Shown here: positions 1 to 64,000 of the stretch, piece after piece | Layout of the letters: each line of letters opens with the position of its first letter | How positions within the stretch are numbered: position 1 is the stretch's first letter | DNA from: Thiothrix litoralis | GTDB lineage: Bacteria > Pseudomonadota > Gammaproteobacteria > Thiotrichales > Thiotrichaceae | DNA length: 64,000 bases | Reading direction: 5' to 3' | NCBI RefSeq assembly: GCF_017901135.1 | Contig: NZ_CP072801.1 | Span: 124,001-188,000 of the forward strand | Program-made: the position numbers and the translations under genes | The notes under the pieces: model-generated | What the model saw: only the letters and a program-made list of their open reading frames with translations | What the model was told of the DNA's origin: nothing | The model's database searches: none

Positions 1-2
1 AT

Positions 3-386
3 GATGAGCTGATCAATAATCAGGTGGAAAACTGGTCGTACAGCGATACCAATGTGCGCCTGAGAATCCCGGTGGGTGTGCATTACAATACCGATGTCAA
101 AAAAGCGATGGCCTTGTGTGTCGAGGCCGCTTTAGAAACCCCTCGGATACTCAAACATCCGGGGCCGGTTTGCCTGCTGAAAGGCTTCGGTGACAACTCG
201 GTGGACTTGGAACAACGTATTTGGGTCAGCGATCCCATGAATGGTTGTGCTAATGTTAAGAGTGCCGTGATGTTACGCATTTGGGAGAAATTCCACGAGC
301 ACGGCATCGAAATTCCTTACCCGCAGCGTGATTTGCATGTGCGTAGTGTGGATGAGGCGGTGGTGAAACAATTCGTGTCAAAATAA
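3..386 (+). CDS. MscS-family mechanosensitive channel, C-terminal part (5' end outside window)
   Basis: The reading frame is open from the first bases of the window (D-E-L-I-N-N-Q-V-E-N-W...), so the gene starts upstream; the GTG at 24 is internal. The remaining 127 or so residues match the cytoplasmic end of small-conductance mechanosensitive channels: the beta-domain stretch around NQVENWSYSD, the RIPVGVHYNTD strand and an alpha/beta C-terminal domain with an IWVSDP motif and a conserved IPYPQRDLH near the end. Such channels gate on membrane tension and release solutes under hypo-osmotic shock. The pore helices are not visible, so the subfamily cannot be named. Confidence 0.85.
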   Translation, partial: DELINNQVENWSYSDTNVRLRIPVGVHYNTDVKKAMALCVEAALETPRILKHPGPVCLLKGFGDNSVDLEQRIWVSDPMNGCANVKSAVMLRIWEKFHEHGIEIPYPQRDLHVRSVDEAVVKQFVSK

Positions 387-408
387 GTGAGGGATTAGCG
401 AGGTATCT

Positions 409-1530
409 ATGTACCATCCTGAACAACGATTGTTTGGTGGCTGGTTACTGGCATTTACGCTGGTTTTATTGTTGATGCTGCCTTTTCCCGTGGCGGCAGG
501 GGTAAGTGCCGTGAAAACCGTTGATGGCCTCAAGCAACCGTGGGGCATGGCGTTTCTGCCTGATGGTGAAATCCTCATCAGCGAACGTTCCGGCACTTTG
601 CGCCGCATCCACAACGGCAAGTTGCTGGCTGCACCCGTTAGCGGCTTGCCCGCCATTGAAGAACACGGGCAAGGCGGCTTGCTGGGTCTTGCCCTTCACC
701 CCCAGTTTGCTAAAAACCACTGGCTGTATGTTGCCTATGCTGGTAAGGGTAAAGGGGGTTACAGCACCCATTTGGCGCGTGGGCAGTATCAGGATGGCGC
801 ACTCACCCAGTGGCAAGTGCTGTTTGAAGCCACGCCAAAATCAGACCCAGGGCAGCATTTCGGTGGAAGGATTGTGTTTGATCGTGCCGGTTATGTCTAT
901 CTCAGTCTAGGCGACCGGGGAGAGCGTGATAGTGCGCAAGACCTTTCCAGCCATGCGGGCAGCGTGATTCGCCTGCATGATGATGGGCGGATTCCTGCCG
1001 ATAATCCTTTCGTTAATACACCCGGCGCGAAACCAGAAATCTACAGCTATGGCCACCGCAATATGCAGTGTATGGCGCTGCACCCCGTTAGTGGACAGGT
1101 CTGGACGTGTGAACATGGGCCGCAAGGTGGCGATGAGGTCAATATCGAAGGCGCCGGAGCCAACTACGGCTGGCCTGTCATTACTTACGGCGAGGAATAC
1201 GGTGGCGGTGCTGTCGGGAAAGGGGCAACGCAACAGGAGGGCATGGAACAGCCCGTACTTTACTGGAAGCCATCCATCGCGCCTTCCGGCATGGCTTTTT
1301 ATACGGGGGATAAATACCCTGCTTGGCGCGGTAATCTATTTGTTGGCGCACTCAAGTCTGAGCTGGTTTCCCGCGTGACACTGGATGGCAACCGCTACGT
1401 CAGTGAGGAGCGTTTGCTGGAAAATGCCATCGGGCGCATCCGTGATATTCAGCAAGCGCCGGATGGTTATTTGTATGTGTTAACCGATGAGGATGAGGGC
1501 GGCTTGTATCGACTGGAAGCGTCGGATTAG
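409..1530 (+). CDS. PQQ-dependent sugar dehydrogenase (soluble aldose dehydrogenase, YliI-like)
   Basis: 373 residues with an N-terminal signal peptide (hydrophobic stretch about residues 12-30 ending in VAAG), so periplasmic. The rest is a GSDH six-bladed propeller: the opening QPWGMAFLPDGEILISER, the GQGGLLGLALHP turn, GQHFGGRIVFD carrying the likely catalytic His, the YGHRNMQ motif and the CEHGPQGGDEVN segment that with ANYGWP lines the PQQ and calcium sites in this family. It would oxidise aldoses at the periplasmic face and pass electrons to the respiratory chain. The usual YGHRNPQG motif reads YGHRNMQC here, a small deviation near the active site. It stands alone between a channel and a transporter gene. 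Confidence 0.85.
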   Translation: MYHPEQRLFGGWLLAFTLVLLLMLPFPVAAGVSAVKTVDGLKQPWGMAFLPDGEILISERSGTLRRIHNGKLLAAPVSGLPAIEEHGQGGLLGLALHPQFAKNHWLYVAYAGKGKGGYSTHLARGQYQDGALTQWQVLFEATPKSDPGQHFGGRIVFDRAGYVYLSLGDRGERDSAQDLSSHAGSVIRLHDDGRIPADNPFVNTPGAKPEIYSYGHRNMQCMALHPVSGQVWTCEHGPQGGDEVNIEGAGANYGWPVITYGEEYGGGAVGKGATQQEGMEQPVLYWKPSIAPSGMAFYTGDKYPAWRGNLFVGALKSELVSRVTLDGNRYVSEERLLENAIGRIRDIQQAPDGYLYVLTDEDEGGLYRLEASD

Positions 1531-1610
1531 GAAATACAGCTCAGATGTTGCGGCGGGCGTAGGCAAGGGGTAATGTCTAAGCATTTTACCAGTCAAATGA
1601 GGAATGTCCT

Positions 1611-3434
1611 ATGCTCGACAACCATACCCTTGCAGTGCTCATTCTGACGGTGGTGGCGTTGTTCCTGTTCAGTCGCGAACGTATCCCGCTGGCAACGTCC
1701 TGTTTGCTGATCCTTGCTGCGTTGGCGGTGGGCTTTGCGTTATTTCCTTACCAAGGCTCTGACGGCGTGGTGGAACCCGTCGATTTTTTCTACGGTTTCG
1801 GGCATGAGGCGCTGATCGCGGTGTGCGCCTTGATGGTGGCGGGGCAAGGGCTGGTACGTACCGGGGCGCTCGAACCGGTTGGCTATATGCTTGCCAAACT
1901 TTGGGGCAAGCACCCGATGCTTTCCCTGTTGGCAACCCTGATCATTTCAGCGGTGTTGAGCGCTTTCATCAATAACACGCCGATTGTGGTATTGCTGATC
2001 CCCATCTTGATTAACGTGGCAGCGCGTACCAAAAGTTCGGCTTCCGGCATCCTCATGCCCATGGGGTTTGCGACCTTGCTGGGTGGCATGGGCACGACGA
2101 TTGGCACGTCCACCAACTTGTTGGTGGTGAGCGTGGCGGCGGAAATGGGCGTGACCAAGTTTGAAATGTTTGATTTTGTCCTGCCCGCCGCGATTGCGGG
2201 AAGCATTGGTATGGCTTTTCTGTGGCTGATTGCCCCGCGTATGTTACCCAAGCAGCCTGCCACAGCCAACAATGCTATCAACCGTGTTTTCACTGCCCAC
2301 CTGCATATTCCTGCTGGCAGTTTTGCCGATGGCAAGCGAGTGCAGGAAGTCATCGAAAAAACCGACGGTGAACTTAAGATCATTACGATTCGCCGCAGTG
2401 CCAAGGAAGGTTTAAAACCCCTGCCCGACACAGTATTGAGTGCCAATGACCGCCTGCTGGTGCATGACACCCCGGATAAACTGAAACAGTTTGAGCAAGT
2501 GCTGGGGGTCATTCTGCACCCTGATGACCCGGATTTTGACGGGCATGAACACCTCAATAATGGCAAACAACAACTCGCTGAAATCCTCATTCACCAACGT
2601 TCGCCTTTGTTGGGGCAAAGTCTGCAATCGGTAGATTTCGTTAGCAGGTATCATCTGGTAGCACTCGGTGTGCATCGCGAGGGTCACCACCAGATCAAAG
2701 CCTTGCCAAATGGTCTGGGTAATTTGACCCTGCAACTGGGCGATATTTTGCTGGTGCAAAGTGCCAGCGAACGCATCAATGCCCTTTCGCTGATGGAAGA
2801 TTTTTTCGTACTGGAAGGCACGACTGACCTGCCGTATTCCAAAAAAATCCCGCTAGCACTGCTGATCATGTTCGGCATTATCCTGCTGGCAGCGTTTAAA
2901 ATTCTGCCGATTGCGATTAGTGCGATTGCCGGGGTCTTGCTGATGATCCTCACCCGCTGCATTGATTGGGGGGATGTTATCCGTGGCTTGAATTTGCCGG
3001 TCATTATGATTGTGGCTTCCAGTCTTGCGCTGGGGCATGCCTTGACGGTGACGGGGGGCAGTGAGTTTCTGGCGGGGCAATTCCTGCATCTGGCAGCGGG
3101 AGCGCCGCCTGCGATGATTCTGAGTGGTTTGATGTTGTTGATGGCGATTCTGACCAATGTGGTTTCCAATAATGCCGCAGCGGTCATCGGTACGCCGATT
3201 GCCATCAGTATTGCCCATTCGCTGCAATTAAGCCCGGAACCGTTTGTGATTGCAGTGCTGTTTGGTGCAAACATGAGCTACATGACGCCAATGGCCTACA
3301 AAACCAATCTGCTGATCATGGCGGCGGGCAATTACAAGTTCATGGATTTTGTGCGTGTCGGTCTGCCGCTAACCATCATTATGTGGTTGGCGTACAGTGT
3401 GTTATTGCCGATGTTTTATTACTTGCCACACTAG
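1611..3434 (+). CDS. SLC13/ArsB-NhaD superfamily transporter with two RCK_C (TrkA-C) domains
   Basis: 607 residues. Hydrophobic segments flank a central soluble region at about residues 210-400 that contains two TrkA-C-like modules (around LPAGSFADGKRVQEVI and RSPLLGQSLQSVDF). The membrane half has the FINNTPIVVLLIPI and GTTIGTSTNLLVVS re-entrant loops typical of the DASS/SLC13 group, and the C-terminal half repeats the fold (NVVSNNAAAVIGTP, MTPMAYKTNLLI). This architecture belongs to sodium-coupled anion carriers (dicarboxylate, sulfate or similar) at the inner membrane. Substrate cannot be read from sequence. A purine-rich AATGAGGAATG lies just before the ATG. Confidence 0.85.
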   Translation: MLDNHTLAVLILTVVALFLFSRERIPLATSCLLILAALAVGFALFPYQGSDGVVEPVDFFYGFGHEALIAVCALMVAGQGLVRTGALEPVGYMLAKLWGKHPMLSLLATLIISAVLSAFINNTPIVVLLIPILINVAARTKSSASGILMPMGFATLLGGMGTTIGTSTNLLVVSVAAEMGVTKFEMFDFVLPAAIAGSIGMAFLWLIAPRMLPKQPATANNAINRVFTAHLHIPAGSFADGKRVQEVIEKTDGELKIITIRRSAKEGLKPLPDTVLSANDRLLVHDTPDKLKQFEQVLGVILHPDDPDFDGHEHLNNGKQQLAEILIHQRSPLLGQSLQSVDFVSRYHLVALGVHREGHHQIKALPNGLGNLTLQLGDILLVQSASERINALSLMEDFFVLEGTTDLPYSKKIPLALLIMFGIILLAAFKILPIAISAIAGVLLMILTRCIDWGDVIRGLNLPVIMIVASSLALGHALTVTGGSEFLAGQFLHLAAGAPPAMILSGLMLLMAILTNVVSNNAAAVIGTPIAISIAHSLQLSPEPFVIAVLFGANMSYMTPMAYKTNLLIMAAGNYKFMDFVRVGLPLTIIMWLAYSVLLPMFYYLPH

Positions 3435-3488
3435 ACAATCACCCGTTCAGTCAGCAAGCGCAATCCCGACGGGTGACGGAATATATTT

Positions 3489-4214
3489 ATGCCGCATCTC
3501 ATCGACAAAACGCTCCCTGCTTTCAGGACACAAGGTGTCACCAAAGTCTACGGCACGGGCGCGTCAACCGTACACGCCCTGCGCGGGGTGGATGTTGACA
3601 TCCCCGCCGGTGAACTGGTGGTGCTGTTAGGCGCATCCGGCAGTGGCAAATCCACCTTGCTGAATATCCTCGGCGGGCTTGATCGCGCTACGGATGGTGT
3701 GGTGCATTTCTTTGCGGATGACCTGACCGCGATGAGTGATCGCGAGCTTACCCTGTACCGCCGCCACCACGTTGGCTTCGTGTTCCAGTTTTACAACCTA
3801 ATGCCCAGCCTGACGGCTTATGAAAATGTCGAGCTGGTCACTGAAATTGCCGATAACCCACTGGAGCCAGCCGAGGCGCTGGCGCTGGTCGGGCTGGAGC
3901 AGCGGCTGGATCACTTCCCCGCGCAAATGTCCGGCGGTGAACAACAGCGTGTTGCCATTGCCCGTGCCATTGCCAAACGCCCGACCATCCTGTTTTGCGA
4001 CGAACCAACCGGGGCGCTGGACAGCCACACAGGCCGCGCCGTGTTGCGCGTGTTGCAGGATGTGAACCGCGAACTGGGCACGACTGTGTTGATCATTACC
4101 CACGCCGCCGCTACCGCCAAGATGGCCGACCGGGTGATCGACTTTGCCGATGGCGGTATCCGCGAAGTGGTGGTGAACACCACCAAACTGTCAGCGGAGG
4201 ACATCCAATGGTAA
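3489..4214 (+). CDS. ABC transporter ATP-binding protein, LolD/MacB type
   Basis: 241 residues with all ABC motifs in order: Walker [10 protein letters not shown] near residue 49, Q-loop [19 protein letters not shown], signature [15 protein letters not shown], Walker [14 protein letters not shown] and the H-loop IITHAA. The Q-loop sequence and short linker place it with LolD/MacB/FtsE-type ATPases that drive FtsX-fold permeases. The permease gene follows 19 bp downstream and an adaptor gene after that, so it is the motor of one tripartite exporter. Earlier in-frame starts were not needed; the ATG at 3489 gives a normal N terminus. Confidence 0.92.
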
Positions 4215-4233
4215 GGCAGGCAGGGGCAAACCC

Positions 4234-6597
4234 ATGACACCGCTTGACCACAAGCTGCTGCGTGACTTGTGGCGGGTAAAAGGCCAAGCCATCGCGATTG
4301 CAGTGGTCATCGCCCTCGGCGTGTTGATGCTGGTGATGATGGATGGCTTGATCAATTCACTGACAGAAACCAAGCGCACCTATTACGAGCGTTACCGTTT
4401 TGCTGAAGTGTTCGCGCCGGTCAAACGTGCGCCTGAACACCTGCTGGACAATATCGCCAAAATTCCCGGTGTGGCCGCCGTGGCAGGGCGCATCAATGCC
4501 GGGGCGCTGATCAATTTGCCCGGCATTGCCGTGCCGGTGCGGGCGCAAGCGGTGTCACTGCCCGACTTTGCACCACCGCGTCTGAATGACCTTTACCTCT
4601 CGGCGGGGCGGCGTCTTGACCCCGCCCGTCCTGATGAAATCCTCTTGCTGGAAGGCTTTGCCAAGGTGCATGGTCTGTCGCCCGGTGACAAACTTTCCGC
4701 CACCATGAGCGGGGCAAAGCGTACCTTTCAGATTGTCGGGCTGGCGCAAGCCCCGGAGTTCCTGTATTCCACCCCGCCGGGGGAGTTGATGCCGGATGAT
4801 GCCCGCTTTGCGGTGATCTGGATGGGCGAACACTCGCTGGCGGCGGCCTACGATCTGAAGGGCGCGTTTAATGAGGCGCTGCTGACCCTGACGCGGGATG
4901 CCCGCTTGCCTGAGGTGCTGGATCAGCTTGATCGGATGCTGGCGAGTTATGGCGGTCTCGGTGCGTATGGGGTGGATGACCATTTTTCCGACCGCTTTGT
5001 GAGTGAGGAAATCAAGGGTTTGGCGATGTCGAGCAAAGGCGTGCCACCGATATTTCTGGGGGTGGCGGCTTTCCTGTTGTACATCGTCATTTCGCGGATG
5101 GTGGAATCCGAGCGCGAGCAAATCGGCTTGCTTAAGGCATTCGGCTATTCCAGCGGGGAAGTGGGGGCGCATTATTTCAAGTTTATTATGGCGATTGCTA
5201 TCAGCGGGGCATTGTTGGGTTGCCTGCTGGGGGTGCTGGCGGGCAGGAGCCTTAGCAGCGTTTATCAGGAATATTACAAGTTTCCGTTTCTGGTGTTTCA
5301 GGTTGACCCGGCGGCTTTCCTGACGGGGGTTGCCGTCAGTGTGCTGGCGGCATCGGTTGGTGGGGTGTTTGTGTTGCGCAAGGTGTTTGCGCTGACACCA
5401 GCGACGGCGATGCGCCCACCTGCACCAGCGGATTACAGCCGTTCCGTGGGGATCGGCAAAACCCTCAAGGCAGTGCTTGACCAGCCCAGCCGCATTGTGG
5501 TGCGCGGGCTGATCCGCCAGCCGGGGCGGGCATTGGCGGCGGTGGTGGGGATTAGCGCGGGGATGGCGTTGTCCGTCGCCATGATCAGCCTGATGAGTGG
5601 TTTTGACCGGGTATTGGACATGAATTTCGGGGTGATTGAGCGCAGTGATGTCACCGTCAGTTTTGTCGAGCCGCTGCTGGACAAGACTGTGTATGAATTG
5701 CAGCGCATGGAAGGGGTGATTGAAGTGGAACCGTTCCGCAGTATTTCCGCCACCTTGCGCCATGGCCTGTACACCTATCGTGGCGGCATCAGAGGGCTGG
5801 TGGCGGAACCGCGTCTCAACCGGGCGGTGGATGACCAGATGCAGGCCATTTACGTGCGTGCAGACGGCATTATTCTGGCGAAATCGCTGGCAGACATCCT
5901 GCATATCCAGCCCGGTGAAACGCTGACCGTCGAGGTGCGCGAAGGCCGCAGGCCAGTGCTGCAAGTACCCGTGGTCGGTGTTGCCCAAGCCTTGCTGGGT
6001 GCGCCGACTTACATGCAGATTGGCACACTGAATCAGGCGCTCAAGGAACAGAACCGCGTATCCGGCGCTTATTTGCGTATCGACAGCGCCCGCAGTGCTG
6101 CCATTTACCACAAGCTTAAGGACATGCCCGCTGTAGCAGGCGTTAGCTTACGGGAAGAATCACGCGCGGCTTTCAAGAAAGTGATGGATACCGGCGCGGG
6201 AGCGATCCGCTATGTCATGGCTGCGATTGCGGGGATCATTACCTTCGGCATTGTCTACAACAGCGCCCGCATCACCTTTGCGGAACGTTCCCGTGACCTT
6301 GCCAGCTTGCGGGTTATTGGCCTGACCACGGGGGAAACCGGGTTCATCCTGCTGGGTGAGCTGGGCATTATTACCCTGCTGGCACTGCCGCTTGGCTCGC
6401 TGCTGGGGTATTACCTGTCGATGGCGGTATCGGTCGCCTTCAGTACCGATCTTTACAGTATCCCGGCGATCTTCGTGCCGGAAAGTTATGGCGTCGCCGC
6501 ACTCGCCGTGCTGGGCGCATCAGCCATTTCCGGGTGGCTGGTCAAACGCGATGTGGACAGGCTCGATCTGGTATCCGCACTCAAAACACGGGAGTAA
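4234..6597 (+). CDS. ABC transporter permease with two FtsX domains
   Basis: 787 residues. One TM helix at about residues 15-38 is followed by a periplasmic domain, three TM helices (about 275-400) carrying the first FtsX module with the SEREQIGLLKAFGYSSGEV motif, then a second copy: TM helix, periplasmic domain and a final TM bundle with SRDLASLRVIGLTTGE. This duplicated layout is that of exporter permeases that move lipids, peptides or siderophores without a channel across the inner membrane. It lies between its ATPase and adaptor genes. The substrate is unknown; no neighbouring biosynthetic gene hints at it. Confidence 0.9.
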   Translation: MTPLDHKLLRDLWRVKGQAIAIAVVIALGVLMLVMMDGLINSLTETKRTYYERYRFAEVFAPVKRAPEHLLDNIAKIPGVAAVAGRINAGALINLPGIAVPVRAQAVSLPDFAPPRLNDLYLSAGRRLDPARPDEILLLEGFAKVHGLSPGDKLSATMSGAKRTFQIVGLAQAPEFLYSTPPGELMPDDARFAVIWMGEHSLAAAYDLKGAFNEALLTLTRDARLPEVLDQLDRMLASYGGLGAYGVDDHFSDRFVSEEIKGLAMSSKGVPPIFLGVAAFLLYIVISRMVESEREQIGLLKAFGYSSGEVGAHYFKFIMAIAISGALLGCLLGVLAGRSLSSVYQEYYKFPFLVFQVDPAAFLTGVAVSVLAASVGGVFVLRKVFALTPATAMRPPAPADYSRSVGIGKTLKAVLDQPSRIVVRGLIRQPGRALAAVVGISAGMALSVAMISLMSGFDRVLDMNFGVIERSDVTVSFVEPLLDKTVYELQRMEGVIEVEPFRSISATLRHGLYTYRGGIRGLVAEPRLNRAVDDQMQAIYVRADGIILAKSLADILHIQPGETLTVEVREGRRPVLQVPVVGVAQALLGAPTYMQIGTLNQALKEQNRVSGAYLRIDSARSAAIYHKLKDMPAVAGVSLREESRAAFKKVMDTGAGAIRYVMAAIAGIITFGIVYNSARITFAERSRDLASLRVIGLTTGETGFILLGELGIITLLALPLGSLLGYYLSMAVSVAFSTDLYSIPAIFVPESYGVAALAVLGASAISGWLVKRDVDRLDLVSALKTRE

Positions 6598-6602
6598 ACC
6601 GT

Positions 6603-7835
6603 ATGGCAAACAAGAAAAAATCACGCACATGGATGATATTGGGGACGGGCATTTTGCTGGCAGTAGCCCTGACCTACGCTTTCTGGCCGCGCCCGGTGCT
6701 GGTGGATATGGGGCAAGCTACCCAGGCCAACATGGTCGTGACCATTGATGAAGAAGCCAAAACGCAGGTGAGTGATACTTACGTACTGTCAGCCCCGATT
6801 GCCGGGCAATTGTTGCGCGTCGATGTGGAACCGGGCGATACCGTGGAAGGTGGGCAGACAACCGTTGCCCGCATGTTGCCGGTTAACCCGGCGGCGCTCG
6901 ACATCCGCACCCGCCAGCAAGGGTTAGCTGCCATCAACTCGGCAGAAGCCGCGCTGCGCATGGCGCGTGCCGACCTCAACAAAGCCCGTGCCAATCAGGA
7001 TTTGGCGGATACGGAACGGGAACGTACCAGCACGCTCTACGCCCGCCGCCTGATTGCCAAGGCCGCTTTCGACCAAGCCAACAATGCCGCCCGCGCCGCC
7101 GGAGCAAGCGCCGACATGAGCAAGGCTGCCATTGCAATGCGCGAAGCTGACCTCGCCAATGCCCGCGCCCAACTGATCGGTTTTGATGACAAAAGCACTC
7201 CGGCTACCAGCAAACAGCCCGACCAGCACGCGATTCCGCTGAAAGCGCCGGTTTCCGGGCGGATACTGCAAGTCATGCAACGCAGTGCCACCACCCTTAC
7301 TGCCGGTACGCCCATTCTGGAAATCGGTGATGTCACCAACGATCTGGAAGTATTGGTGGAATTGCTTTCCACCGATGCCGTCAAGGTCGCGGTGGGCAAC
7401 CGTGTCCTGATCGACAACTGGGGTGGGGCTTATCCCCTTAACGGCATTGTCGAACGGGTGGAACCGTGGGGTTTTACCAAGGTTTCTGCGCTGGGGGTTG
7501 ACGAGCAGCGTGTTAATGCCATCATCCAGTTTACTGACCCGGTGGAACGGCGTGCCAGCCTTGGCCACGGCTTCCGGGTGGAAGCACAAATTGTGGTGTG
7601 GGAAGCCAAGGATGCGCTCACCGTGCCATCCAGTGCGCTGTTCCGCGATGCAGGCGGCTGGGCAGTGTTTACGGTCGATGCCGGAGTCGCGCACCTGAAA
7701 ATGGTCAAGGTTGGGCAGAATAACGGGAGTCAGGCGCAAATTACCGAAGGGGTGAACGCGGGCGATAGCGTGATTCTGTATCCCGGCTCTGGCTTGGTTG
7801 AGGGGATGCAGGTCGCACAGCGGGTTTCGGGTTAA
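6603..7835 (+). CDS. Periplasmic adaptor (HlyD/MacA-type membrane fusion protein)
   Basis: 410 residues from the ATG at 6603, five bases after the permease stop; a longer in-frame reading inside the permease gene is ignored. An N-terminal TM anchor (about residues 9-27, ending FWPRP) precedes a lipoyl half-motif (SAPIAGQLLRVDVEPGDTV), an alpha-helical hairpin rich in Ala and Arg (about 90-190), the second lipoyl half (PLKAPVSGRILQVMQ) and beta-barrel domains. It would link the FtsX permease to an outer-membrane channel, making the three genes a MacAB- or DevBCA-like exporter. No TolC-type gene is adjacent. Confidence 0.9.
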   Translation: MANKKKSRTWMILGTGILLAVALTYAFWPRPVLVDMGQATQANMVVTIDEEAKTQVSDTYVLSAPIAGQLLRVDVEPGDTVEGGQTTVARMLPVNPAALDIRTRQQGLAAINSAEAALRMARADLNKARANQDLADTERERTSTLYARRLIAKAAFDQANNAARAAGASADMSKAAIAMREADLANARAQLIGFDDKSTPATSKQPDQHAIPLKAPVSGRILQVMQRSATTLTAGTPILEIGDVTNDLEVLVELLSTDAVKVAVGNRVLIDNWGGAYPLNGIVERVEPWGFTKVSALGVDEQRVNAIIQFTDPVERRASLGHGFRVEAQIVVWEAKDALTVPSSALFRDAGGWAVFTVDAGVAHLKMVKVGQNNGSQAQITEGVNAGDSVILYPGSGLVEGMQVAQRVSG

Positions 7836-7941
7836 GAGTGAAAGAGGGCGTATGCTGGTTTGCCGGGGACTTGATCACGATTTTGGCGCCGCCACCCTGA
7901 TTTTCTTTAGCCGTACCAATTCGCGTACTCTGCTGGCAATT

Positions 7942-8567
7942 TCAACCTTGGATTGCCGCAGCAATTTTATTTCGGATACGGTCAACATCCGGGGTGTTGA
8001 ACAGGTAACGTGCTTCAGACTCTGTAAGGCAGTCAAATCCGAAGCCGAACTGTTGTTCCCACCAGTGTTCAAATTCATTGCCATGTTTTTGCCTCAAATG
8101 CTCGTGTGTTTGTGATGTTAAAGCTATGTTTGCCGAGTGGGGCTTTCCTGTCAAGACGATTGCCCCCAATAGCAATTTCCGGCGGAGACTTCCCCATCAA
8201 ATGCTGCTTGCCGTGCCAGACGGGAAAAACCATCAGCCCCAGTGTGGGCAACGATATTGGTTTGGATAATACCGCTGTCAGTAGGCCAACCCAACTGTTG
8301 AGCCAGCATATCAGCTAATGCCTCGGGGATGGCATTCACACCTGCGCCTTCGACAGCGTGTGCGGAGACCAGAATAGGCTTTTGTTCGCCAAAGGCTAGC
8401 GCTAATTGCCCGACTGTGACTGGGTTTAACAAGGCATCCACCAATAGGTAGGCAGAGTCAGGGTCGCCGGATTTGGCAGCAAGGTAAGTGGGATGTTGTT
8501 TGACTGCTGACTCATTGGCATGAATCCAGACAGCAGGAAATGCATTCCACGGATAACGAACTGTCAT
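7942..8567 (-). pseudogene. Decayed phosphoribosyltransferase-like gene, PRPP-loop region deleted
   Basis: Two reading frames abut. The first (start ATG at 8567, with GAGG six bases upstream; in frame down to 8151) reads a PRTase-like N-terminal part ending SRLARQAAFDGEV. The second frame (about 8175 down to 7942) continues with LLGAIVLTGKPHSANIAL and a conserved tail FGFDCLTESEARYLFNTP. In the intact family, as I recall it, the two parts are joined by the acidic PRPP-binding stretch (a VDDFVGQGGT-like loop), and that piece is missing together with a frameshift. Neither fragment could bind PRPP. An insertion element lies just upstream, suggesting a decaying accessory region. Confidence 0.7.
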
Positions 8568-8641
8568 CAAAAACCTCAAAAAAGGGGAGTGAACCTTATG
8601 TACTGGAAGGTCTTGATTATAGCAAGCCCCCTCTTTATTAC

Positions 8642-9398
8642 CAATATTCGCGTAAAGCCCCGTCCTTCAGGTCGGGGATATAAGCGTCTTTAGCTAACCT
8701 ATCCGTTGGTGGCGTATCTCCGACCTTTCATGCCATTTCCCCGTTGTCACTCACACCTAAACGGGTCATCATCGGCTGATGATTGCCCCCACAACATCCC
8801 TCAAAACACTATCGGTCAGAATCCGCGACAAACACGCGGCGATTCTGTCGCGCATGGCATTTGAGGCGAATCAGGACTGGAATGCAGCCAATGCGGAAAC
8901 CGCTGAGTGGTGTTCTATTCCCGTGCCGGGCGTAGGTTGGATACGTCACAACATCAGCGCGTTCGACTTGCAAAAGCAGCTCAAAGGCATCAAGCAAGAA
9001 CGTGGCTTCATCATCCACTCCACCACCGTTCAGGAAGTGGTTGCCATCGTTGTCGGCAACGTCAGCAGTTCCGCCTTAGCCAAAACCACGATGGCAAAAA
9101 GTGTCTTGGATGCAGGCTGGTTCATGTTGAAAACTCAACTGAAATACAAAGCGATCGCGCGGTCAGTGGTGTTTGAGGAAGTCGACGAAGCGTACACTAC
9201 CCAAGCCTGGTCGTGTTGCGGCAGTCTTTCCGCCAGCAGCCCGAAAGGTAGAGCAGGACTTGGAATAAGAGAATGGATGTGTGCCGAGTGTGGCACGCTG
9301 CACGACAGAGATGTCAATGCAGCTCGGAACATTCTCGCGGCTGGGCATAGCCGTCTCGCAGGAGGAATCCTCGTTCTTTAGGGCGGGGAGGATGTCAA
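8642..9398 (+). mobile_element. IS605/IS1341-type element with internally deleted tnpB
   Basis: The left part has a small imperfect hairpin at 8658-8677 (CCCCG...CGGGG) and the right part another at 9368-9392 (TCCTC...GAGGA), ending GATGTCAA, the look of subterminal hairpins of IS200/IS605-group elements, which are excised as single strands and lack terminal inverted repeats. A TTAC tetranucleotide at 8638-8641 would be a typical left cleavage site; the exact left boundary is inferred. There is no tnpA, so the element could move only with help in trans. The only cargo is a shortened TnpB gene. Confidence 0.7.
8779..9381 (+). pseudogene. Truncated TnpB-like protein (IS1341 type), RuvC-I missing
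   Basis: 200 residues, against roughly 350-400 for full TnpB. Residues 1-82 match the N-terminal region (LKTLSVRIRDKHA, GVGWIRHNISAFDLQKQLKG); the text then jumps at about residue 85 to the C-terminal region IVVGNVSSSALAK, the RuvC-II Glu in VVFEEVDEAYTTQ, a zinc-finger remnant and RuvC-III DRDVNAARNI. The middle, including the first catalytic Asp, is gone in frame. The first zinc Cys is Trp (TQAWSCCGS). It cannot be an active nuclease. It is called a remnant, but the frame is still open, so a nuclease-dead DNA-binding role is possible. Confidence 0.75.
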
Positions 9399-9468
9399 CC
9401 GGCAATCCTGTAAATTTTTGTAAAAATCAATGAGCGTACCCTTGGTTTTTTATAGCATCACTTTGGAT

Positions 9469-9504
9469 GTTTAGTCTTGACAAAACAAAGTAAACACCTA
9501 TACT
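9469..9504 (+). promoter_or_regulatory. Sigma-70 promoter with overlapping inverted repeat before the GbsR/MarR gene
   Basis: A -35 TTGACA at 9477-9482 and a -10 TATACT at 9499-9504 are 16 bp apart, a near-consensus promoter. Inverted arms TGTTTAGT (9469-9476) and AGTAAACA (9489-9496) surround and enter it, so a bound repressor would block polymerase. The -10 ends seven bases before the ATG at 9512, so the transcript would start at or next to the start codon and be nearly leaderless. Confidence 0.7.
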
Positions 9505-9511
9505 AACAGCC

Positions 9512-9973
9512 ATGAATGATACACCTACCAACACCGCCGTCCTTGAGTTCATCGAACAGATGGGGCTTGCTATGGAAGCCGATGGCCTGCCACGTATTGC
9601 GGGGCGGATGGTCGGTTATCTGATCGTTTACGGTGGCCCGGTCAGCTTTGGTGAGCTGGCAGACATTCTGCAAGTCAGCCGGGGCAGTATCAGCACCAAT
9701 GCGCGGCTGCTTTCCACCCTCGGCGTGATCGAACGGGTCAGCTTTCCGGGCGATCGGCAAAACTATTACCGGCTGGCAAAAGACCCCGGTGAGAAAATTA
9801 TTAAGGCAGGCGTGGCGCGGATCAAGCGCGTTGAAAATATCATGACCACCGCCACCAAAACCGTTCCCGACTCCATTCAAGGTTCCGCCGAGCGGCTCCA
9901 GCAAATGGCGCACTTCTACAGTGTGGTCGGTCGCCAAATGGGAACACTCCTGCAAGAACTCGAACAAGGCTGA
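9512..9973 (+). CDS. GbsR/MarR-family transcriptional regulator
   Basis: 153 residues. The GbsR-type N terminus FIEQMGLAMEADGLPRIAGR leads into a winged helix-turn-helix (GELADILQVSRGSISTNARLL, then a wing with FPGDRQNYYRL) and a C-terminal dimerisation helix. The family hallmark begins so close to the ATG at 9512 that later starts would remove it. The same inverted-repeat arms occur over its own promoter and in front of the downstream RND operon, so it most likely represses both itself and the pump. Transcription ends at a hairpin right after the gene. Confidence 0.85.
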   Translation: MNDTPTNTAVLEFIEQMGLAMEADGLPRIAGRMVGYLIVYGGPVSFGELADILQVSRGSISTNARLLSTLGVIERVSFPGDRQNYYRLAKDPGEKIIKAGVARIKRVENIMTTATKTVPDSIQGSAERLQQMAHFYSVVGRQMGTLLQELEQG

Positions 9974-9983
9974 GTAGCCCTGA

Positions 9984-10011
9984 GCCTGCCAAGTCCGGCG
10001 GGCGTTTTTTT
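9984..10011 (+). terminator. Rho-independent terminator after the GbsR/MarR gene
   Basis: Stem GCCTGCC (9984-9990) and GGCGGGC (9997-10003), including one T-G pair, with a six-base loop and a run of seven T. It separates the regulator transcript from the efflux operon, which therefore needs its own promoter. Confidence 0.8.
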
Positions 10012-10019
10012 CATCATAT

Positions 10020-10039
10020 TGTTTAGTTGTGAGTAAACA
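10020..10039 (+). promoter_or_regulatory. Probable operator for the GbsR/MarR regulator before the RND operon
   Basis: A 20-bp inverted repeat, TGTTTAGT (10020-10027), TGTG, AGTAAACA (10032-10039). Both arms are identical to those flanking the -35 of the regulator gene, where the gap is 12 instead of 4. Its place 23 bp before the start codon of the adaptor gene suits a repressor site. A CATACT at 10038-10043 could be the -10. Confidence 0.65.
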
Positions 10040-10061
10040 TACTGAACAAGGTAAGGAAAAC

Positions 10062-11264
10062 ATGATGCCCATTTACAAGCCCTCACTCCGCATCCTTATC
10101 CCGCTGCTGCTGGCGGCAACCCTGTCTTCACAGGTCAGTGTGGGTGCTGATGCCATGGTTGCTGATAGCCAGAATACCCCAACCGTGACGGTGGCAACCG
10201 TGGCTTTGGGCGATTTGCTGGCACGGACGCATGTTTCCGGTACGCTGGTGGCGAAAGAGGAAGTCTTGATCAACCCGCAGATTGGCGGTTATGAAGTCCA
10301 GCAAATTCTGGTGGACATCGGTGACACGGTGAAAGCAGGGGATGTGCTGGTTAAGCTCGATGCCCGCACCCTCGAAGCGCAACTGGCGCAGGCCGATGCG
10401 GATGTCGTCCGCGCCAAGGCTAATGTACGTCAGGCGCAAAGCCAGATTGATTCTGCCAAAGCCAACCTGCCGCAAGCCACCACCAGTTTGACGCGCAACC
10501 AGCGCCTGCGTTCCAGCGGCAGCATTCCCACCGCTACGCTGGATGACAGCCAAGCCGCCGCTGGTGTGGCGCAAGCTGCGTTTGATTCCGCCAAGGAAGG
10601 TTTGAATGTCGCCGCCGCACAATTGACCCAGTTACAGGCGCAACGCGACCTTGCTGCCCTCAACCTGTCCCGCGCTACCATCAAAGCACCGGTTGGCGGC
10701 ATCATTGCGCAACGTACCGCCAAACAGGGCGCGATTGCCAGCACAGGCGGCGAACCCATGCTGAAAATTATTGCTAATGGTGACATTGAGCTGGAAGCTG
10801 AGGTGGTTGAAACTGCCCTGAATGGTGTCCAGCCCGGCAATCAGGCCGATATTTCCATCGCCGGGGCGGGCAACCAGACCGGGAAAGTCAGGCGCGTTTC
10901 ACCAACGGTTGACCCGCAAACCCGTTTGGGGTTGGTCAGGATCACACTGGACAAGAATCCGGCCATCCGTTCCGGCGGGTTTGCCGATGGCTGGATTACC
11001 GTCAACAAGAAACAGGCGCTGATGGTTCCCAGCACTGCGGTGCAATCCAATACGGAAGGTGATGCTGTTACCGTGGTTAAGGATGGGGTCATCGAGAAAC
11101 GTTCCATCGTGGCTGGTATCCTGTTTGACGGTAAACGCGAAGTCATCAAGGGACTGACCGCAGGCGAAACCGTGCTGGTGCGGGCAGGCAACTTTTTCCG
11201 TGACGGTGATCTGGTGAAGGTTGCCCGACCTGTGCTGGATATTCCGGTAGGAGCAGCCCCATGA
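10062..11264 (+). CDS. RND efflux periplasmic adaptor subunit
   Basis: 400 residues from ATG 10062, preceded by GGTAAGGAAAA; a GTG at 10029 is in frame but lies inside the operator and has no ribosome site. A signal peptide (about residues 6-26) is followed by lipoyl halves (NPQIGGYEVQQILVDIGDTV and RATIKAPVGGIIAQR) around a coiled hairpin (about 95-185) and C-terminal barrel domains. It bridges the RND pump encoded next to it and an outer-membrane channel that is not in the window. The stop overlaps the pump start (ATGA), so the two are translated together. Confidence 0.92.
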   Translation: MMPIYKPSLRILIPLLLAATLSSQVSVGADAMVADSQNTPTVTVATVALGDLLARTHVSGTLVAKEEVLINPQIGGYEVQQILVDIGDTVKAGDVLVKLDARTLEAQLAQADADVVRAKANVRQAQSQIDSAKANLPQATTSLTRNQRLRSSGSIPTATLDDSQAAAGVAQAAFDSAKEGLNVAAAQLTQLQAQRDLAALNLSRATIKAPVGGIIAQRTAKQGAIASTGGEPMLKIIANGDIELEAEVVETALNGVQPGNQADISIAGAGNQTGKVRRVSPTVDPQTRLGLVRITLDKNPAIRSGGFADGWITVNKKQALMVPSTAVQSNTEGDAVTVVKDGVIEKRSIVAGILFDGKREVIKGLTAGETVLVRAGNFFRDGDLVKVARPVLDIPVGAAP

Positions 11265-14200
11265 ATATGTCTACTTGGTCGATCCGTCACCCTGTCCCCG
11301 CGATTGCGCTGTTTATGGTGTTGTGCGTGATCGGGATGGTGGCTTTCAAACAGCTTCCAGTTACCCGTTTCCCCAACATCGACCTACCGATCATTACGGT
11401 GGGTATTTCGCAAGCAGGCGCTGCCCCTTCCGAGCTGATTACCCAAGTGACCAAGCCGGTGGAAGATGCCATCGCCAGTATCGCAGGTGTCAAACACATT
11501 ACCTCGGTGGCATCGGATTCGTATTCCAGCACCACCATTGAATTTGAACTGTCTGCCGATTCCGACCGCGCCCTCAACGCTGTCAAGGATGCGCTTGCCA
11601 AAGTGCGCGGCGACTTGCCGCAATCCATCACTGAGCCTGTCGTCCAACGGCTGGATGTGACCGGTATGCCGATCATGACCTATGCTGTCACTGACCCGAC
11701 CCGCAGCATTGAAGACCTGTCGTATTTTGTGGATACCGTGATTGCCCGGCGCTTGCAAACGGCGCAAGGGGTCGGGCAGGTGTCGCGCAAGGGCGGTGCA
11801 GAGCGTGAAATCAAGGTGGAACTTGACCCCGACCGCCTGCTGGCACTGGGCGTGACGGCTGCGGAAGTCAGTAGCCAGTTACGCAGTACCAATGTCAATC
11901 TGGGCGGCGGACGCGGCGATCTGGGCGGGCAGGAATTCACCATCCGCGCCCTCGGCAGTGTCACCACGGTGGAAGCACTGGCGCAAACGTCGCTGTCGCT
12001 GAGCAATGGCAGCACGGTCAGGCTGGCGGATCTGGGTAAGGTTATCGACGGCGCGGCTGAAACCCGCTCGTTTGCCATGCTGGACGGGCAGCCGGTGGTT
12101 GCGATCAGCATTCTGCGTGCCACCGGCGCCAGCGACATGGTAGCCGCCGAGGGTGTCAAGGAACGGGTTGCTGAGTTGTCCAAAGAATACCCGAATACCA
12201 GGCTGACGATGATCGACGATACCACGGTTTACACCGAGGGCAATTTTGAAAGCTCGATGGAAACGCTCTACGAAGGGGCAGCACTGGCGATTATTGTGGT
12301 GCTGGTGTTTTTACGTAACTGGCGGGCAACCCTCATTACTGCGGTGGCCTTGCCCTTGTCGATTATCCCGACTTTTTTTGCGATGCAATGGCTGGGCTTT
12401 TCCCTGAATACCATCAGCTTGCTGGGGATTACGCTGGTGACGGGGATACTGGTGGATGATGCCATTGTTGAGATCGAAAACATTGTACGCCACATCAAGA
12501 TGGGGAAAACGGCTTACGCGGCCTCCGAAGAGGCAGCCAGCGAAATCGGCCTGACGGTCATTGCGATCAGTTTCACCATCGTGGCGGTGTTTGCGCCGGT
12601 CAGTTTCATGGATGGCATTGCCGGGCAGTATTTCAAGCAATTTGGGCTAACGGTGGCGATTGCGGTGCTGTTTTCGCTGCTGGTGGCGCGGCTGATTACG
12701 CCGATGATGGCGGCTTACCTGTTGCGTGATGAGCCGGGGCATGTGGAAAAGACCGGGGATGGTTTCATTATGCGCCATTACCTCGACATTTTGCGCTGGA
12801 CACTGGCGCACCGTGCCATCACCTTGTCGGCGGGGCTGGTGATTTTCGTGGTCTCGATTTTTTCCGCCACCTTGTTGCCGACTGATTTTGTGCCAGTCAG
12901 TGATGAAGGTCGTTCGCTGCTGACGCTGGAATTGCCTGCTGGCTCGACGTTGGAGGATACCCGTGCGGTTTCCCGGCTGGTGTCAGGCAGGATCAAGCAG
13001 GTCGAGGAGGTCAACAGTGTCTATGTTGACGGTGGCTCAGGCGATGTTAGCGAAGCGCGGCTGACCATCAATTATGGGCCAAAAGAAGAGCGTGAGCGTT
13101 CCGCCTTTGAACTGGAAGATGTTTTGCGGCAAGGGTTGACCGATGTGCCTGATGTCAAACTGCATGTACTCGCCCCGAATGGTCAACGTGATGTCAACCT
13201 CATTGTGCTAGGGGATACGGAAGCCGCCGTCAGCGAAGCCGCCGACAAACTGGCAGCCGACATGGGCAAGTTGCCGCAACTCAAGGATGTGACCACGGCT
13301 GCGGTTGTTTCCAAGCCGGAAATCCGCATTACCCCGAAACCGGAATTGGCGGCGCAATTGGGCATTACCGCCAGTTCGGTGGCCTCCACCATCCGCGTGG
13401 CGACACTGGGAGATAGCGGCTCGAACCTCGCTAAATTCAACGCAGGCGACCAGCAAGTCCCGATTGTGGTGCGGATGCGTGAAGACGTGCGCCGCAACCT
13501 GATGAAAATGGCGGGGCAACGCATCCCCAGCAGCAGCGGCAAGTCCGTGCCGTTGGGCGTGGTTGCCGACATTGCCTTTGCGGAAGGCCCCAGCAGTCTG
13601 GAACGCTATGACCGCCGCAACCGCACCTCAGTTGCCGCTGACCTTGCCGATGGCGCGATTCTGGGGCCTGCACTGGAATCAGTGTATGCCACCGAGTCCG
13701 CTAAAAACATGCCGGAAGGCACGGCGATCCAGAGCGGCGGGGATGCCGAAGTGATGGCAGAGGTGTTCACCGGGTTTGCATTGGCTATGGGGCTGGGGAT
13801 CATGCTGGTTTACGTGGTGCTGGTTATCCTGTTTGACAGTTTCGTGTCGCCTGTTACCATTTTGCTGTCCTTGCCGCTGAGTATCGGCGGGGCGATTTTC
13901 GCGCTGTTCCTGTTTGACAAGCCGATCAGTTTGCCGGTTTTCATTGGCTTCCTGATGTTGATGGGCATTGTGACCAAGAACGCCATCATGCTGGTCGAAT
14001 TCGCCATCCACGGCATCAGCAACGGGTTGGATCGTCATGAAGCCATGCTGGAAGCGGGTCACAAACGCGCCCGCCCGATTGTCATGACCACGATTGCCAT
14101 GGTGGCGGGCATGGTTCCCAGCGCTTTGGCACTGGGGGTCGGTGGTGAATTCCGCTCGCCCATGGCGATTGCGGTCATCGGCGGCTTGCTGGTATCCACA

Positions 14201-14317
14201 TTGTTGTCACTGCTGTTTGTGCCGTCGCTGTTCAGCGTGGTCAGCAGTTTGAAACAAAGGTTGCGGGGGATGTTGCCGGGGGGTAAGGTTGCAACGCTCC
14301 CCATCAACCAGCCATGA
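11261..14317 (+). CDS. RND efflux pump, inner-membrane permease
   Basis: 1018 residues, standard for HAE1/AcrB-type proton-driven pumps. TM1 near residues 12-30 is followed by a porter domain, the TM2-6 bundle with the relay motif GILVDDAIVEIENIVRHI (two acidic residues in TM4), a second periplasmic domain and TM7-12 with GIVTKNAIMLVEFA. It would expel drugs, dyes or metabolites from the periplasm or inner leaflet through the adaptor encoded upstream. Regulation by the GbsR/MarR protein two genes upstream is inferred from shared operator arms. No outer-membrane factor gene follows. Confidence 0.93.
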   Translation: MNMSTWSIRHPVPAIALFMVLCVIGMVAFKQLPVTRFPNIDLPIITVGISQAGAAPSELITQVTKPVEDAIASIAGVKHITSVASDSYSSTTIEFELSADSDRALNAVKDALAKVRGDLPQSITEPVVQRLDVTGMPIMTYAVTDPTRSIEDLSYFVDTVIARRLQTAQGVGQVSRKGGAEREIKVELDPDRLLALGVTAAEVSSQLRSTNVNLGGGRGDLGGQEFTIRALGSVTTVEALAQTSLSLSNGSTVRLADLGKVIDGAAETRSFAMLDGQPVVAISILRATGASDMVAAEGVKERVAELSKEYPNTRLTMIDDTTVYTEGNFESSMETLYEGAALAIIVVLVFLRNWRATLITAVALPLSIIPTFFAMQWLGFSLNTISLLGITLVTGILVDDAIVEIENIVRHIKMGKTAYAASEEAASEIGLTVIAISFTIVAVFAPVSFMDGIAGQYFKQFGLTVAIAVLFSLLVARLITPMMAAYLLRDEPGHVEKTGDGFIMRHYLDILRWTLAHRAITLSAGLVIFVVSIFSATLLPTDFVPVSDEGRSLLTLELPAGSTLEDTRAVSRLVSGRIKQVEEVNSVYVDGGSGDVSEARLTINYGPKEERERSAFELEDVLRQGLTDVPDVKLHVLAPNGQRDVNLIVLGDTEAAVSEAADKLAADMGKLPQLKDVTTAAVVSKPEIRITPKPELAAQLGITASSVASTIRVATLGDSGSNLAKFNAGDQQVPIVVRMREDVRRNLMKMAGQRIPSSSGKSVPLGVVADIAFAEGPSSLERYDRRNRTSVAADLADGAILGPALESVYATESAKNMPEGTAIQSGGDAEVMAEVFTGFALAMGLGIMLVYVVLVILFDSFVSPVTILLSLPLSIGGAIFALFLFDKPISLPVFIGFLMLMGIVTKNAIMLVEFAIHGISNGLDRHEAMLEAGHKRARPIVMTTIAMVAGMVPSALALGVGGEFRSPMAIAVIGGLLVSTLLSLLFVPSLFSVVSSLKQRLRGMLPGGKVATLPINQP

Positions 14318-14342
14318 CCTGCCACGATAGGAAACCACCCAC

Positions 14343-16241
14343 GTGCTAATGACCTTCAAAACCGTTTTCCCCGAACTCAGCGATGCCGAGGCTGAAAAGC
14401 TACAAGCCATTGCCAGCCTGAAAATACTGAGGGAGGGCGATGTCGCTGTCCCGCAGGAATATGACATGGAGGAAGGCCGCCCGCGCCGTACCCTGTTCAT
14501 TGTGCGACGCGGCGAGATCGAGATTTTCCGCGCCCGCAACGGCTTTCTGGAACACGTGGCCTCCCGCTACGAGAACGAAATTCTCGGTGAGGAAATGCTG
14601 CTGGAGCCGGAAAAAGTCCACCACGTTTCCTGCCGTACCATTGTCGAGTCCGAAGTGCTGGTGATCCGCCGCATTGATATTGAGGCATTGCTACAGGCCG
14701 AACCGGATATGGCGCGCAAGATTTACCGCCAACTGGCGATGAACGCTTACCAGCGGATGGAGGGTGAAGACCTTATCCGCAGCCATACCGAAACCGATTC
14801 GCTGGGCGATATTGAAGTGCCCAATCATGCCTATTACGGCTCGCAGACCGAACGTGCCTTGCGCAACTTCAAGATCACTGGCTTGCCGATTTCGCACTTC
14901 CCGGTACTGCTGAAAAGTCTGGCCTTAATCAAAAAGGCGGCTGCGCGTGCCAATGCTGATGCAGACAATCTGCTACGCAAACCCAATCCTACCCTCGATT
15001 TGACGGTGGGGGATGCCATTATCCGCGCCTGTGATGAAATCATTGCGGGCAACCAGTTCCTACACAGCCAGTTCAAGGTGGATGTGATTCAGGGCGGGGC
15101 GGGCACGTCCACCAATATGAATGCCAATGAAGTCATTGCTAAACGCGCCCGCGAATTGTTGGGCTATCCGCGCCATTACACGGCGGAAAAAATCGTTGAC
15201 CCGAATGATGACGTGAATATGTCGCAATCGACCAACGACGTTTACCCCACGGCTTTACGCCTGACGTTGGCGCTGACCTACACCGACTTGACAGCGGCAA
15301 TGGAAACCTTGATTCAGGCGTTTTACGCCAAAAGCGAAGAGTTCAGCCATATTCTCAAGATGGGGCGCACGCAGTTGCAGGATGCTGTACCGATGACATT
15401 GGGGCAGGAATTCCGCGCGTTCGGTGTTACGTTGGAAGAAGACATCGACAAACTGGATCGTAATGCGCCGCTGTTGGGTGAAGTCAATCTGGGTGGCACG
15501 GCGATTGGCACGGGTGCATTGGCTAGCCCGGAATACCCGGCTCGGGTAATTGCTGAACTGAATAAGCTGTTGCATACCGACATGAAGGCCACCCATATTG
15601 AATTACGTCAGGCCGCCGATTTGGTGGAAGCGACGTGGGATACTGGCGCGTTTGTGCTGTTTTCCGGCATTGTCAAACGGGTGGCGGTGAAGCTGTCGAA
15701 AATCTGTAATGACTTGCGCTTATTGAACAGTGGGCCATTGGCGGGGTTCGGCGATATTCGCTTGCCGCATGTGCAGCCCGGCTCGTCCATCATGCCCGGC
15801 AAGGTGAATCCGGTGATCCCCGAAGTGGTTAATCAGGTGGCGTTTCAGGTGATTGGCAATGATTTGACGGTGACCATTGCTTCGGAAGGTGGGCAGCTTC
15901 AGTTGAATGCGTTTGAACCGATCATCGCCTTCAACATGTTCCAGTCGATCGAGATGATGACCCGCGCCATGAAGACACTGGCGGAACACGTCGGCGGCAT
16001 TACCGTGACTGAAAAAGACCGCGAACGCCTGCGCCTGCGGGTGGAACAAAGCCCCGGTTTGGCGACGTTCCTGATTCCGCGTATCGGCTACAAAGCGGCG
16101 GCGGCGATCGTGAAGGAAGTCATAAGCAGCGGGCAGACCGTGAAGGAAGTGGTGCTGGCGCAGGGGATTATGGATGCGGCGGAATGGGAGAGTTTCATGC
16201 ACGCGGATAACCTGACCAAGCCGTATCGACCCAAACGCTGA
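14343..16241 (+). CDS. aspA: Cyclic-nucleotide-binding domain fused to aspartate ammonia-lyase
   Basis: 632 residues, about 150 longer than ordinary aspartase. Residues 1-135 form a CRP-like beta-roll (RRTLFIVRRGEIEIFRARNGF, GEEMLLEPE, then a C helix). Residues 150-632 are a complete class II aspartase/fumarase: GDIEVPNHAYYGSQTERALRNF, TSTNMNANEV, DVNMSQSTNDVYPTA and the signature GSSIMPGKVNP with the catalytic Ser. It converts aspartate to fumarate and ammonia. The fused sensor suggests activity control by a nucleotide, but the canonical cAMP phosphate-binding cassette (RxA) is not obvious, so the ligand is unknown. Start is GTG 14343 or ATG 14349. Confidence 0.88.
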   Translation: MLMTFKTVFPELSDAEAEKLQAIASLKILREGDVAVPQEYDMEEGRPRRTLFIVRRGEIEIFRARNGFLEHVASRYENEILGEEMLLEPEKVHHVSCRTIVESEVLVIRRIDIEALLQAEPDMARKIYRQLAMNAYQRMEGEDLIRSHTETDSLGDIEVPNHAYYGSQTERALRNFKITGLPISHFPVLLKSLALIKKAAARANADADNLLRKPNPTLDLTVGDAIIRACDEIIAGNQFLHSQFKVDVIQGGAGTSTNMNANEVIAKRARELLGYPRHYTAEKIVDPNDDVNMSQSTNDVYPTALRLTLALTYTDLTAAMETLIQAFYAKSEEFSHILKMGRTQLQDAVPMTLGQEFRAFGVTLEEDIDKLDRNAPLLGEVNLGGTAIGTGALASPEYPARVIAELNKLLHTDMKATHIELRQAADLVEATWDTGAFVLFSGIVKRVAVKLSKICNDLRLLNSGPLAGFGDIRLPHVQPGSSIMPGKVNPVIPEVVNQVAFQVIGNDLTVTIASEGGQLQLNAFEPIIAFNMFQSIEMMTRAMKTLAEHVGGITVTEKDRERLRLRVEQSPGLATFLIPRIGYKAAAAIVKEVISSGQTVKEVVLAQGIMDAAEWESFMHADNLTKPYRPKR

Positions 16242-16255
16242 CATCGAAGAAGCCC

Positions 16256-16305
16256 AATGCCTGAGCCGTTTTAAATTCTGAACGGCGGCTCAGACGGTGG
16301 GCATT
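16256..16305. terminator. Hairpin between convergent genes
   Basis: Nested arms AATGCC (16256-16261) with GGCATT (16300-16305), and TGAGCCGTT with AACGGCGGCTCA, form a long imperfect stem between the aspartase gene and the opposing DUF1566 gene. There is no T-run on either side, so it may act as a processing or Rho-linked terminator. Confidence 0.5.
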
Positions 16306-16312
16306 GCCCTGA

Positions 16313-17578
16313 TTACTGTTTTTGAGCAGCCGCTGGTTGTGCGGCATCCCGTACTAACCTGACATAGTTGTTAATGCGAATGGCATCACTTTGTGGCCCA
16401 TGTCCTGCGGCAAAATCCTTCGGGTTCCCTTGTTTGGGGTCGCTGCGTTGTGAGCCTGCTCCGTGTACGTCACTCCAGACACCATCCATCTTGCCCATGG
16501 CTCTGCCGAAGGCTACGTAAACAGCTCTTTCACCCGGTGTCTGAGTAGCAGCTTTGTGGGTGGTCGAACTCCAGTAAAAGGGGTAATCGACCTGATCGGC
16601 TTCATTCTTGATGGTGCTGGTATGAAATAAGGGGTCAATCGCGGCAGAATTGGTGGTGTCCGGTGAGCGTGAGTAATCCACCAAGTTCTGCAATTCCTTG
16701 GCATTGGGCATCCGCCAGTCATTGTGCCCCAGGTAGTTTTCGCTGTTTTTTGTCTGAACCCATGCCAGCGCCTGCTGCCAGTTCATGCCCTTGGCGCTGT
16801 CATCCTGCGCCCACATCAGGCCGGTTGTTTTGTCGGTGATGGTGTTGTCAGTGTTGTCGACGAAATCATTCACGCCGTAAGTACTATTGCCGCGCACATA
16901 CATGACAAAGAAAGTTTTGTCCCCGCCATGAAAATTCAGCCCATAGCCCTTGATGCGACCATCAGCGAAATTGACGCCAAACAAGGTGCGGTCTTTTTGG
17001 GGGCCGGTGGTTGATACATACAAATTGCTGGATGCATATTGGGAATCAATGATGCGTTCATGATTTTTGGTATCGCCGTAGGCAAAATCAAAATACTGGG
17101 TATCGATGAAAGGGATTAGGTTGCTACTGTCGCTTGCCTCTGGGTCGGGATCCGCGCCCCGAAAGTCGATTAGGGAATACAGCTCTTTAATGGTTGGTAG
17201 ATGCCAGTCATCATGACCGTTGAGGCGGAACGTTTTCGCGCCAGCAAGTGCCTGCTCATAGGTTTGTTTGTCCTTGGCATTGATCTCACCATCGCCATTG
17301 GTGTCCGGGCTTTTTTGCCACATTAGACCCGTGGCAGTATCGGTGATGGTGTTGTCATTGTTATTGAGGAAAGGGGAGGTAGCCTTGTTGAATTGGGCAT
17401 CTTGCCCGTAAAAAGCTTTGCCCTTGGCAGGGCAGGTGATTTCATTACGGTTGTCGTAACAGGCGGTCTGCGCTGTGTCAACGGCTGTGTAGGCCATTAC
17501 CAGCGAAGAACCAATATCGGCGAGCACCAAGCCCAGCGTAAGCACACTGGCTAAGGGATATTTTTGCAAAATGTTCAT
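16313..17578 (-). CDS. Secreted DUF1566 (Lcl C-terminal) protein with two domain copies
   Basis: 421 residues from ATG 17578, which has AGGAAG at good spacing; a longer frame upstream lacks one. A signal peptide (about residues 8-28) makes it exported. Two DUF1566 modules follow: NTITDTATGLMWQ...DWHLPTIKELYSLIDF at about 75-150 and NTITDKTTGLMWA...DWRMPNAKELQNLVDY at about 245-320, with YPFYWSSTTH after the second. The first carries a calcium-loop-like DTNGDGEINAKD. The fold is C-type-lectin related; these proteins are often surface or sheath-associated, but no biochemical role is established. It is monocistronic. Confidence 0.8.
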   Translation of the reverse strand: MNILQKYPLASVLTLGLVLADIGSSLVMAYTAVDTAQTACYDNRNEITCPAKGKAFYGQDAQFNKATSPFLNNNDNTITDTATGLMWQKSPDTNGDGEINAKDKQTYEQALAGAKTFRLNGHDDWHLPTIKELYSLIDFRGADPDPEASDSSNLIPFIDTQYFDFAYGDTKNHERIIDSQYASSNLYVSTTGPQKDRTLFGVNFADGRIKGYGLNFHGGDKTFFVMYVRGNSTYGVNDFVDNTDNTITDKTTGLMWAQDDSAKGMNWQQALAWVQTKNSENYLGHNDWRMPNAKELQNLVDYSRSPDTTNSAAIDPLFHTSTIKNEADQVDYPFYWSSTTHKAATQTPGERAVYVAFGRAMGKMDGVWSDVHGAGSQRSDPKQGNPKDFAAGHGPQSDAIRINNYVRLVRDAAQPAAAQKQ

Positions 17579-17688
17579 AACAGTCTTCCTTAATTGTTTT
17601 AACTGTTGAGCAGTGTATGCCCACAAAGTGAGGCAATTATGGAGAGGCTGTGAAGAAACTGTGCACTTTCCAGTGGACAATGGTCGTC

Positions 17689-18363
17689 TTACAAACCACC
17701 AATGCCGTCCGCAAGCTCACGCAAACTGCTAATGGTCAGCGTCGGCGCAATCCCCCAAGGGTCAAATATGGCCTTGTCAGAACGGCGTACCCATGCACTG
17801 TTCAAACCATGAGAAGCCGCGCCGATTACGTCAAACGGATTGCTGGAAATGAGCCATGTTTCACTGGCCACGGCTGCCGTGGTATCCAACAGGTGCTGGT
17901 AAACGTCAGGATTCGGCTTGAAGGTCTGGCGATCATCGACACTAACCACGCCGTCGAATAGGTCGCGGATGCCTGCCGTTGCGAGTAAGGTTTCAACCGC
18001 ATCAGCCGTGCCGTTCGAGAAGGCGTACAGCGCATACCCGTCAGCTTTTAAGCGTTCTAACGAGGCGGTTACATCAGCGAATGCCGGTAGCACACGGTAT
18101 TCAGCCAACAGCGCCGCTTTTTGTTCAGCGGTTAGTGCCGTATCGAGATAAGCATCGGTGTAGTCCAGCGCTTGGCTGGTACATACCCCGAACGTCGCAT
18201 AGGTGCGCATCAAGCCACGCCGGAACGAGTATTCCAGTTGCTTCTCACGCCAACTCCGGGAGAATGCCTCGGCTTTGTCACCGATAAATTCTTGTAGTTT
18301 GACTACTACACCGTGGGTGTCGATCAAGGTGCCGTAGACATCAAAGGCCAGTACGGTTGGCAT
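17689..18363 (-). CDS. Haloacid dehalogenase, type II (HAD superfamily)
   Basis: 224 residues from ATG 18363, with AGGAG about eight bases upstream. HAD motifs in order: LAFDVYGTLID (nucleophile Asp), FSNGTADAV (motif II Ser) and the Lys/acidic motifs in TFKPNPDVYQHLLDTT and WLISSNPFDVIGAASHGLNSAWVRR. These are the marks of (S)-2-haloacid dehalogenases, which hydrolyse 2-haloalkanoates; many relatives instead act on phosphate esters. It is downstream of a monooxygenase and a nitroreductase gene on the same strand, a small detoxification group. Confidence 0.85.
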   Translation of the reverse strand: MPTVLAFDVYGTLIDTHGVVVKLQEFIGDKAEAFSRSWREKQLEYSFRRGLMRTYATFGVCTSQALDYTDAYLDTALTAEQKAALLAEYRVLPAFADVTASLERLKADGYALYAFSNGTADAVETLLATAGIRDLFDGVVSVDDRQTFKPNPDVYQHLLDTTAAVASETWLISSNPFDVIGAASHGLNSAWVRRSDKAIFDPWGIAPTLTISSLRELADGIGGL

Positions 18364-18399
18364 GAGTGCTTCTCCTGACGATCTCAATTAAGCGGAATG

Positions 18400-18711
18400 T
18401 TAAACTGCCTCAGCTAGCACCTGCACGGTTAGGCGCAATTGCTCAGGCGTATAGGCCGTCATGAACGCTTGGAAGTGCTGACTAGCGCCATGTTGTTGCA
18501 GGGCTTCGCCATCCTGCCATTTTTCAATCACCACGAAATCGCCACCAGTATTGTCTATGCCGGGTGCACCTTCTTGATTAATTGCGTAAAAGTCATATTG
18601 CAGGCAACCCGGTTCTGCCCGACTTAACGGCACTAACTGGTTCATGTCAGCCTTGATACGCTCATGTAATGCCGGGGCTGCGTGTAAGGTTGCGATTAAG
18701 TTGATAGTCAT
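18400..18711 (-). CDS. Putative quinol monooxygenase (antibiotic biosynthesis monooxygenase fold, YgiN-like)
   Basis: 103 residues, the full length of an ABM-domain protein. INLIATLHAAP opens the ferredoxin-like fold, with SRAEPGCLQYDFY and DFVVIEKWQDGEALQQHGASQHFQAF conserved as in YgiN-type quinol or polyketide oxygenases, which need no cofactor. The gene starts nine bases below the nitroreductase gene stop, so the two are co-transcribed and likely share the HxlR-controlled response to quinones or electrophiles. Confidence 0.82.
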   Translation of the reverse strand: MTINLIATLHAAPALHERIKADMNQLVPLSRAEPGCLQYDFYAINQEGAPGIDNTGGDFVVIEKWQDGEALQQHGASQHFQAFMTAYTPEQLRLTVQVLAEAV

Positions 18712-18720
18712 GCTTTTTCC

Positions 18721-19377
18721 TCAAGATAACAGGGTGAAAATTTCGGTTTCAGGTAGTCTGGATTTGGGTAGTGTGGCATTAAAGTCAGTAGTTTTACGAT
18801 ACCCAAAGGAAACAATCGCAACCGCTGTCAAACCTTGCTCACGCAGACCGAATTCCGCATTCAGCGCTTCAACATCAATACCTTCCATGGGGAGGGTATC
18901 AATACCCAATGCAGCAGCGCCCAATAGTGCCGTGCCGATATTTAGGTAAAGCTGCTTTTCATTCCAGTGCTGTGTATCTTGTAAATCGTTGCGATGAATG
19001 TTAACAAACATAGTACGTCCACCATTCATCATGTCTTTATGCGCTTGCTCCACATAACGCCCGTCGCGGTCTTCTACTGCCAACAGGTGATTCAGGTAGG
19101 CATCATCAAAATCTGTTTTCGCGCAGAATACAATGACATGAGAAGCATCTAACACCTTGGCGGTATTGAACACAAACATACCCTGCGTGCCTTTGCTAAT
19201 ACGTTGTTTGCCCTCATCCGTGTTCGCAACAATGAAGTGCCATGGTTGGCCGTTGACACTGGATGGGCTTAATCGTAACAAGTCTTTAATTTGCTGGAAG
19301 TCCGCTTCGGGGATTTTCTTATCCGTCCTAAATTCTTTGGTGGAATAACGAAAGTTGGCGGCATCGGTCAAGTTCAT
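18721..19377 (-). CDS. nfsB: Oxygen-insensitive NAD(P)H nitroreductase, NfsB-like
   Basis: 218 residues, matching NfsB/FRase I length. The N-terminal FRYSTKEFRTDKKI contacts FMN phosphate, LRLSPSSVNGQPWHFIVA is the FMN-binding signature and LGAAALGIDTLPMEGI with VSFGYRK completes the flavin pocket. It reduces nitroaromatics and quinones by two-electron steps in the cytoplasm. It is divergently arranged with an HxlR regulator gene across an intergenic region of about 100 bp that holds a palindrome, the classic set-up for electrophile-sensing control. Confidence 0.88.
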   Translation of the reverse strand: MNLTDAANFRYSTKEFRTDKKIPEADFQQIKDLLRLSPSSVNGQPWHFIVANTDEGKQRISKGTQGMFVFNTAKVLDASHVIVFCAKTDFDDAYLNHLLAVEDRDGRYVEQAHKDMMNGGRTMFVNIHRNDLQDTQHWNEKQLYLNIGTALLGAAALGIDTLPMEGIDVEALNAEFGLREQGLTAVAIVSFGYRKTTDFNATLPKSRLPETEIFTLLS

Positions 19378-19454
19378 AAAGGATTTTTCCTGATAGATTG
19401 GTAATGTTTTCTTCTGGTATCTATAATAACCTTATAATTTCATCTGACAAGTAC

Positions 19455-19468
19455 GCACATTTTTGTGC
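19455..19468. promoter_or_regulatory. Candidate HxlR operator between nfsB-like gene and regulator
   Basis: Perfect inverted repeat GCACA (19455-19459), TTTT, TGTGC (19464-19468), further framed by GTAC on both sides. It sits 12 bp before the ATG of the HxlR gene, downstream of a TATAAT at 19433-19438. Its place suits autorepression and control of the divergent nitroreductase operon. Confidence 0.45.
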
Positions 19469-19480
19469 TATAGGTACATA

Positions 19481-19834
19481 ATGGATACTGTAAAACGCCC
19501 ACGTTATGCGTCTTATGCTGGAGCAGGTTGTCCTGTAGAGGCTTCTCTGGAATTGTTTAGTGGTAAAGGCAAAGGCATGATCCTTTACCATTTGCTGGAA
19601 GGTACGTTGCGCTTTAACGAACTCAAGCGCCGCGTCGGTAACATGACGCAGCGTATGTTGACCAAGCAGCTTAGGGAATTGGAGTCATTTGATTTGATTC
19701 ACCGCGAGATCTATCCAGAAATTCCCCCGAAAGTGGAGTACAGCCTGACAGAAACCGGTCGCACGCTGGAGCCGATTCTCTTGGCTCTCAAGGACTGGGG
19801 TGAGCAACATGCTTTGCCGAAGTTGCTGAAATAG
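19481..19834 (+). CDS. HxlR-family transcriptional regulator
   Basis: 117 residues from ATG 19481; an in-frame TTG 18 bases upstream lies in the palindrome and is unlikely. The HxlR fold is clear: CPVEASLELFSGKGKGMILYHL with the conserved Cys near residue 16, recognition helix region MTQRMLTKQLRELESFDLI and the wing HREIYPEIPPKVEYSLTETG. The N-terminal Cys is the redox or electrophile sensor in characterised members (YodB, HypR). The divergent nitroreductase and quinol monooxygenase genes are the likely targets. Confidence 0.88.
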   Translation: MDTVKRPRYASYAGAGCPVEASLELFSGKGKGMILYHLLEGTLRFNELKRRVGNMTQRMLTKQLRELESFDLIHREIYPEIPPKVEYSLTETGRTLEPILLALKDWGEQHALPKLLK

Positions 19835-19858
19835 AGAGTGGGATTGTCTGGCAGTATT

Positions 19859-19886
19859 TCGACAGGGCGCAAGTTCAGCGTATGAT
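19859..19886 (+). promoter_or_regulatory. Probable sigma-70 promoter of the GNAT-nitrilase/rimK operon
   Basis: TCGACA (19859-19864) and TATGAT (19881-19886) are 16 bp apart, one mismatch from consensus in each box. The predicted transcript start, near 19893, is downstream of the first possible ATG at 19882, which argues for ATG 19918 as the true start of the next gene. Confidence 0.5.
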
Positions 19887-19917
19887 AGCTACTTTACTGG
19901 CAAAAAAAGAACCCTAT

Positions 19918-21492
19918 ATGAAATCAGCTAACACGCTTTCCAACCCGAAAACCCAGCTCAGCGTCCGCAATGCTACTGTCGCCGATATTCCACAAATTGC
20001 CGATCTTTCCAGCCGTGCCTACGAGGGAACAGGTATGCATGGCTACTCAGAGCCGGTGCTGATCGGTCAGCTCAACCACTTTCCCGAAGGCCAGTTTGTG
20101 GTGGTTGCCGGGGAAAAAGTCATCGGTTATTGCGCCACCCTGCGGGTCAGCGAACAAGTCGGGATGCGGCGGCATACTTGGGAGAGCATTACCGGCAACG
20201 GCTACGCTTCGACCCACGACCCCAAAGGCGAATGGCTGTACGGTATGGAAGTGTGTGTTGACCCCGCTTACCGGGGCTATCGCATCGGTCAGCGCCTCTA
20301 CAACGCCCGCAAGCAACTGGCGGAAAAACTGGAGCTGCGCGGCATCATGTTCGCCGGACGTTTGCCCACCCTCGCCAACCGCATCAAGCGTTTCGGCACG
20401 GTGGAAGCTTATGTGGAAGCGGTACAGAAAAAACAGCAACGTGACTTGGTGCTGTCATTCCAATTGCGCAATGGCTTTGAATTCCTCGGTGTGATGCCGC
20501 ATTACCTTGACGCTGACAAACAGTCTCTCGGTTATGGCATCCACATGGCGTGGCGTAACCCCAAAGTTTCGCAGGCGCAAGAAACGCACAAAAAGAAAAC
20601 CTACGGCAGCCGTCTTCCTGACAGCGTGCGGGTCGGTTCTGTGCAATACAAGCAGCGTAAGGTGGAATCCTTCGAGGAATTCATCGACATCGTGCGTTAT
20701 TTCGTTGACGTAGTGGCGGATTACAAAGGCGATTTCGTGGTGTTCCCCGAACTCTTCACCTTACAATTGCTGTCGATGGAATCGCAGGAGCTTACCCCGG
20801 TACAAGCTATCGAAGCGCTCACCAAATACACCCCGCAACTGAAAGAAGCCCTGCGTGACCTTTCACTGCGTTACAACATCAACATCATCGGCGGTTCGCA
20901 CCCGACGCGGATGCCGAACGGACGGGTGGAAAACATCTGCTACGTTTTCCTGCGCGATGGCACTATCCACGAACAGGCCAAGATTCACCCGACCCCCAAC
21001 GAAGCCTACTGGTGGAACATCGAAGGCGGCAGTGAACTCGACGTGATCCAGACCGACTGCGGCCCCATCGGCGTACTGATTTGCTACGACTCAGAATTCC
21101 CGGAACTGGCGCGTCACCTCACCGATCAGGGCGCACAAATCCTGTTCGTACCGTTCTGTACTGATGAACGCCAAAGCTACCTGCGGGTACGCTATTGCTG
21201 CCAGTCACGCGCGGTCGAAAATCAGATTTACGTGGTCATGTCCGGCAACTGCGGCAACTTGCCCAACGTTGCCAATATGGACATCCAATACGCGCAAAGC
21301 TGTATCCTCACCCCGTGCGACCTGCCGTTTGCACGTGACGGGATTGCGGCGGATACCACGCCTAATACTGAAATGGTCGCGATTGCTGACCTGCGCCCGG
21401 AAACCTTGCTCACTGCCCGTCACAGTGGCACGGTGCAAAACCTGCGCGACCGCCGTCATGACCTTTATCAGGTACGCTGGAAAGGTAAGTGA
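19918..21492 (+). CDS. GNAT acetyltransferase fused to a nitrilase-family amidohydrolase
   Basis: 524 residues from ATG 19918. Residues 15-205 are a GNAT domain (VRNATVADIPQIADLS, acetyl-CoA loop VDPAYRGYRIGQRLY). Residues 235-500 are a carbon-nitrogen hydrolase with its catalytic set: Glu in FVVFPELFT, Lys in QAKIHPTPNEA and Cys in GVLICYDSEFPELAR. The fusion is widespread but its substrate is unknown. It heads a four-gene operon whose other members join and trim amino acids or peptides, so acetylation plus deamidation or amide hydrolysis of a small peptide-like substrate is a reasonable inference. Confidence 0.85.
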   Translation: MKSANTLSNPKTQLSVRNATVADIPQIADLSSRAYEGTGMHGYSEPVLIGQLNHFPEGQFVVVAGEKVIGYCATLRVSEQVGMRRHTWESITGNGYASTHDPKGEWLYGMEVCVDPAYRGYRIGQRLYNARKQLAEKLELRGIMFAGRLPTLANRIKRFGTVEAYVEAVQKKQQRDLVLSFQLRNGFEFLGVMPHYLDADKQSLGYGIHMAWRNPKVSQAQETHKKKTYGSRLPDSVRVGSVQYKQRKVESFEEFIDIVRYFVDVVADYKGDFVVFPELFTLQLLSMESQELTPVQAIEALTKYTPQLKEALRDLSLRYNINIIGGSHPTRMPNGRVENICYVFLRDGTIHEQAKIHPTPNEAYWWNIEGGSELDVIQTDCGPIGVLICYDSEFPELARHLTDQGAQILFVPFCTDERQSYLRVRYCCQSRAVENQIYVVMSGNCGNLPNVANMDIQYAQSCILTPCDLPFARDGIAADTTPNTEMVAIADLRPETLLTARHSGTVQNLRDRRHDLYQVRWKGK

Positions 21493-21953
21493 GCCAAAGC
21501 TGTATGGAAAAAATCCTGTTAGGCTGGCGGGAATGGCTGGCGTTGCCCGATCTGGGCATCCCCGCTATCAAGGCAAAGGTGGATACCGGTGCGAAAACAT
21601 CGGCCTTACATGCCTTCGAGCTGGAGCGTTTTCAGCGCCAGCAAAAAGATTATGTCCGTTTCGCGCTTCACCCCCTTCAGCTACGCGACACGCCCGCGCT
21701 GGAGTGCTACGCTCCATTACTGGATCAACGCATGGTCAGTGATTCGGGCGGCCACCGTGAGCTACGTTATGTCATTGAAACCCGTCTGGTTATGAGGGGG
21801 CACGAATGGCCTATCGAACTTACCCTGACAAACCGTGACTCCATGCGCTTCCGCATGTTGCTGGGAAGAACCGCCATGGAAAATAAGGCACTGGTCGACC
21901 CCGCAGCCTCCTATTACATGGGAAAACTCAATTACCGAAAAATTTACGCATAA
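21489..21953 (+). CDS. RimB-type retropepsin-like protein (annotated ATP-dependent zinc protease family)
   Basis: About 154 residues if translation begins at GTG 21489, which overlaps the upstream stop; ATG 21504 is an alternative. The family core is present: [31 protein letters not shown] with the retropepsin-like Asp and the later VLGRT-like loop [16 protein letters not shown]. In Pseudomonas, the related RimB works with RimK on glutamate tails of ribosomal protein S6 (established for that family). Here it directly precedes rimK, consistent with that pairing. The historic name zinc protease is not supported by any metal motif in the sequence. Confidence 0.82.
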
Positions 21954-21981
21954 TAACCACGCACTCATGGAGGAACCCCGG

Positions 21982-22887
21982 ATGAAAATAGCCATCCTGT
22001 CACGCAATGCCAAACTGTATTCTACGCGCCGTTTAGTCGAAGCCGCCGAGCAACAAGGGCACGAAGTCAAAGTTGTTGATGTGCTGCGCTGCTATATGAA
22101 CATCGCCGCCAATAATCCGATGGTCTATTACAAGGGGGAAGCGCTGGAAGGTTTTGATGCCGTCATCCCGCGTATTGGTGCCTCCGTCACCTTTTACGGG
22201 GCGGCGGTACTGCGCCAGTTTGAAATGATGGGGGTCTACCCGGCGAACGAATCGGTTGCCATTACCCGCTCACGCGACAAGTTGCGTTCCATCCAGTTAT
22301 TGTCACGCAAAGGTATCGGCCTGCCCATAACCGGTTTCGCCAACAAGCCGGATGATGTCAAAAGTGTTATTAAACTGGTGGGTGGTGCGCCGCTGGTGGT
22401 CAAATTGTTGGAAGGCACGCAAGGCATCGGCGTGGTACTCGCAGAAACCGACAAGGCAGCCGAAAGCGTCATCGAAGGTTTCATGGGGTTAAAAGCCAAT
22501 ATTCTGGTACAGGAGTTCATCAAGGAAGCCGGTGGTGCCGACATTCGCTGCTTTGTTATCGGTGACAAGGTGGTCGCGGCGATGAAACGTCAGGGCGCAC
22601 CGGGCGAATTCCGTTCCAACTTGCACCGTGGCGGCAGTGCGTCGCTGGTCAGAATTACCCCGGAAGAACGCTCCACCGCCGTGCGTGCCGCCCATATCAT
22701 GGGCTTGAACGTGGCGGGTGTGGACATTCTGCGTTCCAATCACGGCCCTGTCGTGATGGAAGTCAATTCATCGCCGGGTCTGGAAGGTATTGAAGCCGCC
22801 ACAGAAAAAGATGTGGCGGGCATGATCATCAAATTCATTGCCGCCCATGCTTCTCATGGCAAAACCCGCACACGAGGCAAAGGTTAA
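21982..22887 (+). CDS. rimK: RimK-family ATP-grasp glutamate ligase
   Basis: 301 residues from ATG 21982, with GGAGGA seven bases upstream; a longer frame that begins inside the preceding gene is discarded. The N-terminal domain opens [17 protein letters not shown]; the ATP-grasp domain shows [17 protein letters not shown], the [22 protein letters not shown] strand and the metal-binding [21 protein letters not shown]. RimK adds glutamates to the C terminus of S6 or makes poly-glutamate. The length matches E. coli RimK. The stop overlaps the next start by one base. Confidence 0.92.
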
Positions 22888-23948
22888 TGTCGAAACGAGC
22901 CGCGAATCGAGAAGCCTTCACACTGGGGGAGCATATTATCCAACCCGGTGAAGAGCACTATATTGAGCTGCCCTTGCCGGGTCTTTACACCCATTCCCCG
23001 GTGTGTATGCCGGTACACGTGACTCATGGGCGTGCTGATGGTGCTAAATTGTTCATCAGTGCGGCCATTCACGGTGACGAGATCAATGGTGTCGAAATCA
23101 TCCGCAGAGTGATCACCAGTCCCGTGCTGAAACGAATGCGTGGTACGCTGATAGCGGTTCCGGTGGTCAATGTTTATGGTTTCATCAATAAATCCCGCTA
23201 CCTGCCTGATCGGCGTGACCTGAACCGCTCATTTCCCGGCTCAGAAAATGGCTCAATGGCGAGTAAGCTGGCGCATGTATTTCTGCAACAGATTGCCCGT
23301 CGTTGCCAATACGGTATTGACCTGCACACGGCAGCCATCGGACGCGACAACCTGCCACAAATACGCGGCAAGGTTTTCGACGACCCGGAACTGCTGGAGT
23401 TGGCAGCCGCATTTGATTCCCCCGTCATCCTCAATGCCGAGCTGCGCGAAGGCTCCCTGCGCCATGCGCTGACGCAGACTTCTAGCACAAAGGTATTGCT
23501 GTATGAAGCGGGTGAGGCACTGCGCTTTGACGAAATCGCCATTCGTGCCGGGGTGCGTGGCATCCTGAACATTATGCGCCATCTTGGCATGTTGTCCGGT
23601 CAGCGCCACCCCCGCAAACAATACATTGAAACGGCTGTTGCCCATTCCAGCCGCTGGGTGCGTGCTCCACAAAGTGGCATTTTGCGTTCCATCATACCCA
23701 TGGGCAGCAAAGTTGAAAAAGGCACCATTATGGGCTACGTGGCTGACCCGTTTGGAGAAACCGAAAAACCTGTGATTGCGCCCACGGCGGGCATGATCAT
23801 CGGCAAAACCACCTTGCCCTTGGTGCATGAAGGTGAGGCCATCTTCCATATCGCCCGCTTTGATACGCTGGATAGCGCTTCCCGCTCACTGGAAGACTTC
23901 CACAATGAACTTGAGCCATCCGAAGGGGATGATCATGTTATCTTCTGA
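22887..23948 (+). CDS. Succinylglutamate desuccinylase/aspartoacylase-family zinc hydrolase
   Basis: 353 residues. The zinc carboxypeptidase-like fold is shown by AAIHGDEINGVEIIRRV (His and Glu ligands), NRSFPGSENGSMA and the third ligand in YGIDLHTAAIGR; a barrel domain follows (WVRAPQSGILRSIIPMGSKV). Relatives remove acyl groups from aspartate or glutamate. Encoded directly behind RimK with a one-base overlap, it may recycle or trim glutamyl products. The linked set of acetyltransferase-nitrilase, RimB-like, RimK and this enzyme looks like one pathway, whose substrate is not known. Confidence 0.87.
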   Translation: MSKRAANREAFTLGEHIIQPGEEHYIELPLPGLYTHSPVCMPVHVTHGRADGAKLFISAAIHGDEINGVEIIRRVITSPVLKRMRGTLIAVPVVNVYGFINKSRYLPDRRDLNRSFPGSENGSMASKLAHVFLQQIARRCQYGIDLHTAAIGRDNLPQIRGKVFDDPELLELAAAFDSPVILNAELREGSLRHALTQTSSTKVLLYEAGEALRFDEIAIRAGVRGILNIMRHLGMLSGQRHPRKQYIETAVAHSSRWVRAPQSGILRSIIPMGSKVEKGTIMGYVADPFGETEKPVIAPTAGMIIGKTTLPLVHEGEAIFHIARFDTLDSASRSLEDFHNELEPSEGDDHVIF

Positions 23949-23960
23949 GGCTTAAGCGCT

Positions 23961-24866
23961 TTACCCCAGTTGCCACTGCGTTTTGAATGTCCGGTAAAAC
24001 TCAGGATCTGTGGTGGTTGCGCCGCGTAAACCCACCACGGCACTGGCAAATTGTTGAGCACGCTGCAAGGTTTGCGTCATTGCCCAACCTTTGATTTGCC
24101 CCACCAACAGCACACTGCTGAAAGCATCGCCCGCGCCGACCGTATCCACCACATGGGTAGCGCGTTCCGGCTTGATCTGCAAACGTTCCCCAGCGACTGA
24201 AATCGCCAGCGCTCCGGCAGCGCCTTGCGTCACTACCAGCCATTCCAACGGCAAAGTGTCGAACAGGTGCTGGATGCGGCTGTCCGTATCACTGGCTTGC
24301 GGCACCATTTCCGCCAGTTCATCCGCATTGATTTTGAGGAAATGTGCCCCGTTCAGCAAGGTTGCGAGATTGGCGGCATCCCACCACGGCGCTCGCAAAT
24401 TAATGTCGATAAAGCGTTGCTGTGGTGCTTGCATCAACACTTGCCAAGCATGGCGGGAAACGGGTTGGCGCACGGCAAGGCTGCCGTGATACAGCAAGGT
24501 GTTGGCGGGCAAGTCAGGCAATGCTGCTGGCTGGATAAAATCCCACGCACTGTCTGGCACGATCAAATAATGCGGTTCACCGTCGTGGATGCTGACATCC
24601 ACCACCCCGGTTGGATGGTCTGGGTCGGTTTGCAGGCCGGACAAGTCCATGCCGCAGTCTTGCATGGCAGTACGAATTTGTGTACCCAACGGGTCATTGC
24701 CAACGCTGGAAATGAATAACGGTTCCAGCCCGAATGCTTGTAAGTTCCAAGCTACATTGAAGGGTGCGCCACCCAGCACTGCTGTGCCATCCGGGAAACG
24801 GTCAAACAGGACTTCGCCAAAAATGACCGGGCGTAAAGGGTGTGTGGTAGTCGTATTCGTTGTCAT
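23961..24866 (-). CDS. PfkB-family carbohydrate kinase, probable fructokinase
   Basis: 301 residues with the ribokinase fold: VIFGEVLFDRFPDGTAVLGGAPFNVAWNL at the N terminus (sugar-binding GG), and the C-terminal signature VDTVGAGDAFSSVLL with the catalytic Asp and anion hole. The length and first motif resemble fructokinases. It is the last gene of a run that encodes sucrose-phosphate synthase and sucrose-phosphatase, and a fructokinase is a frequent partner in bacterial sucrose operons. Two bases separate it from the protease gene upstream. Confidence 0.85.
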   Translation of the reverse strand: MTTNTTTTHPLRPVIFGEVLFDRFPDGTAVLGGAPFNVAWNLQAFGLEPLFISSVGNDPLGTQIRTAMQDCGMDLSGLQTDPDHPTGVVDVSIHDGEPHYLIVPDSAWDFIQPAALPDLPANTLLYHGSLAVRQPVSRHAWQVLMQAPQQRFIDINLRAPWWDAANLATLLNGAHFLKINADELAEMVPQASDTDSRIQHLFDTLPLEWLVVTQGAAGALAISVAGERLQIKPERATHVVDTVGAGDAFSSVLLVGQIKGWAMTQTLQRAQQFASAVVGLRGATTTDPEFYRTFKTQWQLG

Positions 24867-24868
24867 GG

Positions 24869-25567
24869 TTAACCAGTATCTCCTGCTAGTAAACGTGGAA
24901 GGACAGATTTCACCGTATCCATCGGTACGGCAAAACCAATGCCCTCGGAACCACCCGACAAACTATAAATGGCGACATTGACGCCGATAACGCGCCCGCT
25001 GCTGTCGATCAGGGGAGCGCCAGAACTGCCAGGGTTGATCGCTGCATCGGTCTGGATCAGATTGCTGATACCCCCCGTTTGCGGGTCGCCAAAGTTACGC
25101 CCCACCGCAGAAATAATGCCAGTAGTGAAGCTGCGCCCAAGGTCAAAAGCATTGCCAATACTGAAAACGGTTTGTCCTACTTTCAGGTTGGCGCTGCTGC
25201 CAGTTACGGCTGGGGGCGGTAGATTTTCCAGCGAACGCAGTTTAAGCACGGCAATGTCATATTCCTTGTTAAAGCCAATGACATCTGCCTCCAGCGTGCG
25301 CTTATCCGCAAGGCTCACGGTCAGGGTCTTGTAACCCGCGATCAAATGCTGGGTGGTGATGATATGGCCTTGCTTGTCCCATAAAAAGCCGGTTCCTGAG
25401 GCAACCGTGCCGAAATCATCTTCCGGCTGGTCATCGGCCTGGATGCACACCACCGCAGGATTGCTGCGCTCGAAGATGGCAACGGTGCTGCGCTCCTCCA
25501 TCTGCAAGGTGCTGCACCCTGTTAAAGACAGGCAGAGCAAAGCTATCGCAAGTAAGTGATTCTTCAT
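24869..25567 (-). CDS. Trypsin-like serine protease lipoprotein (S1C, no PDZ domain)
   Basis: 232 residues. The signal sequence ends in a lipobox, LSLTGC with Cys 18, so the mature protein is probably lipid-anchored. The protease triad is visible: His in GHIITTQHLIAG, Asp in EYDIAVLKL and Ser in AAINPGSSGAPLID (usual form GNSGGP). DegP/DegS-like loops (GNAFDLGRSFTTGIISAVGR) are present but the protein stops after the protease domain, with no PDZ. Presence of an envelope protease inside a sucrose operon is odd; it may protect the envelope in osmotic stress, when sucrose is made. Confidence 0.85.
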   Translation of the reverse strand: MKNHLLAIALLCLSLTGCSTLQMEERSTVAIFERSNPAVVCIQADDQPEDDFGTVASGTGFLWDKQGHIITTQHLIAGYKTLTVSLADKRTLEADVIGFNKEYDIAVLKLRSLENLPPPAVTGSSANLKVGQTVFSIGNAFDLGRSFTTGIISAVGRNFGDPQTGGISNLIQTDAAINPGSSGAPLIDSSGRVIGVNVAIYSLSGGSEGIGFAVPMDTVKSVLPRLLAGDTG

Positions 25568-25631
25568 CGTTATGTCGGCCTGTTTTTTTGCAAGTTGGGG
25601 TTTGTTCTAGTATGCCCGCCAGTATAAGCAA

Positions 25632-26516
25632 CTACAGCCTGTTTTCCAACGCTGTCAGCCGGGCTGTTATCGACGGATGATAATGGGCAATACCTTCCAG
25701 AATACCCGCTGCGTAATGGCCATTCATGCCCAGAAAGCCGCCCTGTGCCAGATACAGCGCCGCTGCCGTACCTGCTTTGTTGGCAAGCTGTACAGCCTCC
25801 GCTTTTAGCTCAGGGCTGGCGTTATTGACCAGAATGGCGGGAATCGGGCTGATTAGCACGGGCAAATCATTGCCGCTATCGCCTGAAAACACCGTGTTTT
25901 CCCGCGCAAATCCCTGCTTTTCCATGAGGAATTCAATCGCATGGCGCTTGCTGGCACGTGCGGGCAGGATGTCGAGCAAACCCATATTGGCGGGTTCGTC
26001 AATGCTCCAGATCAAGCTGGCGTGGATGCCGTTGGCGGACAGGCGCATTTGCACTTCGTCCAGCACGCGCTGATGCTTGATGGCAAGGTCAAGGTAATAG
26101 CTCAGCTTGTGGGTATTTTGCTTGGCGGCTTCTTGCAAGCGCAGAGCAGGGAAATCTTGCAACAATGCTGCCAGCGCTTCCCGGTTACGTCCCGCCCAAT
26201 CGGGGGCGATGTGGCTTTCCCACGCTTCCCACTGCTGCCAGTCCAGCCCGTTGCAGGCGTAAATGCTGGAACCAACATCCCCCAAGACGAAATCGGGCAG
26301 GGGCAGGTCGTAAGTGTGGATGGCTTCCCGCACCAGCCCTTGATCTCGCCCACTCACATACGCGAGGGTAATGTCGGGCAGGGCGGCGAGTGCATGAAAC
26401 ATTTCCCGTGCTTTGGGGGATTCCGGCTCTGCCCCGTTGGGGATCAGGGTGCGGTCAAGGTCGGTGCAAACCAGCAACCGTGCGTTCGTGTCGTTGCTCA
26501 AGCCGTTACCTCGCAA
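25632..26516 (-). CDS. Sucrose-phosphate phosphatase-like HAD hydrolase
   Basis: 294 residues of the HAD-IIB (Cof-like) type: nucleophile and acid in CTDLDRTLIPNG, motif II AYVSGRD, Lys in ILPARASKRHAIEFL and metal motif FSGDSGNDLPVL, all intact. This set fits sucrose-6F-phosphatases and related mannosyl-3-phosphoglycerate phosphatases. The 5' end overlaps the sucrose-phosphate synthase gene by 19 bases, so the substrate is most likely sucrose 6-phosphate. Sucrose in such bacteria serves as osmolyte or carbon reserve. A TTG within the overlap is an alternative start. Confidence 0.85.
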   Translation of the reverse strand: MRGNGLSNDTNARLLVCTDLDRTLIPNGAEPESPKAREMFHALAALPDITLAYVSGRDQGLVREAIHTYDLPLPDFVLGDVGSSIYACNGLDWQQWEAWESHIAPDWAGRNREALAALLQDFPALRLQEAAKQNTHKLSYYLDLAIKHQRVLDEVQMRLSANGIHASLIWSIDEPANMGLLDILPARASKRHAIEFLMEKQGFARENTVFSGDSGNDLPVLISPIPAILVNNASPELKAEAVQLANKAGTAAALYLAQGGFLGMNGHYAAGILEGIAHYHPSITARLTALENRL

Positions 26517-28651
26517 GTCTGGAAAAAGTCATAGTGTTCAATCGCTTCCAGAATACCTTCAGCATACGGTTGGGTCGCGAAGAAAATATTAACACCTTCA
26601 TGCACCAGTTCGGACAGCTCTTCGTGATGGCGGTTGGCAACTACCACGCTCAATGTATTGCCGCGCATCATATCGGCATCTGCCCCAGAACCGCCCGCTG
26701 CGAGAATGCGTTCCAGCGGAATGTCACGGCGGTCGGCAAACCAGCGCAAGGCTAGCCCTTTGGAGGCACGTACCGGGATAATGTCGAGGAATTGCCCAAA
26801 CGATTGCAGCACATTCACCGCTTGGCCTTCCTGATGCAACAGGCTGTTGAGGTGCTGGATGTCGGGGGCAATCTGTGGGTCAATGTAATAGCTGACCTTG
26901 AAGCGGCTTTGCTCACTTTTGGGTTGCAGCTTTAACCCTGGTAGCCCTTCGAGCACGCGGCGGATAATACGCGGGTTCCAGAGGTGGTCGATATGCCGTT
27001 CCCACGCTGTATCCGGTAGCAGGTTGGGGGCGTAGTAAATTTCCGTGCCTAAGCTGGTGATGAGCACGTCGGGCTGGGGGATACCGTGTTTTTTCATGGC
27101 TTGCAGCGCGGAATCCAGCCGTCGCCCGGTAGCAATGCCAAACAGCACGCAACTGCGGTTGGCTTGTAAGGCTGTGAGGAAGGGTTGCAGTGCTTCCGGC
27201 TTGCCCAGCAGGTTTTGGTCGAGGTCGGAAAACAAGGCGCGGTCGTGGTGCAATTGTTGGCGGCGCTTGACGGGCACTGGGGTGATGGTTTCTGTGCGGT
27301 CGATGAGTGGGTGTACGACTTGCAGGTATTTTTCCACATGGGCTTGCCAAGAATAATAGTGCTGCACACCTTGCAGGCCGTTATTGGCGAGGGTTTCCCA
27401 CGCTGCTGAGCCGCTGGTCAGGACTTGCAGTAACTGGGCGGCTATATCGGCGCGGTCTAGCGGGTTAATCAGGTAGCCGTTGTGGCAGTTGCCGATAATG
27501 TCGGTTGGACCGCCGTCATCGGTGGCGACGATGGGTAAACCGCTGGCGGCGGCTTCGATCAGGGTCAGGCCGAAGGGTTCAGTCAGGGCAGGGTTGACGA
27601 ATACGCCTTTGCTGAGGGCTGCCAGCCGATACAGGGCGGATACGTCGCTGGATTGGTGGTGTTTGGGGTAGGCCACTTTGCCGTACAGGTCGTATTGGTC
27701 AACCGTGAGCAGGATGTCGTTGAGAACTTCCTGCGCCCCAGTGTCGAGGTCGCGGATGTCGTCACGGTTGCCTGCAATGATGATCAGGTTGGCTTGTTGC
27801 TGAAGCTCGGGTGATTCACCGTAAGCACACACCAGTTCCGCAATGTTCTTGCGCGGGTCGGGGCGGGAAAGCGCGAGGATCATGGGTTTGTGCGGGTTGG
27901 CAAGGAAGCGTGCCAGTTCTGCTGCCATGGGGTGGCTGGCTTCATCGCCTGTCGGTGGGTGAAATTGTTGCAGGTCAGTGCCGGGGGGAATGACGCGCAT
28001 GTGTTCGGGCTGGTAATGGTTGTAGAGGCCGTATTGTTCCTGCACTTCTTGCTGAGTGCTGGTAATGACACGTTCAGCAACGCCCAAGGTGGTTTCTTCG
28101 GCTTCAATACGCTGGGTGATGTTGTAACGGGTTTCGAGGGCTGCTTTGCTGTGGCCTGCTGCCAGCAATTGGCGGCGTTTGCTGCGCCCGAGTGAATGCC
28201 CGGTATGCACCAGCGGAATGCCCAGCAGGTTGGAAAGGCGTACCCCGACATAACCGGCATCCGCGTAATGGCTGTGGAGGATGTCAGGCAGGCGCGGTTG
28301 TTGCTTGAGGTATTCCAGTGCGGAATCGGCAAAGCTGTCGAGGCAATCCCACAGTTCTTCTTTGGGGAGGTAGCCCTCGCCACCGCACTCAATCCGCACA
28401 ATTTGTGCCTTGGTCGACAGGGCTTCACAGGCTTGGGCGTAGTCTTGATGGACGGCTGCATCGACGACTCGGCGGGTGAGCAGGTCTACTCGTCCTACCG
28501 AGGCTTGTTCGCCGAGGGCGCGAGCCAGTTCCACGACATATTTGGTTTGCCCGCCGGTATCGGCGTCGCGCCCCAGTTCCAGGTTTTGCCCGCGAATCAG
28601 CCCGTGGATGCTGATCAGGACAATATAGGGTTGATGTTGCTTTGTTGACAT
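26498..28651 (-). CDS. Sucrose-phosphate synthase with C-terminal HAD domain
   Basis: 717 residues from ATG 28651 (GGGAG eight bases upstream; a GTG nine bases earlier is less likely). Residues 10-450 form a GT4 glycosyltransferase: LISIHGLIRGQNLELGRDADTGGQTKYVVELARA, HSHYADAGYVG, ALSRPDPRKNIAELV and the nucleotide site PALTEPFGLTLIEAAASGLPIVAT. It joins glucose from a nucleotide sugar to fructose 6-phosphate. Residues 475-715 resemble the phosphatase fold but motif I reads FSDLDQNL and the metal motif GDxxxD is GGSGADAD, so this domain is probably inactive and the separate phosphatase does the work. Confidence 0.88.
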   Translation of the reverse strand: MSTKQHQPYIVLISIHGLIRGQNLELGRDADTGGQTKYVVELARALGEQASVGRVDLLTRRVVDAAVHQDYAQACEALSTKAQIVRIECGGEGYLPKEELWDCLDSFADSALEYLKQQPRLPDILHSHYADAGYVGVRLSNLLGIPLVHTGHSLGRSKRRQLLAAGHSKAALETRYNITQRIEAEETTLGVAERVITSTQQEVQEQYGLYNHYQPEHMRVIPPGTDLQQFHPPTGDEASHPMAAELARFLANPHKPMILALSRPDPRKNIAELVCAYGESPELQQQANLIIIAGNRDDIRDLDTGAQEVLNDILLTVDQYDLYGKVAYPKHHQSSDVSALYRLAALSKGVFVNPALTEPFGLTLIEAAASGLPIVATDDGGPTDIIGNCHNGYLINPLDRADIAAQLLQVLTSGSAAWETLANNGLQGVQHYYSWQAHVEKYLQVVHPLIDRTETITPVPVKRRQQLHHDRALFSDLDQNLLGKPEALQPFLTALQANRSCVLFGIATGRRLDSALQAMKKHGIPQPDVLITSLGTEIYYAPNLLPDTAWERHIDHLWNPRIIRRVLEGLPGLKLQPKSEQSRFKVSYYIDPQIAPDIQHLNSLLHQEGQAVNVLQSFGQFLDIIPVRASKGLALRWFADRRDIPLERILAAGGSGADADMMRGNTLSVVVANRHHEELSELVHEGVNIFFATQPYAEGILEAIEHYDFFQTCEVTA

Positions 28652-28706
28652 GTTTGGCACTCCCTTTCCCGTTTATTCAAAATCTTAGTATCACTTTAAG
28701 TTTCCG

Positions 28707-30056
28707 TTATTTACGGGCGTGTAGGGTCTCTATGACATTGGCCATTTCATTTTCTACCTCCTGATCCAGCTTGATCGTATCGGAAGTTACGCCCGCCATT
28801 GGGTCGTTGTAAATGGTTTCATTGAGTTTGCCTTCGCTTTTGGCGACGACGACGGAGACCATAGAGTCGCCGGAAACATTCACGGCGGTGCGGATCATGT
28901 CCAGCAAACGGTCAACCCCGAGGATCAGGCCGATGCCTTCCACCGGCAAGCCAACTTGCACGAATACCATGGATAGCATGATCAAACCTACGCCCGGCAC
29001 GCCCGCTGTACCAATGGAGGCCAAGACTGCCATGGCAATGACCACCAGATAATCCGTCAGACCCAGATGCACGGCGTAGACGTTGGCAATGAAAACGGTG
29101 GCGACGCCTTGCATGATGGCGGTGCCGTCCATATTGATGGTGGCGCCAAATGGCACGGTGAATGAGGCGACAGAATTATTCACCCCTAGGCGTTCCGTCA
29201 CGGTGCGTATCGTGACGGGGATGGTGGCGTTGGAGCTGGAGGTACTAAAGGCAAATACTTGTACATTGCGCATTTTACGGATGAAATGCATCGGGCTGAG
29301 GCCGGAAAGCAGTTTCAATAACACCATCAGCGTGCCAAACAGGTGGAACATCAAGGCGGCGATCAAGACCAGTACATAACCTGCCAGTACGCTCAGTAAA
29401 TCAAAACCGAGTTCTGCCATGGCCTTGGCTATCAGTGCGAAGACGGCGTAGGGGGCGGCAGCCATGACAATCGAGACCATTTTCATCATGACTTCGTTGG
29501 CAAGCTCAGCGCCTTCAATCAGGCTTTTGGCTTTTCTGCCGACCATCAGGATGCTGACACCCAGCAGGATGGCAAAGAAAATGACTTGCAGCATTTCACC
29601 GTTGGCCATCGCGGCGAAGGGATTGGTGGGGATCATGTTGGTGAGTACGTCGATTAACGCTGGGGCTTCTTTAGCACTGAAGCTGGCCGTTGCGCTGGCT
29701 TGCATCCCTTGCCCGATACCGGTAGTCGTGGCAAACAGTATGGCTGTGGCGACTGCGATGGCAGTGGTCAGGATGTAAAGCAGAAAGGATTTCATGCCAA
29801 CCCTTCCTAAGATCGAAAGATTGCCGATGCCACACACGCCGCAGATCAATGAAAATAATACCAAGGGTACTACCAACATTTTAAGGGCATTGATGAACAG
29901 TTTGCCGATACCCTGAAACAGGCCATTGACGATGTATTCATTAACAAAGCTGCCCGTGCTGTTCAGGCCGCTGATATTGAGTAATAAGCCAACGGTAATG
30001 CCTGCCAGCATGGCAATGATAACTTGAAGTGTTAGGTTGGGTTTGGTGATGTTCAT
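28707..30056 (-). CDS. Dicarboxylate/amino acid:cation symporter (DAACS, GltP/GltT-like)
   Basis: 449 residues with the eight-helix plus two-hairpin fold of the glutamate transporter family. Visible hallmarks are the Ser-rich hairpin AFSTSSSNATIPVTIRTVTE (HP1), TVPFGATINMDGTAIMQG in TM7 (NMDGT), the GTAGVPGVGLIMLSMVF hairpin (HP2) and the LGVDRLLDMIRTAVNVSGDS segment of TM8. It imports acidic amino acids or C4-dicarboxylates with Na+ or H+. It stands alone, next to the sucrose operon on the same strand and divergent from an antiporter gene. Confidence 0.92.
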   Translation of the reverse strand: MNITKPNLTLQVIIAMLAGITVGLLLNISGLNSTGSFVNEYIVNGLFQGIGKLFINALKMLVVPLVLFSLICGVCGIGNLSILGRVGMKSFLLYILTTAIAVATAILFATTTGIGQGMQASATASFSAKEAPALIDVLTNMIPTNPFAAMANGEMLQVIFFAILLGVSILMVGRKAKSLIEGAELANEVMMKMVSIVMAAAPYAVFALIAKAMAELGFDLLSVLAGYVLVLIAALMFHLFGTLMVLLKLLSGLSPMHFIRKMRNVQVFAFSTSSSNATIPVTIRTVTERLGVNNSVASFTVPFGATINMDGTAIMQGVATVFIANVYAVHLGLTDYLVVIAMAVLASIGTAGVPGVGLIMLSMVFVQVGLPVEGIGLILGVDRLLDMIRTAVNVSGDSMVSVVVAKSEGKLNETIYNDPMAGVTSDTIKLDQEVENEMANVIETLHARK

Positions 30057-30198
30057 CTAGGCTCCCGTTTCCTCAGGTTGTGGAATAACAGAGGTTAACA
30101 CATAGGGCTAGGTTAGGGGGATGTGTAGGCCGGATTATGGTGCGTAATAAGGCCAAAAATGTTACTATCTGTTTGTTTTTAGCAACGAAAAATCCTTT

Positions 30199-31611
30199 AT
30201 GATGAAAAACTTAAGCTATGTTTGGAGTGCCTGTCTGATTGGGCTGGCAGTATTCTTGTTTCCCGTGATCAGTTTAGCCAGTGAAGGGGGGGCAGAGGTC
30301 GCACACCTGACCGGAACAGGGTTGGGCTTGACTGCTTTGATCCTGTTTGTATTTGCCTACGCTCTGGTCATAGGCGAAGAACAAATCCACATGCGCAAAT
30401 CCAAACCCGTCATTGTAGCGGCGGGGATAATTTGGGTATTGGTTGCCATTGCCTATATGGGGATTGGGCAGATCGACAAGGTGGAGGAAATCCTCGATCA
30501 CAATTTGCTGGAATACGGCAAGCTGATGCTGTTCCTGTTGGCGGCGATGACGTTCATCAATACGCTGGATGAACGTAATATGTTTGCGGCGTTGCGTTCG
30601 TGGCTGGTGTCGCGGGGCTTTTCGCTGTACTGGATTTTCTGGATTACGGGTGTGTTGGCGTTCTTCATTTCCCCGATTGCCGATAATCTGACCACCGCTT
30701 TGCTGATGGCGGCAGTACTGGTGGCAGTCGCTGCTGACAGACCCAAATTCGTGGCGATGGGCTGCATTAATATTGTGGTGGCGGCCAATGCAGGGGGCGC
30801 ATGGAGCCCGTTTGGTGATATTACGACCTTGATGGTGTGGCAAGCCGGTCTGATCAAATTTTCTGATTTTTTTGCGTTATTTATTCCTTCGGTGCTGAAC
30901 TGGTTTGTTCCAGCCTTGATCATGTCGTTCTTTATTGAGAAGGGTAAGCCTGCTGCGATTAATGCCGTAGTGGTGGTCAAAAAAGGTGGCTTTGTGGTGT
31001 TAGGCTTGTTCGTTGCGACGATTGCCATGGCGGTTGTTTTTCACAACTCGCTGCACTTGCCGCCAGTACTGGGGATGATGACCGGTTTGGGCGTGCTGAA
31101 AGTCTACGGCTGGTATTTGAAAATGTTCGATAATGACCCAAGCAATGATAACACTGACAGCAGTGTTGGTCGGTTTGATATTTTCAACCAGTTGCAGCGT
31201 GCCGAGTGGGATACGCTGATGTTTTTTTACGGGGTGATCCTGTGTGTGGGGGGGTTGGGGGCATTCGGTTATCTGGCGATGGTTTCAGAAGTGCTCTATA
31301 CCGGCATGGGCGCAACCTGGGCAAACGTGATGGTCGGCATTCTGTCCGCGATTGTGGATAACATTCCGGTGATGTTTGCAGTGATCACCATGCACCCGGA
31401 AATGTCGCAGGGGCAATGGTTGTTGGTGACATTGACGGCGGGTGTGGGTGGTTCCTTACTTTCCATTGGTTCGGCGGCAGGGGTTGCGCTGATGGGGCAG
31501 GCGCGTGGTATCTACACCTTTGGCTCACACCTCAAATGGACGTGGGCGGTGGCACTGGGCTATATCGTGAGTATCTGGGCGCATTTGTGGATTAATGCTT
31601 TATTGATGTGA
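30199..31611 (+). CDS. nhaD: NhaD-type Na+/H+ antiporter
   Basis: 470 residues, about 12-13 hydrophobic helices. Characteristic NhaD motifs: SPIADNLTTALLMAAVLVAV, INIVVAANAGGAWSPFGDITTLMVWQAG and the second-half counterpart AIVDNIPVMFAVITM, followed by GGSLLSIGSAAGVALMGQARGIYTF. The paired unwound Asp-Asn and Ser-Pro sites form the ion pathway in the ion transporter superfamily. It exports sodium in exchange for protons. A short ribosome region precedes the ATG at 30199. A strong terminator follows directly. Confidence 0.92.
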   Translation: MMKNLSYVWSACLIGLAVFLFPVISLASEGGAEVAHLTGTGLGLTALILFVFAYALVIGEEQIHMRKSKPVIVAAGIIWVLVAIAYMGIGQIDKVEEILDHNLLEYGKLMLFLLAAMTFINTLDERNMFAALRSWLVSRGFSLYWIFWITGVLAFFISPIADNLTTALLMAAVLVAVAADRPKFVAMGCINIVVAANAGGAWSPFGDITTLMVWQAGLIKFSDFFALFIPSVLNWFVPALIMSFFIEKGKPAAINAVVVVKKGGFVVLGLFVATIAMAVVFHNSLHLPPVLGMMTGLGVLKVYGWYLKMFDNDPSNDNTDSSVGRFDIFNQLQRAEWDTLMFFYGVILCVGGLGAFGYLAMVSEVLYTGMGATWANVMVGILSAIVDNIPVMFAVITMHPEMSQGQWLLVTLTAGVGGSLLSIGSAAGVALMGQARGIYTFGSHLKWTWAVALGYIVSIWAHLWINALLM

Positions 31612-31630
31612 CAGAAGAAATCCTCCCCAT

Positions 31631-31660
31631 AAAAAAAGGCTCCCGAGGGAGCCTTTTTTC
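31631..31660. terminator. Bidirectional rho-independent terminator
   Basis: Stem GGCTCCC (31638-31644) and GGGAGCC (31647-31653), flanked by a run of seven A before and six T after, so it can end transcription on both strands: nhaD from the left and the solute:sodium symporter gene from the right. Confidence 0.9.
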
Positions 31661-31679
31661 AACCGAGTTGAAAGTCGGT

Positions 31680-33608
31680 TTAGTGAGCGACTGCACCACC
31701 CGCACCGCGCGGGATACGTACATCTTCAACCAAGTGTTGAATATGCTCTGGTGGTTCTGGTGTGAACTTGGCCACGATGAAGGCAACAGCGAAGTTAGCC
31801 ATCGCACCCACAGTACCAAACGCTTCAGGAGAAATGCCCAAGAACCAGTTGTCTGGTTTGTTTGGTGCCATTTCAGTGCCCTTGATGAAGAACCAGCCTT
31901 TGAACCAGAAAATGTACAGCAGTGTTAAGCCGATACCAGCCAACATACCTGCGATAGCACCTTGAGTGTTCATGCGCTTAGAGAAGATACCCATCATCAA
32001 CACAGGGAAGATGGAGGATGCCGCTAAACCAAACGCCAAGGCCACGACTTCTGCCGCAAAGCCTGGTGGGTTCATACCCATGTAGCCTGCCACAATGATC
32101 GCGATAGTAATGGCAACACGAGAAGCCATCAGTTCGTTTTTCTCAGAAATGTTAGGCATCATGATGCCTTTCAACAAGTCATGAGAAACGGAAGAGGCGA
32201 TTGCCAACAACAGGCCTGCTGCTGTAGACAGTGCCGCTGCGATACCACCGGCCGCAACCAGCGCGATAACCCAGTTAGGCAGTTTAGCGATTTCAGGGTT
32301 AGCCAGTACCATAATGTCGTTGTCGACCTTGGTGACTTCGTTACCTTTCCAACCAAAATCAGCAAACTTTTTGGTCTTCTCGTCGCTCATGTATTTAGTC
32401 ATGGCTGCATCAGCGGCGGTCTTGGCTTTATCAACTTCAGCTTGCGCTGCGGTTGTATTACCAGCCTTGTCCTGTGCTTCTTTCAACGCTTTTTCAGCAG
32501 CGCCCAAGTCAGCTTGTGCTTTGCTTAATCCACCGTCGTTGTAGTACTGGATTTTGCCATCGCCGTTTTTGTCTTGGAAGGCGATCAAGCCGGTTTTTTC
32601 CCAGTTTGCCATCCATTTTGGACGTGCGTCGAATGCCAAGTTACCGTCAGCCGAGCCAACTTCACCTGTTTGAACGGTTTGCATCAAGTTCAAGCGAGCC
32701 ATTGCGCCAACCGCTGGAGCGGTGGTGTATAGCAGTGCGATGAAAACCAATGCCCAACCAGCAGAAGAACGTGCATCTTTTACAGTAGCAACTGTGAAGA
32801 AACGGATGATAACGTGTGGCAGACCCGCAGTACCAATCATCAGCGTCATGGTTAACATGAAGATGTTGATCGTGCTGTCGTTTTGCATACTGTACGCTTT
32901 GAAGCCCAGATCCGTGACCACCTGATCCAGTTTGTCGAGCATGTACATGCCACTGCCGTCAGCCATCGTAGAGCCTAAGCCCAATTGTGGGATAGGGTTG
33001 CCAGTCAAGTTGAAGGAAATGAAGATAGCTGGAACGGTGTAAGCCAAGATCAAGACAACGTATTGCGCGATCTGTGTGTAGGTGATCCCTTTCATACCGC
33101 CGAAGGCAGCATAGAAGAAGACGATGATCATACCAACAACCAGACCCATTTCCATGCTAACGCCGAGGAAACGCGAGAAGGTAACGCCGACGCCTTTCAT
33201 CTGGCCGATTACATAAGTCAGGGAAATAACGATCAAACAAGCAACTGCTACGACACGCGCAGTTTTGGAGTAGTAGCGATCACCCACGAACTCAGGAACG
33301 GTAAATTTACCGAATTTACGCAGGTAAGGTGCTAACAGCATTGCCATCAGTACGTAACCACCTGTCCAACCCATCAGGTAAGCAGAAGCATCGTAACCTT
33401 TAAAGGCGATGATACCCGCCATGGAGATGAAGGATGCTGCTGACATCCAGTCAGCTGCTGTGGCCATACCGTTTTGGATAGGGCCGATGCCGCCACCCGC
33501 TACGTAGAAGTCACTGGTAGAGCCAGCACGCGCCCACCAAGCAATCCCAAAGTACAGGATGAAGCTGAGGCCGACTAGTGTATAAGTCCAAATTTGAAGT
33601 TCAGTCAT
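31680..33608 (-). CDS. Solute:sodium symporter, large subunit (VC_2705/ActP-like)
   Basis: 642 residues of the SSS family, with GGGIGPIQNGMATAADWMSAASF, the PEFVGDRYYSKTARVVA loop and the Na+-site region WVIALVAAGGIAAALSTAAGLLLA. An insert of about 130 residues (about 310-435) separates helices; it includes a canonical calcium-type loop DKNGDGKIQYYN and an Ala/Lys-rich coiled coil (KAQADLGAAEKALKEAQDKA). The pairing with a DUF4212 gene 14 bases upstream is the known two-subunit arrangement. Acetate or another short carboxylate is a likely substrate. Confidence 0.88.
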   Translation of the reverse strand: MTELQIWTYTLVGLSFILYFGIAWWARAGSTSDFYVAGGGIGPIQNGMATAADWMSAASFISMAGIIAFKGYDASAYLMGWTGGYVLMAMLLAPYLRKFGKFTVPEFVGDRYYSKTARVVAVACLIVISLTYVIGQMKGVGVTFSRFLGVSMEMGLVVGMIIVFFYAAFGGMKGITYTQIAQYVVLILAYTVPAIFISFNLTGNPIPQLGLGSTMADGSGMYMLDKLDQVVTDLGFKAYSMQNDSTINIFMLTMTLMIGTAGLPHVIIRFFTVATVKDARSSAGWALVFIALLYTTAPAVGAMARLNLMQTVQTGEVGSADGNLAFDARPKWMANWEKTGLIAFQDKNGDGKIQYYNDGGLSKAQADLGAAEKALKEAQDKAGNTTAAQAEVDKAKTAADAAMTKYMSDEKTKKFADFGWKGNEVTKVDNDIMVLANPEIAKLPNWVIALVAAGGIAAALSTAAGLLLAIASSVSHDLLKGIMMPNISEKNELMASRVAITIAIIVAGYMGMNPPGFAAEVVALAFGLAASSIFPVLMMGIFSKRMNTQGAIAGMLAGIGLTLLYIFWFKGWFFIKGTEMAPNKPDNWFLGISPEAFGTVGAMANFAVAFIVAKFTPEPPEHIQHLVEDVRIPRGAGGAVAH

Positions 33609-33622
33609 GTGATGCTTTCCCC

Positions 33623-33877
33623 TTATTCGTGAACGTCAAATTCACGGTCAATCTTGCCCATGCGCCATGCATAGAACGTGATCAAGCCGATGAAGACATA
33701 GATGGAACCCTGCTGGGCGAACCAAAAGCCAAGTTTATAACCGCCGAGGTGAATAGTATTCAGTTGATCTAACAACAAAATACCAAAACCAAACGACACA
33801 ATGAACCAAATAGAAAGGCAGATCGTGAGCAGGCGAACATTCGCTGCCCAATATGCCTTTGCAGATTTATCCAACAT
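33623..33877 (-). CDS. DUF4212 small subunit of solute:sodium symporter
   Basis: 84 residues from ATG 33877, with GGAGGAG at good spacing; a longer upstream frame has no ribosome site. Two TM helices: LLTICLSIWFIVSFGFGILL and a second near GSIYVFIGLITFYAWRM, ending in charged IDREFDVHE. This is the small partner protein always encoded with VC_2705-type symporters. Stoichiometry and role are not established. It leads the operon, so the promoter must lie in 33878-34000. Confidence 0.85.
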   Translation of the reverse strand: MLDKSAKAYWAANVRLLTICLSIWFIVSFGFGILLLDQLNTIHLGGYKLGFWFAQQGSIYVFIGLITFYAWRMGKIDREFDVHE

Positions 33878-33922
33878 AATTAAGACTCCTCCGTTGTTGT
33901 ACAAACGCGATGAGTTTAGCCT

Positions 33923-33943
33923 GAATGTAAATAGAATGTAAAT
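33923..33943. repeat. Tandem 10-bp direct repeat upstream of the symporter operon
   Basis: GAATGTAAAT occurs twice (33923-33932, 33934-33943), one base apart, so the copies repeat every 11 bp, about one DNA turn. It lies 46 bp upstream of the DUF4212 start, where a regulator binding as a direct-repeat dimer could contact polymerase. ActP-type genes are often under response-regulator control; which one acts here is unknown. Confidence 0.5.
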
Positions 33944-34162
33944 TGCCAGCACGGTGAATTTTATGGATTGCCTAACATTTTGTAGATTCTTGTGCAGTGT
34001 TTAAGGGGTTTAGTAGGGGATTTTAGGCATATTGACTTTTATATTGTCGACAATCCCGGTTTTTAGAGCAACTGTGTAGCAGGTGAAATCCACGCATTAT
34101 ACCGGTATTGTATGTGTCGCTACAAAGTACTTTGGTGACAGGATGCCATCATGGCAAGAAGC

Positions 34163-34179
34163 TGCACTATAATGGTGCG
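34163..34179. promoter_or_regulatory. NtrC-binding site upstream of ntrB
   Basis: TGCACTATAATGGTGC matches the NtrC consensus TGCAC-N-rich-GTGCA in both half-sites. It is 73 bp upstream of a sigma-54 promoter, a normal enhancer distance (about -100 to -115 from the start). A further single half-site (GTGCAT) lies at 34209-34214. Confidence 0.8.
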
Positions 34180-34251
34180 CTATAGTCGTGTGATAAGGTG
34201 ATATTGTAGTGCATGTTTCATAAGGCTTTGAAAAAAATGTATAAATTTAAT

Positions 34252-34267
34252 TGGCATTAAAATTGCA
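34252..34267 (+). promoter_or_regulatory. Sigma-54 promoter of ntrBC
   Basis: TGGCATTAAAATTGCA has GG and GC ten bases apart as required for RpoN promoters (-24/-12). The predicted start is near 34278, just at the ATG at 34279, which supports the GTG at 34294 (with AAGG in front) as the true start codon of ntrB. Confidence 0.8.
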
Positions 34268-34293
34268 ATGTTCTATTCATGAATAAGGTAAAC

Positions 34294-35349
34294 GTGAATA
34301 AAAGTGATCTGTTGGATACCCTGACTGGCTCTATTGTGGTGCTGGATGCGGGGTTGCACGTTATTTACCTGAACCAGGCGGCAGAAATGCTGTTTGGGCA
34401 AAGTCAGCAACGTGCGGCGGGAATTCCCGTGGCCTTGCTGCTGCGCAGCGCTGAAGTGCTGGAACATTTGGGTTTGGCCTTGAGTTTGAGTGACCCGCAA
34501 TCCCTGCGTGAGTGCGTGATTGAAGTGGCACATGGTGAGCAAATAACCATTGACTGCGTGATCAGCCCACTTGCCCTGAATGACTGGCAAAATCACCTGC
34601 TGTTGGAAGTCCATCGTGTTGACCGTAAATTACGCATCGTGCGTGAAGAGCAAGTGATTCATCAGCAACAGGCGGTACATGAATTGGTGCGCGGCATTGC
34701 CCACGAAATCAAAAATCCCCTAGGGGGCCTGCGGGGTGCGGCACAATTGCTGGAAAGTGAGCTGGACAACCCGGAGCTGAAGGAATACACCCAGATTATC
34801 ATTTCCGAAGCCGACCGCCTTAAACATCTGGTGGATGGGATGCTAGGGCCTAGCCGTTTGCCCCTCACGGAAAGCGTGAATATCCATGAAGTGTTGGAAC
34901 ATGTCAGGCATCTGGTCAGTGCGGAAGTGCCTGCTGATGTGCGGTTTTCGCGCGATTACGACCCCAGCCTGCCGGAGTTTCAGGGCGACCGTAACCAGAT
35001 GGTGCAGGTGGTGTTGAATATCGTCAACAATGCCACCCGTGCTTTGGATGGGAAGGGCATGATCGAATTGCGTACCCGCGTCTTGCGGCAGTGCACGATC
35101 CATCAAACCCGTTACCGTCATGTCTTGAAAGTCGAAATCTGTGATAACGGGCCGGGTGTGCCGGAGCATTTGCTGAACAAGATTTTCCTGCCGATGGTTA
35201 GTGGTCATTCCGAAGGCAGCGGTCTGGGCTTGGCGATTGCCCAACGGCTGGTGCGCCGCCATCATGGCCTGATCCATTGTGAGTCCGTTGCTGGGCGCAC
35301 CTGTTTTTCCATTCTGATCCCGCTGGAGGATGACCATGTCGCACACTGA
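34294..35349 (+). CDS. ntrB: Nitrogen regulation sensor histidine kinase NtrB
   Basis: 351 residues if started at GTG 34294. An N-terminal PAS domain (DLLDTLTGSIVVLDAGLHVIYLNQAAEMLFG) precedes the kinase: H-box VRGIAHEIKNPLGGLRGAAQLL with the phosphorylated His, N-box VQVVLNIVNNATRALDG, G-boxes EICDNGPGVPEHLL and SGLGLAIAQRLVRRHHG. No TM segment, so soluble, as in NtrB, which is controlled by PII. It controls phosphorylation of NtrC encoded next to it with overlap. The promoter shows that the pair responds to nitrogen limitation and to its own product. Confidence 0.93.
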   Translation: MNKSDLLDTLTGSIVVLDAGLHVIYLNQAAEMLFGQSQQRAAGIPVALLLRSAEVLEHLGLALSLSDPQSLRECVIEVAHGEQITIDCVISPLALNDWQNHLLLEVHRVDRKLRIVREEQVIHQQQAVHELVRGIAHEIKNPLGGLRGAAQLLESELDNPELKEYTQIIISEADRLKHLVDGMLGPSRLPLTESVNIHEVLEHVRHLVSAEVPADVRFSRDYDPSLPEFQGDRNQMVQVVLNIVNNATRALDGKGMIELRTRVLRQCTIHQTRYRHVLKVEICDNGPGVPEHLLNKIFLPMVSGHSEGSGLGLAIAQRLVRRHHGLIHCESVAGRTCFSILIPLEDDHVAH

Positions 35350-36754
35350 AAATGTCTGGGTAGCCGATGATGACCGCTCGATCCGTTGGGTATTGGAGCG
35401 CACCCTGCAAAAGGCAGACATCGCCACCCGCAGTTTCGAGACGGCGGATCAGGTGATCGCTGCCTTGCGCAGTGAACAGCCGGATGCGTTGATGACCGAC
35501 ATCCGAATGCCGGGTACGGATGGCTTGGTGCTGCTGGAGCGGATGCAACGGGAATATCCCACCATTCCGGTGATTATCATGACAGCACATTCCGATCTGG
35601 AAAGTGCGGTGTCAGCCTATCAGGGCGGCGCTTTTGAATACCTGCCCAAGCCTTTCGATGTCAACGAAGCGCTGGAACTGGTACGCCGTGCCTGTAAGAT
35701 GCGTCGTGAGCGTGAGGGCGAAAAGCCTGCCGATCCGGTAGTGGAGTTGCTGGGGGGGCGCGACATTATTGGTCATGCCCCAGCAATGCAGGAAGTGTTC
35801 CGCGCGATTGGTCGGCTTTCCAAATCCAGCATTACTGCGCTGATTACTGGCGAGTCCGGCACGGGTAAGGAATTGGTCGCCAAGGCGCTGCATACCCACA
35901 GCCCCCGTTCCACCAAGCCTTTTATTGCGCTGAATACCGCTGCCATCCCGCGTGAATTACTGGAGTCTGAATTGTTTGGGCACGAAAAAGGTGCATTCAC
36001 GGGGGCGTATGCACAACGCAAGGGACGTTTCGAGCAAGCGGATGGCGGCGCACTGTTTCTGGATGAAATCGGCGACATGCCAGCGGAATTGCAAACCCGG
36101 CTGCTGCGGGTCTTGGCAGAAGGCACGTTCTACCGTGTCGGCGGGCATACCCCGGTGAAAGTGGACGTGCGTATCATTGCCGCCACCCATCAACATTTGG
36201 AAGAGCTGGTGCATAAAGGGCAATTCCGCGAAGACTTGTTCCACCGCCTGAACGTCATCCGCATCCACAACCCGCCGTTACGCGAACGTCGCGAAGATAT
36301 TCCCTTGCTGCTCAACCACTTTCTGCACCGTGCGGCGGAAGAGTTGCAGGTGGAAGTTAAAGCCCTCTCCGCTCGGGTGACCGAACACTTGCAAACCCTG
36401 CCGTGGGCTGGGAATGTGCGCCAATTGGAAAACACCTGCCGCTGGCTGACGGTAATGGCGTCCGGGCGTGAAATCGTCATGGATGATTTGCCCGCCGAAT
36501 TGCTGGATAGTGACCCGGCTAAAACCGAAGTGCCAGACAACTGGGAAAAAGCGCTGGCACAGTTTGCCGATTACAAGCTCAACAAAGGCGCTACCAATCT
36601 ATTGACCGAACTCAACCCAATTTTCGAGCGTATTTTGCTGCAAGCTGCGCTGAAAAAAACCGGCGGGCGCAAGATCGAAGCCGCCGATTTGTTGGGCTGG
36701 GGGCGCAATACCCTGACCCGCAAACTCAAGGAGTTGGAGGTTGAAGATCAGTAG
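35336..36754 (+). CDS. ntrC: Nitrogen regulation response regulator NtrC
   Basis: 472 residues from ATG 35336 (GGAGG six bases upstream). Receiver domain VWVADDDRSIRWVLERTL with acceptor Asp in ALMTDIRMPGTDGL; AAA+ domain with ITGESGTGKELVAKALH (Walker A), the GAFTGAYAQRKGRFEQADGGALFLDEIGD sigma-54 loop and Walker B; then a Fis-type HTH GGRKIEAADLLGWGRNTLTRKLKEL. It activates sigma-54 promoters of nitrogen genes. Candidate target sites in this window lie before ntrB and before the class III glutamine synthetase gene. Confidence 0.95.
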   Translation: MSHTENVWVADDDRSIRWVLERTLQKADIATRSFETADQVIAALRSEQPDALMTDIRMPGTDGLVLLERMQREYPTIPVIIMTAHSDLESAVSAYQGGAFEYLPKPFDVNEALELVRRACKMRREREGEKPADPVVELLGGRDIIGHAPAMQEVFRAIGRLSKSSITALITGESGTGKELVAKALHTHSPRSTKPFIALNTAAIPRELLESELFGHEKGAFTGAYAQRKGRFEQADGGALFLDEIGDMPAELQTRLLRVLAEGTFYRVGGHTPVKVDVRIIAATHQHLEELVHKGQFREDLFHRLNVIRIHNPPLRERREDIPLLLNHFLHRAAEELQVEVKALSARVTEHLQTLPWAGNVRQLENTCRWLTVMASGREIVMDDLPAELLDSDPAKTEVPDNWEKALAQFADYKLNKGATNLLTELNPIFERILLQAALKKTGGRKIEAADLLGWGRNTLTRKLKELEVEDQ

Positions 36755-36763
36755 CTGCTGCTG

Positions 36764-38812
36764 TCAGTCAAGGCTCACGCGGTAGACTGTCTTACGGCTG
36801 CTATAGTCATCACCAATGACAAAGTACGCGCTGCCATTGGTAATAAAGGTCTGAGTGGGCGTGGTGTCAAGGCGTAATGTCGATATGCCTGTTGTGGCAT
36901 TCCAGCTATAGGTTTTGCCACCTTCACTAAATATCACCTGCCCATCACCTGCTCCATACAGTGTCGGGTCGTTGCTGGCGAGTATGCTGATACCCGTTTG
37001 GGTTTTAACCTTTAACATACCCGTTTCCTGCCAACTCACGATGCCATTACCGGCAAGGGCGTAGTTCTTTACATCAGAAGAAAGTGTGGTGGCATTACCA
37101 CCGGAAATTGGTTGTACCAGCAAGGATGAGGATGGTGTTTGGGGGGAGTACTGCCTCCACGCTACCTGAATCCCGTCGGTCTTTATCGTGTTTTTGACCA
37201 TGTTGTCATTTGTCAGGCGCGTTGATGTTTGGGTATCAGATGTCCAGCAGAATATGTCATAGCCTGATCCTTCCGTGAGTGCCTGATAAACAATGCTGAC
37301 GATTCCATTCTGGACATTAAAATCGTAATCACCACTAATGGCAGGGGAAGGCATAATACCTTGGGTATCCGTTTGTGAATTCGTATCATAGAGCGTATAC
37401 GTTCCATTATCGTTGCCCCACATGACGTAATGACCATGTACTATAAAGTTGAAAGAGTTGAGAGAACTGTTGCTGTTTGAGAGATTACGCATTGAACCGT
37501 CAGGTGACGACTGGTAGATGCATTTACTGAGGTAGTCAGCCTCGGTACACTGACCAGAAGCATAGATATAGCCATTACTGATTTGCCAGTTGTATAGAGA
37601 AATCTCACTGTTCAGGATGATTTCTTGACCAGTGGTTGTATTGCGTACCCGGAATTCCTGAGATGCGCTTGAATACAATACGTTATCCCCTTCAGCCGCG
37701 AGTAACTGGCTGTTGGAATCAATAGTAAAGAGGGGTTGGTAGGCGGGGGTTGAGGTGACAATCACTTTGTATGACATAGTGGTCACGCCATCGGTGCTGT
37801 CCTTGGCTTGTACTGTTAAGTTATAAGTGCCCACCTTTATGCCACTCAGATCCAACGTTTGTGCAAATTGTTGATCGCTGGTTTGCATGAATGTGTAGTC
37901 ACCAAGGCTGGCAGTGACCGTTACTACATCCTTCTTGTCAGTGGTATAATTGCCAGCGATAAGCAGTGTGCCATTGGCAAAGATGTTATCGGTTGAAGGT
38001 GATGAAATATTGACTATTGGGGGGTTGGATATGGTAAAGGGGACGGTAAGGCTTTTGCTGTTGCCCGCCGTATCCGTCATGGTCAGCAGCACGCTGTGAT
38101 CGCCGGAACCGGCGGTCATGGCATCCAGATAAAAGCGAAAAGAATTTTTTACACCAAAAACACGAAAACAATTCTGCCCTGTGCATCCGTTGGGTTCAGC
38201 CAGAGAGCTAGCCGGATTGCCGTCAAACGATGCCTCAACCTTGGCAACACCGTATTTTGAACTTGCGAATACCCCGACACCAATAGTTCCTGTTACACCG
38301 TTAATCTCCGCACTGATTGTCAAATTGCCATCTGCAACCGTGATATTGCGGCGTATTTCTGCGTAAGTGCCATCCGCTAGCTGGATCTTGGCTAATATCA
38401 AGTATGTGCCATTTTTTTCATCAGTAGTCTTCCAGGTAGTATCCGTGCCAACACCAATCAGGCGAAGGTTTGAATACCAAGAGACTGACGGGTACGGAAA
38501 ATGATTGCTGAGTGAAAGTTTTACCGCGCCCGATACTGGTTCGCTCTGATCCATAAGGATTTCGGGCAAGGTCGCAGGATCGCTACTGCCACTATCAGGT
38601 TGGGTGTTTTCTGTTTGAGTATTTCCAGGGGTTTCTACAGCGGGTGTAGCGGAGTCAGGTGTCACCGTTGTTACTCCACCGCCGCCGCAAGCAGAGAGGT
38701 GGAAGGCGATCAGCAGGACGGCAGGGAAAGCAATAATATTGCGCCGCACTTGCTTATTTATGCTGATGCGAAGTTTCTGGTTAAACCTGAATACTGTACT
38801 TAACAAATACAT
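36764..38812 (-). CDS. Lipoprotein with Ig-like domains and propeller-like C-terminal half
   Basis: 682 residues (ATG 38812), or 661 if GTG 38749 is used; the latter leaves a compact lipoprotein signal ending LSACGGGG. After a low-complexity Thr/Pro/Gln linker come three or so beta-sandwich segments (about 90-340; e.g. PPIVNISSPSTDNIFANGTL, GTYNLTVQAKDSTDGVTTMS). The last 300 residues carry short repeats of the type W-x-x-x-Y-T-L-Y and KNYALAGNGIVSWQETG resembling TolB-like propeller blades. I do not recognise the family. It is monocistronic and convergent with ntrC. Confidence 0.7.
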   Translation of the reverse strand: MYLLSTVFRFNQKLRISINKQVRRNIIAFPAVLLIAFHLSACGGGGVTTVTPDSATPAVETPGNTQTENTQPDSGSSDPATLPEILMDQSEPVSGAVKLSLSNHFPYPSVSWYSNLRLIGVGTDTTWKTTDEKNGTYLILAKIQLADGTYAEIRRNITVADGNLTISAEINGVTGTIGVGVFASSKYGVAKVEASFDGNPASSLAEPNGCTGQNCFRVFGVKNSFRFYLDAMTAGSGDHSVLLTMTDTAGNSKSLTVPFTISNPPIVNISSPSTDNIFANGTLLIAGNYTTDKKDVVTVTASLGDYTFMQTSDQQFAQTLDLSGIKVGTYNLTVQAKDSTDGVTTMSYKVIVTSTPAYQPLFTIDSNSQLLAAEGDNVLYSSASQEFRVRNTTTGQEIILNSEISLYNWQISNGYIYASGQCTEADYLSKCIYQSSPDGSMRNLSNSNSSLNSFNFIVHGHYVMWGNDNGTYTLYDTNSQTDTQGIMPSPAISGDYDFNVQNGIVSIVYQALTEGSGYDIFCWTSDTQTSTRLTNDNMVKNTIKTDGIQVAWRQYSPQTPSSSLLVQPISGGNATTLSSDVKNYALAGNGIVSWQETGMLKVKTQTGISILASNDPTLYGAGDGQVIFSEGGKTYSWNATTGISTLRLDTTPTQTFITNGSAYFVIGDDYSSRKTVYRVSLD

Positions 38813-39036
38813 TTGATGTCCCCAATAATATTTGCGGATTACCGCATGATACCCACTGTCACCTGTCTATAGCTTTACTCGATAAGGTGTTTTCTGTCTT
38901 GCCCGTTATGGTTCATAAATATCAGTAATGAGCCTGCTTCATTGAGCTAACGTATAATATAAACAAATAAATGGTGATTGAATGTGACTGTGAACACATG
39001 AGTAAAATATTTGCCAGGGGCTAACAGTGAGGGATT

Positions 39037-40659
39037 TTAAGGCGTTGAAGGACGTTTAAGCATGGCCTGATTTTTGGGTACAGCGTCTTCAAAACCACAA
39101 AAAGCCCCAGAACAGGCTTGCATGTGTACCAGTTTATCGGTCAGGTAACGGCTTTCAAAGCCAGCATAACGCAAGGTCAGTGCATCCAGCATGGCGATGT
39201 CGACGGTTTCAAAGGCCATGCCGTCGAGCACTTTGCGGGTGACATAACCCCGTGCTGAGTCCCACGCATTGAAATAGGTACGGAAGCGGTCTTGCTTGTA
39301 AAAATCAGCTTCCTTGAAATACGCTGCGACATCGCCGGGGATATGGTCGCCAAAGGCGACGACAATGGTGCGTTCTGGCAGCTTCTTGAGTTGCGCAAGG
39401 AAGTTCTCATAGGCTGTGACCGAGAGTTTCAGGCGTTCGTTATAGTCCAGCATGATGGAACATTGTTTGGCGGATAAGCTTGGTTTACAGCGACGGACAT
39501 CCGGTGTCATGTCTTTGTCATGTGGGGAATGCTGGCGCATGGTGGCGATGAAGGTAAATAACGGTTGCTCGTTGAGCTTGAGCTGTTTGAGGGCTTCATC
39601 GAAAAAGATTTCGTCAGGCAGCTTGTTCCAACGGCGTTTATTGCATTCTGGCATGGCTTTGCAGTCAATGAAGTCCTGAATGCCGAGTTGTTCGTGGAAG
39701 CGTTGCCCGCCATAAAAGCGCCCGGCAATCGGGTAAATGGTTTTGGTTTTGTAGCCTTGGTGTGCCAGTTGTTGGGCAATTCTGCCATCCAGCCGTCCGG
39801 GGGCGAACAGGTTGATCGACTTCCAGCCATTGCCGTACAGCGGTGGGGCAACGCCGTGCAGAAAAGCGATTTCCTGTACCCACGTCGAGCCGCCAGCGGT
39901 ATACACCTTCAGCGGGTAGGCATCCTGAAAGAACTCACCTTGCGGCTTGAAACCCAGCACTTGTTCCGGCTGGAAAGTGGATTCTTCCAGAATCACAATG
40001 ATATTGGGCTTTTTGTCTGGGGTTTCGGTGAAGGCTTCGGCTTTCTGGTCGGCTTTGAAGCAGCAATAGCTGGTTTCGTGCGGTTGGGTGGGTTCTTCCA
40101 GTTGGGTGCGCCAGATGCTTTGCACCAAAACTGGCAAGGTTTGTTTGTACTGCGCCGTCCATTGCAGGTCGACGTAAAACACGGGCAGATTCAAGACGCT
40201 GAACAGCGTGGCACTGCTGGCAAAGCCCAAGGCAAAGTGCTTGCGCCCCAGCATTGTGGTCGGTGCTTCCAGCCAGAAACTGACCATCAGCAACAGCAAG
40301 TAGCCGCTGACCAGCAAGGTAGGCAGCAAGCCCATTTCCAGCAAGGTTTCGGCGCTCAGGGCAGCAATCACCAAATCGGGGGCAAGCAGTTGTGAGCCGA
40401 GAAATTGGTATTTGATGCCTGCGCCGATCCACAACCCGCCGAGTATCACCGAGGTAATACCAGCCGCAGACCACGGGCGGCGTGATAACCACAACACACC
40501 ACTGAACAATAGTGCCCAAATGATGATGATGTACAGACGGTTATAAGCGAAACCCCACGCTCCCGCATTGCCTCTGTCAGCAAACAGTATGTACACCATG
40601 CACAGGGTGGCTGGCATGGCAATTACGGGGGAAATAAGGCTTCGCCTGAATGACAACAT
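39037..40659 (-). CDS. LTA-synthase/phosphoethanolamine-transferase-like membrane sulfatase-fold protein
   Basis: 540 residues. Four or five TM helices in residues 1-170, then a large periplasmic alkaline-phosphatase-fold domain: PNIIVILEESTF (metal Glu), AGGSTWVQEIAFLHGVAPP with the likely nucleophile Thr, MRQHSPHDK and FGDHIPGDVAAYF with Asp and His metal ligands. Such enzymes transfer phosphoglycerol or phosphoethanolamine to envelope glycans or lipids. Neighbouring genes encode a GH18 protein and a WecG-type glycosyltransferase, suggesting a surface polysaccharide or glycan-modifying role. Confidence 0.8.
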   Translation of the reverse strand: MLSFRRSLISPVIAMPATLCMVYILFADRGNAGAWGFAYNRLYIIIIWALLFSGVLWLSRRPWSAAGITSVILGGLWIGAGIKYQFLGSQLLAPDLVIAALSAETLLEMGLLPTLLVSGYLLLLMVSFWLEAPTTMLGRKHFALGFASSATLFSVLNLPVFYVDLQWTAQYKQTLPVLVQSIWRTQLEEPTQPHETSYCCFKADQKAEAFTETPDKKPNIIVILEESTFQPEQVLGFKPQGEFFQDAYPLKVYTAGGSTWVQEIAFLHGVAPPLYGNGWKSINLFAPGRLDGRIAQQLAHQGYKTKTIYPIAGRFYGGQRFHEQLGIQDFIDCKAMPECNKRRWNKLPDEIFFDEALKQLKLNEQPLFTFIATMRQHSPHDKDMTPDVRRCKPSLSAKQCSIMLDYNERLKLSVTAYENFLAQLKKLPERTIVVAFGDHIPGDVAAYFKEADFYKQDRFRTYFNAWDSARGYVTRKVLDGMAFETVDIAMLDALTLRYAGFESRYLTDKLVHMQACSGAFCGFEDAVPKNQAMLKRPSTP

Positions 40660-40740
40660 GATTATTCCGAGCAGATAAAGGATAGAGGCAGAATAACCAG
40701 TTTGTCATCAAATTGTCATATTAGTTGCAGCTCATGGGTT

Positions 40741-41970
40741 TTATTGTTGCAGGGCATTTTCCAGTGCCTGACGTAGCGGGCGACGTTGACCGGCGGGTTG
40801 GTCGTTGCGCTGGTCGAGTGCGAGTTCCCAGATGATGACGCCACCCAGCCCTTGCTGACGGGCAAAGTCGATCTTGGCCTGAATGGCGCGGGCATCATTG
40901 AAGTTGCAGAACATGTCTTGTGCCGGATCAGCCGCATCCACACTAAACCACGCCATTTGCGCCACATCATCCCATTGGTAATCGGTGGGGATGAGGTTTT
41001 GCTGATGCATGTCCGCAAAGCTACGTTTGAAATACTGCGGTGGCTTGAGCCAGGATTCGCGCGGGCGGGTGACGCCTTGCCCACTGGCGGTTTCGCCGCC
41101 TTGCCAACAAGCCACGTCAAAGCTGATGCCGATGCCCAGTTTACGGCGCGGTACGCCTGCTGCCAGAAAATCGTTTACCCAATTTTCAACCGAAGGCACT
41201 TGGTGGCTGTAACCGGGGAACACCAGCCCAGCATTGTGCAGGGCGCTGTCGAACCACGGAATCCAGCCTTCATAAGGTTGTGCCATGTCGTAGCTCATCA
41301 GGTTGATCTGGTCGAACTTGTCGGCGAGGGACGCCATGATGTAGCGGTCGCGGCTGCTAATGGCCGTGGTCAGCAGCGGTGGGCGTCCCAGCAAGGCGCT
41401 GGTGCGGGTTTGCAAGGCTTTGTGCAGCTCGGTGATAAACGCGGTGAAGTCGGGGTTATCTTGGTTTTCATCCAGCGTGACGGGTTCCATGTCGATGTCT
41501 ACGCCGTCATAGCCGTCTGCATCCAGCATTTGCAGGATATTGCGGATAAAGGTTTGTTGCACACGCGGGCTGATGGCGGGGCTGAACTGTTCGTGTTGCC
41601 CGGTAATCACCAGCAGGATAGGGCGTTGGTGTTCGTGGGCAAGTTTTACCGCAAGGCGGCGGCTGTCGGGTTGGTAGCTGTTGGTATTCACATCCAGCGA
41701 GCCATCCGCGCTGGGGGTGGCGGAAGCGTGGGTGATGTGGGTCAGCATGGTGTAATCGGCTTCATCCATAAAGGCGATTTCCCGCCCATTGTGGTGATAG
41801 GCGGGCAGGTAGCCCGTTACCCACGGGTGGGCGTTGTAGTGTGGTGCTTCTGTCGGGTGGCGTCGGGTGTTCGCATACCATAAGCCGAGGATCAGCAAGA
41901 CGGCGAGTAGGACAGCGAGCATGATGATCAGCCGACGCGGTGGGATGTGCATGTCAAAATGAGGTTTCAA
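40741..41970 (-). CDS. Membrane-anchored glycoside hydrolase family 18 protein
   Basis: 409 residues from TTG 41970, which overlaps the upstream stop (TTGA); ATG 41952 is an alternative. One TM helix (about 14-32) anchors a TIM-barrel domain outside the cytoplasm. The GH18 catalytic motif DGVDIDMEP is intact with its Glu, and the strands QINLMSYDMAQ and GVIIWELALD are typical. GH18 enzymes cleave chitin-like or N-acetylglucosamine polymers; here poly-GlcNAc-like or holdfast glycan processing would fit the neighbours. Confidence 0.85.
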   Translation of the reverse strand: MKPHFDMHIPPRRLIIMLAVLLAVLLILGLWYANTRRHPTEAPHYNAHPWVTGYLPAYHHNGREIAFMDEADYTMLTHITHASATPSADGSLDVNTNSYQPDSRRLAVKLAHEHQRPILLVITGQHEQFSPAISPRVQQTFIRNILQMLDADGYDGVDIDMEPVTLDENQDNPDFTAFITELHKALQTRTSALLGRPPLLTTAISSRDRYIMASLADKFDQINLMSYDMAQPYEGWIPWFDSALHNAGLVFPGYSHQVPSVENWVNDFLAAGVPRRKLGIGISFDVACWQGGETASGQGVTRPRESWLKPPQYFKRSFADMHQQNLIPTDYQWDDVAQMAWFSVDAADPAQDMFCNFNDARAIQAKIDFARQQGLGGVIIWELALDQRNDQPAGQRRPLRQALENALQQ

Positions 41971-42719
41971 AGCCAGTGTTTCCTGCCTAGGGCGATGTGG
42001 TGATTATAAAGTACGCTGAAAAAACGGGTACTTTCTAATAGTCGTTTCAGTCGGAATAAGCGCGGTTCGGTCAGAAACCGCCAGACCCCTTCAAGGCCAG
42101 CTTTTTGCACAAAGCGCGGGGCGCGGATGGCCTGCCCGGATACGAAGTCGAATGTGCCGCCGCATCCTACCACCAAACGCACCTGCTGTTGCCGCAGAAA
42201 GTCGAGGTGGTCATTGATCCAGTATTCCTGTTTGATAGCACCAAAGCCGACAAACAGAAAATCCGGCTTGAACTGGCGGATTGTTTCGAGGATGAGCTGG
42301 TCATGCTCAGGGATGAAAGGATACGTTTCATAAAGCGGCGAATACCCCTCTACCCGGATGCCGTACTGTTTCCTGATATTCGCAACTGCCACGGCGTTTG
42401 AGGTGCTGTTACCACCCAGTAGAAACAGACTTTTATGGTGTAGTTGGGCGTATTCACAGGCATCGTAAATCAGGTCAGAACCACTGATTTTACTGAAATG
42501 TTGTCGCCGGTTCAGCATACGGGCAAATAGATAGGGAATTTGACCATCAAACGTGGCGTAGTTGGCGTTGATTATGTTCATAAACTTCAGGTTGTGGTTG
42601 GCCTTGACGATAAACTCAGCGTTCACAGTGACAATAAAACGGGTTTCTTCCTCTTCGGTGAAGAGTTGCTTGTTTTCAAGGCAAGAAAAATTAATTCCAC
42701 AAAAATTTACAGGTATCAT
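41967..42719 (-). CDS. WecG/TagA/CpsF-family glycosyltransferase
   Basis: 250 residues. Family motifs: FIVTVNAEFIVKANHNLKF, ATFDGQIPYLFARM with ISGSDLIYDACEYA, LFLLGGNSTSN, DFLFVGFGAIKQEYWI and CGGTFDFVSGQAIRAPRFVQKAGLEGVWRF. These GT26 enzymes add N-acetylmannosamine(uronic acid) or similar sugars to lipid-linked precursors. It is translationally coupled to the GH18 gene, and so part of an envelope-glycan group. GGAAAA before ATG 42719 is the ribosome site. Confidence 0.88.
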   Translation of the reverse strand: MIPVNFCGINFSCLENKQLFTEEEETRFIVTVNAEFIVKANHNLKFMNIINANYATFDGQIPYLFARMLNRRQHFSKISGSDLIYDACEYAQLHHKSLFLLGGNSTSNAVAVANIRKQYGIRVEGYSPLYETYPFIPEHDQLILETIRQFKPDFLFVGFGAIKQEYWINDHLDFLRQQQVRLVVGCGGTFDFVSGQAIRAPRFVQKAGLEGVWRFLTEPRLFRLKRLLESTRFFSVLYNHHIALGRKHWL

Positions 42720-42963
42720 GTGATTTTCCTTTCATCAGGAGATTTTTTTGGCGAAGATGTTATCCATTAGCTAGTGCTATATATGCCATGTTGACCAGCA
42801 TCGGCTGGCTGATTCCAGCATTATGGCCCAACCACTTTTTGCGGGGGTTTGTTCAGGCGCAGGCATCCTGACTTGCGGTGGGCTGAAAAAAGTTGCATCG
42901 AATTTGCGTAAACTCGCCGTTGCCCAGCGGCGCAACCAGAAAGATTTCATTTTCATTTTCCGC

Positions 42964-43656
42964 CTAAGCCAATTTTTGGATGTAGAAAGATCCCGGATCG
43001 TTGACATCGCTCAGGAATGGGCATTTCTCCTTGAGTTTGCTGAAGTGGTTGTGATGCAGGTAGTTGACGGCTGCCAGCACTTTCCAGCTTTGGTTGCAGG
43101 AAAGGAATGCTTCCAGCAGGTATTGTTCATTCCACAGGCGCACTTCGTCCGTGATCCACTCGCTGGGGTAGTCACGTGGTGAAAAAATGTCGTGGATATG
43201 CACCATGACGCCATTGTTCAGGGAAGGTAGTAGGTCAAGGTATTCAAACAGCACATCACCTTGCGGACGGATCATGTGGGAGGAGTCAATGAATAGCAGA
43301 TCACCTGCCTCCAACTGCTGGAACAGGGTTTTGCCCAGTTTTTCTACCCGTTGTCTGACGACGGTGACGCCAGTTTTGTCCAGCCACGGCATTTCGTAAG
43401 GTTCGACGCAGAGGTGCTTGCAATGGTAAGTCGGGTCTTCCTCTTGATTCTTTTTGATGGCTTGGATTGCCATGAGGGTGGAATTGCCGCTACCGATCTC
43501 AAAAATTCTGGCGGGCTTTTTCAGGCGGATCAGGTTGTATAGGAATTCAGCATCACCTGCTTTTCTGATTGTTTTTAAAAAATAAGCGGCTGGATAAACA
43601 GCAAAAAAAATAGCCATATCAACGAATCGTAATACGCCTTCAATAGCTTTTTTCAT
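42964..43656 (-). CDS. Class I SAM-dependent methyltransferase-like protein
   Basis: 230 residues. An N-terminal hydrophobic helix (about 10-27, MAIFFAVYPAAYFL) is followed by a Rossmann fold with the SAM motif ARIFEIGSGNSTLMAIQAI, a second acidic strand CVEPYEMPWL and DLLFIDSSHMIRPQGDV. It resembles methyltransferases of polysaccharide clusters. It is placed just upstream (in transcription) of the WecG-like gene, with 244 bp between them, so it may methylate a sugar of the same glycan. The substrate is unknown. Confidence 0.75.
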   Translation of the reverse strand: MKKAIEGVLRFVDMAIFFAVYPAAYFLKTIRKAGDAEFLYNLIRLKKPARIFEIGSGNSTLMAIQAIKKNQEEDPTYHCKHLCVEPYEMPWLDKTGVTVVRQRVEKLGKTLFQQLEAGDLLFIDSSHMIRPQGDVLFEYLDLLPSLNNGVMVHIHDIFSPRDYPSEWITDEVRLWNEQYLLEAFLSCNQSWKVLAAVNYLHHNHFSKLKEKCPFLSDVNDPGSFYIQKLA

Positions 43657-44355
43657 GATAACACTCGCTAATCAGTTGATTTTTCTAATAAGTACATGAA
43701 CATAAGCTTCCGTGAATTTAATGGCTTTTAATTCAAAAGGTTAGCTTAAGGTAATGTACGAAAACGTCCGCTCAGTTACTTAAAAAGATAATAACCTCAC
43801 TGCTGAAGTATAATCATAAAAATACTTTTTATGTTGATATTTGTTGTTATTTTTTACATATATTAAATAATTTTTCTTATCATTGATGGCATGAGAATTT
43901 ATCAAATAGGCTGAGACTATGCAATATTTTTCATATTTATGAATTTTTGGAAATTCCCGTAGGGAGAGTGTTGATCATAATTACAGCATCTGATTAATTA
44001 TTTATTAATCAATTTGTTGATGTTTTTTACTTTGTAAGCGAATCCTGTCGATTTACTTGATTTATGTGAAGTTCCATGGGAATTCCAAAAATCCATATTT
44101 ATAGATGGTGTTTAATTCTTGTTAAAAAATTAGACTATCCTATTTTTTAATGGTAGTTGTTTTTTTAAAATGTAATATAATATTTTTTTATGATTTTTTG
44201 CGAATAGTCATATAAAAAACAAACAATTGCCATTTAAAATTTTGTGTCTAAAAAAAGACAATTGTGGCTTGAATATTACAGAAGATAGCCTATGCTTATT
44301 TAGTCCCCAGCGGGGGATGAGTGTCGATAAGTGAAATATTAGGAGTATTTAAGTT
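43657..44355. other. AT-rich intergenic region, regulatory
   Basis: About 700 bp without a credible gene, far richer in A/T than the rest of the window. It separates the methyltransferase gene (leftward) from the curli-like cluster (rightward). It includes a perfect palindrome TGATTAAT-TATTT-ATTAATCA (43991-44011), a small stem TGTCT...AGACA (44245-44260), many A and T tracts and a promoter at 44269-44296. Such composition suggests binding of H-NS-like silencers and several regulators, as is typical in front of biofilm-matrix operons. Confidence 0.6.
44269..44296 (+). promoter_or_regulatory. Predicted sigma-70 promoter of the curli-like cluster
   Basis: TTGAAT (44269-44274) and TATGCT (44291-44296) with 16 bp between them. 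The leader of about 50 bases includes a C4/G4 stem (CCCCAGCGGGG) near 44308 and an AGGAG ten bases before the ATG at 44356. Confidence 0.5.
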
Positions 44356-44646
44356 ATGAAAAGGATTGCAACACTTTCCGCTATGTTGGTTTTTGCCAGT
44401 GCTTCCGCATTTGCTACCGAAGTTGATATTGATATGCTGGTACATGATGTTGAAATTTACCAGGCACAAGATGGTACTGATTTGACACAACGTGCCGTCA
44501 TTTCACACGTTAATGATCAATTTGATGGTCGGGCAAAAATCTATGTCCATAATTCCAAAATCTATCAGAAACAAAAAGGGCAAAATGGCACTCAGTCAGC
44601 AACTATTGCAACTATTTGTGATTGTGATACGACCAATGCTAAATAA
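44356..44646 (+). CDS. Small secreted protein with two curlin-like repeats
   Basis: 96 residues with a signal peptide (cleavage expected after ASAFA, residue about 21), leaving about 75. The mature part holds two copies of the pattern IYQxQxGxxxTQxAxI (IYQAQDGTDLTQRAVI and IYQKQKGQNGTQSATI), rich in Gln, Asn, Gly and Thr, like the repeats of CsgA/CsgB amyloid subunits but only two in number. It ends in a Cys-x-Cys tail (ICDCD). A hairpin follows the gene. With a CsgG-like pore gene downstream, it is a candidate fibre or anchor subunit. No family name is claimed. Confidence 0.7.
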   Translation: MKRIATLSAMLVFASASAFATEVDIDMLVHDVEIYQAQDGTDLTQRAVISHVNDQFDGRAKIYVHNSKIYQKQKGQNGTQSATIATICDCDTTNAK

Positions 44647-44659
44647 CGCTTAAGTGTTG

Positions 44660-44687
44660 TGCCTCTGTCTTTTGACAGGGGCATTTT
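44660..44687 (+). terminator. Hairpin with T-run between the two small genes
   Basis: TGCCTCTGTC (44660-44669), loop TTTT, GACAGGGGCA (44674-44683) and four T. As the next gene has no obvious promoter in the short gap, it probably acts as a partial terminator that makes the first small protein more abundant than the downstream ones. Confidence 0.65.
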
Positions 44688-44739
44688 AGTAAGACAGTAT
44701 AATATAAAAACAGGTTTTTTTATTAGAGAGGGATGTGCC

Positions 44740-45066
44740 ATGAAATATTTTTCCATACAGCTCACATTGTTTTCAGTGTTAGCGATGCTCGCTAGCCAAG
44801 CATCAGCGCTGCCTGACAGTAGCGCCCCCCCTTCCATGATGGATATGTCATCAAAATTTGCAAAAAATCGCGCAAAATTAAGGGCTTATCAAGTAGATTA
44901 CCGAAGTTCAGGCACGGATATTGACCCCTTTGCGGTAGGTGCGCTGGGTACTGATGGTTGTAATCTCAATGTGGGTAATGTCGTGCTAGATGGTACCACA
45001 GGCGTGCCAAACGATATTACTGTATTTGTACAGGGTGATATTATGCAGTCTAATAACTGTCGTTAA
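44740..45066 (+). CDS. Small secreted protein of the curli-like cluster
   Basis: 108 residues from ATG 44740 (AGAGAGGGA in front); an upstream in-frame ATG lies inside the hairpin and is rejected. Signal peptide up to about ASQASA (residue 24). The mature protein has a charged helix-like start (SSKFAKNRAKLRAYQVDY) and a beta-rich end, CNLNVGNVVLDGT...DITVFVQGDIMQSNNC, with two Cys that could pair. I do not recognise the family; position between a curlin-like gene and a CsgG-like gene suggests a minor subunit, nucleator or anchor, similar in context to HfaA-type proteins. Confidence 0.65.
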   Translation: MKYFSIQLTLFSVLAMLASQASALPDSSAPPSMMDMSSKFAKNRAKLRAYQVDYRSSGTDIDPFAVGALGTDGCNLNVGNVVLDGTTGVPNDITVFVQGDIMQSNNCR

Positions 45067-45166
45067 CCAGATAGTCTATCTGAGTTATTACAATCTCTCC
45101 CTTTAGGCTGGGGGAGTGGATTCTTATTTTCAAAAAATAAAAAATTCTGGAGTGCAATGGCCTATT

Positions 45167-45952
45167 ATGAACAAAACAAAGCGCTTTGCTTTAAGTATTA
45201 TTGCTTCATTCATTTTGAATGGCTGTGTGAGTCTGGATTCAAAACTGGAAAGTGAGTTCGCAGAAATAAAACAAGGGCCACGTGGTGCGCCCTATAAAAG
45301 TATTACTGACTTTTCGGCTTCACTGCGTTGTATGGATGACTTAATGCTGTCAAAGAATGTCAGTAACATTCCTGTGATGATTGAGGATGTTGAAGATAAG
45401 ACTGATGCCATTAAAATGGGTGTTAGGGACATGCTGATTTCTGCCGTTTCCGAAATGACATTTAAGAGTCATGGTATTAAACTCATTTTGTACGGGAAAG
45501 ATTCGGGTAATCTTATTTCTTTTTTAAAGGCGGCGAACAATAATAAAGTTTATGAATCAGTGCCACTGTATGATATTCAAGGATCTATTAGTCAATTCGA
45601 TAAAGGTGTGATAAGTGCCGATGCAAGTGTCGGTTTATTTGCACGTCGTGATGGCGGTTTTGGTGCTGCTCGGGGTTCTTCCTTAAGTGTTGTTGCGCTG
45701 GATTTAAATGTCGTGAAGACAGCCGATATGAGTGTCGTACCAGGTGTTTCATCGAAAAACTCGGTAGCCATCTTTCAGAGAGGCGACTCACTGGATGCGG
45801 ATGCCAGCATTAGCAAGTTCGGTGTCTATTTCGATATTAACCTGAACCGTAATGAGGGGCAGGCACAGGCGGTACGCTCACTGGTGGAGCTGGCGGCGGT
45901 TGAGATCGTGGGTAAGCTGACTCGCGTGTCTTATGAGCAATGCTTGAAATAG
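45167..45952 (+). CDS. CsgG-like outer-membrane lipoprotein (curli/holdfast secretion pore)
   Basis: 261 residues from ATG 45167, close to the 277 of E. coli CsgG. The signal sequence ends in lipobox ILNGC (Cys 20). The remainder follows CsgG topology: PVMIEDVEDKTDAIKMGVRDMLISAV, then VPLYDIQGSISQFDKGV, a Gly-rich segment ARRDGGFGAARGSS where CsgG starts its membrane hairpins, SLSVVALDLNVVKTADMSVV and a final helical part LVELAAVEIVGKL. CsgG forms a nonameric pore exporting curlin subunits; HfaB is the holdfast homologue. Neither CsgE nor CsgF is encoded nearby. Confidence 0.75.
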   Translation: MNKTKRFALSIIASFILNGCVSLDSKLESEFAEIKQGPRGAPYKSITDFSASLRCMDDLMLSKNVSNIPVMIEDVEDKTDAIKMGVRDMLISAVSEMTFKSHGIKLILYGKDSGNLISFLKAANNNKVYESVPLYDIQGSISQFDKGVISADASVGLFARRDGGFGAARGSSLSVVALDLNVVKTADMSVVPGVSSKNSVAIFQRGDSLDADASISKFGVYFDINLNRNEGQAQAVRSLVELAAVEIVGKLTRVSYEQCLK

Positions 45953-45970
45953 TGTGTGCAGGTATCACAA

Positions 45971-45994
45971 AAACGCCCCTTTGATGGGGCGTTT
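45971..45994. terminator. Terminator between convergent CsgG-like and glnA genes
   Basis: Arms AAACGCCCC (45971-45979) and GGGGCGTTT (45986-45994) with a six-base loop; A and T ends allow use from both strands. Confidence 0.75.
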
Positions 45995-46023
45995 CTGTTG
46001 ATGCTGCTAATCTGCGCGAGCGA

Positions 46024-47433
46024 TTAGAGCGAGTAGTACATATCGAACTCGACCGGGTGAGTGGTCATGCGGAAGCGGGTGACTTCTTCCATTTTCAGGT
46101 CGATGTAAGCATCAATCATGTCGTTGGTGAAGACACCACCGGCAGTCAGGAACTCACGGTCTTTGTCCAGTGCGTCCAGCGCCATGTCCAGAGAGTGGCA
46201 AACCCGTGGGATGAGCTTGTCTTCTTCTGGGGGCAGGTCGTACAGGTCTTTGTCCATCGCTTCACCGGGGTGAATCTTGTTCTTGATACCGTCCAAACCA
46301 GCCATCATCAGGGCAGCGAAGGCCAAGTATGGGTTAGCAGACGGGTCAGGGAAGCGCACTTCGATACGGCGGCCTTTCGGGCTGGATACGAATGGAATGC
46401 GGATGGAGGCGGAACGGTTACGTGCAGAGTATGCCAGCATAACCGGTGCTTCAAAGCCCGGAACCAAACGCTTGTAAGAGTTGGTGCCAGGGTTGGTGAT
46501 CGCGTTCAGGGCTTTGGCGTGCTTGATAACACCGCCAATGTAGTACAGTGCGGTTTCAGACAAGCCTGCGTAGCCGTCGCCTGCGAAGGTGTTGACGCCA
46601 TCTTTCGCCAACGACATGTGGACGTGCATCCCGGAGCCGTTGTCACCGACGATAGGCTTAGGCATGAAGGTGACGGTTTTGCCGTATTGATGCGCTACGT
46701 TGTGGATAACGTATTTCTGGCGTTGTACCCAGTCAGCACGGGTCGTCAGGGTCGCAAAGCGTGTGCCGATTTCGCACTGGCCTGCTGTGGCGACTTCGTG
46801 GTGATGCACTTCAACCGGAACGCCGACTTCTTCCAGAATGTTACACATGGTGGAACGGATGTCTTGGAAAGAGTCAACCGGTGGTACGGGGAAGTAGCCA
46901 CCTTTTGTGGTTGGGCGATGCCCCATATTGCCGTCAGGGTAGACTTTTTCAGAGTTCCAGCCTGCTTCTTGCGAGTCGATCTTGACGAAAGAGCCGCTCA
47001 TGTCTGAACCCCAGCGCACGTCATCAAAGATGAAGAATTCAGGTTCAGGGCCGAAGAAGGCCGTGTCAGCAATACCGGTGGATTGTAGGTAGGCTTCTGC
47101 ACGTTGTGCAATGGAGCGTGGGTCACGCTCATAGCCTTCCATCGTGGTCGGGTCAACGATGCCGCAAGAAATGTTGACGGTAACGTCTTGAAAGAACGGG
47201 TCAACAAAGGCAGTGGCAGGGTCTGGCATCAGGATCATGTCGGATTCGTTAATACCTTTCCAGCCAGCGATGGAAGAGCCATCAAACATTTTGCCTTCAG
47301 TGAACGTATCTTCTTCCACAGTGTAGGCAGGGACAGTGACGTGATGCTCTTTACCACGGGTGTCAGTGAAACGAAAATCGACGTATTTCGCGTCATTGTC
47401 TTTGATCATGTTGAGAACGTCTTGTGCAGACAT
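46024..47433 (-). CDS. glnA: Glutamine synthetase type I
   Basis: 469 residues. GSI signatures: [31 protein letters not shown], the ATP-binding [30 protein letters not shown] and the adenylylation region [13 protein letters not shown], which has the Tyr that GlnE modifies. It makes glutamine from glutamate and ammonia. It lies 132 bp downstream of the type III gene, behind a terminator. A plain sigma-70-like promoter (TTTACA, 17 bp, TAACAT) can be seen on the minus strand between them but no sigma-54 site. Confidence 0.96.
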
Positions 47434-47515
47434 GGTTGTCTCCTGATGATTGTAGGGTAGGACTTTTCTGATGATCGGGAATGTTACTCAGACTGAAGGG
47501 GGCTGTAAACAACGT

Positions 47516-47545
47516 GTGAAAAAAAGGGCGTGATAAATCACGCCC
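47516..47545 (-). terminator. Rho-independent terminator after the GSIII gene
   Basis: Read on the minus strand: GGGCGTGAT, two-base gap, ATCACGCCC (47526-47545), then a run of T (complement of the A-run at about 47518-47525). It isolates GSIII transcription from glnA. Confidence 0.85.
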
Positions 47546-47565
47546 TCGATCAGTCAGGTGTTAGC

Positions 47566-49740
47566 TTACTTGATGAACAGCATTTCGCTGTATTTAGGCA
47601 GAGGCCACATCTCGTCAGAGATCAGTGTTTCGAGTGTGTCAGCATGGGCACGAACCTCGTTCATCAGCTCGCGTACTGTGTCAGCCAGGAAGCGCATGTG
47701 GTCTTGTACGCTTGTAAAGTCATGTTTGGCACTGGCTTCGCTCAGTTTGCCTACGGCTGCCATTAATGCATTGGCTTCAGCAGCAATGCTTTTGGCAACA
47801 GCGTTGTCCAGTGTGATGCCAAGTTCTTGCAGGCTACCAGCGGTTGCTGACAGTTCTGACAGGTAAGTCACCGCCGCAGGGTAGATCATGGTGGTAGCCA
47901 TATTGATCATCAGCTTGGCTTCAACGTCGATGCTGTTGACGTACTGTTCTGCATATACTTCAAAGCGGCTGTGCAGTTCAACGGGAGATAGGACGCCGGT
48001 ACGCTCGAACAGGCCAGCTACCTCAGGGCTTAACAGCTCTGGCAGCGCGTCAGCAGAGGTTGGCAGATTTTTCAGGCCACGCTCTTCGACTGCTGCTTTG
48101 TGCCAGTCGGATGAATAGCCGTCGCCGCCGAAGACGGCATTGCCGTGCTGTTCCATCACGACTTTCAGTACCGCCAGTGTTGCGGTTGCAGCGTCTTTGC
48201 CGCCTTTCAGCTCAGCTTCCAGCTTGTCGGCAATCCAGTTCAGGGAATCAGCCAGCATGGTGTTCATGGCAATTAGGGGGCCAGAGACAGACTGTGAGGA
48301 GCCAACGGCACGGAACTCAAAACGGTTACCGGTGAACGCGAACGGTGAAGTACGGTTACGGTCGCCGGGGTCACGGTCAAATTTCAGGATTTGGGACAGA
48401 CCCAGATCCATTTGTCCACCTTGTTTGGTTTTGAGGAGCTTACCGTCTTTGATGTCTTGGAAGACTTGTTCAAGTTGGCTGCCCAGATAAACTGACAGGA
48501 TCGCCGGAGGTGCTTCGTTCGCACCCAGACGATGGTCGTTGGAGGCAGAAGCGATAACCGCCCGCAGCAAAGGGCCAAACTGGTGTACGCCACGGATAAC
48601 CGCACCGCAGAATGCCAGGAAGTGCAGGTTTTCTTCCGGCGTATTGCCCGGATCAAGCAGGTTGCCTTGGGTAGCATTGCCGACTGACCAGTTGACGTGC
48701 TTGCCAGAACCATTAACGCCCGCGAATGGCTTTTCATGCAACATGCACAGGAAGCCGTGGGATTTGGCGGTGATTTTCATCAGGGTCATCAGCAATTGCT
48801 GGTGATCGGCAGCCACGTTGGCAGATTCAAAGTAAGGGGCAATTTCAAACTGACCCGGTGCTACTTCGTTGTGATGCGTTTTGGCAGGGATGCCGAGGCG
48901 GTAGAGCTTGTCTTCGAGGTCTTGCATGAAGACTTGCACGCGCTCAGGGATAGCACCGAAGTAATGGTCGTCAAATTGTTGGCCTTTGGCTGGTGGTGCG
49001 CCAAACAGGGTGCGGCCTGCCAGCAGGATGTCCGGGCGGGCAGTGGCGAAGGCTTCGTCGATCAGGAAGTATTCCTGTTCTGCACCACAGCTTGAGTTGA
49101 GGGTGGCAACGTCAGTTTCACCCATCAGCTTCAGGACGCGCTGGGCAGCGGTGTTCATCGCAGCGTTGGAGCGCAGCAGCGGGATTTTTTTGTCGAGTGC
49201 TTCGCCTGTCCATGACAGGAACACGCAAGGGATCATCAGGGTTGCGCCGTTGGCGGTGTGCATGATGTAGGCAGGGCTGGTTGGATCCCATGCAGTATAG
49301 CCACGTGCGGCATTGGTCATGCGCAGGCTGCCGTTCGGGAAAGAGGAACCATCTGGCTCACCTTTGATCAGCAGGCTGCCACTGAAATCAGTGATGGCAT
49401 TGCCTTCTGGGCTGCTGATGATGAAGCCATCGTGCTTTTCTGCCGTCGCATTGGTCATCGGGTAGAAAATGTGGGAGAAGAATTTGGCACCTTTGGACAT
49501 GGCCCATTCTTTCATGGCAGCAGCGACGACATCGGCAGTTGCCGGGTTTAGAGGTTCACCTGTCTGGAAGGTTTTCTTCATGGCCTTGAAGGCATTTTTG
49601 GAAAGTGTTTCTTCCATGCGGGCCAGGTTGAAGACATCACATCCCCAAATTTTGCTCAGCGGATCGGTCTTGCCGAGATCCATCGGGGAACGTTGGCTGA
49701 TGGTGTGGATTGCTTGGGTACGCGCTAGATTGCTGCTCAT
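47566..49740 (-). CDS. glnN: Glutamine synthetase type III
   Basis: 724 residues, the size of GSIII. Family marks: FFSHIFYPMTNATAEKHDGFI near the N terminus, SCGAEQEYFLIDE, KTHHNEVAPGQFEIAPYFESANVAADHQQL, KPFAGVNGSGKHVNWSVG and the C-terminal GNAVFGGDGYSSDWHKAAVEERGL. GSIII forms dodecamers and is not adenylylated by GlnE. It has its own sigma-54 promoter and an NtrC site upstream, so it is the nitrogen-scavenging isoenzyme here. It is arranged in tandem with glnA. Confidence 0.95.
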   Translation of the reverse strand: MSSNLARTQAIHTISQRSPMDLGKTDPLSKIWGCDVFNLARMEETLSKNAFKAMKKTFQTGEPLNPATADVVAAAMKEWAMSKGAKFFSHIFYPMTNATAEKHDGFIISSPEGNAITDFSGSLLIKGEPDGSSFPNGSLRMTNAARGYTAWDPTSPAYIMHTANGATLMIPCVFLSWTGEALDKKIPLLRSNAAMNTAAQRVLKLMGETDVATLNSSCGAEQEYFLIDEAFATARPDILLAGRTLFGAPPAKGQQFDDHYFGAIPERVQVFMQDLEDKLYRLGIPAKTHHNEVAPGQFEIAPYFESANVAADHQQLLMTLMKITAKSHGFLCMLHEKPFAGVNGSGKHVNWSVGNATQGNLLDPGNTPEENLHFLAFCGAVIRGVHQFGPLLRAVIASASNDHRLGANEAPPAILSVYLGSQLEQVFQDIKDGKLLKTKQGGQMDLGLSQILKFDRDPGDRNRTSPFAFTGNRFEFRAVGSSQSVSGPLIAMNTMLADSLNWIADKLEAELKGGKDAATATLAVLKVVMEQHGNAVFGGDGYSSDWHKAAVEERGLKNLPTSADALPELLSPEVAGLFERTGVLSPVELHSRFEVYAEQYVNSIDVEAKLMINMATTMIYPAAVTYLSELSATAGSLQELGITLDNAVAKSIAAEANALMAAVGKLSEASAKHDFTSVQDHMRFLADTVRELMNEVRAHADTLETLISDEMWPLPKYSEMLFIK

Positions 49741-49787
49741 CTATTAACCTCGTTCGATACAGTAAATCAGAAATGATAGTGCTTTCA

Positions 49788-49803
49788 TGCAAACTTTATG
49801 CCA
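49788..49803 (-). promoter_or_regulatory. Sigma-54 promoter of the GSIII gene
   Basis: Read on the minus strand TGGCATAAAGTTTGCA, with GG and GC ten bases apart. The predicted start is near 49776, giving a 5' leader of about 35 bases. Confidence 0.8.
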
Positions 49804-49892
49804 TTGCCTGAAATCCCGCCCTGCACCTCTTTTTGTCTAAGAGATGAGGGGGGGAAGTTATTTGGCAATTCCCTTTATTAGTGCTTCATGAG

Positions 49893-51080
49893 TCATGAAT
49901 GCACTAATTTGGTGAAAAAGCCTAGGTGCTCGATACAGGTAATGCTGTCGCAGGCTTGCTGGAACGTGCGGATGGCCTCCGGGCTGGGGGTTTCTTGCAG
50001 CATCAGTTCGAGTTGGATCTTGCCATCGTTGTAATGCAGGGTGAAGTCGTCGATGGCTGGCCATAACGCAGCAGTGGCGGGCATGGCTTGCAGTGTTGCC
50101 AGTAATTCCTCACGGGAAGGCAGGTTTTGGCTGGGGTGGGCTGTTTCATCATCTTCGGGGTCAATGTGGATAATGACATCCTTGATGTCGGGGAAGCGTT
50201 TGCGCAAACGGTGCATGACCTGATCGCTGATGAAATGGCCTTCCGATACACTGATTCTGCCGTTGACCTGTAAGTGTGCGTCCGCCAGCACGTTGCCACC
50301 CATGCGGCGGGTGCGTAGCAGGTGGACGTTTTCTACGCCTTCAATGTCAGCGATGAAATCGTGGATTTCCTGCACTTCCTCAGGAGCCAGCCCGGTATCG
50401 ACCAGTTCACTGGTGCTTTCCATGATCAGTTGGGCTGCCATATAGAGGATCATGGCAGCGACGACCATGGCTGCCACCGGGTCAAGCCACGGGTAGCCGA
50501 ATTGCGCACCGGCAATACCCAGCAGCACGATGACGGAAGAAATCGCATCTGAACGGTGATGCCAAGCATTCGCTTTGAGCATGGGCGAGTTGACACGTTT
50601 GGCGGTGCGCATGGTGTAATGGTACAGCGCTTCCTTGCCGATAATCGCAGCAGCGGCAAAAGCCAGCGCAATGGGTTGGGGGATGGGCAGGGGAACGCCG
50701 GAAAACATGCGTCCCCAAGCCTGCATGAAAATGGCGACAGCCACGCCCGCCAGCATCAATCCGAGAATGACGGTGGCCAGTGTTTCAATGCGCCCGTGGC
50801 CGTAAGGATGGTTGTCGTCGGCTTCCTGATGCGCCAGATGTGAGGCAAATAGCACCACAAAGTCGCTGACCAGATCGGAAAGGGTGTGGAAGCCATCGGC
50901 AATCAATGCTTGTGATTGGGTTAAAAATCCGCCTGCAATTTGCGCTAGCGATAGCACGGTATTGAGCGCAGCACCCACCAGTGTGACTTTGCGGGTAGCA
51001 CTTTGGCGCTCCTCGCGGCTGATGTGCGTCGTTTCCGGCAGTATTTTTTCGACGTGATGGCTGTGGTGATGTCCGCCCAT
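49893..51080 (-). CDS. Cation diffusion facilitator (CDF) metal efflux protein
   Basis: 395 residues from ATG 51080; the in-frame extension upstream lies in the preceding gene and is not real. A His-rich start (MGGHHHSHH) leads into six TM helices with the metal-site motifs ALIADGFHTLSDLVSDF (HxxxD) and AWHHRSDAISSVIVLLG (HxxxD), then a cytoplasmic domain (EEVQEIHDFIADIEGVENVHLLRTR) and an additional C-terminal tail of about 90 residues. It exports Zn, Fe or similar divalent ions. The start overlaps the ThrB-TusA stop by one base. Confidence 0.9.
   Translation of the reverse strand: MGGHHHSHHVEKILPETTHISREERQSATRKVTLVGAALNTVLSLAQIAGGFLTQSQALIADGFHTLSDLVSDFVVLFASHLAHQEADDNHPYGHGRIETLATVILGLMLAGVAVAIFMQAWGRMFSGVPLPIPQPIALAFAAAAIIGKEALYHYTMRTAKRVNSPMLKANAWHHRSDAISSVIVLLGIAGAQFGYPWLDPVAAMVVAAMILYMAAQLIMESTSELVDTGLAPEEVQEIHDFIADIEGVENVHLLRTRRMGGNVLADAHLQVNGRISVSEGHFISDQVMHRLRKRFPDIKDVIIHIDPEDDETAHPSQNLPSREELLATLQAMPATAALWPAIDDFTLHYNDGKIQLELMLQETPSPEAIRTFQQACDSITCIEHLGFFTKLVHS
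49900..49916. promoter_or_regulatory. NtrC-binding site upstream of GSIII promoter
   Basis: TGCACTAATTTGGTGAA matches the NtrC consensus except for one base in the right half-site. It is about 125-140 bp upstream of the predicted GSIII start and lies inside the last codons of the neighbouring cation-efflux gene. A near-palindrome of about 32 bp (49877-49908) overlaps it. Confidence 0.7.
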
Positions 51081-52243
51081 TATGTCTGTCCTGTTTGCAG
51101 TACGATGATGTGTTCGCGGCCTTCGCTGCGGGTTTCCACAACCGTATGACCGTGAATGCGTGCCCAAGCGGGAATGTCGTGCAATGCACCGGGGTCGGTA
51201 CAAATGGCGGTGACGGTGATACCAGCAGGCAGGTTTTCCACCGCTTCCTGCACGCGAATCACTGGCATGGGGCAGAGCAAACGCCGTGCATCCAGAGTGA
51301 TGTGCTCCGCTGCACCCCGCTCTTCTGCGATACGCATGAGCAGTTTGTCGCGGAATTCCGCCGGGTCTTTTTGCAAAATCATGTCTCCGTCGCGTGGGTT
51401 GAGTTGGGCATCGAGCCGTGACAGCCAGAAACGCAAGGCGGCAGCCCGTAACGTGGCTTGCCAGTACCGGTATTCCAGTGGCTGCCAGGGGCGCACGGCT
51501 TGATAAGCGTTGATACAGGCTTGTGAACGGGGAATATCCAGCGAGCCATCGGGGTTGCAGCACCAGTCATTTACCACAATCGCCAGATCGTACAGCCAAC
51601 TGTCGGTGCAGGCAAAATACAGGTCGATGACACCACTCAAAGTGCCTTGCTGGAACAGGGCGTTATCGCGGAACAGGTCGGCATGAATAACCCCGGCAGG
51701 CAGTTGCTGGAAGGGGATGGTTTGTTGGTAGGCAAGCTCGGTTTCCAACAGGGCGGCAGGGTCAGCCTCCAGCCGGGGCAGGAGTGCGGCAGCCGTTTGC
51801 ATCCGCCATTCATGCCCCCGGTCTGGCGGGCGTTGCTGCGGGAAATCTTTGCCGCTGAGATGCATCCGCGCCAGCATTGCACCCAGTTCAGCGCATTGTT
51901 GGGTGGTCGGGTGGTCGACATGCTGACCAGGTAAACGCATCAACAATGCGGCAGGTTTGCCGTTTAGCTGGCTGAGCAAGTGCTCTTGATGGTTGGCAAG
52001 TGGGCGGGCGACGGGAATCCCGGCTTCCGCCCAATGCCGCGTTAGTGTGAGGAAGTAACCCAGTTCCGCCGGGGTATGGTGCTCAAACAGGGTGAGTACG
52101 TATTGACCGGTGGTGGTGGTGACGAAAAAATTGCTGTTTTCGACGCCCGCGCTGATGCCAGTGTGCGCCGTCAGCGTACCGAGCGGGTATTCCAGCAGAA
52201 AATGTTCCAGCTCGGTGACACTGACGGGGGTATAAACTGACAT
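51080..52243 (-). CDS. thrB: Homoserine kinase (ThrB2 type) fused to a TusA/SirA sulfur-carrier domain
   Basis: 387 residues. Residues 1-312 are an APH-fold homoserine kinase of about the normal length (316): YTPVSVTELEHFLLEYPLG, GISAGVENSNFFV, GVIHADLFRDNALF (catalytic loop) and GVIDLYFACTDSWLYDLA (metal Asp). Residues 315-387 form a complete TusA-like domain, ITLDARRLLCPMPVIRVQEAVENL with the CPxP Cys that carries persulfide. The kinase makes O-phosphohomoserine for threonine; the fused sulfur carrier is unusual and might link to sulfur transfer or regulate the kinase. Confidence 0.88.
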   Translation of the reverse strand: MSVYTPVSVTELEHFLLEYPLGTLTAHTGISAGVENSNFFVTTTTGQYVLTLFEHHTPAELGYFLTLTRHWAEAGIPVARPLANHQEHLLSQLNGKPAALLMRLPGQHVDHPTTQQCAELGAMLARMHLSGKDFPQQRPPDRGHEWRMQTAAALLPRLEADPAALLETELAYQQTIPFQQLPAGVIHADLFRDNALFQQGTLSGVIDLYFACTDSWLYDLAIVVNDWCCNPDGSLDIPRSQACINAYQAVRPWQPLEYRYWQATLRAAALRFWLSRLDAQLNPRDGDMILQKDPAEFRDKLLMRIAEERGAAEHITLDARRLLCPMPVIRVQEAVENLPAGITVTAICTDPGALHDIPAWARIHGHTVVETRSEGREHIIVLQTGQT

Positions 52244-52256
52244 AGACTCGCTTTGC

Positions 52257-52577
52257 TTACCAGGAGAAGAGTTTCCAGCTTGGAATCATCATGTTCTGGT
52301 TTTGGTGGGCATTCTGGCTTTTGCCTTGGGACGTGACGGAATCGACCAGATTATAGCCGTCAGTACTGCCGGTCGGCACGTAGCGGATTTCGCTGCGCAT
52401 GGCTTGCACCCGCTCTTCCTCAATCGTGCCGAAACTGTCTTCCGTGCGGATGGTTTCGACCTTGACCTTGACGGGGGTATCAGCCTCCGCCGCCGCGTCA
52501 GTGGTGGTATCTTCGGCATGGGCAGGCAAAGCAAACAGTGTGATTAGTCCCAGTGCCAGTAAAAGTTGTTTTGTCAT
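52257..52577 (-). CDS. DUF2782 periplasmic protein
   Basis: 106 residues from ATG 52577, with a signal peptide ending ALPAHA. The mature part has an acidic linker and the DUF2782-like stretch FGTIEEERVQAMRSEIRYVP followed by GYNLVD. A DUF2782 gene next to the homoserine kinase gene is a recurring pairing in gammaproteobacteria. The C terminus is longer than usual (QNMMIPSWKLFSW). Function unknown. Confidence 0.65.
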   Translation of the reverse strand: MTKQLLLALGLITLFALPAHAEDTTTDAAAEADTPVKVKVETIRTEDSFGTIEEERVQAMRSEIRYVPTGSTDGYNLVDSVTSQGKSQNAHQNQNMMIPSWKLFSW

Positions 52578-52579
52578 TG

Positions 52580-53305
52580 TTATAACTCCATGAATTTGGC
52601 GCGTTCTTCCGCAGACGGCCCCGATACAGCGCGTTCGTAGTAAGCAAAGATATGATCGACAATGGCGTCTGCGTCGTCCAGTACGACAAATAGATCCAAG
52701 TCTTGGGCTGAGATTGTACCTTGTTTTACCAGTGTTTGTCTGAACCATCCGACCAAGCCTTCCCAGAAGGGTGAGTGTACCAATACGATAGGAATTTTGC
52801 GGGTTTTGCCCGTCTGCACCAGAGTGAGAATTTCGGCAAGTTCGTCCAAGGTGCCGAAGCCGCCGGGCATGACCACGTAGGCTGAAGCGTGTTTCACGAA
52901 CATGACTTTGCGCGAGAAAAAATGCCGGAAATACAGCGAAATATCCTGATACTGGTTGGAGTGCTGTTCGTGCGGCAACTGGATATTGAGGCCAATACTG
53001 GGTGATTTGCCTTGTTGTCCGCCTTTATTGGCAGCTTCCATTATGCCGGGGCCGCCACCGCTGACTACCGCGAAACCGGCATCGGAAAGTTTGTGGGCAA
53101 TGGTTTCGGTGAGTTGGTATAGCGGGTTATCGGGTGGCGTGCGGGCGGAACCGAAAATGCTCACCGAAGGTCTCAAGTGGGCAAGACGCTCAAAACCGTC
53201 GACAAATTCGCCCATAATCTGGAAAATTTTCCAGCTTTCACGGGTCAGTTCCTGATCGCTAATGGGTTGCAGTACGGGGTGGTGAGCACGGGTTTTATCA
53301 TCCAT
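52580..53305 (-). CDS. LOG-family (TIGR00730) nucleotide-phosphate hydrolase-like protein
   Basis: 241 residues. The Rossmann-like fold with the LOG signature is clear: VSGGGPGIMEAANKGGQQ, the PGGFGTLDELAEILTLVQTGK motif and SIFGSARTPPDNPLY at the start. Members are often mislabelled lysine decarboxylase; characterised ones hydrolyse nucleoside 5'-monophosphates to base and ribose phosphate. The gene overlaps the BolA stop by one base and precedes DUF2782 by two bases. Confidence 0.85.
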   Translation of the reverse strand: MDDKTRAHHPVLQPISDQELTRESWKIFQIMGEFVDGFERLAHLRPSVSIFGSARTPPDNPLYQLTETIAHKLSDAGFAVVSGGGPGIMEAANKGGQQGKSPSIGLNIQLPHEQHSNQYQDISLYFRHFFSRKVMFVKHASAYVVMPGGFGTLDELAEILTLVQTGKTRKIPIVLVHSPFWEGLVGWFRQTLVKQGTISAQDLDLFVVLDDADAIVDHIFAYYERAVSGPSAEERAKFMEL

Positions 53306-53541
53306 CAGGCGGCTTCCGCTGGTGTTTTGGCGCGGATAGTCAGGGCGTGAAGCTCGCCAGCGGTAATGGCCTCATTGACGGCGGCGTAAACCAGTTGGTG
53401 ACGTTTGAGGGTGTTCAGACCTGCAAATACTTCGCTGATAACATCGGCTTCGTATTTGTAGCCATCACCGTTGATCGTGACCTGTGCATCCGGGATGTGA
53501 TCCTGAACCATTTTGGCGACGGCTTCGTTGCTGATACTCAT
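53305..53541 (-). CDS. BolA/IbaG-family protein
   Basis: 78 residues from ATG 53541 (GGAGC before it). It has the short BolA fold: IPDAQVTINGDGYKYEADVIS, then the helix-turn-helix-like stretch FAGLNTLKRHQLVYAAVNEAI with the invariant His in LKRHQ, and a final strand LHALTIRAKTP. These proteins pair with monothiol glutaredoxins to handle iron-sulfur clusters. It heads the minus-strand group running to the CDF gene. Confidence 0.88.
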   Translation of the reverse strand: MSISNEAVAKMVQDHIPDAQVTINGDGYKYEADVISEVFAGLNTLKRHQLVYAAVNEAITAGELHALTIRAKTPAEAA

Positions 53542-53647
53542 GGGGTGCTCCGGGTTTATAGTAAAATGCGCCATTATACTATAGCACTTGCCGACAACGC
53601 TTATTTCAGCGCGTATAATGGTGATAATTTAGGGTATATAAGGGTAG

Positions 53648-54148
53648 ATGATGATGGATAACGTAAATCTCCAGTTACTGGAGCAAGTGAAAGATACTTG
53701 CCCGGAATTCTGTGCGGCTTTGACCGACGGTGAAATTGCCAAGTTTGTGGCGTTCACTCGACTTCGTGAATTGGGTTCCCAGGAAGTTGTGGCTGATATT
53801 GGTGAAGTCAGTGACCGCTTTTATTTGGTGATTGGTGGCGCGGTCAAGCTATTGCACGTCGATGGTGAGCGCGAGTTTGAAGTGGGGCAGGTTGAGCCGG
53901 GTGGTTTAGTGGGTGAAATGTCCTTCTTTGACAAACAACCTCGCACAGTACGCCTGCGGGCGCGGCGTAGCGGGGTACGTTTGCTGGAAATCAGCCGCCC
54001 CATGTACAACCGTCTGCGTATTGCAGAACCGTATATTGCCACTAATTTACTGGAATTCGTGGTGCGCAGTCTGGACTGTTTGGTGCGTCATCTGAGTGAT
54101 GAAAATGCCAAGCTGCACAAGCAAGTGACAGGTCTTGGCTACCGCTAA
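53648..54148 (+). CDS. Cyclic-nucleotide-binding (CRP-like) domain protein
   Basis: 166 residues. A single beta-roll cNMP domain (SDRFYLVIGGAVKLLHVDGER, GGLVGEMSFFDKQPRTVRLRA with a GE...RT stretch close to the phosphate-binding cassette) and a C helix (LLEFVVRSLDCLVRHLSDENAKL). There is no HTH, so it is not a DNA-binding regulator by itself. A TATAAT at 53614-53619 could drive it. It sits directly before sctK and may relate second-messenger level to the type III system, but that is inference. Confidence 0.8.
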   Translation: MMMDNVNLQLLEQVKDTCPEFCAALTDGEIAKFVAFTRLRELGSQEVVADIGEVSDRFYLVIGGAVKLLHVDGEREFEVGQVEPGGLVGEMSFFDKQPRTVRLRARRSGVRLLEISRPMYNRLRIAEPYIATNLLEFVVRSLDCLVRHLSDENAKLHKQVTGLGYR

Positions 54149-54178
54149 TTCACGCAAGCGGGTGGCTTTGTCAGGAAA

Positions 54179-54206
54179 CGCCTGTCTATTCCCATAAAGA
54201 CAGGCG
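54179..54206 (+). terminator. Strong hairpin before sctK
   Basis: Perfect nine-base arms CGCCTGTCT (54179-54187) and AGACAGGCG (54198-54206) with a ten-base loop, in the gap between the cNMP gene and sctK. No T-run follows, so termination, attenuation or mRNA stabilisation are equally possible. Confidence 0.45.
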
Positions 54207-54240
54207 ATACTGCTAACATATTCATAATAATGTTGGCATC

Positions 54241-54936
54241 ATGAACCCAACCGATCATTTCGATATTACAAATGAGCTGTCACAGGCGGTGTGGCGCTTT
54301 AATTTCCGCCCAGACTCCTACCTGCACGCCAGTTGGCTGGCAACCATGCCGGATGGTCAGGTCATGCAAGCATTGTTTGGGCAAACACGCGGTGAAGGCC
54401 GTTTGGTGCAGCACATGATGCAGCGCCTTGGTTTGCGCGACAGCGTATTTTTCGATTTCAGCAAGCCGCTGTCACGTCTGGCTTTGTGGCGTGGGCAAGA
54501 ATTGGAACAATTGATTCTGTACTTGGGTGCAGTGTTTCATTTTCAGGCATTGCGGCGCATCGTTACCCGTGATGACCTGCTCAAAGTCCAGCAATTATTG
54601 GGTGATGACCTTTACCGTTTTCTGCAACAGCGAGCACCGTTGTTAACCCACAATGTGACCACGGAGATTGCTTTCCCCGCGCACATGGGTTTGAAGAAGC
54701 GTTTTGCATTAGCAGGGATGTTGTGTTTGCGAGCCGCGTTTGCTGATTACCCGTCTGCTTTCTGGAAACGGCTGGCTTACAAGCTGGAGCGCGAGTTTTA
54801 CGTCTTGTGGAAACGCCATGCTAAATGTGGGGCGGAGATGGATACCCAAACCGCTGAATGTGCTGTTCTGGTACAAAAAGTTGCGATAGAAATCAAAATG
54901 GGAGTCAGCCGCGATGGCAAAATTCTTTTCAATTAA
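54241..54936 (+). CDS. sctK: Type III secretion sorting-platform protein SctK
   Basis: 231 residues, without TM segments. The start (VWRFNFRPDSYLHASWL) is the conserved opening of YscK/PscK-type proteins, and LEQLILYLGAVFHFQALRRIVTRDDLLKVQQLLG corresponds to their central helical region. SctK links the cytoplasmic SctQ-SctL pods to the inner ring. It overlaps sctL by 23 bases, the expected order. Assignment rests on these motifs and on context; the family is poorly conserved. Confidence 0.78.
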   Translation: MNPTDHFDITNELSQAVWRFNFRPDSYLHASWLATMPDGQVMQALFGQTRGEGRLVQHMMQRLGLRDSVFFDFSKPLSRLALWRGQELEQLILYLGAVFHFQALRRIVTRDDLLKVQQLLGDDLYRFLQQRAPLLTHNVTTEIAFPAHMGLKKRFALAGMLCLRAAFADYPSAFWKRLAYKLEREFYVLWKRHAKCGAEMDTQTAECAVLVQKVAIEIKMGVSRDGKILFN

Positions 54937-55531
54937 GCCCGTGGACACGCAATTACGTGCGGATCAAAAAGTCCTGAAAGCGGCTGATTACGAGCAACTG
55001 GTGGATTATGACCGCATGGCGTTTGAGCTTCAGCACCGCCATCGTCAACGCGAAGAAATTGTTTCCGTGGCCTTGGGGCGTTCCATCAAACGTGGTCTGG
55101 AGCAGGGGCGGGAACGTGCCGACAAGGAAGCAGCGGAAAAAATGATACTGTTTGCCGGGCGGGTGAACGATACCCTGATGATGCTGGAAGGTGAGTTGGA
55201 AGAGCTGGTGACGACCGCTGTCCGCAAAGTGATCCACAGTTTTGATGCCGACGAGCGCGTTAGGCAGGCCGTGTTAGGTGGGTTGGAACTGGTGCGGGGC
55301 AGCCACAAGCTGATGATCCGCGTACACCCGCAGCGGCAGGCCGCCATTTCGGAGCAACTGGATGCGATTCCGCACCGTTTCACCAGTCTGGAAGTGGTCG
55401 GCGATGATCAGGTGGCGGAAGATGGCTGTATTCTGGAATCGGATCTGGGGATCGTGAATGCTGGGCTAGAGCAGCAAATGCAGGTTATTGAACAGGCTCT
55501 TCGCGGGCACTTTTTGCGCCCTGAACTTTAA
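54914..55531 (+). CDS. sctL: Type III secretion stator protein SctL
   Basis: 205 residues. A charged helical N-terminal half (DYDRMAFELQHRHRQREEIVSVALG, then ERADKEAAEKMILFAGRV) and a C-terminal domain like FliH/V-ATPase E subunits (VRKVIHSFDADERVRQAVLGGLELVRG, LMIRVHPQRQAAI, DGCILESDLGIVNAGLEQQMQVIEQAL). SctL joins the ATPase SctN to the sorting platform. The 3' end runs 47 bases into the convergent sctO gene. Confidence 0.88.
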   Translation: MAKFFSIKPVDTQLRADQKVLKAADYEQLVDYDRMAFELQHRHRQREEIVSVALGRSIKRGLEQGRERADKEAAEKMILFAGRVNDTLMMLEGELEELVTTAVRKVIHSFDADERVRQAVLGGLELVRGSHKLMIRVHPQRQAAISEQLDAIPHRFTSLEVVGDDQVAEDGCILESDLGIVNAGLEQQMQVIEQALRGHFLRPEL

Positions 55532-55907
55532 TGATTTCCTTGAGTTTTTCCAGCTTCAGATTGGCTTCACTGGAGTTTTGTTGGGCTGTCTGAACCTGTG
55601 CTTCGGCAGCCTGCAAACCTTGATGTGCTTCAGCCAATTCTGCGCGTAGGCGTTCTTCTTCCTGACGCAAGTCTTCCAGATTTTTTTGGTAATCAAACAG
55701 CATTTGCGGGGCGAATGGCTGGTTTTTTAGGCTGGCGAACAGGGCTTCCTGATGTTCCAGCCGCCATTGCCCGAAACTGGCGAGTTGCTGTTCTTTTTGG
55801 TGCAGGCGTTGTTGTTGTTCCTGCAAGACTCGCCGCTGTTCCTGTAATTCAACGAAGCGTTGTTCCATACGGCGGGAACGGATGGTTTTTAATTGTTCCA
55901 GACTCAT
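55485..55907 (-). CDS. sctO: Type III secretion stalk protein SctO
   Basis: 140 residues from ATG 55907 (AGGA eight bases before it; a GTG 30 bases earlier lies within sctN). Nearly all helical with a long Gln/Glu-rich antiparallel coiled coil (RFVELQEQRRVLQEQQQRL, then EERLRAELAEAHQGLQAAEAQVQ), the shape of SctO/FliJ, which inserts into the SctN hexamer and couples it to SctV. It follows sctN directly, as usual. Confidence 0.82.
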   Translation of the reverse strand: MSLEQLKTIRSRRMEQRFVELQEQRRVLQEQQQRLHQKEQQLASFGQWRLEHQEALFASLKNQPFAPQMLFDYQKNLEDLRQEEERLRAELAEAHQGLQAAEAQVQTAQQNSSEANLKLEKLKEIIKVQGAKSAREEPVQ

Positions 55908-55912
55908 GGTGC

Positions 55913-57247
55913 TTATCCTGCCAGTTGCGTCAGCCACTTGACGGTATCGTCAAAGCTGGAATATTCGTGTGAAGGCTGTTTGAGGAAACGCAGAATTTCG
56001 TCCATTTTGCGGATGGCTTCGTCTGCCAGCGGGTCAGAGCCGTGTTTGTATTCACCGACCCGCAGCAAAAATTCGATTTCCTTGTGTTTGGCCAGCAGGG
56101 TGCGCAGGTGGGCGGCGGCGGCGCGGTGTTGTGGGCTGACCAGTTGCGGCATGATACGACTGAGGCTTGCCAGCACATCGACGGCCGGGTAGTGGTTGCC
56201 TGCGGCAAGGTCACGCGACAGCATGATGTGCCCATCCAGCAGCGAGCGCACTTCATCGGCGATCGGGTCGCTCATGTCGTCGCCTTCCACCAGTACGGTG
56301 TAAAATGCGGTGATGGAGCCTTTATCAGAGTTACCGGCGCGTTCCACCAGTTTGGGCAGTTCCGAAAAGACCGAGGGTGGAAAGCCGCGCCGTGCCGGGG
56401 CTTCACCGGCTGCCAGCCCGATTTCGCGTTGGGCGCGGGCAAAACGGGTGAGGGAGTCCATCAGCAACAGCACCCGGTTGCCTTTGTCACGGAAGTATTC
56501 GGCAACAGCGGTGGCAACGTAAGCGGCTTTGAGGCGTTCAATCGCGGGGCGGTCGGAGGTGGCAACAATCAGCACGGTTTTTTGCATCCCTTCTTCACCG
56601 AGCGCTTCTTCCATGAATTCGCGCACTTCACGTCCGCGTTCGCCGATCAGGGCAACGACGTAAACGTCAACCTCCGCGTGTTGCACCAACATGCTGAGCA
56701 GGGAGCTTTTGCCGACGCCTGCACCCGCAAACACGCCGATGCGTTGCCCGATACCGCAGGTGATGAGCGCATCCATTGAGCGTATGCCGAGTGATAATGG
56801 GGTGCTTACCCGGTCGCGTGACAAGGGGTCGGGGGGCGAGGCATAGATGGGGTAGTGTTCCGTGAAAGTAGGCATGGGTCTATCAGGATTTTCTTGCACG
56901 CGCCCGATGCCGTCGAGTACGCAACCGCGCAGGTGTTCACCGACACCAACTTCGAGCATTTTGCCGGTGGTAATCACTTGGGTGTGGGCAGACACGCCCT
57001 GCATGTCACCGATGGGGGCAAGTAAGGCGATGTTTTGCTCAAAGCCGATGACTTCAGCGGGAATCTCACGCGAATCGCCGCTGTTTTTCAGCATACACAA
57101 TTCGCCGAGTTTCACGCGGGGGACAATGGCGCGTACCACGGTTCCGGTGACTTGCACAATGCGCCCGTGCAGTACCAGCGGGGTGCAGTTGTCCAGATGG
57201 TTGCGCATCCGTTCCGTCACATGGCTTAAGGGGGTACGTGGTCTCAT
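55913..57247 (-). CDS. sctN: Type III secretion ATPase SctN
   Basis: 444 residues, full length. F1-beta-like: Walker [16 protein letters not shown], arginine/GER loop [16 protein letters not shown], Walker [26 protein letters not shown] and the T3SS-type [15 protein letters not shown]. It unfolds and strips chaperones from effectors. The start overlaps the sctV stop by four bases (ATGA). Confidence 0.95.
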
Positions 57248-59298
57248 GTCAGGCGAATCTCCCCAGCAGGATTGAGGGAGACACTGGAAGTCAGTTCTTG
57301 CACAGAGATCACCGGGAGTTCCGGGTAACTGTTTTCCAGATGCCGCCGGATATGCCGCCGTAACTCCATATTGGTGAGGATCACCGGGCGTACCTTGTCC
57401 TTGGCGTGTTCGGATTCGAGTTCCCGCAAGGTGTTGGCAAAGCGCTCGGTAGCCTCAGGAGCCAGCGCAAAAAATACGCCATTCGGGGTTTGGCGCAGGC
57501 TGTTTTGCAGCAGCTTTTCGGTTTCGGGCGCGAACATGTAAACCGGCAATACCCCTGTACCGTTGGTGAAGGTGTAGGAAAGCTGGCGCTTGAGGCCGAC
57601 GCGCACCCGTTCTGCCAACATGCTGGTATCTTTTTCCGCTTCACCAAATTCCACCAGGGTTCCTAGAATCTGCCGCAGGTCGCGGATGGAAACGCCTTCG
57701 TTCAACAGGCGGCGGAATACATCGACCGTTTTGGGCGTGGTGACGGCACGTTGTACTTCCCTGACCAGCTCGGCGTAACTGGATTGTTCCAGTTTGCTGT
57801 ACAGGGTGTGTATTTCTTGTATGCCGATGAATTCAGACGCGTGCTTGCGCAGGATGTAAGCGAGATGGCGGCTGATGGCCTGGATATTGTCGGGGGCAGG
57901 GCGTGTGCCACCGGTAACTATATCGCTTCCGGCTTTGTCTGTCGCTGGTTTGGCTAACTCTACGCCTGTGGTATTGGCAGAGGTGGGTTGAAGATTGCCT
58001 TGGGCAACGGGTATGCCCCGGATGGAAATCTGGTAGTTGTCATTGCTGAGACGTGATGACAGACGCACGCTGATGCCGGGCAATGGAACGCCCATGTCCT
58101 GATAGAATTCACGGCGGATACGCACGAATTCCAGATTCAAGGTATCCATTGAAAACAGGTTTTTGGCTTGGGCGGGTAATTCCACTAGCGCGGGTGACAG
58201 GGGTTGCATGTCTTCCAGAGCTGCTTTGGCATCGCTACCACCAGCCAGTTGTGCTGCGGCACCACCGGCTTCTTGTTGCCCGATGACGGTGGTGATTTCT
58301 GCGTCGGAAAATGCCATCTGGTGCTGCACCTTGCGCAAGGCCATACCCGTAACGCCCAATAATATCCCCAGAAACAGGAAAATGACCGTTGGGAAACCGG
58401 GGATTAGCCCCATCGCGGCAACAATGCCCGCAGCACCGAGCAAGGCGCTGGGTTGGGCGAGTATTTGCCCGCCAATGTCACTACCCAGATTGGCATCGTC
58501 TTCACCCCGGACGCGGGTGACAATGATACCGGCAGTGATGGAAATAAACAGCGCGGGTATTTGTGACACCAGCCCGTCACCAATGGTGAGGATGGAATAC
58601 AGTTCTAATGCATCGCCCATTGCCATGCCGCGTTGCATCGTGCCGATGGACAAGCCGCCAATAATATTGACCATGATGATGATCAAACCGGCGATGGCGT
58701 CGCCTTTGACGAATTTCATCGCGCCATCGAGTGCGCCGTATAACTGGCTTTCTTTTTCCAGATTGGAACGGCGCTTCCGGGCATCGACAAGGGTGATCAG
58801 GCCAGCACGCATGTCGCTGTCAATGCTCATTTGTTTGCCGGGCATGGCATCCAGTGAGAAACGCGCGCTGACTTCGGCAATACGTTCCGAGCCTTTGGTG
58901 ATGACGATGAATTGCACGATTGTGATGATCAGGAAGACGACCAAACCTACAATCAGGTTGCCGCCTACCACGAATTCCCCAAAGGTCTGGATAATGTGCC
59001 CAGCGTCTGCTTCCAGCAGGATCAAGCGGGTAGTCGCGATGCTGAGGGAGAGCCGGAACAAGGTGGTCAGCAGCAGAATCGAGGGAAAAGACGAGATGGC
59101 CAAGGGGTGGGGGATGTAGATCCCCAGCATCATTAACAGGATGGCAATGGTCATGTTCAGGGCGATCAGCATATCCATGACCAAGGTGGGCATGGGCAGG
59201 ATCATCATGGAAATGATGGCCACCAGCAACAATGCCAGCACCACATCGCTGCGCTTGGTTAGCGAGTTGAGAAGGTCTTGTGATTGGCTGGATTGCAT
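57244..59298 (-). CDS. sctV: Type III export gate protein SctV (FHIPEP family)
   Basis: 684 residues. Eight TM helices in the first 330, including the family loop [37 protein letters not shown]; the cytoplasmic ring domain follows (about 360-684; [24 protein letters not shown]). SctV forms a nonamer that receives substrates and couples proton flow to export. It is followed by sctN in the usual order. Confidence 0.95.
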
Positions 59299-59328
59299 GG
59301 GGAACGTGCTCCTGATCCTTGTAATGAA

Positions 59329-59865
59329 TTATGTGGCTTGGCTTAGGGGCGTGATGTATAAGGTTCTGTCATTGATAGCTACGATCCTCGCTTGGGTTCC
59401 TGCTGGGCAATCCGTTCCGGCAAGCTGCCATTCCAGATTATCTAAACGAATGCTGCCGCTACCATCCACCACAGGTTGTTCCAGCGTAACGACTTGCCCG
59501 ATAAGCTGTTTGCCGGGGTATTCGGTGAAAACCCGTTTCAGCGACTTGAACAAGTCAGCCAACAAGGGGGCGAGCAGGACGCAGACCAGTACCAGTAAAA
59601 ATTGCCAGCGCCACAAACCGTCGGGGTTGAGCAGCATCAGCAAGCCGGTAATGCCTGCCCCAATGCCCAGCCAGGTTTCCCAGCCAGCCATGAAACGTTG
59701 CTGGTATTGCTTGACCAGCCCGGCCTTGTGTTTCAGGTGCTGGGTAGCGCGGAAAATGGCGTAATGTGTTTGTGCCCGCAAGTTGGTGCGTCTGAATTCC
59801 GCCCAGCCGTTTTTTACGCGCTGGAGAAAGGTCGTAGGCTGATTGTCTGGTTCCATACGTTTCAC
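59329..59865 (-). CDS. NfeD-like membrane protein inside the type III operon
   Basis: 178 residues (GTG 59865 overlapping the sctU stop; ATG 59856 is an alternative). A basic, soluble N-terminal part of about 60 residues (RVKNGWAEFRRTNLRAQ, RATQHLKHKAGLVKQYQQRF) precedes two closely spaced TM helices (about 68-100) and a C-terminal OB-fold region of about 60 residues resembling NfeD: QLIGQVVTLEQPVVDGSGSI, then DCPAGTQARIVAINDRTLYI. NfeD-type proteins organise membrane microdomains with stomatin/flotillin partners. I know of no standard T3SS component of this kind; the tight linkage to sctU and sctV suggests a role in the export gate. Confidence 0.7.
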   Translation of the reverse strand: MKRMEPDNQPTTFLQRVKNGWAEFRRTNLRAQTHYAIFRATQHLKHKAGLVKQYQQRFMAGWETWLGIGAGITGLLMLLNPDGLWRWQFLLVLVCVLLAPLLADLFKSLKRVFTEYPGKQLIGQVVTLEQPVVDGSGSIRLDNLEWQLAGTDCPAGTQARIVAINDRTLYITPLSQAT

Positions 59866-60920
59866 TGTTTGACTTGCCCCTGCGTCTGGCGGAGCAGGTT
59901 TGCAATTTTGTTAATGGTTTTTTCCGGTATGTATTGGTCAATTTTGCCCTCGCTAAGCAAGTCATCGACCAAAATAGGGTCACTAACCACAGGAACATTT
60001 TCCAGGGTGGCGATTTCCACCATTTTCCGGGACATATTATTTTTACCAATGGCCACAATGATGGGTAGTGGTGTCACGCCTTGTTCGTATTGCAACGCAA
60101 TGGCTATACCCATGTCGAGGATAAGCAGCCGAGCGGTGCGGATACGCTTCTGGATGTCTTGCTCGGATAGCTCCCGGCGGATGCCTTGGCGGGCGGCACG
60201 GACGTGGGGGTCGCCAAAAATATCCTTCATTTCCTTTTTGACTTCTTCCTTGGTCATGCGCTGGTCTTTGGTGAATTGTTGGCGCTGGAACAGGAAGTCG
60301 ACCACCGCCATGATGATCAGCATGGGTACAATGAATAGCATCAGTTGGCGAACCAGATGTTCAATAACTTCTTTCTGGCATTCGACGTTACATTGTTTGA
60401 TGGCATGGAGCAGTTCGCTGATGCCAGTCCGTACCACAAATAACAGGATAACACCGACAATCAGGGTTTTGAGTAAGGCTATCAGGGTGGTGACGAATTG
60501 CTTGGCAGAAAATATCCGCTTGAACCCGCTGGTAAAGCTGATTTTTGAGGGGCGTGGAATGATGGGGTCAAAGGAGAATACAAAACCAGTCTGGATAATA
60601 CTGCCGAGAATGCCAGAAATGACGGTCATCATGGCGAAGGGGATGGCGATACTGTACAGGGCATTTTCCATCACGGCTTTGAAGCCAAGATCCAGCGCCT
60701 GTGGAAACGGCATGGTGTAAAGCCTTGGGATAATATCGAACATTTCCATGAATTTGGCGAAAACCCAGTCCCATGCCGCAAAAAAGTACAGGACAACAAA
60801 TAGCATGGTTAGCGCCGCCGATACGTCGTTACTGCGGGCAACCTGGCCTTTCTCGTGGGCTTTTTTGAGTTTGCGCGAACTCGGTTCTTCGGTTTTTTCT
60901 TGGCTGCTGTCTTCGCTCAT
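59862..60920 (-). CDS. sctU: Type III export switch protein SctU, lacking the NPTH cleavage motif
   Basis: 352 residues, standard length. Four TM helices in residues 30-210 after the basic opening EEPSSRKLKKAHEKGQVARSNDV, a linker helix TKEEVKKEMKDIFGDPHVRAARQGIRRELSEQ and the cytoplasmic domain. In place of the family NPTH, the strand reads ARLLILDMGIAIALQYEQG, i.e. LDMG at 60108-60119; the following PLPIIVAIGKNNMSRKMVEIATLENVPVV is otherwise well conserved. NPTH self-cleavage normally sets the switch from needle to effector export. The frame is intact, so this is a substitution, not damage. Confidence 0.92.
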   Translation of the reverse strand: MSEDSSQEKTEEPSSRKLKKAHEKGQVARSNDVSAALTMLFVVLYFFAAWDWVFAKFMEMFDIIPRLYTMPFPQALDLGFKAVMENALYSIAIPFAMMTVISGILGSIIQTGFVFSFDPIIPRPSKISFTSGFKRIFSAKQFVTTLIALLKTLIVGVILLFVVRTGISELLHAIKQCNVECQKEVIEHLVRQLMLFIVPMLIIMAVVDFLFQRQQFTKDQRMTKEEVKKEMKDIFGDPHVRAARQGIRRELSEQDIQKRIRTARLLILDMGIAIALQYEQGVTPLPIIVAIGKNNMSRKMVEIATLENVPVVSDPILVDDLLSEGKIDQYIPEKTINKIANLLRQTQGQVKQ

Positions 60921-61699
60921 CGTAGTAGGGCATCCAGTAACGGCAGGTTGTTCCCCATCTTGAAGAACCCCTCTTTCAGGTAGTCCGCCAAAAAGCTGAT
61001 GTAGAGCGTTAGCATGAAAAACGTCAGGCCACTTTTGACCGGCATGGCGGCGAGGAACACGTTTAATTGGGGGAGGAAGCGTCCCACTATGCCAAGCCCA
61101 AAGTCGACCAAAAACATAGCACCAAGGAATGGTCCAGCGATGAGAACGCTGGTATACAGCAGCAGATCCAGTTGCTGGAGAAAGAATGTCGTCACTTCCA
61201 GAGTAATGCGTGGGTAAAACTGGTCGATCGGCCAGGTTTGGTAGCTAAAGTAGAGGGTTTGCAACAAAATCAAAAAGCCACCGGATACCAGTAGCAGTGT
61301 GGTCAGCAGCAGGCTGAACAAGCCACCCAACGGCGATACCATATTGGCGGTGACGGGTGAGAAAAACAGGGCGCTCATGACCCCGCGTTGCATATCAATC
61401 AGGAATCCGGCAGCTTTTACCGCCCAAAAAGGTACGCTCAGGGTGTAACCCAATAACAGCCCGATGACGCCCTCTTTGACTAAAATGCCGAGCAGGTGAA
61501 GCATATCCAGTTCAATATTCAGAAATTGCTCGTGTGTCAGTGGCAGGATGAATAGTGACATGATCATGATGATCCCGTTGCGCAAGGTACGCGGTACGAT
61601 GGGATCTGTCAGGATGGGGAGCAAGGCGAATGCCACCAGTATTCTGGGGGCGGTCAGTGCCCAAGCCAGCAACCACGAATGAAGGGCATCCGTTTCCAT
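60917..61699 (-). CDS. sctT: Type III export apparatus protein SctT
   Basis: 260 residues from ATG 61699; an in-frame extension upstream is inside sctS. About seven TM segments of SpaR/YscT/FliR type: LLAWALTAPRILVAFALLPIL, GYTLSVPFWAVKAAGFLIDMQRG, FLVDFGLGIVGRFLPQLNVFLAAMPVKSG. It forms part of the SctRST export pore and contacts SctU. It overlaps sctS by one base (TAATG) and sctU by four. Confidence 0.93.
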   Translation of the reverse strand: METDALHSWLLAWALTAPRILVAFALLPILTDPIVPRTLRNGIIMIMSLFILPLTHEQFLNIELDMLHLLGILVKEGVIGLLLGYTLSVPFWAVKAAGFLIDMQRGVMSALFFSPVTANMVSPLGGLFSLLLTTLLLVSGGFLILLQTLYFSYQTWPIDQFYPRITLEVTTFFLQQLDLLLYTSVLIAGPFLGAMFLVDFGLGIVGRFLPQLNVFLAAMPVKSGLTFFMLTLYISFLADYLKEGFFKMGNNLPLLDALLR

Positions 61700-61971
61700 T
61701 AGTGATGCCGCACCAGAGGGATTTGATCGAAAGCATTCTGAGTGAAAGTGAGGAGTTCTGGCCCTAGCCAACGCACGGTGGCGGCTAGAGCCAGCATGGT
61801 GACAACCAGTTTGAAGCCATGCGGCAGGGTTTGTTCCTGAATTGAAGTCAGTGCTTGCAGCAAACCGATCAACAAGCCGACGATGGTGGCCGCAATGATG
61901 GCTGGCAACGACAGGTACAGGATCAGTTGCATCGCCAGCGAGGTGTTGTGGATGATGTCGGTTTCATTCAT
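61699..61971 (-). CDS. sctS: Type III export apparatus protein SctS
   Basis: 90 residues with two TM helices (about 15-38 and 50-72) and the family loop GLLQALTSIQEQTLPHGFKL. Four copies join SctR and SctT in the pore in known systems. It lies between sctR (four bases upstream) and sctT. Confidence 0.95.
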   Translation of the reverse strand: MNETDIIHNTSLAMQLILYLSLPAIIAATIVGLLIGLLQALTSIQEQTLPHGFKLVVTMLALAATVRWLGPELLTFTQNAFDQIPLVRHH

Positions 61972-61975
61972 GGCG

Positions 61976-62629
61976 TCAGTAACTCAGTATCAGGCCGTGG
62001 ATCAGGCGTGACCAGCCATCCACCAGCACAAACAGCAATAGCTTGAAGGGCAGGGAGATCACCATCGGGGACAACATCATCATGCCCATTGACATCAACA
62101 GGTTGGAAATCACTAGGTCAATGACCACGAATGGCAGAAAAATCAGGAAACCTACCTGAAAAGCATTGGTCAATTCACTCACCATGAAAGCGGGGATGAG
62201 CACCAACAGGTGATCAGTGGTGATGTCTTTTGCGTATTTTTCTGGCCATAGCTTTTGGGTGGTTTGCGTGAAAAATTCGCGTTCACTGTCACTGGAATGT
62301 TTGGTCAGGAATTGCCGCAAGGGGTCAGTGCTGCCTTCTAGCGCATCAATCAGTTGCGGGTTACGGATGTCCTCGATGGAGACGCCGTGGGTATTGAATT
62401 GTTCGTAGGTTTCCATCACCACCGGTGCCATGATGTACATGGACAGAATAATGGCAATGCCACTGATGGCAATGTTGGGTGGTTCCTGTTGCAAGCCCAA
62501 AGCACTACGGATGATGTGCATCACCACCACCAGCTTGACGAACGAGCTAACCATGATCGCAATGAAGGGCGCTAGCCCCAGAATCGTCAGGATGGCTAGC
62601 AGTAGAATGGGATTGGGCATACCCTCCAT
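61976..62629 (-). CDS. sctR: Type III export apparatus protein SctR
   Basis: 217 residues, typical length. Conserved FliP/SctR segments: SSFVKLVVVMHIIRSALGLQQEPPN, the periplasmic loop and IPAFMVSELTNAFQVGFLIFLPFVVIDLVISNLLMSMGMMMLSP. Five SctR subunits form the core of the export pore. Confidence 0.96.
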   Translation of the reverse strand: MEGMPNPILLLAILTILGLAPFIAIMVSSFVKLVVVMHIIRSALGLQQEPPNIAISGIAIILSMYIMAPVVMETYEQFNTHGVSIEDIRNPQLIDALEGSTDPLRQFLTKHSSDSEREFFTQTTQKLWPEKYAKDITTDHLLVLIPAFMVSELTNAFQVGFLIFLPFVVIDLVISNLLMSMGMMMLSPMVISLPFKLLLFVLVDGWSRLIHGLILSY

Positions 62630-62631
62630 GC

Positions 62632-63690
62632 CTAACTGCCCTTGGCTTTTTTGTTGAACAGGTTGAGGATGCGCACCCCAACCCTGCCGTTGATTTCGAC
62701 CAGTTCCCCTGTGCCGATCAAACGATTTTGGGAGCGTATCTGGATGATTTCCGGTAATGATTTGCCAAGTTCCAGAACATAGCCAGGGCGTAATTGGCGC
62801 ACTTCATTGAACGACAAGGTTTTTTCGCCAACATCAAAGGAAAGTTGCACGGGGATTTGGCTGACGTGTTCTATTTTTTGCTGTTGTTCATTGTCGGTCA
62901 TAGTCATCCACTCGGTGTTGATAGTCAGGGTTGAGGGTGTCGTTTGGTTGAGGGTCGCTTCGCAGTAATAGCCTGAATTGAGGCGCAATTTGAGTAAATT
63001 CTCGTTCTCAAAACGGGTGTCTTCCAGCAGGATCAGGTCAGACGGTTGTAACTGGTTGATCTCCTGCATGGTGAAAACAATGCGGCTAATCTCTAGCCAT
63101 GCCGGGGTGAGATGTTCTTCCCAGTCAGGGTTGGTATCCGACTGCCAGTGGCGCAGGCGTTCTTGTAGATGTGGGTAAATATGTGGATCCAGCATCAGCA
63201 GGGCAGAAATCGTCTGTTGTACGTTGTCACTTTCCTGATCAAGGATTTGGATTTCAAAACCCAGTGGCATGTTGTAGAGGGGGCTTTGATGCTCAGCAGT
63301 AGTGCCTTGCACAGTTATTGTTAGCCCCAATGCCTGTTCCGCCTGCTGTAACAAGGGGGCGAGGGCGCTTTCAATAATGCTGATGGTTAAATTTTCAGGC
63401 AATTGCTGCAACAGGCCATCGGGTACGAATTGGCGTATTTGTTCAATGAGCGGCCATTCGGACAGCCATAAACCAGCGGTAGTGTTGCCTAATTCCAGTG
63501 TCAGACTGATGGGGCAAAGGCTCTGGGTGCTGCTGTCGGCGGGTTGTAGTCGGAATCGGGCAGTACGTTTTTCGTCCAGTTGAAAGCTGAGGGTGCTGGT
63601 TTTATTCAATAGGATATTATTCAGGCGTACAGCTAGTGCTGCCTGACTGGGAAATTTGATCGGGATGATCTGGGACTGCCGGTTTTCCAT
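62632..63690 (-). CDS. sctQ: Type III sorting-platform protein SctQ
   Basis: 352 residues from ATG 63690; an upstream GTG (63765) has no ribosome site. The C-terminal SpoA domain is clear (about 275-350: VQLSFDVGEKTLSFNEVRQLRPGYVLELGK, RLIGTGELVEINGRVGVRIL); the N-terminal 260 residues are as variable as in other SctQ proteins. SctQ with SctK and SctL forms the cytoplasmic pods that select substrates. The gene is first of the minus-strand run visible here. Confidence 0.9.
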   Translation of the reverse strand: MENRQSQIIPIKFPSQAALAVRLNNILLNKTSTLSFQLDEKRTARFRLQPADSSTQSLCPISLTLELGNTTAGLWLSEWPLIEQIRQFVPDGLLQQLPENLTISIIESALAPLLQQAEQALGLTITVQGTTAEHQSPLYNMPLGFEIQILDQESDNVQQTISALLMLDPHIYPHLQERLRHWQSDTNPDWEEHLTPAWLEISRIVFTMQEINQLQPSDLILLEDTRFENENLLKLRLNSGYYCEATLNQTTPSTLTINTEWMTMTDNEQQQKIEHVSQIPVQLSFDVGEKTLSFNEVRQLRPGYVLELGKSLPEIIQIRSQNRLIGTGELVEINGRVGVRILNLFNKKAKGS

Positions 63691-63823
63691 TATGGTTATT
63701 ATCCTGAGCGCTACCTGTACAGCAGCAGGGCATTGTTTATTGCTGAAAACGTGCAATAGCGGCACTGAGTCTGCCGTCGTATCAGGTAGACTTCAAGCTT
63801 ATTCAGGCTATGCGGTGTCAATA

Positions 63824-64000
63824 TCAGACCGAACGGTTTGAGTCCCAGCTTTGCAGGCGTTCACTATTCGGGTTGACGTTTACCGCACCTAAGTAATAGC
63901 CCTTGAAGGTGTCTTGCGGGAGCCATGAGTTTTCGCCAAACCTGATGTCCACATTGCCGATATTGGTGCTCCAGAAACGGTAAGAGCCATCATCATTACG
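63824..64000 (-). CDS. C-terminal end of an unidentified protein (start outside window)
   Basis: On the minus strand the frame is open from the window edge to a TGA at 63824-63826, giving 58 residues: a beta-rich, Asn/Gly/Ser-rich text with SYRFWSTNIGNVDIRFGENS and PQDTFKGYYLGAVNVNPNSE. Base composition and codon use look coding. I do not recognise it. It precedes sctQ by 133 bp on the same strand. Confidence 0.55.
   Translation of the reverse strand, partial: RNDDGSYRFWSTNIGNVDIRFGENSWLPQDTFKGYYLGAVNVNPNSERLQSWDSNRSV

What the first reader, a model, noticed from the sequence alone, without database searches (positions are those of the whole stretch)
59862..60920. SctU without the NPTH self-cleavage motif
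The sequence shows LDMG exactly where SctU, FlhB and relatives carry NPTH (between RLLI and IAIALQYE), in an otherwise complete, in-frame protein. In known systems, cleavage between N and P is needed for the switch from early to late substrates (established). The rest of the operon is intact and its genes overlap, so this is not decay. The system may be locked in one export mode, use another switch, or depend on the neighbouring NfeD-like protein. This is a real candidate for an undescribed type III variant.
Basis: partly seen in the sequence, partly recalled or inferred. Interest (0 to 1): 0.8.

Follow-up and report, generated by a model that had tools for sequence, protein, structure and literature searches.

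The report
Type III secretion without its switch
A sulfur bacterium and its relatives keep a type III protein-export machine whose gate protein has lost the self-cutting site thought to be needed for switching cargo, together with other switch parts and most of its outer-membrane channel, which makes it a natural test of whether that switch is needed at all.

Summary
The window's SctU (59862-60920, minus) is intact and has no NPTH; in the best alignment the loop is one residue shorter, Asp-269 stands at the catalytic Asn and the Pro is deleted. This is family-wide: 38 of 38 Thiotrichaceae rows that cover the loop lack Asn-Pro, and dN/dS to the nearest relative is 0.07. Outside the family 37 of 41 sampled SctU/FlhB keep it. 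The rest of the machine is reduced in the same direction: no SctP or SctW over cut-off in any of 63 family genomes, SctC cut down to its N-terminal domains, and only GspD, GspD and PilQ as secretins in the genome. SctE, a SctG-like and a SctI-like protein and a fast-evolving small ORF at the needle position remain. Best reading: a single-chain, switch-less SctU in a secondarily simplified injectisome. It is not unique: rhizobial and Halomonas T3SS, including RhcU of NGR234 pNGR234a, also lack NPTH, which argues against a strictly locked early mode. One or several losses: unresolved. New variant of a known kind.

The parts
59862..60920 (-). SctU/FlhB homologue, 352 aa, no NPTH
   Evidence: predicted cytoplasmic fold matches mutant (single-chain) EscU domains, rmsd 1.0-1.3 A over 90-96 columns
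60108..60119 (-). LDMG (aa 268-271) in place of NPTH; loop one residue shorter, predicted as a tight hairpin turn between strands 265-269 and 272-277
59329..59865 (-). NfeD-like protein, overlaps the SctU stop by 4 bases; next to SctU in 20 of 25 family loci
   Evidence: PF01957 32.5 bits, cut-off 29.1
57244..59298 (-). SctV, export gate ring
   Evidence: TIGR01399 789 bits, over cut-off
55913..57247 (-). SctN, ATPase
   Evidence: TIGR02546 625.6 bits, over cut-off
55485..55937 (-). SctO, stalk
   Evidence: PF07321 43.2 bits, over cut-off
54914..55531 (+). SctL, stator
   Evidence: TIGR02499 87 bits, over cut-off
54241..54936 (+). SctK, sorting platform
   Evidence: PF06578 84.5 bits, over cut-off
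60917..61699 (-). SctT (ORF opens at 61771; the ATG at 61699 is my choice)
   Evidence: TIGR01401 210.6 bits, over cut-off
61699..61971 (-). SctS
   Evidence: TIGR01403 91.3 bits, over cut-off
61976..62629 (-). SctR
   Evidence: TIGR01102 267.6 bits, over cut-off
62632..63765 (-). SctQ, C-ring-like
   Evidence: TIGR02551 102.3 bits, just over the cut-off of 100.8
63824..64000 (-). 3' end of a transglutaminase-like gene (PF20085) that runs past the window (genome 187824-189113). Beyond it, still in the cluster: SctC N-terminal piece, SctD, SctE, a 62-aa ORF, a TPR protein at the SctG place, a SctI-like protein, SctJ (genome 189175-193547)

Best explanation
The protein is a genuine SctU homologue of a non-flagellar type III secretion system that runs without the early/late substrate switch. 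SHOWN: the Asn-Pro site is absent throughout the sampled family, the loop is one residue shorter and predicted as a tight hairpin, the protein is under strong purifying selection, no ruler (SctP) or gatekeeper (SctW) passes its cut-off in any family genome, and SctC is reduced to its N-terminal (ring-docking, recalled) domains. INFERRED: SctU stays one chain and is a permanent, permissive part of the export gate. With no ruler to read and no gatekeeper to release, the machine exports its few substrates (the SctI-like rod protein and the small fast-evolving ORF at the needle position, kept soluble by SctE and the SctG-like protein) without a hierarchy. Lacking its own secretin barrel it either ends in the periplasm or borrows another outer-membrane route.
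For: No Asn-Pro in 38 of 38 family rows. 47 versus mostly 48 residues across the loop. dN/dS to L005 0.066 for SctU, 0.072 for its cytoplasmic part. SctU is below NCBI's SctU cut-off while SctR, S, T, V, N, J, D, Q and L pass theirs. AlphaFold model (mean pLDDT 82.4): best PDB matches are EscU P263A, N262A and N262D domains (partly because these are one chain). SctP over cut-off in 0 of 63 family genomes, SctW in 0 of 63 (39 of the 63 carry this SctU), while the same models pass in NP-bearing relatives: SctW 6 of 8, SctP 4 of 8, against 0 of 10 each in NP-less relatives outside the family. SctC piece of 215-267 aa in 13 of 13 family loci where the gene was found, of 25 searched. The genome's three secretins are GspD, GspD and PilQ. 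SctE by HMM; a SctE-like ORF and a 62-104 aa ORF at the needle position in 14 of 14 loci.
Against: No biochemistry: cleavage at another site is not excluded. The needle-position ORF and the SctI-like protein match no model. SctP and SctW are weakly conserved, so absence by HMM may miss diverged forms; sub-threshold matches exist (23 and 13 of 63 genomes at E <= 1). Two NPTH-bearing rhizobial plasmids (W04, W05) also show neither SctP nor SctW, and G578 and W10 no SctP, so the link is loose; W09 (NP-less) has a sub-threshold SctP match (E 0.005). Translocators were not searched genome-wide. NGR234 lacks NPTH yet is described as secreting Nops, so lack of NPTH need not mean a reduced substrate range. 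The co-occurrence is not phylogenetically independent.
Confidence: 0.6

Rival explanations
1. A rhizobial-type working injectisome: SctU needs no cleavage, late substrates are still exported, and the outer membrane is crossed through a separate secretin (here one of the GspD or PilQ proteins) docking on the SctC N-terminal piece, as RhcC2 complements RhcC1 in rhizobia.
For: SctC N-piece plus a separate secretin in Halomonas-like L110 and Phyllobacterium L114; NPTH-less RhcU in NGR234 pNGR234a; [quoted passage not shown] etli (PMC3574062, passages; PMC3973906, passages).
Against: No secretin-domain gene in or near the cluster: the genome has three, all elsewhere, and they score as GspD, GspD and PilQ well over cut-off.
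Confidence: 0.25
2. SctU is processed at another site or by a protease, possibly with the neighbouring NfeD-like protein, and the switch is kept in altered form.
For: NfeD next to SctU in 20 of 25 family loci; NfeD proteins are recalled as partners of membrane proteases and stomatins.
Against: No protease recognised by eye among the cluster ORFs; no ruler or gatekeeper found.
Confidence: 0.1
3. A decaying remnant on the way to loss.
For: No secretin barrel, SctP or SctW; SctJ is short.
Against: dN/dS 0.06-0.09 against L005-L008 (dS near saturation for L007 and L008); much the same gene order in the family loci long enough to show it; present in 39 of 63 family genomes.
Confidence: 0.04
4. Assembly or sequencing error.
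For: None.
Against: The same loop in other Thiothrix genomes under separate records (L034-L038).
Confidence: 0.01

Closest known systems
SctU/FlhB (YscU, EscU, Spa40, HrcU), the autocleaving switch protein
   Same: Whole-length homology (PF01312), same cytoplasmic fold by model
   Different: No NPTH, loop one residue shorter, below NCBI's SctU and FlhB cut-offs
Rhizobial Rhc T3SS (NGR234 pNGR234a and pNGR234b) and Halomonas-like relatives
   Same: NPTH-less SctU, SctC N-terminal piece in the two checked, L110 and L114, no SctP over cut-off in the records tested and none reported
   Different: Those have a separate secretin (RhcC2); the Thiotrichaceae have none in the cluster and keep a C-D-E-(F)-G-I-J order with an NfeD gene
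R. etli CIAT 652 type (Rhc subgroup III)
   Same: Only RhcC1, no RhcC2, as reported in PMC3574062; HrcU without NPTH because it ends before the loop
   Different: There the C-terminal part of SctU is missing; here it is complete and conserved
Myxococcales secretin-less NF-T3SS
   Same: No secretin barrel in the system (PMC3459982, PMC9380563, passages)
   Different: Described there as an early-branching form; here an SctC remnant is left and the family falls among injectisome rows. No Myxococcales sequence was compared here.
T3SS of R. gallicum M101, R. etli IE4803 and B. diazoefficiens NK6 plasmids
   Same: Nearest rows in the SctR+S+T tree (L119, L122; 99.9/100)
   Different: NPTH present. 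R. gallicum: annotated SctW and YscF-type needle. R. etli IE4803: annotated SseC-like translocator, LcrH-type chaperone and a 700-aa secretin-family protein, though no SctW over cut-off on that plasmid

Membership tests
SctU/FlhB protein family (homology) | PF01312 domain over cut-off, full length | tested here: met
SctU/FlhB protein family (homology) | Fold of the cytoplasmic domain | tested here: met
   predicted model only
NCBI equivalog 'SctU' (TIGR01404) | Score over the curated cut-off of 358 bits | tested here: not met
   277.2 bits
Autocleaving FlhB/YscU switch proteins | NPTH (at least Asn-Pro) in the loop | tested here: not met
Autocleaving FlhB/YscU switch proteins | Actual self-cleavage | not testable with these tools
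   needs protein chemistry
Injectisome (needle T3SS) | Core SctJ, N, Q, R, S, T, V over cut-off, plus a SctU homologue | tested here: met
Injectisome (needle T3SS) | SctC with secretin barrel | tested here: not met
   only the first 142 of 463 positions of the SctC model; other genomic secretins are GspD/PilQ
Injectisome (needle T3SS) | SctP ruler | tested here: not met
   0 of 63 over cut-off
Injectisome (needle T3SS) | SctW gatekeeper | tested here: not met
   0 of 63 over cut-off
Injectisome (needle T3SS) | SctF needle | tested here: inconclusive
   no PF09392 match over cut-off in the genome; SctE found and a variable small ORF at the right place
Injectisome (needle T3SS) | Translocators | not tested
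   none recognised by eye in the cluster; no genome-wide search
Rhc T3SS | RhcC1-like SctC N-piece | tested here: met
Rhc T3SS | RhcC2 Tad-type secretin | tested here: not met
Rhc T3SS | Shared ancestry | tested here: inconclusive
   SctU tree yes, 94/84; SctRST tree no; AU tests mixed
Myxococcales secretin-less NF-T3SS | No secretin homologue at all | tested here: not met
   SctC N-terminal piece present
Myxococcales secretin-less NF-T3SS | Early-branching position | tested here: inconclusive
   family falls among injectisome rows, but no Myxococcales sequence was in the trees

The most novel reading that the evidence does not exclude
The Thiotrichaceae carry a secondarily simplified injectisome that has discarded the whole switching module (NPTH, SctP, SctW) and its outer-membrane barrel, and now works as a one-mode exporter that builds a short rod or pilus ending in or just beyond the periplasm. 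More broadly, NPTH loss marks T3SS lineages, including model rhizobial systems, in which substrate switching is absent or works on a different principle.
Probability: 0.35. Interest if true: 0.78.

Novelty: new variant of a known kind. Interest (0 to 1): 0.62.

Why it matters
Work on model pathogens has made autocleavage at NPTH look like a general requirement for the change from early to late substrates (Shigella Spa40: PMC3542141, passages; others recalled). Here is a conserved lineage that does without the site, and the same absence turns up in RhcU of NGR234, a genetically tractable symbiont described as secreting Nops through its T3SS. Comparing the two makes it directly testable whether cleavage is the switch itself, a permissive maturation step, or only needed where a ruler and gatekeeper exist. 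The family also shows an injectisome left with only a stump of its own outer-membrane secretin, a state otherwise discussed for R. etli and, without any secretin, for Myxococcales.

Tried and rejected
A second canonical SctU or FlhB in the genome: none. A hidden SctC barrel: the three PF00263 proteins are GspD, GspD and PilQ. A known needle in the genome: one PF09392 match, E 1.66, under cut-off, in an 826-aa open frame. PHROGs for the transglutaminase-like and NfeD-like proteins: nothing at E <= 0.01.

A single origin of NP loss: favoured by the SctU tree (94/84; also 94 of 100 bootstrap trees) but not by SctR+S+T, where the Thiotrichaceae and L064 join NPTH-bearing L119/L122 at 99.9/100. AU tests: SctRST rejects one NP-less clade that includes L066 (p 0.031) but not one without L066 (p 0.169); SctU with the loop masked rejects neither the single NP-less clade (p 0.512) nor the family joined to L119/L122/L125 (p 0.158). 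Left open. Rows dropped before trees: 11 of a pool of 68 (redundant family rows, and long branches L069 and L075); 26 of a pool of 65; I chose 35 loci of those held and L115 fell out because no R/S/T was found in it. L040 matched only beyond the loop and was not used. The outgroup sample is biased to best matches: I fetched 20 of 29 non-family places listed and 20 of the 48 further places listed.

Papers: searches. 'RhcU' with 'NPTH' gave 0 papers; Thiothrix or Thiotrichales with T3SS gave nothing on point by title and abstract; NfeD with T3SS likewise. The library holds only open-licence PMC papers, so 'not reported' is limited to that. Of the papers cited I saw passages only.

Full report
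1. Observation. The ORF at 59862-60920 on the minus strand codes a 352-aa SctU homologue with LDMG at residues 268-271 and no NPTH. It is the only PF01312 protein found in a one-contig genome of 4,284,843 bases in which the window is C1:124001-188000. It scores 277 bits against NCBI's SctU model and 245 against FlhB, both under the cut-offs of 358 and 349, whereas SctR, S, T, V and N from the same cluster pass their non-flagellar cut-offs. Relatives at 58-90% identity are named Thiothrix in five records (L034-L038), and NCBI places Thiothrix in Thiotrichaceae; that the window and the tool's family f1 are Thiothrix and Thiotrichaceae is my inference.

2. Family-wide. A search of 63 genomes, all of the window's family, found this SctU in 39, in 6 of 8 genera. 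Of 39 distinct rows, 38 cover the loop and none has Asn-Pro; the other (L057, G037) is split and its second piece was not read. The loop reads LDM[GS] in the Thiothrix rows, [IV]DIG in two other genera, and [VA]G followed by a variable pair elsewhere. From K232 to Y278 there are 47 residues in the 31 family rows of alignment A2 and in L064; of the other 22 rows 19 have 48, two (L077, L079) 49 and one (L066) 47. So the best register is N to Asp (or Gly) with Pro deleted.

3. Constraint. dN/dS of SctU is 0.066 against L005, 0.089 against L006 and 0.057 against L007 (dS near saturation for the last); the cytoplasmic part gives 0.072, 0.055 and 0.038. The 23-residue stretch at the motif is too short to weigh (0 to 0.29). 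The gene is maintained, not decaying.

4. Structure. An AlphaFold2 model from 54 rows (mean pLDDT 82.4, pTM 0.54) has strands 265-269 and 272-277 with a tight turn at the motif. Foldseek's best PDB matches are EscU P263A, N262A and N262D domains, 1.0-1.3 A over 90-96 columns; YscU N263A/N263D mutants also match but at 8-10 A over longer alignments, and native domains follow. Mutants rank first partly because they are one chain. The Asn chemistry is recalled. That N257A in Shigella Spa40 blocks autocleavage and switching while early substrates still go out is from PMC3542141 (passages, abstract included).

5. The machine. The cluster runs past the window to genome position 193547: SctK, L, O, N, V, NfeD, U, T, S, R, Q, a transglutaminase-like gene, a SctC N-terminal piece, SctD, SctE, a 62-aa ORF, a TPR protein at the SctG place, a SctI-like protein, SctJ. 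HMM support. The SctI-like protein has no HMM match; I name it by place and by its C-terminus. The order C-D-E-(F)-G-I-J is that of ysc clusters (recalled). In 14 of 14 loci examined for the SctD-SctG gap, the window's own included, there is a 65-72 aa SctE-like ORF and a variable 62-104 aa ORF at the needle place. Only the window genome's SctE was tested by HMM (PF08988, 31.9 bits, cut-off 22).

6. What is missing. The SctC piece covers 142 of 463 positions of the SctC model: an N0 domain over cut-off, a Secretin_N (N1) match that is over cut-off in L049 but weak elsewhere, and a short DUF4124-like tail, over cut-off in L042 and L049 but below it in the window genome and L034. Of 25 family loci 13 showed the gene, all 13 as a 215-267 aa ORF (alignment); the window's own ORF is 276 aa, or 225 from a likelier start. 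The other 12 loci are mostly short contigs. The genome's only secretin-domain proteins are two GspD and one PilQ. SctP (PF09483) passes its cut-off in 0 of 63 family genomes, with sub-threshold matches in 23 (best E 0.02). SctW (PF07201) passes in 0 of 63, sub-threshold in 13 (best E 0.012). No SctF model match over cut-off.

7. Context outside the family. Of 41 other SctU/FlhB rows (20 of 29 places from the class search, 20 of 48 from the phylum search, one Planctomycetota) 37 have Asn-Pro and 4 do not: L064, L066, L067, L088. L067 is 92% identical to a Halomonas plasmid protein. Plasmid records then gave NPTH-less SctU in 6 of 6 rows (L113-L118), in 3 of 10 (L120, L121, L126; 5 of 10 have NPTH and 2 of 10 end before the loop) and in 5 of 5 (L129-L133). 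L129 is RhcU of NGR234 pNGR234a. These plasmid rows were picked by me from best or spread hits and are not a random sample.

8. Co-occurrence. In 18 genomes or plasmid records tested together, SctW passed its cut-off in 6 of 8 with NPTH-type SctU and 0 of 10 without; SctP in 4 of 8 and 0 of 10. Fisher p is 0.0015 and 0.023, but the rows are related and the plasmid records are not whole genomes, so this is suggestive only. Two NPTH-bearing rhizobial plasmids (W04, W05) have neither, which weakens the rule. Gazi et al. 2012 state that the Rhc subgroups lack a hrpP/yscP-like gene, have a split secretin, and that in R. etli only rhcC1 was found (PMC3574062, passages); its text has no 'NPTH'. Tampakaki 2014 says SctP has not been identified in rhizobia (PMC3973906, passages). 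Abby and Rocha 2012 derive RhcC2 from Tad and RhcC1 from a truncated T3SS secretin (PMC3459982, passages).

9. Origin. The family with L064 is a firm clade. Its sister is unsettled: the SctU tree groups all NP-less rows (94/84), the SctR+S+T tree joins the family to NPTH-bearing L119 (B. diazoefficiens NK6) and L122 (R. etli IE4803) (99.9/100), and AU tests do not settle it. If the latter is right, systems of the sister group still have SctW and a YscF-type needle (annotated in R. gallicum M101) and an SseC-like translocator and a 700-aa secretin-family protein (annotated in R. etli IE4803), and the Thiotrichaceae lost such parts together with NPTH.

10. Mechanism. I think most likely that SctU here is a non-cleaving, permissive gate part in a T3SS that has no ordered substrate switch. 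Where the substrates go without a SctC barrel is open: periplasm, or another secretin.

11. Verdict. Observation confirmed, interpretation partly supported. A new variant of a known kind, with a wider pattern behind it that I did not find remarked on within the searches named in Tried and rejected.

Noticed in passing
window 63824-64000 and on (genome C1:187824-189113, L002:11825-13114 minus): A transglutaminase-like protein (PF20085, 84.8 bits) sits between SctQ and the SctC piece; tblastn finds it in 7 of 25 family loci. It could be a substrate or a cross-linker of an exported polymer.
   Followed up: partly
window 59329-59865: NfeD-like gene beside SctU in 20 of 25 family loci; role unknown.
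   Followed up: partly
L066:6746-9908: In an unnamed gammaproteobacterium an NPTH-less SctU is followed about 10 bases on by a secretin with a pilus-type N-terminus (PF13629 + PF00263) and a TPR protein, as if a pilus secretin had been taken into the T3SS operon.
   Followed up: partly
L128:1435-2232 (R. etli CIAT 652 pB): HrcU is 265 aa and ends before the NPTH loop; no C-terminal remnant found in the 1.4 kb held downstream. Several other Rhizobium plasmid hits also cover only the first part.
   Followed up: partly
L067:10741-14412 and L088:6398-10009: A protein of about 1,200 aa lies between SctT and SctU in both Halomonas-like genomes; the L088 one has no Pfam match.
   Followed up: partly
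L114:13098-13721 and L116:4015-4677: An annotated L,D-transpeptidase gene follows the NPTH-less SctU in Phyllobacterium and Ensifer plasmids.
   Followed up: no
genome C1:192945-193547 (L002:16946-17548): SctJ is only 200 aa and, by eye, has no C-terminal membrane helix, whereas SctJ of L064 has one.
   Followed up: no
window 53648-54148: A regulator-like protein with a cyclic-nucleotide-binding domain (PF00027) next to SctK, kept in Thiothrix loci L034-L037.
   Followed up: no
genome C1:2676982-2677479 (L063): A second GspD-type secretin besides the one next to a GspE-like ATPase gene.
   Followed up: no
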